The notes beneath the pieces are model-generated. The model made no database searches. It saw only the letters and a list, made by a program, of their open reading frames with translations, and was not told where the DNA came from. Below are positions 1 through 48,386 of a DNA stretch of 48,386 nucleotides, piece after piece. Position 1 is the first letter of the stretch. Each line of letters starts with the position of its first letter. The stretch is from Planctomyces sp. (GTDB lineage: Bacteria; Planctomycetota; Planctomycetia; Planctomycetales; Planctomycetaceae). A program made the position numbers and the translations under genes. The stretch covers positions 1 through 48,386 of the forward strand of contig SXXK01000063.1 of the NCBI GenBank assembly GCA_005791255.1. The letters are read 5' to 3'.

Positions 1-481
1 CATGCGCGTGCTGCAGACCGGCAGCCACGTCCCGAACGATGCCGACAATTTCAGCGACCGACAGCGTTCGTTTTACCAGCAGATCTTTCAGCGAAGGGCC
101 ATCGATCAGTTCCATGACCAGCACTGTGCAACTGCCGTGCTCCAGCACCTCATACACATGCACGATTCCAGGATGAGACAAGCAGGATGTCCGACGAGCC
201 TCCTCAATGACGCTTTGCGACAGTGTCCGTTTGTCCTGTTTCGGCACCTTGATGGCCACAAAGCGATCAAGCAGAGGATCCCGGCATTTCCAGACTGCGC
301 CAAAACTAACCTCACCACGCTGTTCGCAGATCTCAAAACGAAGGAAACGCCCCCCCGGCACAAACTCACTGGTCCCTGTAGAGTCAGTCCTCGCCAATAC
401 AGCCTCGACAACCTCGGCAGATGCCGATGGTACATGATTACCTGAATCGTTGCTCTCTGGCTCATTCCCGCCGCTGCTCAT
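1..481 (-). CDS. Serine/threonine protein kinase, N-terminal part (gene runs off left edge)
   Basis: Own reverse-strand translation from ATG at 481: MSSGGNEPESN...RFLRFEICEQRGEVSFGAVWKCRDPLLDRFVAIKVPKQDKRTLSQSVIEEARRTSCLSHPGIVHVYEVLEHGSCTVLVMELIDGPSLKDLLVKRTLSVAEIVGIVRDVAAGLQHAH; VAIK lysine, HPGIVHVYEV and MELIDGPSL are kinase N-lobe/hinge motifs. In-frame TGA lies upstream. Not listed in the ORF track. Confidence 0.88.
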   Translation of the reverse strand, partial: MSSGGNEPESNDSGNHVPSASAEVVEAVLARTDSTGTSEFVPGGRFLRFEICEQRGEVSFGAVWKCRDPLLDRFVAIKVPKQDKRTLSQSVIEEARRTSCLSHPGIVHVYEVLEHGSCTVLVMELIDGPSLKDLLVKRTLSVAEIVGIVRDVAAGLQHAH

Positions 482-1033
482 GTCACCGTCCTGCCCAAAA
501 TCCGGCACCGATATCAGCCTCTTCAGGCAAAGACGCAGGTCCGAGCCTGGCGGGGACAACCAATCCGGAACAATCTGGCAGAATTCCGAGAGGCAAATTT
601 GGTGGCAGCCTTGGCGGAAAAGTGCCCTGCGCATGCTTTTCCTGTTGTCCTGATATCTCGAGATCACGGGCCGAAGCTGCGGCTGAGCCGTCACCCCCGG
701 CCCAAACACCCGTCCAGTGTCACCACAGGTGACGAGTTGGGACAACGAAAATCCAAAACGCACGTTTCACGGAGCGAAACGCGACAATCGGCCGGATAAA
801 TACTGCGACGCACTCACCTGACTGCTCACTGCATCTCAATGTCTTGTCAAAACTGCTGCCGGGGTAACCGCACCGGCAGTGGCCTGAACAATTTTCGCTG
901 CCACATGCCTGTCAGTCTCACTCAATCCCAGTGACCAGGACTATTTCTCAGGCACCACCCACATGATCTTCGGGCCTGCCCACGGGTAAAGCTCACCCGC
1001 CGCAAACACCGCGTGTGGCAGACCAGCACATCA

Positions 1034-3727
1034 TCAAAAGTCACCAGCCTGCCGCAAATCTTCAGTCGCCGTCTGGCCTTCCGGTGTGACTGCGTTTGTC
1101 AGCGGAATCCCCAGTGTGGGATGGTCAAATGGTGCTTCGCCGCGCACGACTCGCGGATCCGTCAGCGATTCCAGAAAACGCACCACGTCCGCCTGCTGAC
1201 TGGCCGGGATCGCCGTCTCACGCACACCCGTCTCCGGATCCGTTCGCAACGCCGGATGCAGGTCCACATTTTCCCGCCCCAGCTCGTTGTACGGTGCCTC
1301 ATAATGGTCCAGAACATCCTGCAGCGTCGCAAACTTCTGCTCCGGACCGTCTGCCTTAAACGCCGCATGAAAATATGGAGCAGTCAGAGCGATGTTGCGC
1401 AGTCCCGGTGTCCGAAACGCTCCCTGCACAACAGACCAGCGTTCGGCTCGACGCCTCGCCAGCGAAAATGGCAGCGGGGATGTGCGAAGCAGCAATGGCA
1501 TCGGCATCCCCTGTCCAAATGTCCCCGCAATACTCTGCAATGCGTCCGACTCACTCCTGAAATCCAGCTCCACCACTCCACCCACACCCGGATCAAATCG
1601 CACACACGACTGCTGCTCAGCCGTTAATCCGGACTGTAAACTGACAGGACGGTCACTGGTGACGCCGATGTTGTAATAACCGGAATCGTAAAATCGGGGA
1701 GCCCGATCAGGCCAGAACAGCATCCGCTCGATCCGCTCGTCACGCCCCGCACCGCCACCACCCAAAAACACCAGAAACTGATTCTCCAGCGCGGCGTCAT
1801 TCAACGGATCCAGCGGATCCTCGAATTCCAGCACCGGGCCAAACACCGTGGCCCGCGTTCCACCCGCAAACTCGGGCCCCCGATGACAGTCCGCACACGC
1901 ATGGTCCTGAAACGCGCGGAAGCCGGCCAGTATCGCCTTCGCTTGCGCCGCCTGCTCAGGTGACTTGCCCGCCGTCACCGACTCGCCCGCCCGCCGTAAC
2001 CGCATCAACTCGTCAAACTCACTCTGATCCGAAACCAGACGCTGCTGATAAGCCATTACTGCCACACCCCAGAACAATGAAAAATTGGCCTCCACCTGCT
2101 GCAGCCGCAGGACCTGCCCCGTCAATGCATCACGCTCCGCCACAGCCGGTACCTCGCCCCCACACCACCACTCGTCACAAAACGCCCGCTGAATCAGCTG
2201 CCTGTAGGTCAGCATGACCTTCCCGTCCCGTACAAGAGTACCGAGGTGCGAGTCGGACCCGGCCACCTCTTGCTGCGACAATGGCACCCGATCCAGCAGC
2301 TTTCGTGCCACATGATGATACTGCCGCCCAAACCACGACATCTCAGACGCCGACAGCAATGGCGCAGTCGCCTGCGATGCCAGCGCTGCATCCGGCAAAC
2401 GCACCAGCACCCGACACCAGCGACCATTTCGCACCACCCACTTGCCGTAGCCATCCACCCCCGCCTCATCGCCCAGATGGTCATAACCATTAAACACACT
2501 GTCAGCTCGCCCGTCATGAAACAGCCGATCACTGAAGACGGCATTGATCACCGACGGAGCATTCCGGGGCAGCTCACGTCGCCGCTGAAATGTCGCAGGC
2601 AGCAGCTGCTCACATGCCAGCTGCGTATCGTCCGCCACAGCACGCCCGAACTGAGCTTCCTGCGGCGCCAGGGCCCGCCCCAGTCCGGTTACACCCAGCA
2701 GCTGATCAGAACTTAACCCCGGCCACCGGCCCTGCAGCTCAGCCACATCAGTCCCCGCCGGGAGATTCACCGCGGCATACGCCGATGCCGCTGCTGCATC
2801 CGCGGCCCGCACAGCACCGCTGCAAAGCAGGGCGTCCAGCACCAGCTGCAGACGCGTCAGGATCTCGACCGCAAATGCTTCAGCACCACCCGGAACCCCA
2901 CCACTGCCGCCCACAGCAGCAGCCTGCCCGGACACCGCTGTCACCAGCCCCTGCCAGCTCACACGCACGTCCTCGGGCACGCCATCCGCCAACTGCAGTA
3001 ACACCAGACGTTCACGAACCTGCTGAACCGGAAAAAAACCACCAGCCTGAGCTGCCAGTGTCAGTTTTCGCAGCCCCTGCACAGCCAGTAAATTCAACTG
3101 GCCGGGAAAATTCACCATCCCACCCCAGCGGTTTTCGTAAACCCGCAGTACCTGGTCAGCACGCAACTCACACGACGGCTCCAGACCTGACGCCGCTGCA
3201 GCTGCATCGAGCGGCACCGACACCGCCAGCCGCAGCGGCATCCCGAAGGAAATCGGACGAGCATCCGCCCCGGCCCGGAAATGACACGACGCACAGGCCG
3301 TCTGACCATCACTGCCCACCTGCTGATCCCAGAAAAACGCCTTACCCAGAGCTGCCAGAAGCTGCGAATCCCGCACCATCCCACGCAGATCCGACACAAT
3401 CACCTGGGCCCGCTCATCCCGCATCCGCTGGCGACGCTGTGCTGTCAACACCGGCTGCCGCGCCAGCATCCCCGCACGCAACTCCGCAGACAGCTTCCGC
3501 ACATCTTCAAAACTGGTCTCGATATTCTGCAGCGTCTGACGCTCACAACCCTCCGACTTCATCCCGCCATGCGGAATCACCAGCCACGGCTTCCGCTGCG
3601 GTGACGGCGGAGTCTGCTGGCGACGAAGCTCCTCGGATTTCAGCACAGCCGGCTCGTCCGCCGCCACAGCTGCCGCCATCGGCAGACACAGCAGCAACAC
3701 CCAGACCATCACACAGCAGCGTTTCAT
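1034..3727 (-). CDS. Di-haem cytochrome c peroxidase-like (CCP/MauG-type) secreted protein
   Basis: ORF 1034..3775; likely start MKRCCVMVWVLLLCLPMAAAVAA (signal peptide) at 3727. Two CxxCH haem motifs (CASCH, CADCH), plus FRTPGLRNIALTAPYFHAA and HYEAPYNELG typical of the CCP C-terminal domain. Confidence 0.8.
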   Translation of the reverse strand: MKRCCVMVWVLLLCLPMAAAVAADEPAVLKSEELRRQQTPPSPQRKPWLVIPHGGMKSEGCERQTLQNIETSFEDVRKLSAELRAGMLARQPVLTAQRRQRMRDERAQVIVSDLRGMVRDSQLLAALGKAFFWDQQVGSDGQTACASCHFRAGADARPISFGMPLRLAVSVPLDAAAAASGLEPSCELRADQVLRVYENRWGGMVNFPGQLNLLAVQGLRKLTLAAQAGGFFPVQQVRERLVLLQLADGVPEDVRVSWQGLVTAVSGQAAAVGGSGGVPGGAEAFAVEILTRLQLVLDALLCSGAVRAADAAAASAYAAVNLPAGTDVAELQGRWPGLSSDQLLGVTGLGRALAPQEAQFGRAVADDTQLACEQLLPATFQRRRELPRNAPSVINAVFSDRLFHDGRADSVFNGYDHLGDEAGVDGYGKWVVRNGRWCRVLVRLPDAALASQATAPLLSASEMSWFGRQYHHVARKLLDRVPLSQQEVAGSDSHLGTLVRDGKVMLTYRQLIQRAFCDEWWCGGEVPAVAERDALTGQVLRLQQVEANFSLFWGVAVMAYQQRLVSDQSEFDELMRLRRAGESVTAGKSPEQAAQAKAILAGFRAFQDHACADCHRGPEFAGGTRATVFGPVLEFEDPLDPLNDAALENQFLVFLGGGGAGRDERIERMLFWPDRAPRFYDSGYYNIGVTSDRPVSLQSGLTAEQQSCVRFDPGVGGVVELDFRSESDALQSIAGTFGQGMPMPLLLRTSPLPFSLARRRAERWSVVQGAFRTPGLRNIALTAPYFHAAFKADGPEQKFATLQDVLDHYEAPYNELGRENVDLHPALRTDPETGVRETAIPASQQADVVRFLESLTDPRVVRGEAPFDHPTLGIPLTNAVTPEGQTATEDLRQAGDF

Positions 3728-3910
3728 GGCAGTCACGTCTTCCAGCATCATCACTCGAAAAAACAATCCGGACACGCCCGACCGATCTCAGGCTGAGCTT
3801 CGCACAGAAAGAACACTGAGCACTGGAAGCCCCTCGGAGCACTCTGATGAGGTTTCGGTTTCAGGAAAATCCCGTCGGTATCAATCACCTCGCAGAACTC
3901 AGTCGCACCA

Positions 3911-4651
3911 TCAGGCTTCCGGAACAGGCAGCCGCCCGTAACGCTGACGACTGCTGCTGCCACACACGCGAATCACACCTGCCAGCAGCTGTGGAAACGG
4001 CAGCCCTGCGGGATACGTACTCCAGCGATTCGTGCTGTCGTTGCCAAAGGTGAACAAGGCTGCGTGCTGCGAACGATCCTGATCCCGCACCGGATCCGGA
4101 TCCACATACCCGAACCCCCGCCGAATCGACTCCACACCCTCCACTGCACCCGTCAGAAATGTCCACGATGCCAGTCCCGGCGGCGATGACTGCACAGACT
4201 GAGCCCGAAAGGTTGCGGCATACTGCCGCAGTCGCTCGGGAGTATCCGTGAGGGGGTCGAGCGTCACAGACACCAGAGACACACGATCGCCAAATTCGGC
4301 CGCCAGCGGAGCTCGGAGCTTCTGAAACAATCCACTGGCAGCCGGACAGGTACCGTTGCACTGAGTATACATGAAACTGACCAGGACGATCCGATCCCGA
4401 ATCAGATCCGATACCAGCCGCACCACACGACCACTCTGCGTCACACACTCCACATCCGGCAACTGATCAGAATACCTTGCCCCCGCCGTCAACACCCGCG
4501 TCGCTGCCAGGGTGCCTGTCACCGCCGGCGCTGCCATCCGCGGACGCACTGCGCTGGCAGCTACCACCGTACCCGCTGCTGCTGCCGATGCCCGCAACAG
4601 AAATCGCCGCGACGTTCCCGCAGCACCTGATTCATCCGCCGAAATGCTCAT
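3911..4651 (-). CDS. SCO1/SenC/PrrC-family copper/thioredoxin-like protein with Tat-like leader
   Basis: Leader SRRFLLRASAAAAGTVVAASA; VSFMYTQCNGTCPAASGLFQKLR (CxxxC), VSVTLDPLTDTPERLRQYA, later SQHAALFTFGND supplying the conserved His. Confidence 0.85.
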   Translation of the reverse strand: MSISADESGAAGTSRRFLLRASAAAAGTVVAASAVRPRMAAPAVTGTLAATRVLTAGARYSDQLPDVECVTQSGRVVRLVSDLIRDRIVLVSFMYTQCNGTCPAASGLFQKLRAPLAAEFGDRVSLVSVTLDPLTDTPERLRQYAATFRAQSVQSSPPGLASWTFLTGAVEGVESIRRGFGYVDPDPVRDQDRSQHAALFTFGNDSTNRWSTYPAGLPFPQLLAGVIRVCGSSSRQRYGRLPVPEA

Positions 4652-4813
4652 CGACTGCGCCCTGCTTTACAAATGGCCATCAGGTTCGAGGTCCGTTCAC
4701 ACCGCGACACCAGCCGAGCAGAACATCCGGCTCAAATCGCCGGATGCACTGCACAAAAACGCCCCCTAACCCAATCACAGCAATTAACAACTGCACACTG
4801 CACCCGGGAATTG

Positions 4814-7219
4814 CTAACTTTCTCTGCAACAATGCTCATCATCGCACGGTGACTTAAAGTACCAGTACTGCCTCCGCACTTTTAAATGCTCATCAGGCAG
4901 GGCCAGCCCGGATCGCGGATCCATCTGAAACATCATCCGCATGTCTTCGTGGTCCAGGTTGTGGCAGTGAAAGACAAACGGACCTTCAAATGTGCGGAAT
5001 CGCATCAGCACGTGCACTTCCGTATTCGGCCCCAGAATCGTGGTGTCATGCTTAATCCCCAGGTTCCAGACACTGCAGTCAAAATCTGATATCGCTGCGT
5101 CGTGCCGGAAGTCCGAGCTTTCCGGAGGCTGGAATGCTTCGCGCCAGCGAGCCTGCTCAGATTCTGACTGCCACGCTTCGAGCCCCTCGGCCAGAGTGGG
5201 ATCAAAACGCCGGGGGTCATATCCTTCGCGACACAAAGTGATCCGCTCGCCCCGATGATTCTTTGCCCGAACAAACAGATGCTGATGCGATTCCAGGTGC
5301 AGGTGAATCGGATGCCACCACCCACCACTGCGATTTCGCAGTATCCACAGCTCTGTGCTCCACAACTGTGGTACAGCATTGGCTATGCAGGAATCATAAA
5401 ATCGCTTGTTGATCTGCCATGCCCCGCGGCCCCGCTCGAAATTGAACTCGCGAACGTAGATCCGTTCGGGATCCGGGACCGGCAGCTGCACATGCCGCCG
5501 CAAACGAGTTCCCTGCTGCATCGGCAACGATGGCTGCAGCTGCTCGGGATCCTGCCCCGACTGCTGATTCTGTAAAGGCCACGTCCGACGATCATCAGCC
5601 TGCTCGGATACCACAAACTTCAGCAGAAACAGCGGTGCAGCACGGTCTTCACGAATGTCCTCAGCACCACCACGAGGAGTATCGGCCAGAGTCTGCTGGT
5701 TGTCACCATGACCAGGACCACGACCGTCCTTCTGATTCAAAGTGCTGACCACCAGCACTTCATAACTGCCATCACTGTGTCCCCAGCCTTTGAACACGTC
5801 GGACTTCAACTGGGCAAAGTCGAGGCAGACGTCAGCGCGAGTTGCCATGCCAAGAAACACGGAACTCTGCTGCTGCGCCTGGTCAAACAGCCAGCTATCC
5901 TTTCCAAATCGATGAAACACGAGTCGTTTGCGCTGCCGCGTCTGCGGATGCACCACCCAAAACTCGATGTTGTAAAAGCGAGCCAGTGACGCATCCAGCA
6001 TCCGCAGCCAGTAGCGTTCGAATCGGACGGCCTGGCGAGGATACGCGGCACCGTTCACCAGATGTATCGTTCCCAGCGTCCCGTTGTGATCGAAGGGATC
6101 AAAGTGAATGCGGGCCTCGCCGAAGAGGCCTCGCTGCGGATCCGCAGACTGCAGCTCCGCACTGACCGCCGGCTGAATCTGGTCCGGCTGAGTGATGGGA
6201 ACCAGGCACAGGTCCCTGAACACCAGCGGGATCTGCTTCTGCGGCAAATGCCGCCGCCAGCCGTCCGGCCCCGTCACATCATGACCGTTTTCTTCAATCG
6301 GATCGTCCTGCAGGAAGAAGTAGCCGGCCAGTCCCATGAGCGCATTATGCGCAGTGATGTCTTCAGCATGATCGTGATACCACATGGTATTCTGAATCTC
6401 GCCATAGTCCCACGACGACAGCGGTCGCCACGCCAATGGGCTGGCTGCAGTCCCCGGCTCCTGCAATGCCTCATGCGGTACCGGGTTTGGATAGTAATAG
6501 TCCCTGATGCCAATCCCGTGTACGCATTTGTCACCCGGCAAACTGCCAGGCTCCACCAAAAAATTGGGATGACCATCGGAATGCGCCGGAGTGTGGCCGC
6601 CATGCTGATGCAGCGACGTGTCCAGCATCAGCGTCGGATCGATTTCATTGCGGAGCCGCACCACCAGAGGCTGACCGGACCGGGCCAGTATGGTTGGTCC
6701 CGGAGTACTGAAATGCTGCTGCAGCACCCGACCACCAGCATCACACTCAGTGAATCCATAGCACAGCAGTCGAGTCAACCAGCCGGGTACTATCTCACGC
6801 ACCACCGCCCGGACTATCAGTTCGGCAAACTGCAGTGGAGCCGGATGATTGTCGATGGTGCCACGATAGATGTCGCCAGGACGAAAGTTTGAGGCCTGAG
6901 TCAGAGCCCATTCGGTGCCCGCAGCAGGCTGCACTGCAAGACCGGGATACTGCCAATGGAATTCCGGAGCGATTCCCTGAGACCCGCCGCCGAGCGGAGG
7001 ATCCTGGACGTCAGACTGCTGCCGCACCACACGAGTTGGCAGGATCGGCGGAAACGGCAGCGGCTGCACCCATTTGTCAATGTCCGATTCCGACAGTTTC
7101 AAGTGCACCAGATCGCAGCGGCGGTATCCGTCTGCCTGTACTGACACGGCGTTGCTGAATGTGGCCGCAGAGACAGCTGTGGCCTTGCCTGCGGCTGTGA
7201 AGAATCGACGCCGATCCAT
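4814..7219 (-). CDS. Multicopper oxidase family protein
   Basis: MDRRRFFTAAGKATAVSAA leader; copper motifs LHQHGGH, MWYHDHAED, HPIHLHLESHQH, FVFHCHNLDHEDMRMMF (HCHxxxHxxxM). Confidence 0.88.
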   Translation of the reverse strand: MDRRRFFTAAGKATAVSAATFSNAVSVQADGYRRCDLVHLKLSESDIDKWVQPLPFPPILPTRVVRQQSDVQDPPLGGGSQGIAPEFHWQYPGLAVQPAAGTEWALTQASNFRPGDIYRGTIDNHPAPLQFAELIVRAVVREIVPGWLTRLLCYGFTECDAGGRVLQQHFSTPGPTILARSGQPLVVRLRNEIDPTLMLDTSLHQHGGHTPAHSDGHPNFLVEPGSLPGDKCVHGIGIRDYYYPNPVPHEALQEPGTAASPLAWRPLSSWDYGEIQNTMWYHDHAEDITAHNALMGLAGYFFLQDDPIEENGHDVTGPDGWRRHLPQKQIPLVFRDLCLVPITQPDQIQPAVSAELQSADPQRGLFGEARIHFDPFDHNGTLGTIHLVNGAAYPRQAVRFERYWLRMLDASLARFYNIEFWVVHPQTRQRKRLVFHRFGKDSWLFDQAQQQSSVFLGMATRADVCLDFAQLKSDVFKGWGHSDGSYEVLVVSTLNQKDGRGPGHGDNQQTLADTPRGGAEDIREDRAAPLFLLKFVVSEQADDRRTWPLQNQQSGQDPEQLQPSLPMQQGTRLRRHVQLPVPDPERIYVREFNFERGRGAWQINKRFYDSCIANAVPQLWSTELWILRNRSGGWWHPIHLHLESHQHLFVRAKNHRGERITLCREGYDPRRFDPTLAEGLEAWQSESEQARWREAFQPPESSDFRHDAAISDFDCSVWNLGIKHDTTILGPNTEVHVLMRFRTFEGPFVFHCHNLDHEDMRMMFQMDPRSGLALPDEHLKVRRQYWYFKSPCDDEHCCRES

Positions 7220-7477
7220 ACATATTTCCGTGTTCCTTGGGGGGTGATCACTATGTCGTCCCTCCCCAGAATACCGCTGCAGCCAGCCTGGGCAATTGCG
7301 AATTCAGGCAAAACAGGAAATTCAGGAAGAACGGGTTCGAGAAGGAAACTTCGCCAGTTTACGCTGCGTGCGGACCTGGCAGCCCGGAGCTTTAAACTCG
7401 TCAGGATTCCGCGATAGTACTCAGTTACTGCACAACAACTGCACACTGATCAGTTTCCACTGCGACGAGAAACAGAT

Positions 7478-8086
7478 ATGGACCTCGATCCCGGCCAACT
7501 GCACCCCAACAAACTCTACCTGCACCTCGTGCGGACGATCATGCCGCGTCCGATTGCCTGGGTATCCACAGTCTCGCCGACGGGTGTCCTGAACCTGGCG
7601 CCGTACAGTTTTTTCTGCGGCGTGGGGTCACGCCCGCCCACCCTGCTGTTCTGCCCGGCCAACCGCCGCGACGGCAGTCCCAAGGACAGCCTCGCAAACA
7701 CTTTGGCACGCGAAGAATTTGTGGTCAACATGGTGCCATACTCGCTGGCCCGCGAAATGCAGCTGACCTCCAGCGAACTGTCACCGGAAGAATCGGAGTT
7801 TGAACTGGCAGGACTGGACACTGCGGACTCGGTGGTGGTGAGCGTGCCGCGAGTCCGATTGTCGCCGGTCAGTTTCGAATGTCGCCTGCTGCAGCATCTG
7901 GCACTGGGCGCAGGACCGGGCGGAGCCAACATCGTGATCGGGCGGATCGTGCACATGCACATTGACGACGCCGCGCTGAACGACACCGGTTTTGCCGATC
8001 CCGAATTGCTGGATCTGGTTGGAAGGCTGGGAGGAACGGAATACTGCCGGATCCGCGATCGTTTCGATCTGGGTGAGAGACCTTAG
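7478..8086 (+). CDS. Flavin reductase-like, FMN-binding split-barrel protein
   Basis: 202 aa; RTIMPRPIAWVSTVSPTGVLNLAPYSFFCGVGSRPPTLLFCPANR...KDSLANTLAREEFVVNMV is the DIM6/NTAB-type signature. Confidence 0.85.
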   Translation: MDLDPGQLHPNKLYLHLVRTIMPRPIAWVSTVSPTGVLNLAPYSFFCGVGSRPPTLLFCPANRRDGSPKDSLANTLAREEFVVNMVPYSLAREMQLTSSELSPEESEFELAGLDTADSVVVSVPRVRLSPVSFECRLLQHLALGAGPGGANIVIGRIVHMHIDDAALNDTGFADPELLDLVGRLGGTEYCRIRDRFDLGERP

Positions 8087-8144
8087 AGAGTTTTCAGTGG
8101 GCAGTTGGCAGTTTTGTGCAGACGGATGCAGGCGGTGGTTTAAG

Positions 8145-8205
8145 TTCCTCACCCCCTCACCACCGGCCCTTCTCCACCTAAAGGGGGCGAGGGTTGACTG
8201 AATGT
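8145..8205. repeat. REP-like intergenic element (CTCACCCCCTCACCACCGGCCCTTCTCCACCTAAAGGGGGCGAGGG)
   Basis: Imperfect inverted repeat; spurious translation SQPSPPLGGEGPVVRG resembles widely dispersed bacterial intergenic repeats. Confidence 0.5.
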
Positions 8206-8393
8206 TGGCCCGGCACGATGACAAGCACAAGCATGAATACGATGACAATTACGGGCCCGAGAGCAATAATCTCGAGGAGCGACCGTGAGGAAGCGGGCGG
8301 GCGCCGCGGCGGGACACACGACTAACCGCCGCCGGGGAAAACGCAGCAATTGGAGCGATTGAAAGCAGCGATCGGGGACACTGCCGCCGGTTT

Positions 8394-8430
8394 GTCTCAC
8401 GCGAAGACGCGAAGACGCGAAGGAAACCAC
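8394..8430. repeat. Short tandem 9-mer repeat (acgcgaag a cgcgaag a cgcgaag)
   Basis: tctcacgcgaagacgcgaagacgcgaagg read directly; resembles a common dispersed intergenic motif. Confidence 0.55.
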
Positions 8431-8547
8431 AGGCTGCTGCCGTGTGGGGTCGTCGAGCACTGGCACTGACACGGCTCGCCAGTAACCCGGGAATGCATTA
8501 CCATTTACGGCCACGCTTGTCCTCAGCACCACGGCAGGAGTCCACTC

Positions 8548-9960
8548 ATGAAAATCCCCGCCTCATTGGCACTCATCATCACTCTGCTGCACGCCTCGCT
8601 CCTTGCCGCATCCGAACGACCCAACATCGTTGTCTTCCTCGTCGATGACCTCGGCTTCGCTGACTGCGGCTTCAATGGCGGGACCGACATCCGGACACCG
8701 CAGATCGATGCACTCGCCGCTGCCGGCACAATCCTCGGTGCTCACTACGTTCAGCCGGTCTGCTCGCCCACTCGAGCAGCACTGATGACGGGCCGCTATG
8801 CTGTGCGCACCGGAGTCTACACAATCGTTCGACCGGGAGCGCGCTGGGGACTGCCGCTTGCCGAACGCACGCTGGCCACTGCCCTCAAAGACGCCGGATA
8901 CGAAACCGCCATCACCGGAAAATGGCACCTGGGCGAATTCGAACGCACCTTCCTGCCCACCTCACGCGGCTTCGATCATCAGTACGGACACTACTTCGGA
9001 GCACTCGACTACTTCACTCACATCCGCGATGGCAAACCGGACTGGTACCGCAACGATCAGCCGCTGCAGGAAGCGGGCTACACAACCGAGCTGCTGGCGA
9101 ATGAGGCGGTGCGACTGATCCGCAGCCGCAGCGGCCAGCCACCCAAACCATTGTTCCTGTACGTGCCGTTCAACGGAGTCCATGCGCCGCTGCAGGTGCC
9201 GGAAAAGTACCTGACACCGTATCAGCACCTGAAAGGCAATCGCCGCACTTACGCCGGCATGCTGGCGGCCGTAGACGCGGCCATCGGACAGATCGTGTCG
9301 GCACTCCGCGTTGCCGGACAACTGGACAATACCCTGATCGTCTTCTCCGCTGATAATGGTGGCCCCAACCCCGACACCCTGACCCGCAACACTCCCTTCC
9401 GCGCCGGCAAGGGCACTTTGTACGAAGGCGGCATCCGCTCCGCCGCCTTTGCCTGCTGGCCCGGTAAAATTCCAGCCGGCCGCAGGACTGAAGAACCTGT
9501 GCATATCATCGACTGGTTCCCGACATTCGTGGAAGTGGCGGGGGGGGCACCGAACCAGCCGCTGCCGCTCGACGGGCGCAGCCTGCTGCCCATGCTGACA
9601 GCCGGCAAACCAACGCCGCACGAATCCCTGCTGCTGGTGCAGTCACCGGTCCGAGCTGCAGTGCGAGCCGGTGACTGGAAATTGCTCAGACTGACCGGAA
9701 CAACAACGGACGACGGGGCCGGTGATGCGGGTGAAACCACAACCGCTCCGGCCAGGAACGCAGGGCAGGGTAAGGGCAAAGCCACAAACCAGGCCAAAGC
9801 CGGCAACGCGGAAAATGCCCTGCAGTTGTACAACCTGCGACAGGATCCGGGTGAAACAAAAAACCTGGCGGCCGAGGAGCCGGGAAAAGTCGCCGAACTG
9901 CAGACTCTGCTCGACAGCTGGCTGAAAGATGCAGTGCCCTCCGGCGTCCCGCGGGAATAA
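8548..9960 (+). CDS. Secreted sulfatase (arylsulfatase family)
   Basis: Signal peptide; NIVVFLVDDLGFADCG, CSPTRAALMTGRYAVRTG (C-x-P-x-R formylglycine site), AITGKWHLG. Confidence 0.93.
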   Translation: MKIPASLALIITLLHASLLAASERPNIVVFLVDDLGFADCGFNGGTDIRTPQIDALAAAGTILGAHYVQPVCSPTRAALMTGRYAVRTGVYTIVRPGARWGLPLAERTLATALKDAGYETAITGKWHLGEFERTFLPTSRGFDHQYGHYFGALDYFTHIRDGKPDWYRNDQPLQEAGYTTELLANEAVRLIRSRSGQPPKPLFLYVPFNGVHAPLQVPEKYLTPYQHLKGNRRTYAGMLAAVDAAIGQIVSALRVAGQLDNTLIVFSADNGGPNPDTLTRNTPFRAGKGTLYEGGIRSAAFACWPGKIPAGRRTEEPVHIIDWFPTFVEVAGGAPNQPLPLDGRSLLPMLTAGKPTPHESLLLVQSPVRAAVRAGDWKLLRLTGTTTDDGAGDAGETTTAPARNAGQGKGKATNQAKAGNAENALQLYNLRQDPGETKNLAAEEPGKVAELQTLLDSWLKDAVPSGVPRE

Positions 9961-10398
9961 CGTCACGAAACTTCGGCCGGCCACCAGGGCCGCGTGGTTG
10001 AATGAGCAAAAGGATGCGAAACGATACGGCTCGGGGCAGATTCGCTGGCCCACAGAATTCGCAGATGCACACCTCCGGTCAGTGACAACGCCCATGGCGC
10101 GTCGGAACCCCCACAATGCAGGCAGTCCGAGTGTCGCCCTTCGCGGCTTCGCGGCCCCGCATGAGCCAGACAGTGCCGACAAAATCGGCGGCACAAACGA
10201 CGCAAGTTATTTCACAGAAGGCCCTTACAGCAGACACCGCCAGCAACCAACGGGGCTGACGGGAGTTTTCAACGGCAGGTTGCGCAGGAAATCGCCAGCA
10301 GATCTTGCAGAAATCACGGGAATTCAGGATTGTTACGCTCATACGAGTCGTCGCTGCGAACAAGATGCAGCGGCCCTTACTTACGGAGATCTGCAGTC

Positions 10399-10707
10399 AT
10401 GGCCGCCAAGTCCAACATTCCGCGTTTCAAAATCGGCGAAAGCGTTTACCGCGTGGAATGGAAAAAAGATGTTCCGTTCATCGCAGAATACAAGGTGCGG
10501 GAAGTCACAACCGGGGCTTTCACGGCGGATAACAAAGCGGGCAAGCCTGAAGAGTTTGCCGGCAAGACCGTACTGCCGCTGTTCGCCACCACCACCGCTG
10601 AAGCCGTTGACCTTGCATTTGAAGCCATTGCCAAACAGGTGGTGAAGGACAAGTCCAACATCGCGTCACAATTGAAGATGGCTGTACGACTGGGGCAGTT
10701 GACCTAG
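10399..10707 (+). CDS. Small hypothetical protein (102 aa)
   Basis: ATG at 10399: MAAKSNIPRFKIGESVYRVEWKKDVPFIAEYKVREVTTGAFTADNK...; no recognised family. Confidence 0.6.
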   Translation: MAAKSNIPRFKIGESVYRVEWKKDVPFIAEYKVREVTTGAFTADNKAGKPEEFAGKTVLPLFATTTAEAVDLAFEAIAKQVVKDKSNIASQLKMAVRLGQLT

Positions 10708-10712
10708 TGGTT

Positions 10713-10744
10713 TCCCGGGAGGGCGAAGTTCCTGCTGAGCCACA
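10713..10744. repeat. Interspersed repeat copy 1: CGGGAGGGCGAAGTTCCTGCTGAGCCACA
   Basis: Near-identical to the copy at 10843-10876. Confidence 0.75.
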
Positions 10745-10842
10745 CGACTCCGCTTCAATCCACAGACACAAAGCCCGGCGACCCGCACAACCTCAGCGCT
10801 CTCTGTGCCTCTGTGGATAAGAAACGCCTCCGCCTCCCATCC

Positions 10843-10876
10843 ATCGGGAGGGCGAAGCTCCCGCTGAGCCGCAGCA
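10843..10876. repeat. Interspersed repeat copy 2: CGGGAGGGCGAAGCTCCCGCTGAGCCGCA
   Basis: Matches copy 1 over about 29 nt with few substitutions; GGGAG...CTCCC hairpin potential. Confidence 0.75.
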
Positions 10877-10974
10877 CAGCAACACAATCCGGATACGGGT
10901 GACTGCTTTCAAGGATGCACCTGAGCAGCTTCCCGCCAGTTCCAAACACGCAGGCGCCCTGCCAACACACAAAA

Positions 10975-11003
10975 ACATCGGTCAGCACCCGAGAGTGCTG
11001 ACC
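10975..11003 (-). terminator. Putative intrinsic terminator (minus strand) downstream of the PEP-CTERM gene
   Basis: Perfect 9-bp stem GGTCAGCAC/GTGCTGACC, 6-nt loop; on the minus strand followed by gatgtttttgtgtg. Confidence 0.45.
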
Positions 11004-11211
11004 GGTGAGGAACATGCAGGCAGTGCAGCCGGCGTTCCCAATAAACGGCAACGGCAGGACCGGAGCCCAAACAGGCTGCTGTACAACCATGCTGCCCCGC
11101 CACAGTCATCCGCCAGCCGGATGTACCTCCGCAGCGGCAGACACGCAGCGTCAGACATATCCAACGCAGTCCTGCAAGTTCACGGCACCCTGCCTTGCAT
11201 CAGCCGGTCCG

Positions 11212-12036
11212 TCAGGTCGCTGCCAAAACCTGTTCGCGTTTCATGTTCCGTTTGCGGTACACGACGACGCTTAAGCCAAGCCCGATAAACCCGAAAACCA
11301 TCGAGCAAGGTTCAGGGACACTTGTACTGACACAACAAAGCTCCACCTCAACGCTGTAGGCATTCGTAGTAAATGGCAGCGCCGTATTAAGAATCGCATT
11401 TCCACCGGAGTCCACAAACGAATAACTCGCCAATAAAGAATTGAGAGGATTGTATACAATCATCATTCCGGAAATGTTATTGCTTGTGTGGGTGGAAAAA
11501 TTATACTCCGTCAACGGAGTACCAGCGGCAAATGGATCATAGTCTCCGAGAAACCACGACGTGGTGCCCGTTTTCTGTGTGAACAGCGCAATTGTCACTG
11601 GAAGTACGCCGCTGTTGGCTACTTCAAGTGCCACACCTGAAGCCGCGATGCCTCCGGTGATCCCAAACTGATACTCGAGTGCAAGCTGGCCGTTGCCCTC
11701 GTTGGCAAGAGTATCATGCGACTGGAAGAACAGGTGCTGCTCCGGCCCCGCGGACTGCGTAAATCCTTCCGAATACGGACGGCCACTGAACGCAGGTGAA
11801 GCATATGGCTGAGAAACCGTAGCGGTCCGACTGACGATCCCGTAGACCGCAGGGTCGGGGCTGTTGCCTGGGGCGTCATAAATATTCGCGTCAAACTGCG
11901 AAGTTGGCTGGAATGCCGGTGTATTGCTGGTTTTTACATTCACCGGCGAAGTCCACATGTCAAGGACACCCGCACTGGCATGCGCCGGCCATATCAGGTT
12001 CGCAACGCCCATCGCCGTAATAATGGCTGTCGTCAC
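11212..12036 (-). CDS. PEP-CTERM sorting-signal protein (secreted/exopolysaccharide-associated)
   Basis: C-terminus VPEPCSMVFGFIGLGLSVVVYRKRNMKREQ: VPEP + hydrophobic segment + basic cluster; N-terminal signal peptide TTAIITAMGVANLIWPAHASA. Confidence 0.8.
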   Translation of the reverse strand: MTTAIITAMGVANLIWPAHASAGVLDMWTSPVNVKTSNTPAFQPTSQFDANIYDAPGNSPDPAVYGIVSRTATVSQPYASPAFSGRPYSEGFTQSAGPEQHLFFQSHDTLANEGNGQLALEYQFGITGGIAASGVALEVANSGVLPVTIALFTQKTGTTSWFLGDYDPFAAGTPLTEYNFSTHTSNNISGMMIVYNPLNSLLASYSFVDSGGNAILNTALPFTTNAYSVEVELCCVSTSVPEPCSMVFGFIGLGLSVVVYRKRNMKREQVLAAT

Positions 12037-12929
12037 GAATCAAATACGCATCATTGTCGATACTTTCCCAAAGGGTGAAAAGGGGCGATGCGTTGGGCAT
12101 CCCTTGCCACGCCAGACTACCGACCGAGCAGTCAATAGCGAGGTCCATTCTGGTTTTATGGGGATTTAGCGGTTTTTAAATTAAGAATTAAATGTGGCTC
12201 AGCGCAAAAATCGACCGCTTACACGGCTGTCTCACAAATTGAACTTACCATAAATCCTGAACTTTGGCAGATTTCTCGCGGCTGACCCACACAGACACAC
12301 AGAGCCCCACGCAAACCGCACCACCTCCCCGCCCTCTGAGCCTCTGTGGTGACACAAACGTAACCGTACACCACAACCACGAGTTCAGGTGACGGCAAAT
12401 GGCCTGCCGCATCAAAGCCGTCACCCAGTCGGATTCGGCTGCCCAATGGGGTCCGCATTTTCTGCCAGAAGCAGAGTCAGCAACGATCGAAACAGTGGTC
12501 AGTGCTGTTGGACGGCTGGCAAATGGCACCGCAGGCCGAAACCAGAAATTCTGCGATCGTGAAGACAAAGTCACATGCTGGCATTTCCGACTCACCGGCC
12601 GATTGACTTTGGCACGCAGCCGGCAGATTTTCACAAGAGCCTTGATGCGGTCACACACGTTATCACGTCGTTGCCTCGAAGCTCAGCCATCCTCGGTTCG
12701 TGCGAACGTACCGCACGGAAGGGCGTCGGGACACCTTCAACCGCACCTGCCTGCCCCGAGTACAGAATCGCCCCGGCAACGCGAAAAAACAAAACGCCCG
12801 GTGAGCGTCGCAAGGTACAGATCGTGTGCCGCAGGCCGCCGGCCGAGGTGTCTCGGACGCCTTCAGCACGGCTGTGGTTGCGGCCCCAACCCATATGACT
12901 GCGCTGTGCGGTGACGAGAAAGCACGCTG

Positions 12930-12995
12930 AACGAATCAAATTCCAACCCCAAAAATTCGTGCTCATTCGTGTCCATTCGTGGTTCAAATACCCCC
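12930..12995. repeat. Dispersed intergenic repeat containing attcgtgctcattcgtgtccattcgtggttcaaa
   Basis: Internal reiteration of attcgtg; reverse-strand pseudo-translation NHEWTRMSTNF is characteristic of this dispersed motif. Confidence 0.6.
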
Positions 12996-13284
12996 CGCCT
13001 TCCTGCCACTTTCCACTCCGCCGCCTTTGATTTTTGAAACCCGGTTTCGTACACTCTGTTCCCGTCGCCTGCAATCTCGGCGGTTCGTTTGCACCGCACT
13101 GTGGTACAGATGAATCACAAACATCGCGTTTTGCAGGCAGGGGCTTGGTCTGGAATGCTCGCGCTACGGAAAGCAAAAGCACAGGACAGCGTCATTATCC
13201 GGCGCAGCAGGCAACCCCTCGCTGCCACCGATCCCACCGTCACTCACCGAAATACCCACGCCACCAACCCAAAGGCCTCCTCCC

Positions 13285-14625
13285 ATGCCCCGCTCACAGC
13301 AGTCCCGCCGCAGCTTTCTGACCCGCTCCTCAGCAGTGCTCGCTGCTGCCACCGCTTCCGCCGCGTTCCCCTGGTCTGCCAAAGCCTTCGCCAATACCAT
13401 GGCCGTGGATCGACCGCGAGTCGGCTGTATCGGACTGGGTGGCATGGGTCGCGGGGATGCTCACGGTCACCGCAGCTTCGGTGACATCATCGCTCTCTGT
13501 GACGTCGATGAAAGCCAGGCTGCCAAAGCCAACGAAGACCCAAACATCGGGGCCGGCAAGGCAGATCTCTGTACCGATTACCGCAAAGTCCTGGAACGCC
13601 CCGATATCGATGTCGTCAGCATCGTGACTCCCGACCACTGGCACGTCAAAATTGCCATCGAAGCACTCATCGCCGGAAAGCACGTCTTCTGCCAGAAACC
13701 ACTCACGCTGACGCTCGAAGAAAACCAGCTGATCCGCAACGCCTGCCGCAAGTACAGTGACCGAGTCTTCTTCATTGGTACTCAGCAGCGCAGTGACCAG
13801 GAACGATTCCTCCGCGCTGTCAACATGGTGCGCCGCGGACTGATCGGAGACGTCCAAAAGGTTACCGTCGGGATCAACGGTGGCGATGTCGGCGGGCCAT
13901 TCCAGAAATCCGATCCCCCGGCCAATCTCAACTGGGATATGTGGCTCGGTCAGGCTCCCAAAGTCGATTACATCAAGGAACGCTGCCACAACACCGTCCG
14001 CTGGTGGTACGAATACTCGGGCGGCAAGTTCACCGACTGGGGTGCTCACCACGTCGATATCTCGCTGTGGGCCGCCGGACTTGATCAGGAAGGCACCGGC
14101 CCCGTCGAAGTTGACGGCACCGACGCCAAACATCCCGTGCCATTCAAGGATGGTTACCCGGAACAGGATGACCGCTTCAACTCGGCCCACGATTTCAACG
14201 TCATCGCGAAATTCGCCGGTGGCATGGAAATGCACATCACCAGTCGCGGCGATAACGGCATCCTCTTCGAAGGTTCAAAAGGTCGCTTCTTCGTCAACCG
14301 GGGCAAAATCACCGGTCAGCCCATTGAAGAAAACTGGGACAAGGATCAGTTCGGCCCGGAACAACTGCAGGAACTCTACAAAGGCAAACCGTTCGAAGGA
14401 CACAAAAACAACTTCTATCGCTGCCTGGCTGAAGGTGGCCTGCCCGTGTCCGATGTGTATTCCCACGTCCAGACTATGAACACCTGCCATCTCGCTGTCA
14501 TCGCTGCTCGGCTGAATCGCGTCATCAAATGGGATGCGAAAGCCGAGAAAATTACCGGTGATGATCAGGCCGCATCGTTCTTCGCCAGAACGCCGCGGGC
14601 AGGTTTCGAAATCGCACGAGTGTGA
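13285..14625 (+). CDS. Gfo/Idh/MocA family oxidoreductase with Tat-like leader
   Basis: RRSFLTRSSAVLAAATASAAFPWSAKA leader; VGCIGLGGMGRGDAHGH...ALCDVD; VSIVTPDHWHVKIAIEALIAGKHVFCQKPLTLTLEE. Confidence 0.93.
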   Translation: MPRSQQSRRSFLTRSSAVLAAATASAAFPWSAKAFANTMAVDRPRVGCIGLGGMGRGDAHGHRSFGDIIALCDVDESQAAKANEDPNIGAGKADLCTDYRKVLERPDIDVVSIVTPDHWHVKIAIEALIAGKHVFCQKPLTLTLEENQLIRNACRKYSDRVFFIGTQQRSDQERFLRAVNMVRRGLIGDVQKVTVGINGGDVGGPFQKSDPPANLNWDMWLGQAPKVDYIKERCHNTVRWWYEYSGGKFTDWGAHHVDISLWAAGLDQEGTGPVEVDGTDAKHPVPFKDGYPEQDDRFNSAHDFNVIAKFAGGMEMHITSRGDNGILFEGSKGRFFVNRGKITGQPIEENWDKDQFGPEQLQELYKGKPFEGHKNNFYRCLAEGGLPVSDVYSHVQTMNTCHLAVIAARLNRVIKWDAKAEKITGDDQAASFFARTPRAGFEIARV

Positions 14626-14687
14626 GCAGACCGGTGCCGGCACCAGAACCCGCTCGTCATTTCCGGCCGGATCCGCCAGGAAGCAGC

Positions 14688-15224
14688 ATGCACCCAACAG
14701 CCTCGGCCTCCGGTGACAAACTGTCACCGGAGCCTGGTGGAGCACAGCCGGCTGCATTCGTTCCTGCAGCTGAACAAATCCATCCGGCATGGTTGCTTGT
14801 CATGTTCACGGCATGGTTCGGAACCATCGTCGGCGGGATGCTGTTCGGACTGCTGATCGGCATCATGCCGTTCCTGATCCTGGGTCCGCTGGCTGCCATC
14901 ACCGGGATCTATGGTGCCTTCCTCGGGCTGCTTTGCACGACGATTGTCAGTCTGCCACTGTCCCTCATCTGCACGGGAATCGTCCGGCTGCTCGCCCCCA
15001 CAATGCGGACTCGCGGAAACTACGTCATTGCGGCCGCCATCAGTGGATTTCTGTCCGGATTTCTCTGCTTCACCGGCATCTGGAGACTGCAGCCAATGGC
15101 ACTGCTCCCGGGTTTCCTCGGAGCCTTCACAGCCGGCATCTCCGTCCTGACCACGGCCCGCAACAACATCGTTTCTGCCCCCGCACCACCTCCGGTTTCC
15201 ACCTGGGGTGATCTCGAACAGTAG
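14688..15224 (+). CDS. Hypothetical integral membrane protein
   Basis: ORF 14622..15224; ATG at 14688 is one plausible start; several hydrophobic segments (LLVMFTAWFGTIVGGMLFGLLIGIMPFLILGPLAAITGIYGAFLGLL). Confidence 0.6.
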   Translation: MHPTASASGDKLSPEPGGAQPAAFVPAAEQIHPAWLLVMFTAWFGTIVGGMLFGLLIGIMPFLILGPLAAITGIYGAFLGLLCTTIVSLPLSLICTGIVRLLAPTMRTRGNYVIAAAISGFLSGFLCFTGIWRLQPMALLPGFLGAFTAGISVLTTARNNIVSAPAPPPVSTWGDLEQ

Positions 15225-15360
15225 ATTCCTCACGAAAATCCGCAAAGCCCGGGGAATCCGCCAACTGGCGTACCCGCGGTATTTTCAGCCGGACGGTCAG
15301 CCGATACCCTGTCCCTGTGCGGACTCGTCGCCTGACAACTCGCCACATTGGAAGCATCCC

Positions 15361-18300
15361 ATGCATCCGCAGCAGTTTGTGTGTTTCCTCCTGACTTTGC
15401 CGGTCGCCTGCCTGTTCCCGCTGCACTGCTGTGCCGGAAGTGCCGACGATACGGTCGATTTCAACCGCGATGTGCGACCGATACTGGCCAATCACTGCTG
15501 GTCCTGCCACGGTCGCGATGAAGCCTCCCGCAAGGCTGGTCTGCGACTGGATACTCGCGAAGCGGCCCTCGCTGCCGGTGACAGCGGCCAGCCGGCCCTG
15601 GTGCCCGGGCAGCCCGCTGCCAGTGCACTGCTGCAGCGCATTCACGCGACTGACTCCGACGAAATCATGCCGCCGCCCGAATTCCGCAAGCCTCTCTCCG
15701 ACCGCCAAAAATCCGTCCTGCAGAACTGGATTCGCCAGGGTGCTCATTACGCAGACCACTGGGCCTTCATCCCGCCGCAGCGACCGCCGCTTCCCGCTGT
15801 CCGCCCTTCGAACTGGCCGGTCAGCGACGTGGACCTGTTCGTTCTGCACAGGCTGCAGCAGGAGGGCCTGCAGCCGGCAGCCCCCGCACCGCCGCTGATG
15901 TGGCTCCGCCGCGCCTCACTGGACCTCACCGGAATTTCGCCCTCGCCCGCCGAACAGCAGCAGTTTCTGGATGAAGTCAGGCAGCAGGGTCTGCTCACAG
16001 CCAAATCGCTGGCGGCCGATCGCATGCTGCAGTCCGACCGCTGCGCCGAACGACTGGCCATGCAGTGGCTGGATGCCGCACGCTACGCCGATACCAATGG
16101 TTACAACAACGACGAAATGCGCACGATGTGGCCTTGGCGCGACTGGGTCATCGAAGCCTTCCGCTCCGGCATGCCCTGGGACCAGTTTCTCATCGAACAG
16201 CTGGCCGGCGATCTGCTGCCGGAAGCCACCGTCAGTCAAAAGGTCGCCACCGGATTCATTCGCAATCACGTACTGACCACCGAAGGCGGCGTGATTGAAG
16301 ACGAGTATCACTGGGAGTACGTCGCGGATCGCATTCACACGACCTCGACTGTCTTCCTTGGACTGTCCCTGCAGTGCGCCCGCTGTCATGATCACAAGTA
16401 CGATCCTTTTTCTCAGCGCGATTACTACCGCCTGGCCGGTTTCTTCAACAATGTCCCGGACCGCATCGTCTCATACAGCCAGGGCCGCATGGCCGAGCCG
16501 CTGCTGAAGGTGCCCTCCAAAGCTCAGACAGCGGAACTTGAACAGCTGGCTCAGCGGGAAACCGAACTGCAGAACCTGCTGGCAGCCCGCACAACCGCCG
16601 TCGCTGCCGACGCCGATGCCTGGGCTGCCGGTCTGTCCGAACAGCAACTGGCCGAAATGGAACTCGCCGGACTCGCTCACACCTTCTCACTCGATGAAGC
16701 CGACGGAGACTTCCCGGACAGCCACGGACGCTCGGCCCCGGCCGTCCTGCACGGCAGTCGCAGCAGTGTGCCCGGACACAGCGGAAACGCCCTCCAGTTC
16801 TCCGGCAGCACCTGGCTCGCAGCGCCTGACGTCGGCGACTTTGAAGCCGATCAGCCCTTCACTGCCGCGGCGTGGATTCGCACAGCCGCCGGCTCCGGAG
16901 GCACCGTGTTCAGTCGCATGGATGATGCCGCCGCGTATCGCGGCTATGACTTCATCGTCGAAGGCGGGCGACTCAATGCCCACTTCGTCGACCACTGGCC
17001 CGACAAAGGCTGCAAAGTTTCCACCGCAGCCGTGCTTAAGCCGCAGCAGTGGCACCACGTAACTCTGGTCTGGCAGGGCCGCCGACGCGCTGCAGGAATT
17101 CGCATCTATGTCGACGGCGTACCGCAGACGCTGCAGGTTGACAACGATGGCGAAGTTGCCGGATCGCTCAGAACAGCGAAACCCTTCCATATCGGTCGCC
17201 GCCAGAACTCCGTGCCCTTCACCGGCACAATCGATGACGTGCGGATCTTCAGCCGGGCTCTGTCTGACGACGATGTCCGCAGACTGGCCGACGGAAAAAC
17301 ACTTTCCGGCATTCGCGAAATTGTACTGACAGCCGCCGCACGTCGCTCCGCCGAACAGAGTGCCGAACTGCAGCGATTTTGGGTCGAACACATCGATACC
17401 GAATCACGCAGCTGGCGCACCGAACTGGCCGCCATCGGACCGCGCCGTGCTGCCATCGAGCAGCAGATTCCGCAAACTATGGTCATGCAGGAACAGACTC
17501 CCCGCCGACCCTCATACATCCTGAACCGCGGACAGTATGACCAGCGTGGCGAGCAGGTAGCGGCCGGCATCCCCGCGGTATTCGCAGCCACCCTGAACAC
17601 CATCGACACAGGTGCCGCTCAGACCGAACCAACGCGACTGGATTTTGCCCGCTGGCTGGTCAGCCCGCAGAATCCGCTGACCGCCCGGGTCACCGTCAAT
17701 CGCTGGTGGGAAATGCTGTTCGGTAACGGACTGGTAGAAACCACCGAAGACTTCGGAATCCAGGGTGCCCTGCCCTCGCACCCTGAACTGCTGGACTGGC
17801 TGGCCTGTGAACTGCAGTCCTCGGGCTGGAACCAGAAGCACATGCTGAAAAGCATGGTGCTTTCCGCCACATACGGACAAACCTCGGATGTCAGCCCGGA
17901 ACTGCTGGAACGTGATCCGCGAAATCTCCTGCTCGCCCGTTCCAGTCGCATGCGACTGCCCGCCGAAATGCTCCGCGACAATGCCCTGGCCGCATCCGTA
18001 CTGCTCAACCCCGCCATCGGCGGCCCCAGTGCCAAACCGTGGCAGCCGGAAGGCCTGTGGGAAGATGTGTCGGTCGAACGCCGCGAAAAATATCAGCCGG
18101 ATCCAGGTGACGGTATCTATCGACGCAGCATGTACACTTTCTGGAAACGCACCTGCCCGCCTCCCGCCATGACCGTCTTCGATGCCCCGGATCGCGAAAC
18201 CTGCCTCGTACGACGTTCCCGCACGAATACCCCCCTGCAGGCGCTGGTACTGCTCAATGACCCGACTTACGTCGAAGCCGCCAGAAAACTGGCAGAACGC

Positions 18301-18573
18301 GTTCTGCTGGCGAACACGGACGACAGCGCGCGAATCGACCTCGCGGTCCGCATCGTGCTCGCACGCCCGCCCGGACCCGCCGAACAGCAGGAACTGCGGC
18401 AACTGGTTGACGTCGGACGAAAACACTTTGCTGCAGAACCCGCCGCCGCTGCAGAGCTCAGAAAAGTCGGACGCGCTGTCGCGGACCCCCGCATCCCCGA
18501 CGACGAACTGGCGGCATGGAGCTCCGCAATGAGCGTCCTGCTCAATCTTGATGAAGCCATTACCCGACCCTGA
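15361..18573 (+). CDS. Planctomycete cytochrome (PSCyt1)-DUF1549-LamG-like-DUF1553 protein
   Basis: Start [69 protein letters not shown]; LamG-like [10 protein letters not shown]...[10 protein letters not shown]...[21 protein letters not shown]1553 [37 protein letters not shown]. Confidence 0.92.
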
Positions 18574-18610
18574 CAGCCTTCAATCATCCTCCGATCACAG
18601 GGAATCAACC

Positions 18611-20014
18611 ATGCCGGATCCGTCAGGTCTCTGTCGACGAGCCTTACTGCGTCTGCCTGCGGGAACTGCAGCAGTCGCAGCCCTGCTGAACCAGTCCGCA
18701 CAGGCTGAACAGGCATCGCACTTCGCACCCCGGGCGAAACGCGTTGTGTATCTGTTTCAGTCCGGAGGACCCTCGCATCTGGAACTGCTCGACGAAAAAC
18801 CAGGACTCCGCAAACTGCACGGAACTGAACTGCCTGATTCCATCCGTCGCGGACAGCGGCTGACCGGAATGACGTCCGGGCAAAGCAGCTTCCCCGTCGT
18901 CGCTCCGAAATTCGGCTTCCGCACTCACGGCCAGTGCGGACTGCGAATCAGCGAACTGCTGCCGCACACCGGCGCCATCGCCGATCAGCTGTGTGTGATT
19001 CGGTCCATGCATACCGAAGCCATCAACCACGACCCGGCCATCACGCTGATCCAGACCGGGTCGCAGCAACCCGGTCGACCCTCACTTGGCGCGTGGGCCA
19101 GCTACGGACTGGGCAGCGAAGCTGAAGACCTGCCTGCCTTCATCGTCATGATTTCTCACGGCAGCGGCCGTGACGCCAATCAGGGACTGCTGGAACGCCT
19201 GTGGGGCAGCGGCTTTCTGCCCTCCAGCCATCAGGGTGTCAAACTGCGCGGCAGCGGTGACCCGGTGCTCTACCTGTCCGATCCTCCGGGGATCAGCCGC
19301 GATTTTCGTCGCACCATGCTCAACAGTGTCTCGTCCCTCAACCAGCAGCATCTGCAGCAGTCCGGCGATCCGGAAATTGCCGCCCGCATCGCCCAGTACG
19401 AAATGGCGTTCCGCATGCAGGCTTCCGTTCCGGACCTCATCGACATGTCACAGGAGTCTGAGTCCACCTTTCAGATGTACGGCGACGAATCACGCAAACC
19501 CGGCACGTTTGCCGCCAACTGCCTGCTGGCACGCCGACTGCTGGAACGCGGAGTCCGCTTCGTGCAGTTGTTTCATCGCGGCTGGGATCAGCACGGCGGA
19601 CTGCCGACAAATCTGCCCAAACAGTGCCACGATATTGACCAGCCTCAGGCAGCTCTCATTCGCGATCTGCAGCAGCGCGGACTGCTCGAAGACACTCTGG
19701 TCGTCTGGGGCGGAGAATTCGGGCGCACCGTCTACGGTCAGGGAGGACTGCAGGCTGACTACGGACGCGATCACCACGGTCGCTGCTTTTCCGTCTGGCT
19801 GGCCGGCGGTGGCATTCAGGGCGGCATAACGCTCGGGCAGACCGACGACTACGGCTACAATATCGAAGCCGATCCCGTGCATATTCACGATCTGAACGCC
19901 ACCATCCTGCACTGCCTCGGGATGGATCACCAGCGGCTGACGTTCCGCTTTCAGGGACGCGACTACCGCCTGACAGACGTGCACGGAAACCTTGTGAAAC
20001 AGATCCTCTCATGA
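18611..20014 (+). CDS. DUF1501 domain-containing protein
   Basis: [72 protein letters not shown] are DUF1501 hallmarks. Confidence 0.93.
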
Positions 20015-20192
20015 CTCCCGGAACCAGTAATCGCCCGACTTTCCAGCCTTTTTCCGCATGACTCAGACAAAACTGTCCGTCATAATTTTCAGCGTGCACT
20101 GCACAGGCTCTGCCTGTTGCGGTCCCGCCCGCCCAACACTCCCTGGCCCGCCCGCTCTCCCGGCCCGTGACCGTTCCCCTGCGAAAGCTTCC

Positions 20193-23057
20193 ATGAAACA
20201 GCCTCAGCTCAATCTGCCTGCACTGTTCCTGCTGCTGTTCTGCCTGACAGCTTCCACTGCGGGGGCACAGCAGACCGACGTCAGCTTCTCTGCTCAGATT
20301 CGGCCGCTGCTGGCCCGCCGCTGCTTTGCCTGCCACGGTCCGGACAAAGCTGAAGCCGGTCTGCGACTGCACACTCCGGAAACCGCCACAGCAAAGCTCG
20401 AATCAGGACATGCGGCCCTCGTTCCGGGCAACCCTGCTGACAGCGAACTGCTGAAACGGATCGCCAGCAGCGAAGACGGCGTGCGCATGCCTCCTGAGGG
20501 CGCCGCACTTACCGAAAACGAACAGCAGCTGCTGCGTGACTGGATCGCTCAGGGTGCGGTCTGGAAGCAGCACTGGTCCTTCGAACCACTCACACGCCCG
20601 CCCGTGCCTGCCGCAGTCGCAGACAACCGGCCCGCTGAAAACATGCACCCCATCGACGCGTTCATCGATGCCTCGCTCGCCCGTAAAAATCTGCGCCGCA
20701 GTCCCCGCGCTCCATCACAGGTCCTGCTCCGCAGACTGTACTACGATCTCATCGGACTGCCCCCCACGCCTCAGCAGGTCAGTGACTTCCTGAATCGCGC
20801 CGCCACAAACTTCGATAACGCATGGCGGCAGGAAATTGACACGCTGCTGGCGTCACCGCAGTACGGTGAACGCTGGGCCCGACACTGGCTGGATGTTGTC
20901 CGCTTCGCCGAAACCAACAGCTTCGAACGTGACGGCATCAAACCCAACGCCTGGCGGTTCCGCGACTACGTCATCCGCTCGTTCAATGACGACAAACCCT
21001 ACGACCAGTTCCTCCGCGAACAGCTGGCTGGTGACGAACTCCCCGCAGTCACTCGTGACTCACTCGTCGCCACCGGATTCTACCGACTGGGCATCTGGGA
21101 TGATGAGCCGGCTGACCGCAAACTGGCTATGTACGAAGGCTTTGATGATATCCTTACCACTGTCAGCCAGGGCATGCTGGGTCTGACCCTCAACTGTGCT
21201 CGCTGCCACGACCACAAAATCGACCCGCTGCCCACGGCCGACTACTACAGCACGCTGGCATTCTTCCGCAACATTACCCCCAATGGCTACGGTCCCCACG
21301 TCGAACGCCCCCTGCTGGCAAATGACTCCGATCGGGCAGCCTTCGCAGCAGCGGAAAAGGACATCCGCGAATCCGGTGATCGACTGCAGGCCCGCCTGAC
21401 CGAACTGGAAACTCAGCTGCAGAAGCAGATTGCCGAAGTGTCCTCGGCCGCTGCATCCGGCCGTGATCTCGATGATCTCGAATACCGCTTCTATCGCGAC
21501 TCGTTCCAGCAGCTGCCCGACTTCGACTCCCTCAAACCCGAAACCGTGGCTGCCCTCGACCCGCCGCTCATCTCCATCGCCCCCGCAACACGCCCCGATC
21601 ACTTCGGCTTCGTCTTCACCGGGACGCTGATTGTTCCGGCCGACGGCCAGTACGAATTTGTCCTCGATTCCGACGACGGTTCACGACTGCTGATCGATGG
21701 ACAGAAACTGATCGAATATGACGGCATTCATGGTCTCGGCGGAGCCAAACGAGCCTCGCTGAAGCTGACCCAGGGACGCCACCCGCTGCGACTGGAATAC
21801 TTTCAGGGACTGTTTGGCAAAGGTTTACAGCTGGCATGGAGCGGGCCGGGATTCGCCCGCCGCAGCCTCACAGCAGAAGACGGTTCCAGCGGACGCGATC
21901 TGAATGAATTCCTGCGTTCACCAGCCGCTGAACAACTCGATCAGACTCTCGTTCGCGATTACCGACAAACGCGTCGACAGCTGGAAGAAAACAAACGCCG
22001 CAAGCCGTGGGAAGAATACGGACTGTGCATCAGCGAATCCGGTACCAGTGCCCCCGACACCTTCATCCTGACTCGCGGCAGCCCGGAAGCCGAAGCTGAC
22101 AAAGTGCAGCCTGCCTTCCCCGGGATTCTGGGCGGGGGAGCACCGGAAATTGCGTCCAACGCCGCAGCCAATACCACCGGCAGACGTCTGGCCTTCGCCA
22201 CGTGGATCACAGACCCGCAGCACCGACTGACCAGCCGTGTCTTTGTCAACCGCATCTGGCAGCATCATTTCGGACGCGGCATCGTGCGCTCACCCAACAA
22301 CTTCGGACAAATGGGTGAACCGCCCACTCACCCGGAACTGCTCGACTGGCTGGCCAGCGAATTTGTCGCCCGCGGCTGGCGCATGAAGGATCTGCACCGC
22401 CTGATCCTGACCTCCGCCAGCTGGCAGCAGACAACTGTTGCTGACCCGCAAACCATTGAGATCGACCCCAACAATGATCTCTTCAGTCGGTTTGATCTGC
22501 GCCGTCAAAGCGCCGAAGAACTGCGGGATTCCGTCCTGACCGTCAACGGTACGCTCAACCCGAAAATGTACGGCCCTGGAATCTACCCGGCCATCTCACG
22601 CGAAGTCCTGGCCGGCCAGTCCGTCCCGGGTTCAGGGTGGGGCCAGTCTTCACCCGAGGATCAGGCGCGTCGCAGCATCTACATCCATGTGAAACGTTCA
22701 CTGCTGCTGCCGTTCCTGTCCAGCTTTGACTTCCCGGAGCCGGACACCAGCTGCGAAGCCCGTTTCGTCACGACTCAGCCCGGCCAGGCACTCAGCCTCT
22801 TAAACGGTGAATTCCTCAACCAGCAGGCTTCCACATTCGCCGAAAGGTTGCGGAAGGAAGCGCCGGACGATGTGACAAAACAGATGCAGCTCGCGTTTCG
22901 CCTGGCCCTGTGTCGTGAGATTCGCGGGGAGGAAATCGAACGTGGACAGCAGCTGCTGCAGACACTGCAGCAGAAACACAAACTGACTGCTGATCAGGCT
23001 CTGCAGTGGTACTGTCTTTACGTACTGAATCTTAACGAATTTATCTTTGTCGAATAA
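20193..23057 (+). CDS. Planctomycete cytochrome (PSCyt1)-DUF1549-PA14-like-DUF1553 protein
   Basis: Start [64 protein letters not shown]14-like [73 protein letters not shown]. Confidence 0.93.
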   Translation: MKQPQLNLPALFLLLFCLTASTAGAQQTDVSFSAQIRPLLARRCFACHGPDKAEAGLRLHTPETATAKLESGHAALVPGNPADSELLKRIASSEDGVRMPPEGAALTENEQQLLRDWIAQGAVWKQHWSFEPLTRPPVPAAVADNRPAENMHPIDAFIDASLARKNLRRSPRAPSQVLLRRLYYDLIGLPPTPQQVSDFLNRAATNFDNAWRQEIDTLLASPQYGERWARHWLDVVRFAETNSFERDGIKPNAWRFRDYVIRSFNDDKPYDQFLREQLAGDELPAVTRDSLVATGFYRLGIWDDEPADRKLAMYEGFDDILTTVSQGMLGLTLNCARCHDHKIDPLPTADYYSTLAFFRNITPNGYGPHVERPLLANDSDRAAFAAAEKDIRESGDRLQARLTELETQLQKQIAEVSSAAASGRDLDDLEYRFYRDSFQQLPDFDSLKPETVAALDPPLISIAPATRPDHFGFVFTGTLIVPADGQYEFVLDSDDGSRLLIDGQKLIEYDGIHGLGGAKRASLKLTQGRHPLRLEYFQGLFGKGLQLAWSGPGFARRSLTAEDGSSGRDLNEFLRSPAAEQLDQTLVRDYRQTRRQLEENKRRKPWEEYGLCISESGTSAPDTFILTRGSPEAEADKVQPAFPGILGGGAPEIASNAAANTTGRRLAFATWITDPQHRLTSRVFVNRIWQHHFGRGIVRSPNNFGQMGEPPTHPELLDWLASEFVARGWRMKDLHRLILTSASWQQTTVADPQTIEIDPNNDLFSRFDLRRQSAEELRDSVLTVNGTLNPKMYGPGIYPAISREVLAGQSVPGSGWGQSSPEDQARRSIYIHVKRSLLLPFLSSFDFPEPDTSCEARFVTTQPGQALSLLNGEFLNQQASTFAERLRKEAPDDVTKQMQLAFRLALCREIRGEEIERGQQLLQTLQQKHKLTADQALQWYCLYVLNLNEFIFVE

Positions 23058-23099
23058 TCACGGGCACAGCGGCTTTGGCTGACTTCAGGAGAACAAACG

Positions 23100-24536
23100 A
23101 TGGCAACTAACTTCTGCGGACGTACCCGCCGTGAGATGCTCTGGCAGACCGGGGGCGGTTTCGGTGCTGCCGCGCTGACCGGACTGTTGTCAGACGATGG
23201 CTTTTTTTCCGCCGCAGCACAGGCTGCCGATGGCGCCGCTTTGCCGCAGCCCCACTTTACTCCCAAAGCAAAAAGCGTCATCTTTCTCTTCATGTACGGC
23301 GGCCCCAGCCACATCGACACCTTCGACTACAAGCCCGACATGAAGGGCCGTGACAATCAGACCATTCAGGTCAAAACGTTCGGACGAGGCGGACGCCGCA
23401 ACTCCGGGCGCATCGTGGAACCACGCTGGGATTTCCACCAGCTCGGACAGTGCGGCAAATGGATCAGCACGCTGTTTCCGCATCTGGCCACCTGCGTTGA
23501 CGACATCGCCTTTATTAACTCCATGACCGCCGATTCCCCCATCCACGGCTCAGCCATGCTGATGATGAATTCCGGGCGCGTCCAAAGCGGCCATCCGTGT
23601 CTCGGATCGTGGGTGAACTACGGACTGGGCAGTGTGAATCGCAATCTGCCGGGATTCGTAGTGATGCTGGATCCCACCGGCGGACCAATCTCGGGCGCGA
23701 AAAACTGGTCCAGCGGATATATGCCGGCCAGCCTGCAGGGAACAACCTTTCGCACGCAGGGAGCACCGGTGCTGGATCTGCAGGCCCGTGATGGCGTCAG
23801 CCGCGAACTGCAGCGGGACCTGCTGGACGCTCTGAAACAGCAGAACGAAGCTCACGCCGCACTGCACGGCGGACGCTCAGACCTGACATCCCGCATCGCC
23901 AGTTACGAACTGGCCTTCCAGATGCAGCAGTCGGCACCGGAAGCCGTCGATATCGCCACAGAAACCGCCGAAACACAGCAGCTGTACGGGCTCGACAACG
24001 ACCGCACTCGCGACTTCGGCACCAAGTGCCTGCTCGCCAGACGGCTCGTCGAACGTGGCGTACGCTTTATCCAGGTGTACTCCGGTGGTGCTCACAATGA
24101 CGACAACTGGGATGCACACTCGGACCTCAAAAAGAACCATGACTACCACGCCTTCAACACCGATCAGCCAATCGCTGCCCTGCTGAAGGACCTGAAACAG
24201 CGCAACCTGCTGGACGAGACTCTCGTGGTCTGGGGCGGAGAATTCGGACGACAGCCCACGGCTGAATACGCCGAAGGCACAGGTCGCGATCACAACTCAT
24301 ACGGCTTCACCATGTGGATGGCCGGCGGTGGCATTCGCGGCGGAGTCAGCGTTGGAACAACCGACGAACTCGGCTCAGCCGCCGTCGATGATCCCTTCCA
24401 TGTCAAACGACTGCACGCCACCGTTCTGCACCAGTTGGGCATCGACCCCAACCGGCTCAGCTACTTCCACTCAGGACTTGACCAGAAACTTGTCGGAGTC
24501 GAACACGTGGAGCCAATTCGGCAGATCATTGGCTGA
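23100..24536 (+). CDS. DUF1501 domain-containing protein with Tat-like leader
   Basis: RRREMLWQTGGGFGAAALTGLL leader; [76 protein letters not shown]. Confidence 0.94.
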   Translation: MATNFCGRTRREMLWQTGGGFGAAALTGLLSDDGFFSAAAQAADGAALPQPHFTPKAKSVIFLFMYGGPSHIDTFDYKPDMKGRDNQTIQVKTFGRGGRRNSGRIVEPRWDFHQLGQCGKWISTLFPHLATCVDDIAFINSMTADSPIHGSAMLMMNSGRVQSGHPCLGSWVNYGLGSVNRNLPGFVVMLDPTGGPISGAKNWSSGYMPASLQGTTFRTQGAPVLDLQARDGVSRELQRDLLDALKQQNEAHAALHGGRSDLTSRIASYELAFQMQQSAPEAVDIATETAETQQLYGLDNDRTRDFGTKCLLARRLVERGVRFIQVYSGGAHNDDNWDAHSDLKKNHDYHAFNTDQPIAALLKDLKQRNLLDETLVVWGGEFGRQPTAEYAEGTGRDHNSYGFTMWMAGGGIRGGVSVGTTDELGSAAVDDPFHVKRLHATVLHQLGIDPNRLSYFHSGLDQKLVGVEHVEPIRQIIG

Positions 24537-24607
24537 GCAGACCTCAGGTCACTTCGCTCAGTCCTGCCCGATTTCATCGATATCCAAAACCCGGCCACTG
24601 GTGCTGA

Positions 24608-24879
24608 ATCACGTCAGTTGATGGTTCAGCCAAGCACCCTCAGGGTTCAACAAACCTGCCCTTCAATGTCTTGTCAGACGGTGAGAAGTGTTTTTTATCG
24701 CTGCTCTGGTAATTGCTGTGAGTGCCGTCAGTAAAACGGTTTTTTGTTTCTGGGACAAACCTGATAATTACCTCGCACTGTCTGAGGTCAGCCACTTTAT
24801 CATCGCACTGCGAAAATACCTCCAGCACTTCAGCGGGCAGCTGATCAATGCCCTGCTGACAGATGATATTACACCATGA
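24608..24879 (+). pseudogene. C-terminal remnant of an AAA/ABC-type ATPase (signature + Walker B), frameshifted
   Basis: Frame 24662: PFNVLSDGEKCF, then 1-nt shift in a T6 run into frame 24688: FIAALVIAVSAVSKTVFCFWDKPDNYLALSEVSHFIIALRKYLQ...LINALLTDDITP; LSDGEK resembles the ABC signature, CFWDKPDNYL a Walker B/D-loop. Confidence 0.6.
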
Positions 24880-25259
24880 GCGGCAATAAATACCGTCCTC
24901 ACATCTGTGTGCTTCCTGAGCATGATGCTAATCGGCAGATCGCCAACGGATTTCTGACCAACTTCAACGTTGCGATAAAATCCATCAACATACTGCCGAT
25001 AGCCAATGGCTGGGGAAGGGTGCTGGAGGAATTCCTTCAGAATCATGCAAAACCAGTGCGACGCAATACCGTATCGTATTTTATCCTTTTGTTCGATTTT
25101 GATGCCAAACTGGAACAACTGGGTGCAACACTGGCGTCGGAATGCTTTGAAAATCGTCGCGAACTCTGGAACCATGAGCTGCTGAGACACAATCTTCGTG
25201 AACTGGATCGAATGCCGGACGAATTACGAAAAATCATCTTCAACTCGTCGGGTCCGTAA
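24876..25259 (+). CDS. Small partner protein of an ATPase module ('CVLPExDANRQIANGF' family), probably internally deleted
   Basis: MSGNKYRPHICVLPEHDANRQIANGFL...ILPIANGWGRVLEEF...FILLFDFDAKLEQLG..ELWNHELLRHNLRELDRMPDELRKIIF; ATGA overlap with the preceding ORF. Confidence 0.55.
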   Translation: MSGNKYRPHICVLPEHDANRQIANGFLTNFNVAIKSINILPIANGWGRVLEEFLQNHAKPVRRNTVSYFILLFDFDAKLEQLGATLASECFENRRELWNHELLRHNLRELDRMPDELRKIIFNSSGP

Positions 25260-25274
25260 GTCGACTCTGCTGCC

Positions 25275-26540
25275 TCAGCCGCGTACCTGCCCGGTCCCGC
25301 GAATCACATATTTGTAAGTCGTCAGCTCGCGCAGACCGCAGGGACCCCGCGCGTGAAACCGATCTGTGCTGATCCCGATCTCGGCACCCAGACCCAGCTC
25401 GCCACCATCATTAAACCGAGTACTGGCGTTAATCACTACGGCTGACGAATCCACCGCCGACTCAAAATGGCCGGCCGCTTCCAGACAGCGAGTCACTATG
25501 GCATCCGTATGACCCGATCCGTAAGTCCGAATGTGCTCAATCGCCTCTGCCAGACTGTCCACAATCCGCACATTCAGGATCAGGGCTCCGTGTTCAGTCC
25601 GATAATCCTGCTCCGTCGCCACCACGGCTCCCGCAATCCCCGCTCGTGATCGTTCGCAGCACCGCAGCTCCACACCACGCTGCTGCAGTGCAGCTGCCAG
25701 CGCCGGCCACAGCTCTGCGGCATTCACATGCAGCAGCAGGGTCTCAGCCGCATTGCACACCGCCGGACGCTGACATTTGCTGTTGATCACAATGTCCAGT
25801 GCCATCTGCAGCTCGGCACTCTGATCCACAAACACATGGCACACACCATCAAAGTGTTTCAGCACCGGCATCGCAGCTTCCCGAACCACCCGCTCGATCA
25901 GCGATCGACCGCCGCGAGGTATGGCCAGGCTGATCAGATCACTCATCTGCAGAAACTCGCCCACCAGTTGTCTGTCCGTCGATCCTACGACCTGCACGGC
26001 ATGCTCGGGCAGTCCGGCGGCGGCCAGAGTTTCAGTAATCAGCCGTCCCAGTTCCAGATTTGTGCGAATCGCCTCCGAACCTCCTCGCAGGATCACCGGA
26101 TTGCCACTCTTCACGCACAGCGCTGCTGCATCAACTGTGACGTTCGGACGTGATTCGTAAATGAAAAACACCACCCCCAGCGGCACTCGCACTCGGCTCA
26201 CCTGCAGTCCGTTGGGACGACGTTCTCCACTGATGACTTCACCCACCGGATCCGGCAGGGCACAGATCTGCTGCACCGCAGTGGCCAGCGACTGAATGCG
26301 CGGCTCATCCAACCGCAGTCGATCCAGCATCGCCTCGCTCATGCCGGACTGACGTGCGGCAGCGAGGTCCTGCAGGTTCGCCGACACCACCGCATCCACC
26401 GCTGCCCGCAATGCCTCTGCCAGCATCTGCAGCCAGCGATTCTTGTCCGCTGTGGCGAGTGTCGCGAGTGCCGTGACGGTGCTGCGCGCCTGCAGGGCCA
26501 GCGTGCGAGGCGGGGTCTGAGCAACGGCGGTGTGAGTCAT
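25275..26540 (-). CDS. proA: Glutamate-5-semialdehyde dehydrogenase (gamma-glutamyl phosphate reductase)
   Basis: RVRVPLGVVFFIYESRPNVTVDAAALCVKSGNPVILRGGSEAIRTN; GHTDAIVT; NASTRFNDGGELGLGAEIGISTDRFHARGPCGLRELTTYKYVIRGTGQVRG. Confidence 0.96.
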   Translation of the reverse strand: MTHTAVAQTPPRTLALQARSTVTALATLATADKNRWLQMLAEALRAAVDAVVSANLQDLAAARQSGMSEAMLDRLRLDEPRIQSLATAVQQICALPDPVGEVISGERRPNGLQVSRVRVPLGVVFFIYESRPNVTVDAAALCVKSGNPVILRGGSEAIRTNLELGRLITETLAAAGLPEHAVQVVGSTDRQLVGEFLQMSDLISLAIPRGGRSLIERVVREAAMPVLKHFDGVCHVFVDQSAELQMALDIVINSKCQRPAVCNAAETLLLHVNAAELWPALAAALQQRGVELRCCERSRAGIAGAVVATEQDYRTEHGALILNVRIVDSLAEAIEHIRTYGSGHTDAIVTRCLEAAGHFESAVDSSAVVINASTRFNDGGELGLGAEIGISTDRFHARGPCGLRELTTYKYVIRGTGQVRG

Positions 26541-26987
26541 GAGCGTGGGCCGGTCACAAAAGGGTCGGTCATCCGAAGCACAAATCTACGTCACGGTGAT
26601 GGACAATCGGCAGAACTTTCCGACCGATCCACAACTGCTGGCTCCGGGAATCAGCGAAATCTGGCAATTACCGCGACAAAACGCGACCGCACACTCCGAC
26701 AACACGACTGAAAACCGACTGCCCTGACCCCAAATCCAAAAACTGAGAACTCGCGGCTGGGTAATTCATAGTTAAGCAGGCAATTTCCGAAACCGAGACC
26801 ATCGGCGGAGATCAGGGGGTTGGCCTTGATTCGTCGGTGATTTGGACGTATTTCAACAGGGCAGGATTTCCCGGGAAGATACTGCGCCCGCTTCACGCCA
26901 GCCCAGGCGTGCCGTCGGCCTGCGGTGCTGACCGGGCTGCTGGCGTCCCAATCGGCGTCCAAATTACCAGTAAAACAGGGGTGAAGT

Positions 26988-27386
26988 GTGGCACTTCCCG
27001 ATCTCTCGTGGCTGCCGGATCTGCCTCCATTGTTCGTCTATGGTGGCATTCTCGTCGGATTCGTGGTGACAAACCTGCTGCTGGCCCACCTGCTGGGCCC
27101 GCGCAAACACACTCCTGTCAAGGACATGCCTTACGAATCCGGCATGGACCCCGTCGGGGATGCTCGCCAGCCCTTCGACGTCCGTTTTTACCTCGTCGCC
27201 ATTCTGTTCCTCGTTTTTGACGTTGAACTGCTGTTTTTGTACCCATGGGCCGTCAGTGCCTATAGTGACAATGGCGTTCCTGCAGAGCTGCGGGATACGG
27301 TCTTTGGTGTCATGCTCGTGTTTATGGCCACTTTGGCACTCGCCTGGGTCTACGCGTGGCGGAAGGGAGTTTTTCGATGGCGGTAG
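26988..27386 (+). CDS. nuoA: NADH-quinone oxidoreductase subunit A
   Basis: GTG start; KDMPYESGMDPVGDARQPFDVRFYLVAILFLVFDVELLFLYPWA. Confidence 0.96.
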   Translation: MALPDLSWLPDLPPLFVYGGILVGFVVTNLLLAHLLGPRKHTPVKDMPYESGMDPVGDARQPFDVRFYLVAILFLVFDVELLFLYPWAVSAYSDNGVPAELRDTVFGVMLVFMATLALAWVYAWRKGVFRWR

Positions 27387-27991
27387 GTCTTCCGGAAAAC
27401 ATTTTCATCACAAAGCTGGATGCAGCGGCCAACTGGGCCCGCTCAAACAGTCTCTGGCCAATGCCGTTCGCCACTGCCTGCTGCGGCATCGAACTCATGG
27501 CCACTGCAGCCTCCCGTCATGACCTCGCTCGCTTCGGCGCCGAAGTCATGCGTTTCAGCCCGCGTCAGTGCGATCTGCTGATCGTCGCCGGTCGCGTCGT
27601 CATGAAAATGCTGCCTGTGCTGCAGCGCATCTGGCTGCAGATGCCCGAACCCAAATGGTGCATCTCCATGGGGGCCTGTGCCTGCTCCGGCGGGGTCTTC
27701 GATACCTACGCGGTCGTCCAGGGAATTGACCGGTTCATCCCGGTCGACATGTACGTTCCCGGGTGTCCGCCGCGTCCTGAGCAGCTTTTGCAGGCTGTGA
27801 TGGACATGCAGGCCAAGGTCCGCCGCACCGGCACGGTGATGGGTCGCGAATTTGCAATCCGCGATATGCCCGCCGGCCCGGCCCCCTTCGACTCGGACGA
27901 ACGCTACCGGATCGAAGACACCCGACTGGTTCAGCTGGGTGGTTTTTCAGCGGCAGCCACTTCCGCCGGCCGCGGTGCAACGCAGGGATAA
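27377..27991 (+). CDS. nuoB: NADH-quinone oxidoreductase subunit B
   Basis: ATG at 27377 overlapping nuoA by 10 nt; ATACCGIELMATAASRHDLARFG, CISMGACACSGGVFDTYAVVQGIDRFIPVDMYVPGCPPRPEQLL. Confidence 0.97.
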   Translation: MAVGLPENIFITKLDAAANWARSNSLWPMPFATACCGIELMATAASRHDLARFGAEVMRFSPRQCDLLIVAGRVVMKMLPVLQRIWLQMPEPKWCISMGACACSGGVFDTYAVVQGIDRFIPVDMYVPGCPPRPEQLLQAVMDMQAKVRRTGTVMGREFAIRDMPAGPAPFDSDERYRIEDTRLVQLGGFSAAATSAGRGATQG

Positions 27992-28003
27992 GGGGCTTCT
28001 CAG

Positions 28004-28495
28004 ATGGTTTGTCTGACAGAACTGCAGCAGAAATTCGGCTCACAGATCGTCGAAAGTCATTTCCGTGACAATCGACGAATCGATGTTCCCGCCAGCACGC
28101 TGCTGCCACTGCTCACCAGCCTGAAGACCGATTACGGCTTTAGCATGCTGGTGGACCTGACCGCAGTGGACTGGCTCGAGTATGACGGTGCAACGGATCG
28201 CTTCTCTGTGATCTATCTGCTGCTCAACATGGATTCCGGTGAACGGCTGGCCGTCCGCGTCCCGGTCAATCTGCCGGAAGCGGTCCTGCCCTCCGTCTAT
28301 GGACTGTGGCGCGGTGCCGACTGGATGGAACGTGAAGTCTGGGATATGTTCGGAATTTCGTTTTCCGGACACCCGGACCTCCGACGAATTCTGATGCCCG
28401 AAGAGTTTGACGCATTCCCGCTGCGGAAGGATTATCCGCTCAAGGGACGCGGCGAACGGCACAACTTCCCCGTGATCACTCGGTCCGGCAGCTGA
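28004..28495 (+). CDS. nuoC: NADH-quinone oxidoreductase subunit C
   Basis: MVDLTAVDWLEYDGATDRFSVIYLLLN; ADWMEREVWDMFGISFSGHPDLRRILMPEEFDAFPLRKDYPLKGRGER. Confidence 0.95.
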   Translation: MVCLTELQQKFGSQIVESHFRDNRRIDVPASTLLPLLTSLKTDYGFSMLVDLTAVDWLEYDGATDRFSVIYLLLNMDSGERLAVRVPVNLPEAVLPSVYGLWRGADWMEREVWDMFGISFSGHPDLRRILMPEEFDAFPLRKDYPLKGRGERHNFPVITRSGS

Positions 28496-28606
28496 GCCCT
28501 CCGCTCAGTCTGACGCATCGTCCCTGATTCACGGGCTGGTGTTAACATGACCGACGGGCGGGTGCCCGCCGGGGTTTCCGATGGTCTTCTGGTCTGGCCT
28601 CTCTCA

Positions 28607-29827
28607 ATGCCTCTGACTCCTGTTGATACCCTCGAAACGGCATCCGCTGAACGCGAGTATGTGTGGACGCTCAACTTCGGGCCGCAGCACCCCGCGACTC
28701 ACACCACACTCCGACTCGTGCTCACACTTGACGGCGAGAAAGTCCTGAATGCGGTGCCTTACATCGGCTACCTGCACAGCGGCTTCGAGAAACTGGGCGA
28801 GCATCTGGACTTCAACCAGTATGTCACCATCGTCGACCGCATGAATTACCTGTCGCCGCTGGCCAACGAAATCGCCTGGCACCACACCGTCGAAAAACTT
28901 CTCGGCATTGAACTTACGCCCCGCTGCAAATATCTCCGCACAATCCTCGCCGAACTGATGCGGATGCACGACCACCTGCTGAACCTCGGCACCACCGCTC
29001 TGGACCTCGGCGGCTTCACCGCGTTCCTCTACTTCTTCCAGCAGCGCGAACACATTTACGACATCGTCGAACTGGCCTCGGGACAGCGGTTCCACACCAG
29101 TTACACCCGCGTTGGCGGAGTTCTCTTCGACGTCAACACCGACTGGATCAATCGCGTCCGCAAATTCATCCGCGAATTTCCAAAGGTTTACGACGAAGTT
29201 GATCGACTGCTTACAAAGAACCGCATCTTTGTCGATCGCACCAAAGGCATCGGATATCTCAGCCGGGAAGAAGTCATCAACTTCAGCGCCGTCGGACCGG
29301 TCGCCCGAGCCAGCGGGGTCGAACGCGACCTCCGCCGCGATGAACCCTATCTGGCCTACGCCGACCTGGACTTCGACGTCATCTGCTCGCGCGGTGGCGA
29401 CTGTTACGCCCGCTATCTCGTTCGCATGCAGGAACTGCTCGAAAGCCTGAAAATCATCGAACAGGCCGTGGAAAACATTCCCGGCGGTCCCGTGAACATC
29501 GGTGTTGAATCGGACATGGTGCTGCCGTCCAAGCCTTCGGTCTATCGCAGCATCGAAGGTCTGATTCAGCACTTCGAAGTCATCATGCCCAATCGCGGCT
29601 ACGACGTGCCCCGCGAACAGATCTACGCCGCGACGGAATCTCCCAACGGCGAACTCGGCTTCTACATTGTCGGCAATGCCGAAACTCGCGCTTACCGCGC
29701 CCGCACACGGCCGCCATCCCTCATCCACTTCTCCATGTTTCCGCACATGATCCGCAACCACCAGCTCAGCGACGTCGTTGCTGTCCTCGGAAGCATCAAT
29801 ATTATCGCCGCGGAACTCGACCGCTGA
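28607..29827 (+). CDS. nuoD: NADH-quinone oxidoreductase subunit D
   Basis: LNFGPQHPATHTTLRLVLTLDGEKV, GYLHSGFEKLGEHLDFNQYVTIVDRMNYLSPLANE; C-terminal DVVAVLGSINIIAAELDR. Start could also be 28547. Confidence 0.96.
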   Translation: MPLTPVDTLETASAEREYVWTLNFGPQHPATHTTLRLVLTLDGEKVLNAVPYIGYLHSGFEKLGEHLDFNQYVTIVDRMNYLSPLANEIAWHHTVEKLLGIELTPRCKYLRTILAELMRMHDHLLNLGTTALDLGGFTAFLYFFQQREHIYDIVELASGQRFHTSYTRVGGVLFDVNTDWINRVRKFIREFPKVYDEVDRLLTKNRIFVDRTKGIGYLSREEVINFSAVGPVARASGVERDLRRDEPYLAYADLDFDVICSRGGDCYARYLVRMQELLESLKIIEQAVENIPGGPVNIGVESDMVLPSKPSVYRSIEGLIQHFEVIMPNRGYDVPREQIYAATESPNGELGFYIVGNAETRAYRARTRPPSLIHFSMFPHMIRNHQLSDVVAVLGSINIIAAELDR

Positions 29828-29881
29828 ACCAGACTGCCTGTTGTCTTCTTGTCCCCTGATTCCTCATTCTGGCTGACTGTT

Positions 29882-30355
29882 ATGAGCGTTCTCAGTGAAG
29901 AGCTGCGAGAAAAGATTCGGGCTGAATTCCCCAAGTACCCGAATAAACGCGCAGTGACTCTCCCGGCCCTGCACCTCGTCCACGACACTCTCCGAGCAGT
30001 CTCGCGGGAAGCCATCGTGGAAATCGCAGAACTGCTGGAGCTGCACCCGGCGGAAGTTCATGACACCATGACCTTCTACAACTTCTTCAAGGACGAAACC
30101 AACCCGCTCGGCAGACACCGGGTTTGGTTCTGCCGCAGCATCTCCTGTATGCTTCGCGGAGGAGAAGAACTGCTGGAAACCGTCTGCCACAAATACAATG
30201 TTCACCCCGGTGAAACTTCTCCCGACGGACGCATGACCGTGGAATTCGCGGAATGCCTCGGTGCCTGCGAAGGTGCCCCCTGCATCCTCGTGGATGACGT
30301 CTGTCACATGAATGTCAATCCGGCTTCCGCGTCTGCTCTCATCGACAAACTCTGA
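29882..30355 (+). CDS. nuoE: NADH-quinone oxidoreductase subunit E
   Basis: ATG at 29882; 2Fe-2S motifs CRSISC and CLGACEGAPCILVDD; HPAEVHDTMTFYNFF. Confidence 0.94.
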   Translation: MSVLSEELREKIRAEFPKYPNKRAVTLPALHLVHDTLRAVSREAIVEIAELLELHPAEVHDTMTFYNFFKDETNPLGRHRVWFCRSISCMLRGGEELLETVCHKYNVHPGETSPDGRMTVEFAECLGACEGAPCILVDDVCHMNVNPASASALIDKL

Positions 30356-30386
30356 TTCCCTGATCTGCTCCATACAGAGGATTCCA

Positions 30387-31721
<1,335 letters not shown>

Positions 31722-31786
31722 AATTAACCACCTCGAAACCGGACAGTTCTGAATTCAGTTCTGAATTACAGCGATCAGGGACCAGC

Positions 31787-33445
31787 ATGGCCACGGTGAC
31801 AATCAACGGTAAAGATGTGGAAATCGGCTCGAACGAACGCCTGAACTGCATTCAGGCGGCCTCCAAAGCCGGTGTCGAAATTCCAGCCTACTGCTGGCAC
31901 CCTGCGCTGTCAGTTGTCGCCAGCTGCCGCATGTGCCTGGTCGAAGTCGGGGACAAAAAGCCCGACGGGACTGTGGCCATGCAGCCCAAGCTGGTGCCCG
32001 GCTGCCAGACGCCGGTCAAGGACGGCACCGTCATCATCGCGGACAGCCAGAAGGTCAAAGATGCTCGCAAGGCAACCCTCGAATACCTGCTGCTGAACCA
32101 CCCGCTTGACTGCCCCACCTGCGACCAGGCAGGCGAGTGTTACCTGCAGGACTACAGCTTTAACTACGGTCGCGGTTACAGCCGCCTCAACGAACCCAAG
32201 AATATCAAACCCGACAAAGACTATATCGGTGACCAGATCACGCTGTTCACCGATCGCTGCATCATGTGCACGCGCTGCGTTCGCTTCACTCGCGAAGTCA
32301 GCGGGTCCGCCGAACTGCAGGTCGTCAGTCGCGGCTCGCACGAAGAGATCGACATCTTCCCCGGGCACCCGGTCAATAATCCGCTCGCCGGCAACGTCGT
32401 CGACCTGTGCCCCGTGGGAGCACTCTGCAGCAAGGACTTTCTGTACCAGCAGCGCGTCTGGTGGCTCAAAAGCACCAATTCCGTCTGCCAGGGCTGCAGC
32501 ACAGGATGCAGCGTCACGGTGGATCAGAACGAGGACAAAGTCTATCGTCTGAAGCCGCGAGTCAACGAATTGGCGCAGGGACACTTCATGTGTGACGAAG
32601 GCCGTTTCGGCTGGAAATACACGCACTCCGAAGAACGACTCACTGTCCCCCAGATCCGCAGCAATGGCCACTCAACGTCACAGGCATGGGAAGACGTGCT
32701 CGCCTCTGTCCGCAGCTCACTGCAGAAAGCCGCTGCTGGCAGGCAGAGACTGGCTGCTGTGCTGTCCCCCTGGATGACCGTCGAGGAAGCCTGGCTGCTG
32801 TCCACCTGCATTCGGTCGCTCTCACCGCAGGCCGTGCTGGCAGTCGGCCCGGTTCGAGTTTCAGGTGTTGATGAACACTTCCCCAAAGATCTTCGCGGTA
32901 ATGTTATCGAGCCCGTGAAGTTCACGATCCGCGCTGAAAAATGTCCGAACCGCACGGGTGTCCAGGCTGTGGTCGCCCACTTTATGGATGAGCTGATGCC
33001 CTTCGAAGAATTGCTCCGACTGGCTTCCAGCGGACAGTTCTCTGCGGTCTATCTCACCGGCGGTGATCCGCAGGGCTGGATTTCGGAAATGCAGGCCGAG
33101 GCATTCAGTGACGTCGAAACCGTCATCGTGCAGGATTTCCTGCCGTCGCCGGTGCTGCAGCACGCCACTCACATCCTGCCATCAGGCACCTTTGTCGAAC
33201 GCGAAGGCGTTGTTGTCAATCATCGTGGTCTGGCACAGTTGATTCGCCGAGCTGTACGCGGCCCGGACGGCAGCCGGCCCGATTCGCGAATCCTCTGGGA
33301 ACTGTCCGGACGTTCCGGACTGTTCCAGTCAGAAGCTTTGCGAGCTGAAATTGCGGCGGCTGTCCCGGCACTCGCCGGTCTTGCCGACCCCGCTCTCAAA
33401 ACCACCGGAGTGCTGCTGGAAACCGCCCAGCAGGCAACGGTCTGA
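31787..33445 (+). CDS. nuoG: NADH-quinone oxidoreductase subunit G (short form)
   Basis: VEIPAYCWHPALSVVASCRMCLVEV, DCPTCDQAGECYLQDYS, CIMCTRCVRFTREVSG, CQGCSTGCSVT; 552 aa. Confidence 0.95.
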   Translation: MATVTINGKDVEIGSNERLNCIQAASKAGVEIPAYCWHPALSVVASCRMCLVEVGDKKPDGTVAMQPKLVPGCQTPVKDGTVIIADSQKVKDARKATLEYLLLNHPLDCPTCDQAGECYLQDYSFNYGRGYSRLNEPKNIKPDKDYIGDQITLFTDRCIMCTRCVRFTREVSGSAELQVVSRGSHEEIDIFPGHPVNNPLAGNVVDLCPVGALCSKDFLYQQRVWWLKSTNSVCQGCSTGCSVTVDQNEDKVYRLKPRVNELAQGHFMCDEGRFGWKYTHSEERLTVPQIRSNGHSTSQAWEDVLASVRSSLQKAAAGRQRLAAVLSPWMTVEEAWLLSTCIRSLSPQAVLAVGPVRVSGVDEHFPKDLRGNVIEPVKFTIRAEKCPNRTGVQAVVAHFMDELMPFEELLRLASSGQFSAVYLTGGDPQGWISEMQAEAFSDVETVIVQDFLPSPVLQHATHILPSGTFVEREGVVVNHRGLAQLIRRAVRGPDGSRPDSRILWELSGRSGLFQSEALRAEIAAAVPALAGLADPALKTTGVLLETAQQATV

Positions 33446-33519
33446 AAGCCCTCAACAACCAGCGTACCCCGCACACTGACACTCACCAGCCTCCTGTTTT
33501 CTCTATCTGACAGACTGCC

Positions 33520-34719
33520 ATGCCGGAACTTCTGATCACGATTATCACAATCGCCATCGTCGTCGGGGCCATCCCGGGCGTCTGCAACTATCTGATTCTG
33601 CTGGAACGCAAGCTCTCCGCATGGATGCAGGACCGCGTTGGACCAAACCGCGTTGGTCCGCTGGGACTGCTGCAGCCACTGGCAGACGGTGTCAAACTGC
33701 TGCTGAAGGAAGAAGTGATCCCGCCCCACGTTGACAGGGTACTGTTCCTCATCGCTCCCGGGATCTCAGTCTTCACGGCGCTGCTGGCATTCGCTGTCGT
33801 TCCATTCGGTCCCGTCGGTGCTGCAGGCGCCCCGGGATTCCTGCGTTTCATCATCGCTCCGGGAATCGACATCGGACTGGTGTTCATCTTCGCTGTCGGC
33901 AGCCTGGCGGTATACGGCATCGTGCTCGGAGGCTGGGCTTCCAACAACAAATACAGTGCGCTTGGTGCTCTGCGAGCCAGTGCGCAGGTCGTCAGCTACG
34001 AAATCCCGCTGGGTATGTCGGTTCTCGGTATCGCCCTGATGTCCGGCACCGTCAACCTGGAAGAAATCATGCAGCATCAGATTTCCGGCGGTTTTGCCGC
34101 CTGGAACATCTGGTTCCAGCCGCTCGCCGCCCTGCTCTTCTTCACAGCCTCACTCGCGGAAGCCAATCGTCTGCCCTTTGACCTTGCCGAATGCGAGCAG
34201 GAGCTGGTGGGCGGATGGCATACCGAATACAGCGCGCTCAAGTGGGCCCTGTTCTTCCTCGGTGAATACACCCACATGATCACGATCAGCTTTCTGACCT
34301 CCATACTGTTCCTCGGCGGCTGGCATCTGCCCGGCATTGCTGAACCTGACAGCGCCTACCCGCTGGCGTGGCTGGTGAAGATGCTGGTCCTGATGGGCAA
34401 AGCCTTCTTCTTCATCTGCATGATGATCATGCTCCGCTGGACTATTCCTCGCTTCCGCTTCGACCAGCTGATGGAGCTGGCCTGGCGTGTTATGATCCCG
34501 CTGTCACTGGCCAATCTGCTGATGGTCATGTTTGTCCGCCATTTCGAACTGAGCAACTGGTGGATGCTGCCCGGGTCTGCCGCACTGTTTGCCGCCTGGG
34601 GCATGATCAGTGCCAGCCTGCGGGAAGCGGAACGCCGGGCTCGTCCCGGTTACGTGCGTCGAAAAAAGGTGGAAACTCACCATGACAGCCACGCCGCTGG
34701 TCATGCTGCTGCCCACTGA
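33520..34719 (+). CDS. nuoH: NADH-quinone oxidoreductase subunit H
   Basis: [75 protein letters not shown]. Confidence 0.97.
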
Positions 34720-34772
34720 CTGTGTCCAACTACTGTCCGCGTTTGTGGAAAGTGCTGAGAAGGTTCTGAAAC

Positions 34773-35441
34773 ATGTCTGAGACTCAAAGAAAAAAGCATG
34801 TCCGCTGGGTGGAAGAGCCTGAACTGGGCTTCTGGGAATCCACCTTTGTGCCGGCCATCATGCAGGGCCTCAAAACCACCCTGAAACACGTTGTGGACCG
34901 CAAACCGGTCACGCAGCAGTTTCCCGAGGTAAAGCCTGAGCTGCCGCTGCACTACCGAGGCGTTCATCGGCTGAATCGTGATGAGCAGGACCGAGTCAAG
35001 TGTGTGGCCTGCATGATGTGTGCGACTGCCTGCCCGGCCCGTTGCATCACCATCGAAGCCCAGGCTGCTCCGCCTGAATGGCCGGACCGTGACAAGTTCC
35101 CCAAATCCTTCGTACTGGACGAGCTCCGCTGCATCTACTGCGGCATGTGCGAAGAAGCCTGCCCGGTGGACGCCATCGAACTGACACACATCTACGACCT
35201 GACCGGCGAATCCCGAGCGGACCTGATGTACGACCGCGAGAAGCTGCTCAGTGTGTTTGACCGTACCAAAAACGATCCTCGTGACCCGGTGCGAACCGGT
35301 CGCGGCAAACTGGGACCGGCCTCAGAGTTTGTGCAGTTGCCCGCTGTCGGGCCGGCCACAACCGTGCCCAGCAGCGATCGTTCGGCAAGGGCAGAAGCAG
35401 CCGGCGTCATTCGAACGACCGGTCGGGAGGGACAGCAATGA
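34773..35441 (+). CDS. nuoI: NADH-quinone oxidoreductase subunit I
   Basis: Two 4Fe-4S motifs CVACMMCATACPARC and CIYCGMCEEACPVDAIE. Confidence 0.95.
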   Translation: MSETQRKKHVRWVEEPELGFWESTFVPAIMQGLKTTLKHVVDRKPVTQQFPEVKPELPLHYRGVHRLNRDEQDRVKCVACMMCATACPARCITIEAQAAPPEWPDRDKFPKSFVLDELRCIYCGMCEEACPVDAIELTHIYDLTGESRADLMYDREKLLSVFDRTKNDPRDPVRTGRGKLGPASEFVQLPAVGPATTVPSSDRSARAEAAGVIRTTGREGQQ

Positions 35442-36256
35442 ATGAGTGGATGCAGCAGCACCCCGCCTCCATCGGCGGACTCGTGCTCTGGGCCATCGGC
35501 CTGTTATGGCTGATGCCGTCCGGGAAATCTGGAAAGTCGCGACCGCAACTGCCTGGCGTTCTGCTGGCCGCAGCCGGCGTTCTTGCGTTCTGCCTCGGTG
35601 CAGGTCGCGGCATCGAGACACTGCAGACTGAGGTGATGTTCTGGACCTTCGCACTCACCGCCCTGATCTGCGCCGCCCTGATGATCACATCAAAGAACCC
35701 CGTCTACGGGGCTCTCTGGTTCGCCCTCGCCACTCTTGGCACATGTGGCCTGTTCATGCTGCAGAGCGCACCCTTCCTGGCAGCAGCGACCATCATCGTT
35801 TATGCCGGTGCCGTGATTGTGACTTTTCTGTTCGTCATCATGCTGGCTCAGCAGTCCGGCGCTGCAGGCTATGACCGCCAGGCCCAGCTGGTTGTACCCG
35901 CTGTCCTGTCCTCCTTTATTCTGCTCGGTGTTGTGGTCCAGCAACTGCAGTCCAATCCGCTGAAAATCGAGCGCCCGAAAACAGCCGTGGCGGAAACCCG
36001 GAGTGCCGGACGAGGATCGGCCACCAGCCCTCCCCCGCTTCCCGCCCCTGATGCCCCCACCCCGCCGCCGCCACCCGTCATTCCCGCAATGCTCAGCAAA
36101 GCCACCCCGGAAACTCCGGTCGGCAGCATGAAGGGACTTGGGCGGTCTCTCTTCGGCGACTACCTGTTCGCAGTGGAACTGGCCGGAACCATTCTGCTGG
36201 TCGCCAGCATCGGTGCAATTGCCATTGCTCCGCGACGCGAAGAAGGAGCACTCTGA
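35438..36256 (+). CDS. nuoJ: NADH-quinone oxidoreductase subunit J (long form with Pro-rich insert)
   Basis: KNPVYGALWFALATLGTCGLFMLQSAPFLAAATIIVYAGAVIVTFLFVIMLAQQ; ATGA overlap with nuoI. Confidence 0.92.
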   Translation: MNEWMQQHPASIGGLVLWAIGLLWLMPSGKSGKSRPQLPGVLLAAAGVLAFCLGAGRGIETLQTEVMFWTFALTALICAALMITSKNPVYGALWFALATLGTCGLFMLQSAPFLAAATIIVYAGAVIVTFLFVIMLAQQSGAAGYDRQAQLVVPAVLSSFILLGVVVQQLQSNPLKIERPKTAVAETRSAGRGSATSPPPLPAPDAPTPPPPPVIPAMLSKATPETPVGSMKGLGRSLFGDYLFAVELAGTILLVASIGAIAIAPRREEGAL

Positions 36257-36738
36257 TGTCTGAAATGACACCACTGAACTATGAAGAACTGCGGTCGCTC
36301 ATGGTGGCTGCCGGACTGTTTATTCTCGGAGCCATCGGCTTTCTGACACGCCGCAACCTCATCCTGCTGGTGCTCTCCGCTGAACTGATGCTCCACGGAG
36401 TCTCACTCAGCCTCGTCACCTTCGGAAAAATCCACCAGAATCAGGAAGGTCAGGCATTCACAATCTTTGTGCTGACAGTCGCAGCCTGCGAAGCAGGACT
36501 CGCCCTGTCCCTCGTACTCGCACTTTATCGCCAGACCCACTCACTCGACATTCGACTCTGGTCTGAACTCCGCGAATTTGATACCCCGATACCAGTGATG
36601 GCGGACGCAGACGGGCCACAATCCATGCCGTCGGCCTACGACGGTATCCCGCTGCTGACTCCTGCAGGCCGACAGCCACGGGAATTGCCCAAAACTGTGA
36701 ATGCTGATCCCAAACGCCCTGACCGGACTCCCGTGTAA
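36256..36738 (+). CDS. nuoK: NADH-quinone oxidoreductase subunit K with C-terminal extension
   Basis: LFILGAIGFLTRRNLILLVLSAELMLHGVSLSLVTF...AACEAGLALSLVLALYRQTHSLD core. Confidence 0.93.
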   Translation: MSEMTPLNYEELRSLMVAAGLFILGAIGFLTRRNLILLVLSAELMLHGVSLSLVTFGKIHQNQEGQAFTIFVLTVAACEAGLALSLVLALYRQTHSLDIRLWSELREFDTPIPVMADADGPQSMPSAYDGIPLLTPAGRQPRELPKTVNADPKRPDRTPV

Positions 36739-36782
36739 AGTGCTCGACTGAGCCCTGAACTGACTGGCTGGAAGATTTTCTC

Positions 36783-38924
36783 ATGTCTCAAGAATTGCTG
36801 GCACCACTGCTCTGGCTGATCCCCGCGGCACCTCTGCTGTCCGCGGTGATCACGGCTCTGCTGGGCCCCAAACTTCTGAAGTACCGCAGCCATATCCCCT
36901 GCTGGTCGGCACTGGCGGTCTCATTCGCGGCGTCGCTCGCCTTGCTGGTGCTGCTCCCACAGCAAAACTCCGGAGCTGCCTCAGGCCTCATCCCGCCACC
37001 TGATCTGGTCGCGTCACCTGAATCAGAGTCTGATGCTGCTGCCACCGATATCCCGGCCTCCGTTTCCGCACTGGCTGCGGCAACGGCTGCTGACAAGCCG
37101 GAAGTGGTGGTCTACATCGGAGAGTGGCTGTCTCTCGAGCCCGCTCCGGAAAAAGCCATCGTCGATGCTGCGGACACCATCCCCGAAAAGAATCGTCAGC
37201 GTGCCGGCATGCGAGTGCCTTTGGAACTGCGAGTCGACTCGATCGCCTCCATCATGCTGGCAATGGTGACCGGCGTCAGTCTGCTGGTTGCACTGTTCGG
37301 GTCAGGCTACATGCATCACGACCCGGGCTATCCCCGGTTCTTCGCTGCAGTCTCCATGTTCGTGTTCTCCATGTGCATGCTGGTCATGTCCAACAGCTTT
37401 GTCATGCTGTTCGTCTTCTGGGAAATGGTGGGACTCTGCAGTTACCTGCTGATTGGTTTCTGGTTCCGTAAACCGTCTGCTGCGGCGGCATCGAAGAAAG
37501 CCTTCGTGGTTAACCGCATCGGCGACTTCGGTCTGATCATGGCCATCTTCCTGATCTGGACAAACTTCGGGACTGTGGACTTCGCCGGCGTCCTGGGTAA
37601 TCCGGACCGCATCCAGGCCATCGCAGCCACCAACAGCGGTGTCATAACACTGATCTGCTTCTGCCTGTTCCTCGGAGCGATGGGCAAGTCTGCTCAGTTC
37701 CCGCTCCAGGTCTGGCTGCCCGACGCCATGGAAGGACCGACCACGGTCAGCGCCCTGATCCATGCAGCGACCATGGTAACCGCCGGTGTGTACCTCGTCG
37801 CTCGCTGCACACCACTGTTTGTACTGGCGCCTCAGGCCCAGCTGCTGGTTACGGGTACCGGAGCCATCACGGCTGCCATCGCCGCACTTATTGCACTCAC
37901 GCAGACGGACCTCAAACGCGTCCTCGCTTACTCCACCGTCAGCCAGCTGGGTTTCATGTTCATGGCTCTCGGCTGCGGTGCCGCCGATCCAGGCCTCGCA
38001 ACAATGGCCGTCACAGCCGGCATGTTTCACCTGTTCACACATGCCTTCTTCAAGGCACTGCTGTTTCTTGCAGCCGGCAGTGTGATGCACGCCATGGGTG
38101 ACGTCATTGATATGCGCCGCTTCAGCGGACTCCGCCGCGCCTTGCCGATCACCCACTGGACGTTTCTTGTGGGTGCCGCTGCACTGGCAGGTGTGCCACT
38201 GCTGGCGGGTTTCTGGAGCAAGGACGAAATCCTCGCCGTTCTGATGGCCGCATCTCGCACCGGTGAACATCGCCTGTTCTTTGGCTCCGTGCTGGTTGTC
38301 GCATCACTCACCGCACTGCTGACGGCCTTCTACACATTCCGGGCCTACTTTATGACGTTCTGGGGCCCCGAGAAATTCCCCGAGGAAGCCGGGCACCACC
38401 CGCACGAAGCCACACCCATCATGGCCTGGCCGCTGCGAATCCTGGCTGTCGCCGCGCTCCTCATCGGTCTCGCTGTCGGACCAACTCACCTGTTCAGCAA
38501 CACTCTTGCCAGAACCACCGGACTCACTCCCTTCGAAGCTCATTTCCATCTCGATGTCATGGCACTCAGCGTGTTTATCGCTTCCGCTGGTATCGGCATG
38601 GCCTGGATGCTGTATGTTGTGATGCCAAAGGTTCCCGGAAAAATGGCCGTCGTACTGAAACCCTTCTACGTGATCTCGCAGGGGAAATTCTACCTCGACG
38701 AAATCCTGTATGTACTGGTCGTACTGCCGCTGCGGGGAATTGCCTTCCTCTCAACGCTGTTTGACCGACTTGTCATCGATGGTCTGATTGACTCACTGGG
38801 TACTGTCCCCCGCGTCCTCGGTGATCGCATCCGATCCCTGCAGGGCGGAGTGGTGACTGCGTATGCCGGACTGATGTGGGTTGGTCTGGTGGTTCTTGTT
38901 GTAATCTGTCTTGGAATTTCCTGA
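36783..38924 (+). CDS. nuoL: NADH-quinone oxidoreductase subunit L
   Basis: FWEMVGLCSYLLIGFWF, LGAMGKSAQFPLQVWLPDAMEGPTTVSALIHAATMVTAGVYLVAR, DLKRVLAYSTVSQLGFMFMALG. Confidence 0.97.
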   Translation: MSQELLAPLLWLIPAAPLLSAVITALLGPKLLKYRSHIPCWSALAVSFAASLALLVLLPQQNSGAASGLIPPPDLVASPESESDAAATDIPASVSALAAATAADKPEVVVYIGEWLSLEPAPEKAIVDAADTIPEKNRQRAGMRVPLELRVDSIASIMLAMVTGVSLLVALFGSGYMHHDPGYPRFFAAVSMFVFSMCMLVMSNSFVMLFVFWEMVGLCSYLLIGFWFRKPSAAAASKKAFVVNRIGDFGLIMAIFLIWTNFGTVDFAGVLGNPDRIQAIAATNSGVITLICFCLFLGAMGKSAQFPLQVWLPDAMEGPTTVSALIHAATMVTAGVYLVARCTPLFVLAPQAQLLVTGTGAITAAIAALIALTQTDLKRVLAYSTVSQLGFMFMALGCGAADPGLATMAVTAGMFHLFTHAFFKALLFLAAGSVMHAMGDVIDMRRFSGLRRALPITHWTFLVGAAALAGVPLLAGFWSKDEILAVLMAASRTGEHRLFFGSVLVVASLTALLTAFYTFRAYFMTFWGPEKFPEEAGHHPHEATPIMAWPLRILAVAALLIGLAVGPTHLFSNTLARTTGLTPFEAHFHLDVMALSVFIASAGIGMAWMLYVVMPKVPGKMAVVLKPFYVISQGKFYLDEILYVLVVLPLRGIAFLSTLFDRLVIDGLIDSLGTVPRVLGDRIRSLQGGVVTAYAGLMWVGLVVLVVICLGIS

Positions 38925-38993
38925 ACGGTTCGACCGAACCTCAGCCGGTGTTTTTCGACCCGTTCTCTGCATTCAGCCCTCGGCGCAAGATTC

Positions 38994-40652
38994 ATGCAAG
39001 CACTCCTCTTCCTCGTTCTGGCAATCCCCGCTGCGACCGCAGTGCTGCTGATGCTGTTCCGCTCATCGCTGACGGTCGACAACTCCCGCTGGGTTGCCGT
39101 CACCGGGTCGGCTGGTACTCTGCTGCTGTCCGTATTCCTGCTTGCCAGCTACTACGCAACAGGACCAGCCGCGCTTGAAACCGGCAAACAGCTCAGAGTC
39201 TCCTCAGCACCCGCAGCGGCAGTCGTCAAACCGAAAATCGAATATGTTCAGCCATGGCTCGATACGGGCAGACTGAAACTTGAGCTGTATCTCGGAATCG
39301 ATGGCATCAGTGTCACCATGATCGCCCTCACGGCTCTGCTGACCGTCTCGGCTGTGCTGATCTCATGGGAAGCCATCCGCGATCGCGCCGCCGAGTTCTA
39401 CGCAGCACTGCTGCTCCTGCAGACTGGTCTGATAGGAGTCTTCTGTGCGTTCGACCTGGTGCTGTTTTACGTCTTCTTCGAAATGACTCTGATCCCGCTG
39501 TTCTTCCTGATCGCCGTCTGGGGCGGCAAGGATCGCAAGTGGGCCGCTGTCAAATTCTTCCTGTATACGCTCGCCGGCAGCCTTGTCACACTCTCCGGAC
39601 TCCTGTACCTCGTGCTCTATGTCTCCAGCCAGAAGGAGCCACTGACGAATCCCACCAACCTGCCGGCTCTCACTGCCTGGCTGCAGCAACATCCGCTGCC
39701 GCTGGAATTGCAGACCACGCTGTTCCTCGCTGTCTCTGCTGGCTTCCTCATCAAGGTCCCGGTCTTCCCCTTTCACACGTGGCTGCCACTGGCACACGTC
39801 GAAGCACCTACCGCCGGCAGTATCGTGCTGGCCGGAGTCCTGCTGAAACTCGGAACCTACGGATTTCTCCGGCTCTGCCTGCCACTCTTCCCGCAGGCCG
39901 CAGTTACCATCGGCCTGCCGGTCATCGGACTGCTTTCAGTGATTGGCATTATCTACGGTTCACTCTGTGCACTGGCTCAAAGCGATATCAAGAAACTTGT
40001 GGCCTACAGCTCAGTAGCACACCTGGGATTCTGCATGCTCGGACTGTTTGCCCTGAATACCGAGGGCATCACTGGCAGTGTCCTGCAGATGATCAACCAT
40101 GGACTGTCGACCGGAGCCCTGTTCATCATCGTCGGTATGATCTACGAACGCTATCACACCCGCGAAATGTCTGAACTCGGAGGACTTGCCTCGAAACTGC
40201 CGCGTATCGGTGTCAGCATGGTCTTCATCTCCATGTCCAGCATCGGCCTGCCAGGGCTCAACGGGTTCGTTGGTGAGTTTCTCTCCCTCGCCGGAATGTT
40301 CAAGGCCAATCCGTTGTACTCGGCTCTCGGTACCACCGGAGTGATTCTCGGGGCATGGTATCTGCTCACCGCAGTACAGAAGGTGTTCTTCGGAAAGCTC
40401 CGCGAACCGCATCATGGCGATCACGGCGATCACGAGATCGAAGACATGAATGCCCGAGAATTCCTGGCCCTGTTCCCACTCGCAGCGCTCTGCCTGTTCA
40501 TCGGCATCCGCCCTGCCCCGCTCATTGATATCATTCGACCGGATGTGGAACTGGTCGTTGACAGAATCACTCAAGTGTCGGCCGGACCTGTCCCTGGTGC
40601 TCCGACACAGCCCGCCTCTGAAACAGCTGAACCAGCCGAGGCTGCTCTCTGA
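38994..40652 (+). CDS. nuoM: NADH-quinone oxidoreductase subunit M
   Basis: FYVFFEMTLIPLFFLIAVWGG, KVPVFPFHTWLPLAHVEAPTAGSIVLAGVLLKLGTYGFLR, DIKKLVAYSSVAHLGFCMLG. Confidence 0.97.
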   Translation: MQALLFLVLAIPAATAVLLMLFRSSLTVDNSRWVAVTGSAGTLLLSVFLLASYYATGPAALETGKQLRVSSAPAAAVVKPKIEYVQPWLDTGRLKLELYLGIDGISVTMIALTALLTVSAVLISWEAIRDRAAEFYAALLLLQTGLIGVFCAFDLVLFYVFFEMTLIPLFFLIAVWGGKDRKWAAVKFFLYTLAGSLVTLSGLLYLVLYVSSQKEPLTNPTNLPALTAWLQQHPLPLELQTTLFLAVSAGFLIKVPVFPFHTWLPLAHVEAPTAGSIVLAGVLLKLGTYGFLRLCLPLFPQAAVTIGLPVIGLLSVIGIIYGSLCALAQSDIKKLVAYSSVAHLGFCMLGLFALNTEGITGSVLQMINHGLSTGALFIIVGMIYERYHTREMSELGGLASKLPRIGVSMVFISMSSIGLPGLNGFVGEFLSLAGMFKANPLYSALGTTGVILGAWYLLTAVQKVFFGKLREPHHGDHGDHEIEDMNAREFLALFPLAALCLFIGIRPAPLIDIIRPDVELVVDRITQVSAGPVPGAPTQPASETAEPAEAAL

Positions 40653-40714
40653 CCGCCGCCGTTTCCACATTGCTTCCGTGACTGTTCTGATTTCTCTGTT
40701 GTCGAGACCCAGCC

Positions 40715-42241
40715 GTGCCCGCATTTAATGAACTGAACCAGGCAGCCGGACTGATCATTCCCGAGATCATCCTGATCGCTACGGTCTGTATCATGTTCCT
40801 CACTGGTCCGTTTCTGGTCAGTGAAAATGGCAGCTCACCAGCCGGCCTGAAGCATCGCTGGGGTGCCCTCGCAGTACTTGCACTGCTCTGCTCAGCATTT
40901 GCGTGGCTCAAGGCCCCGCTGACTGATGGCTCAGTCGGCCCCTTCGAGGTCGATGCCTTCGCATGGTACGTGCGCGGAATTTCTCTTGGAGCCGGCTTTC
41001 TGCTCACGCTGATCCTCTGGGATCAGACCGATGACGCACATGCCGCCGAAAACTTCGCCTGCCTCCTCGCCACACTCGCAGGCACCTCCTTTGTGGCACT
41101 CGCCAACGATCTGATCGGTATCTTCCTCGGCCTCGAACTTGTCAGTATCCCCACCTACATCCTGCTGTACCTCGGACGCGCCGACTGGATGTCACGAGAA
41201 GCCACCATCAAGTACTTCCTGCTCAGCATCTTCTCATCCGCCATGGTCCTGTTCGGACTCGCATGGATCTACGGAGTCGCCGGGACCACAAATCTGGCAT
41301 CCATCGCTGAACGAACCCATCGCGCAATCCCCGGCTTCGAACACGGAATGCTGGTCGTTGCCCAGGTCATTATGATCGCCGGAATCAGCTTCCGACTTAC
41401 CGCTGTACCGTTCCACTTCTACGCCCCGGACGTCTTCCAGGGAGTCGCTCCGTCAGCCTCCGCCATGCTGTCGTTCCTGCCCAAAGTGGTGGGCTTCGCC
41501 GCCCTCCTGCAGATCCTGCCACTGTGCGCCGGAGCCGACGGAATTGCTGCCTGGACACCCACGAAAAATCAGGCATGGCTGTTCACCACACTGGCCCTCG
41601 TCACTATGACTTTTGGCAACATCATGGCAATCCGCCAGACCAGTGTCCTGAGAATGCTGGCATGGTCCAGCATCTCGCACGCCGGCTACATGCTCGTGGG
41701 ACTGGCAGTCGCGACGGAATACGGTGGCCAGAATCCCAACGAAGCCAGTGGCCAGGCGGCCCTCATGTTCTATCTGCCAATTTACGGCATTGTGTCCATC
41801 GGTGCATTTGCCGTGCTGGCTGCCGCCGGGACTCGCTCGCGTCCCCTGCGCTCCCTCGAAGATCTCCACGGACTCAGCCAGACCCGACCCGCACTCGCAC
41901 TCACGATGGCCGTCTGCGTTTTCGGACTCAGTGGACTGCCGCCAACCGGCGGTTTCCTTGGCAAGCTGAACCTGTTCGTCGCTGCCTGGGTGGTCAACAG
42001 CCAGCTTAGCAGAACACTCGCGATTGCCCTGGCCGCCAATGCCGTCGTTGCAGCAGCTTACTACCTGCGACTGATTGGCCTCATGTACTTTGAAGCTCCC
42101 AAAACCATCCTCGAACCCGAACCACGCCCGGCTTCGGCCCTGGCCGGAGGCATCTGTGCCGTTTCCACACTGCTGCTCTTCGCCAGCCCACAGTGGCTCT
42201 GGAATGCAGCAGCGGCGGCGGTCGGCCTGGTCACCGCCTGA
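40715..42241 (+). CDS. nuoN: NADH-quinone oxidoreductase subunit N
   Basis: GTG start; YFLLSIFSSAMVLFGLAWIYG, AVPFHFYAPDVFQGVAPSASAMLSFLPKVVGFAAL, VLRMLAWSSISHAGYMLVGL, GLSGLPPTGGFLGKLNLF. Confidence 0.96.
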   Translation: MPAFNELNQAAGLIIPEIILIATVCIMFLTGPFLVSENGSSPAGLKHRWGALAVLALLCSAFAWLKAPLTDGSVGPFEVDAFAWYVRGISLGAGFLLTLILWDQTDDAHAAENFACLLATLAGTSFVALANDLIGIFLGLELVSIPTYILLYLGRADWMSREATIKYFLLSIFSSAMVLFGLAWIYGVAGTTNLASIAERTHRAIPGFEHGMLVVAQVIMIAGISFRLTAVPFHFYAPDVFQGVAPSASAMLSFLPKVVGFAALLQILPLCAGADGIAAWTPTKNQAWLFTTLALVTMTFGNIMAIRQTSVLRMLAWSSISHAGYMLVGLAVATEYGGQNPNEASGQAALMFYLPIYGIVSIGAFAVLAAAGTRSRPLRSLEDLHGLSQTRPALALTMAVCVFGLSGLPPTGGFLGKLNLFVAAWVVNSQLSRTLAIALAANAVVAAAYYLRLIGLMYFEAPKTILEPEPRPASALAGGICAVSTLLLFASPQWLWNAAAAAVGLVTA

Positions 42242-42262
42242 TCGCCTCCACGCTGCCCGGCC

Positions 42263-43165
42263 ATGGATACGCTCACCCAACAGATCCTCAGCCTTCGCGG
42301 CCCGAGAAATCTGCTGGATCCGAGCAGACCGTGGCACTTCCTCAGCGAACCGGAATTCTCCAGGCACGGTCGAGTCGAAGCAGTCAGCACTGTCTTCCTC
42401 ACCAACCGGGAGTGTCCGTTTCACTGTCTCATGTGTGATCTCTGGCAGAACACACTGACCGAATCACTGCCGACGGGCCTGATCCCCGAACAGATTGACT
42501 TTGCTCTTCGCCAGCTGCCCCCGGCCCCTCACATCAAGCTTTACAACAGCGGCAATTTCTTCGACCCCGCTGCAATTCCGCCTCGGGACCTGCCGGCAAT
42601 CGCTCAGCGCGTTCAGCATTTCGATACCATCATCGTCGAAAATCACCCGCGATTGTGTACCGACCGCTGCGACCAGTTTCAGCAACTGTGCGGTACTCAG
42701 CTGGAAATTGCCATCGGACTTGAAACCGCGCACGAACCCACGCTGGCACGCCTTAACAAACAAATGACTCTGGCAGACTTCGCAGCCGCCTGCCAGCTGC
42801 TGCTGAAACAGCAGATCCTGATTCGCACCTTCATTCTGCTGAAACTGCCCTGGAGCAGTGAACAGGAGGGCATAGAACAGGCACTGCAGTCCGTGCGATT
42901 CGCATTTGACTGCGGCGTTTCCTGCTGCTCAGTGATTCCGGTCAGAGCCGGAAATGGGATGCTGGACCATTTGCAGCGCGAAGGCCGATTCACGCCCCCC
43001 AAACTGTCCTCACTCGAACTTGTGCTCCGCGAAACGCTCTCGTGGCAGCGCGGACGCGTCTTCGCTGACCTCTGGGATGCCGCCCGATTCGCTGATTCGC
43101 CGGACAGCGCCGAACAGCAACTGCAGCGACTGCTCGACATGAATCTTCGACAGCAGCCACTCTGA
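42263..43165 (+). CDS. Radical SAM protein (archaeosine-synthase RaSEA-like appearance)
   Basis: FLTNRECPFHCLMCDLW = CxxxCxxC radical SAM motif; IKLYNSGNFFDPAAIP; EIAIGLETAHEPTLARLNKQMT; starts 21 bp after nuoN. Confidence 0.82.
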   Translation: MDTLTQQILSLRGPRNLLDPSRPWHFLSEPEFSRHGRVEAVSTVFLTNRECPFHCLMCDLWQNTLTESLPTGLIPEQIDFALRQLPPAPHIKLYNSGNFFDPAAIPPRDLPAIAQRVQHFDTIIVENHPRLCTDRCDQFQQLCGTQLEIAIGLETAHEPTLARLNKQMTLADFAAACQLLLKQQILIRTFILLKLPWSSEQEGIEQALQSVRFAFDCGVSCCSVIPVRAGNGMLDHLQREGRFTPPKLSSLELVLRETLSWQRGRVFADLWDAARFADSPDSAEQQLQRLLDMNLRQQPL

Positions 43166-43190
43166 AAATAACTGAATCGGATTCCTCCGC

Positions 43191-43481
43191 TCAGGGAACT
43201 CCGGCGGCCGCCGTCAGCTTCTTAAGAGTCTCTGAGATGTCACGCCGAAACGGCTGAATCGCTGCCGCCTTCCGCACAGACTCCAGACCCGCCTCCTGAT
43301 CCCCCGACTGAAATTCCGACAAACCCAGAATCAACCAGTCCTCAGACATCCGTCTCAACACTGTCAACTGGCGCAACGGCATCACCGCCTCTCGGAATCT
43401 TCGCTGCTGCAGAAGCAGACGGGAAACGCGGCGCAGGCTCTGCCGCCCGTCGCCATGCTGGAGCTTCCCACTGCAATTTAC
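43191..43481 (-). pseudogene. TPR-like C-terminal gene fragment
   Basis: Open frame from TAA (43482-43484) reads SGKLQHGDGRQSLRRVSRLLLQQRRFREAVMPLRQLTVLRRMSEDWLILGLSEFQSGDQEAGLESVRKAAAIQPFRRDISETLKKL: TPR-like helices without a proper start. Confidence 0.45.
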
Positions 43482-43531
43482 TTATGATACCCCGAATCAC
43501 TGCTCTTTACCCGGATCACCGGAGGCTCAGC

Positions 43532-45646
43532 ATGCACTTCTTTCTGCGATCCTGCCTGTTTCTGCCCGTTTTGCTGCTGGCCACACCACTGCAGGCCGGC
43601 AATCTCCAGGTCGGTACAGCACTCATCGATGTCACACCGGAAAAACTGCCGGTACTGGTCAATGGTGGCATGACAAGTCGCAGCCTCGATCGCGTCAAAA
43701 CCAAAGTCAGTGCCCGAGCACTCGTCTTCGCTGATGGACAGGACCGCGCCGCAATCGTCGTCGTGGACAGCTGCATGATCGGACGAGTCCTGCTGGATGA
43801 CGTGAAAACACTCGCGGCTGCCAAAACCGGTATCCCCGCCACACAGATCCTCATCTCAGCCACACACGCCCACTCTGCACCCGCATCCATGGGCTGCCTC
43901 GGCACTGACGCCGATCCGGACTACGTCCCATTTCTCCGCAATTGCCTCGTGGAAGTCATTGAACGAGCACTCAGCAGACTCCAGCCCGCTCAAATCGGCT
44001 TCGCCCGCATCATGGCTCCCGAGTACACCGCCCTCCGTCAGTGGATCCGACGACCCGACCGCATCGCTGAAGACCCATTCGGAAACCCAACCGTCCGAGC
44101 CAACATGCATGCCGCTGCAAATCCTGACGATGTCACCGGTGAAGCCGGCCCCGAAGACCCGGAACTTGCCCTCATCTGCATCCGCACAACCGCAGGTAAA
44201 CCACTGGCCGTACTCGGTAACTTCTCCATGCACTACTTCGGCGACAGCGATATCAGCGCCGATTACTTCGGACTGTTCGCCGACGGCCTGAAACAGCAAC
44301 TGGCACCCGATTCCGATTTTCTGGGTATCATGGCCCACGGTTGCAGCGGCGACATCTGGCGCCGCGATTACCGAAAACCTGACACCTGGGACCCCGCTCT
44401 GACCATCGAAGCGTATGCTCAGGGGCTGGTCACACTCGCACTTCAGGCCATCAGCTCAGCACAGTACGACGAAAACGCTGACGTCGAAATGGCTGAAGAA
44501 CGACTGCCACTGAAATATCGTACGCCGGACACCCAACTGCTCGAATGGTCGCAGAACATCATGAACTCCGTCGGGGATCGCCCGCCGAAGGATCAGCGGG
44601 AAGTCTATGCCCGCGAACAACTGCTGCTGCACGCCGCCCGTGAAACCGAAGTTGTCGTGCAGGCTCTGCGGATCGGCTCCATCGCCATCGCCACGACTCC
44701 CACAGAAACCTATGCCGTCACCGGACTCAAAATCAAAGCCGCCAGCCCGCTGTCAAACACCATGGTGATCGAACTGGCGAATGGCGGAGACGGATACATC
44801 CCGCCACCCGAACAGCACGCGTTCGGAGGATACAATACCTGGCCCGCCCGCTCAGCCGGACTGCAGGTTGATGCGGAACCTCGAATCGCCCAGGCCGCCA
44901 TCCGACTGCTCGAAAAAGTCAGCGGGAAAAATCGCCGCTCCTGGCAGCAGCCCGAAGGCCCAGCCGGTCGACGGCTGCAGGCCGTGCGACCCGTCGCATG
45001 GTGGAGACTGGATGAGTTCAACGGTCCCGTGGCCGCCGATTCCTCAGGAAAACACCGGCACGCAGTGCTTGAACCAGGTATCACCTTCAGTCTCGAGGGA
45101 CCCCACTCCGATGCCTGGTGCTCACCCGGAATTCTGAACCGCTGCCCGCAGTTCGCTGGTGGTCGACTGACCTCGGACGGCAGCGATCTCGGCTCTCAGT
45201 ACTCAATCTCGCTCTGGTTCTGGAACGGCATGCCCCGGGAATCCCGGCCGGTCGCCGGCTGGATCTACTCACGCGATTACGACAGCGGTATCAGCTCCAC
45301 CGGCGAACACCTCGGACTGGGAGGTGCCGGTGAGATCGCTGAACGCATCATCTTCCGCAGCGGTGACAGTCCTGCAGTGGTGGGCACAGACACCATCCCC
45401 CGCTGGACCTGGGCGCACATAACGATGGTCCGCGACGGTGAACAGGTCACCGTCTGGCTCAATGGCCGGCGACAGTTTCACACGAGGGCCACGCCCGCGA
45501 TCGCTGCTCAGCTGTTTCTCGGCGGACGCAGTGACAATGACAGCAACTGGGAGGGCCGGCTGGATGAAGCAGCACTGTTCAACAGAGCACTCACAGAACA
45601 GGAAATTGCACTGCTGGCAAATCCCGTACACGCGGTAGAAAAATAA
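43532..45646 (+). CDS. Neutral/alkaline ceramidase-like protein with LamG-like C-terminal domain
   Basis: MHFFLRSCLFLPVLLLATPLQA signal; LQVGTALIDVTPEKLPVLVNGGM, ISATHAHSAPAS; C-terminal VAWWRLDEFNGPVAADSSGKHRHAVLEPG...LDEAALFNRALTEQEIALL (LamG-like). Confidence 0.85.
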   Translation: MHFFLRSCLFLPVLLLATPLQAGNLQVGTALIDVTPEKLPVLVNGGMTSRSLDRVKTKVSARALVFADGQDRAAIVVVDSCMIGRVLLDDVKTLAAAKTGIPATQILISATHAHSAPASMGCLGTDADPDYVPFLRNCLVEVIERALSRLQPAQIGFARIMAPEYTALRQWIRRPDRIAEDPFGNPTVRANMHAAANPDDVTGEAGPEDPELALICIRTTAGKPLAVLGNFSMHYFGDSDISADYFGLFADGLKQQLAPDSDFLGIMAHGCSGDIWRRDYRKPDTWDPALTIEAYAQGLVTLALQAISSAQYDENADVEMAEERLPLKYRTPDTQLLEWSQNIMNSVGDRPPKDQREVYAREQLLLHAARETEVVVQALRIGSIAIATTPTETYAVTGLKIKAASPLSNTMVIELANGGDGYIPPPEQHAFGGYNTWPARSAGLQVDAEPRIAQAAIRLLEKVSGKNRRSWQQPEGPAGRRLQAVRPVAWWRLDEFNGPVAADSSGKHRHAVLEPGITFSLEGPHSDAWCSPGILNRCPQFAGGRLTSDGSDLGSQYSISLWFWNGMPRESRPVAGWIYSRDYDSGISSTGEHLGLGGAGEIAERIIFRSGDSPAVVGTDTIPRWTWAHITMVRDGEQVTVWLNGRRQFHTRATPAIAAQLFLGGRSDNDSNWEGRLDEAALFNRALTEQEIALLANPVHAVEK

Positions 45647-45658
45647 GACCGCACACGA

Positions 45659-46420
45659 TCAAAGCCACGATCGGTTCTGTTTCAGCGCTATCACACTGCT
45701 GGCACACAGATAACCCATAAAAATAACTTCAAACCGAGCTGATGGCTGCAGACTCCACAGCATCATCGCATCTGCCGCGGGAAGCCACTGAAATACCCAG
45801 TAAGGAATGAAAGACTGCTGATTGTTCTGACACTGAGCCGCCCACAGCGCCAGCAGCCCGGAAGAGCCTGCAGAAATCTGCAGCGCCAGTTCGCTGCTGC
45901 TGCGACCTCGCGGACCAAACTGCCGAACACAGGCCGCCATGATCTGACCTCCATCCAGAGGCAGCACCGGAACCAGGTTCAGCAGATTCACAGTAATGCC
46001 CCCGAACAACATCATGCTGAAGGCGTAACGCAGCCCGAAATACTCCGCCAGCAGTGACTCGGGAAGCAGCTTCCACAGGCCGAAAATCAGACCTCCCGCC
46101 AGCAAACCGGCCGCCGGCCCCGCAGCAGAGACCGCCAGGGCCCGCCGAAACGGAAAATGAGATGACGTGGCATAACCGCAGAACACATACAGCACGATTT
46201 CTGACGGATAGCCAAACCGACGGATTACCAGAGCATGACCCAGCTCGTGGATCAGCACGCTGAAAAAAATGCACAGCACACCGATCAAAGTCAGTTGCAG
46301 GTCGTCTCCTGCCCAAACCATGAACGCCGTCGACAGCCAAAAAAACGGATGCACACGCACCGGAATCCCAAAGATCTGAAAATTCAGATCAAATTCACTG
46401 TAACCGGCTGAGCCGAACAT
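45659..46420 (-). CDS. Site-2 protease family protein (peptidase M50-like)
   Basis: FFSVLIHELGHALVIRRFG (HExxH) and LNLVPVLPLDGGQIMAA (xxDG) with multiple TM segments. Confidence 0.9.
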   Translation of the reverse strand: MFGSAGYSEFDLNFQIFGIPVRVHPFFWLSTAFMVWAGDDLQLTLIGVLCIFFSVLIHELGHALVIRRFGYPSEIVLYVFCGYATSSHFPFRRALAVSAAGPAAGLLAGGLIFGLWKLLPESLLAEYFGLRYAFSMMLFGGITVNLLNLVPVLPLDGGQIMAACVRQFGPRGRSSSELALQISAGSSGLLALWAAQCQNNQQSFIPYWVFQWLPAADAMMLWSLQPSARFEVIFMGYLCASSVIALKQNRSWL

Positions 46421-46462
46421 CGTGCAGTCCCCGGGACAGAAGCAGGATTCAGAGGTTTCGGT

Positions 46463-47605
46463 GTGGAGCCCCCGACCGACGCAGGATACAGTTTCACCCG
46501 GACGAATTCAGCCCCGATTCAAAAAAAAGACCCGGCCGCAGTCGCCTTGCCTCCGGTCGCATTACTCCCCAAAGGGTGTCCGCTACCGCATGCATCAGGA
46601 GCAACGGCCTTGGATCTCTTTCGCATCCTGATGGGTATCCCGATCTTTCAGTCCATCCTGCGCCCTGTGCTCAGACCAGCCTCGCGACTGCTGCTCGGAC
46701 TGATTGCCGTGCCGCTGTTCCGCTTCCTGCTCCGCAGAATCTTCCGAATCCAGCAACTGGACCGGGAACTGGAAAAGGACCTGCAGGAATGGTTTCGCGG
46801 GTCACTGCTGCTGCTGGCCGCAACTGCCAATATGGAACACATCCTCTTCGGCTGGCTCGTCAAAATCGACTGGCTCGACCGCGCTGACTGGCTCACCATG
46901 GGACTGCGACTGCTGATGGTGATCGGAGTCATCCAGACAATGCCCGATCAGGAACTCTTCGCCGTACTGCACCCCGGACCGCCCAAACTTCAGAAAAATC
47001 GCCGACTCCTGCCGCAACTGCAGGAAAACTGGTGGCCCATGCTCCGCGGATTTCTCTGCCGCCACATCAACAAATCCTCGCCGGTGCTGGCCATGATGTG
47101 TGCGATTGTCGGAGCTCGACTGCCGGAAATGCCCACGGAATCCGTCGCTGCCACATGGCAGCAGCAGGTCGTACTGCACCAGTCGATCATCGCCTGGAAC
47201 TGGGTGCAGCAGATCGGAAACTGCATGCCGGTCACCACAGAAGCCAGCCTGCTGCTCGAACGACGCCTGCAGCAGTCAATCAACAGCGAATTTCAAAAGG
47301 CCCTCGAACTGGACCCCGACATCACTCAGAAAATGGACCTGTCCGTGCTGACAAACTACGTGCGACTGTTGGGAGATTATCACAGAGATCGGGAACGCTG
47401 GGCTGTCGGCTGGATCTGTTACCTCGTCGCCATCATCCAGTATCTCATCATCGGACTGATCACGTCCCGCGACAAAGCACTCGATGTGCTGTCTGAATTT
47501 GATCGCGCCGTGGCCGAACGTCGCCGTGCGCTGATCGAGGAATTCCGCATCCGCGAATCTGACGGCGATAACGCCCAAAAAAACAAACGGCCTCCGACGG
47601 GATGA
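46463..47605 (+). CDS. Conserved-looking hypothetical membrane protein
   Basis: Long ORF with N-terminal hydrophobic helices and C-terminal ICYLVAIIQYLIIGLITSRDKALDVLSEFDRAVAERRR; family not recognised. Start uncertain. Confidence 0.7.
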   Translation: MEPPTDAGYSFTRTNSAPIQKKDPAAVALPPVALLPKGCPLPHASGATALDLFRILMGIPIFQSILRPVLRPASRLLLGLIAVPLFRFLLRRIFRIQQLDRELEKDLQEWFRGSLLLLAATANMEHILFGWLVKIDWLDRADWLTMGLRLLMVIGVIQTMPDQELFAVLHPGPPKLQKNRRLLPQLQENWWPMLRGFLCRHINKSSPVLAMMCAIVGARLPEMPTESVAATWQQQVVLHQSIIAWNWVQQIGNCMPVTTEASLLLERRLQQSINSEFQKALELDPDITQKMDLSVLTNYVRLLGDYHRDRERWAVGWICYLVAIIQYLIIGLITSRDKALDVLSEFDRAVAERRRALIEEFRIRESDGDNAQKNKRPPTG

Positions 47606-47623
47606 TCGGAGGCCGTTGTTTTT
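47586..47623. terminator. Bidirectional intrinsic terminator between convergent genes
   Basis: Perfect 12-bp stem AACGGCCTCCGA/TCGGAGGCCGTT, 8-nt loop, flanked by A-rich (aaaaaaacaaa) and T-rich (tgttttt) tracts. Confidence 0.85.
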
Positions 47624-47687
47624 GAGTTTTGCGAAGGGAAATTCAGAACAGGAAGCAGTTCTTTTCCACCTCTGATCGACTCTGCGA

Positions 47688-48386
47688 TCACTTCATTCCG
47701 AACAGGCCAGCCAGCCCGCTCCGGCTCTGCGACTTATTGTGCAGACGGGACGGGAAGAAAGCCTGAGGTTCAGCCGGAGGAGCCGGAGCCGGAGCAGCTT
47801 CAGGAGCGGCAGCAGCGGGAGCTTCGACCGGAGCAGCGTGGTGATGACCGCATGAGCCGTCAACACAGCCTTCCGTGCAACCATCGCAGTTGCCGTCGAC
47901 AATCTCGTAGCCACAGGCTTCCAGAGCTTCTTCAGCCTGACGACGAACTCCACGGTCGCAGTCAGCCAGTGCACAGGTCAGAGCAGACACGACAGCCGGG
48001 CTGCAGCAGCAGCTGTTGCTGCGGGCTGCATCACCCAGTTCGTCAGCCGCTTCACGGCGAACGCGTTCGTCAGTGTCATTCAGACCATACACGAAGGCAT
48101 TGATGATTTCCGGATGGCATGAGCAGTCGTAGTCGCCCAGTTCATCCAGAGCATTGCGACGCTTCGTGGCGTAGCAGTCGGTCATCGAGGTGTAGATCAG
48201 CTTGGCGATCTCGCACGCATCTTCAGCCGAGCAGCCTTCGCCGCACTCGGTGCCACAGCCGGCACCAGCCGGAGCCGCACAATTCGGGTCAGCAGCACAG
48301 CCAGCCGGAGCGGCACAGCCGGCACCAGCCGGAGCTGCACAGTTCGGGTCAGCAGCACAGCCAGCCGGAGCAGCACAGCCGGCACC
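47688..48386 (-). CDS. Cys-rich HEAT-repeat protein with tandem CAAPAGCAADPN repeats (runs off right edge)
   Basis: Frame of ORF 47688..48185 stays open to the window edge: GAGCAAPAGCAADPNCAAPAGAGCAAPAGCAADPNCAAPAGAGCGTECGEGCSAEDACEIAKLIYTSMTDCYATKRRNALDELGDYDCSCHPEI...LNDTDERVRREAADELGD. Confidence 0.8.
   Translation of the reverse strand, partial: GAGCAAPAGCAADPNCAAPAGAGCAAPAGCAADPNCAAPAGAGCGTECGEGCSAEDACEIAKLIYTSMTDCYATKRRNALDELGDYDCSCHPEIINAFVYGLNDTDERVRREAADELGDAARSNSCCCSPAVVSALTCALADCDRGVRRQAEEALEACGYEIVDGNCDGCTEGCVDGSCGHHHAAPVEAPAAAAPEAAPAPAPPAEPQAFFPSRLHNKSQSRSGLAGLFGMK
48253..48386. repeat. 60-bp tandem repeat within coding sequence (at least 2.2 copies)
   Basis: ggcaccagccggag recurs at 48261, 48321 and (partially) 48381; exact period 60 nt = 20 aa. 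Confidence 0.85.

Follow-up and report, generated by a model that had tools for sequence, protein, structure and literature searches.

A decayed ATPase gene with a putative TOPRIM-like partner beside proA in a planctomycete, and the family of intact pairs to which it leads

What lies between the DUF1501-type gene and the convergent proA gene of this planctomycete? In the window, i.e. the whole stretch of 48,386 nucleotides that was analysed, both flanking genes are intact and the region between them extends from 24537 to 25274. Most of it (24552-25259, starting 15 bp past the DUF1501 stop) has a GC content of 0.486, versus 0.594 in the window as a whole and 0.649 in the corresponding spacer of the sister genome G507. 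A first-pass annotation, made from the sequence, had described a decayed two-gene ATPase module, left by a mobile or defence cassette. Homology, disruptions and intact relatives agree with the first part of this description, and the locus is almost certainly a decayed copy of an ATPase-partner pair. Pfam was nearly silent on this copy, with only a weak SMC_N match for the joined ATPase frames and none for the partner; the case was therefore built from relatives. The following features were delimited (window coordinates).

23100..24536, + strand: DUF1501-type gene, intact, left flank (open reading frame, stop at 24534-24536; blastn against sister genome G507, L125)
24552..24629, + strand: ATPase piece 1, in the frame of 24552, LRSVLPDFIDIQNPATGAESRQLMVQ, aligning from about residue 231 of intact ATPases (tblastn)
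24630..24640, + strand: first frameshift, a frame change separating collinear tblastn pieces
24641..24694, + strand: ATPase piece 2, with the signature motif LSDGEKCF (tblastn, 63-78% identity)
24690..24695, + strand: second frameshift, T6 tract (sequence and frames; position within a base or two)
24691..24879, + strand: ATPase piece 3, Walker B region WDKPDN to the C-terminus and stop (tblastn, alignment to 75 intact ATPases)
24876..24879, + strand: ATGA overlap of ATPase stop and partner start (sequence; as in most intact pairs)
24876..25259, + strand: partner remnant, 127 aa (open reading frame, family profile, alignment)
25275..26540, - strand: proA, intact, right flank (open reading frame; blastn 88% against sister genome G507)

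Intact ATPases matched the window in three collinear pieces lying in three frames, with a best combined E-value of 3e-22 (tblastn), and at the sequence level this resemblance is not due to chance. Piece 1 shared 62% identity with residues 231-259 of an intact ATPase (L084; tblastn). Homology was found to begin at about 24552, in a third frame, and not at 24608 as had been proposed. The peptides quoted in the first-pass annotation were all present in the frames assigned to them, and the 1-nt shift it had placed at the T6 tract was confirmed: PFNVLSDGEKCF (24659-24694) runs on as FFIAALVIAVSAVSKTVFCFWDKPDNYLALSEVSHF... (24691-24876) in another frame. A further frameshift, between 24629 and 24641, had been missed.

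The 127-aa partner ORF matched the family profile (1e-25 plus 1e-11) and, by tblastn, a protein encoded on a Kovacikia minuta plasmid (E 4e-24), as well as one other planctomycete, G178. In both of these genomes, the partner (about 164 aa) is immediately preceded by an ATPase that is complete, at 384 and 370 aa, respectively. With the degenerate 127-aa protein as a single-sequence query, the genome contigs yielded no match; relatives were found once an alignment including the intact copies served as the query of the genome collection. This alignment-based search revealed partner relatives at no fewer than 128 loci, belonging to Cyanobacteriota, Acidobacteriota, Thermodesulfobacteriota, Pseudomonadota, Planctomycetota, and other phyla. 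Eighty of these loci were fetched. The ATPase ORF ended at the partner start in 79 of them, as well as in Kovacikia, and the junction was mostly a 4-nt overlap, ATGA or GTGA; in the lone exception, the match sits 72 bases from the contig end. The intact layout thus consists of an ABC-type ATPase of about 370 aa, an ATGA overlap, and a partner of about 160-164 aa, the two proteins being probably translated together via the overlap. The overlap at 24876-24879, and an ATPase adjoining a partner of about 170 aa, had both been anticipated in the first-pass annotation. Homology to a single ATPase family and intact neighbouring pairs, the lack of either of which it had regarded as fatal to its reading, were both found.

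Clustering of the neighbouring genes revealed no conserved third gene beside the pair; the largest cluster corresponded to response-regulator-like proteins (12 loci), at varying distances from it. The partner was not found in the viral contigs and phage records searched, which leaves a phage-borne cassette unsupported. Some other copies look broken too: the ATPase ORF was cut short upstream in L011, the partners of L038, L065, and L067 were truncated, and a stop was observed inside the partner of L088. Our general literature searches, largely limited to freely accessible papers, found none on this ATPase-partner pair.

Intact ATPases matched Pfam AAA_21/AAA_15 above the cut-off, as well as SMC_N, and conserved the motifs GxNGxGK, LSDGE, WDEPDN, and TSHN, which correspond to Walker A, the signature, Walker B with its catalytic Glu, and the His switch, respectively. 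The closest folds to the predicted structure (pLDDT 91) were Rad50/SMC heads and PtuA-type retron/Septu ATPases. Judging from these motifs and matches, the protein is a free-standing ABC-type ATPase, OLD/RecF/Rad50-like. Among the PADLOC models, AbiLi, HEC-01A, mad3, and AriA matched it moderately; such matches identify a superfamily rather than a particular system, since a genuine HEC-01A gives them too.

For the intact partner, Pfam and NCBIfam yielded no convincing match and a PDB sequence search nothing meaningful. Its AlphaFold model (pLDDT 94), a prediction that the first-pass annotation had suggested, exhibited alternating strands and helices, with Glu15 at the end of strand 1 and D74-x-D76 at the end of strand 3, which is the TOPRIM arrangement. 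E15, D16, and D74 were found in all 75 intact partners and D76 in 74 of them. TOPRIM proteins (retron Eco2, topoisomerase I, and DnaG primase) recurred among the fold matches, which were weak, none being below E 0.001. Based on the modelled topology and the motif, the intact partner is quite probably TOPRIM-like. The PADLOC model HEC-01B was matched weakly (best E 4e-4; 6 of the 75 members at E up to 1). In terms of sequence profiles, the partner family is therefore undescribed in Pfam and NCBIfam and only weakly matched in PADLOC.

In the sister genome G507, DUF1501 and proA are likewise adjacent, with protein identities of 91% (proA) and 96% (DUF1501) over the part compared. At the nucleotide level (L125), 87% identity was observed up to window position 24537, 1 bp past the DUF1501 stop, and similarity resumed exactly at 25275, the proA stop. 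The G507 spacer is 390 bp long and unrelated to the remnant, so that the insertion between DUF1501 and proA that had been put forward cannot be traced base for base, and no precise footprint of it could be drawn. As the spacer is wholly different in the closest relative (L125, contig end, G507), this intergenic site appears to turn over quickly.

The partner was not found in the ten same-genus genomes listed; across the family, 6 of 119 good genomes carried it. In 77 of the 80 loci, its GC content was lower than that of the locus, with a mean difference of 5.7 points (partner genes of L003, L005-L084). One copy is carried by the Kovacikia megaplasmid. An ATPase was also observed on a conjugative Dolichospermum plasmid (L085:8001-9110), where no partner could be recognised downstream of it. 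In the ATPase tree, sequences group by phylum, with 14 phylum changes versus a minimum of 8, which allows some transfer without proving it. The mobile origin suggested by the first-pass annotation is supported only indirectly, by the low GC, the patchy occurrence, the plasmid copies, and the absence from the same-genus genomes searched; these, taken together with the sister spacer and the tree, favour lateral gain followed by decay at the window locus. We infer that a single species of this planctomycete genus acquired the operon laterally.

By analogy with PARIS, AbiL, and HEC-01, the most likely role of the intact pair is that of an ATPase sensor and a TOPRIM nuclease effector in defence. 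Following the PARIS analogy, the intact ATPase would assemble, sense an invader, and hold or deliver the TOPRIM protein, whose Glu and Asp-x-Asp would bind Mg2+ and cut nucleic acid; this cleavage would arrest the infection. Complex formation, trigger, substrate, and defence are all putative, being transferred from the known systems. As a whole, the window locus is likely to be what decay has left of a two-gene operon gained by lateral transfer, whose intact form is a PARIS-like pair of ATPase sensor and TOPRIM nuclease. A defence role for the intact pair, exerted through nucleic-acid cleavage, seems, again by analogy, slightly more probable than not. We would suggest only tentatively, with somewhat less than even confidence, that the intact pairs represent a widespread immune system so far undescribed, split between an ATPase and a TOPRIM protein, with a partner family outside current libraries and the window copy as its fossil.

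The gene context of the intact pairs lends defence no clear support and does not settle the matter. Their neighbours are mostly housekeeping genes, and in a raw count of the 113 nearest genes, defence genes occurred as single cases only (HEC-01, a PvuII-type enzyme, and PD-Lambda-2_A). Intact pairs in defence islands, which the first-pass annotation had considered, thus came down to a few with defence neighbours in a mostly housekeeping context. In one locus, a complete HEC-01 pair (L030:3155-4836, - strand; HEC-01A 1e-113, HEC-01B 2e-73) was observed downstream of the intact ATPase-TOPRIM-like pair, in convergent orientation.

RecF, an ABC ATPase, and RecR, a TOPRIM protein, form a known pair of comparable kind. 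The main rival explanation follows this precedent: intact pairs would be a RecF/RecR-like module for DNA repair or genome maintenance, consisting of an ATPase and a TOPRIM adaptor, and the window copy a lost accessory repair operon. The ATPase model counts Rad50/SMC heads, alongside PtuA, among its closest folds, and the predominance of housekeeping genes around the intact pairs also suits repair. However, core repair would be a poorer fit than a dispensable accessory system for genes that occur patchily, are low in GC, lie in part on plasmids, and often decay, and we consider this explanation rather unlikely.

Whichever role the intact pair plays, the window copy has lost much of what its relatives conserve. 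In the ATPase, about 230 N-terminal residues, including Walker A, are absent, and piece 3, the C-terminal part, has lost about 44 residues in frame near 24846, TSHN among them; both losses had been recognised in the first-pass annotation. It had also read an ABC signature followed by Walker B; the signature and the Walker B region are indeed present, but the catalytic Glu, found in 75/75 intact relatives, is replaced by Lys (alignment). The signature is thus the only ABC-type ATPase motif left intact. The partner remnant retains the TOPRIM-like Glu15 and D74-x-D76, and Asp16, present in 75/75 relatives, is replaced by His. About 37 residues (family positions 80-116; about 40 had been estimated) are deleted around 25107-25115, which takes out predicted strand 4 and the invariant Gly101. 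The window copy cannot work, lacking Walker A, the catalytic Walker B Glu, and the His switch, with a deletion in the TOPRIM core. Its decay is probably not very old, because 16 of the 19 most conserved ATPase columns still covered, and 22 of the 23 in the partner, are kept. Decay seems to be common among copies of this family.

The shortened partner could still be a working gene, its 127-aa ORF being open and almost all of its most conserved covered columns kept; however, the missing strand and Gly101, the His in place of an invariant Asp, and a dead operon mate make this very improbable. Even less credible is an artefact of sequencing or assembly, the genome being a draft of 542 contigs and 88% completeness; such errors could explain one frameshift in a short homopolymer but not, jointly, two frameshifts, two in-frame deletions, and the loss of about 230 N-terminal residues and of the Walker B Glu, in a locus whose flanks are both collinear with the sister genome.

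The decayed ATPase-partner pair is ordinary as a fossil; the family to which it leads is a new variation on the ATPase-plus-TOPRIM kind, with a partner undescribed in the libraries consulted. Starting from a dead fragment, the analysis arrived at 128 or more loci that form a coherent family and that, almost without exception, join an ATPase of known kind to a small TOPRIM-like protein. In PARIS, the TOPRIM nuclease AriB is kept sequestered by the ATPase AriA until AriA senses a phage protein, whereupon AriB is set free (PMC12409363). The present pairs resemble PARIS in having separate genes for the ATPase and a small TOPRIM-type partner, and the intact ATPase is OLD-like and matches the AriA profile; however, this match is at superfamily level only, and no AriB model was among the PADLOC matches of the 75 partners, which sets the partner apart from PARIS. 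The PADLOC candidate HEC-01 (HEC-01A/B) has the same layout, its genes for an ATPase (about 370 aa) and a partner (about 190 aa) overlapping as well, and the ATPases are clearly related (hhalign 96%). The partners differ: besides the weak HEC-01B profile matches, the partner profile fails to align with the HEC-01B of L030 (hhalign probability 0.5%), which sets the partner outside HEC-01. AbiLi gave the best or second-best PADLOC score of the ATPase (3e-24, 4e-21), but this match is generic, because a genuine HEC-01A scores AbiLi equally well; despite the AbiLi-type ATPase, no AbiL partner model, i.e. no AbiLii-type partner, was among the matches of the 75 partners, which argues against AbiL. 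OLD nucleases (class 1 and class 2/Gabija GajA) likewise couple an ABC ATPase to a TOPRIM module, but as one polypeptide rather than two genes, and no helicase gene recurs beside the intact pairs. If immune, the intact pairs would add one more ATPase-TOPRIM design to PARIS, AbiL, and HEC-01; if not, they would be a candidate accessory repair module.
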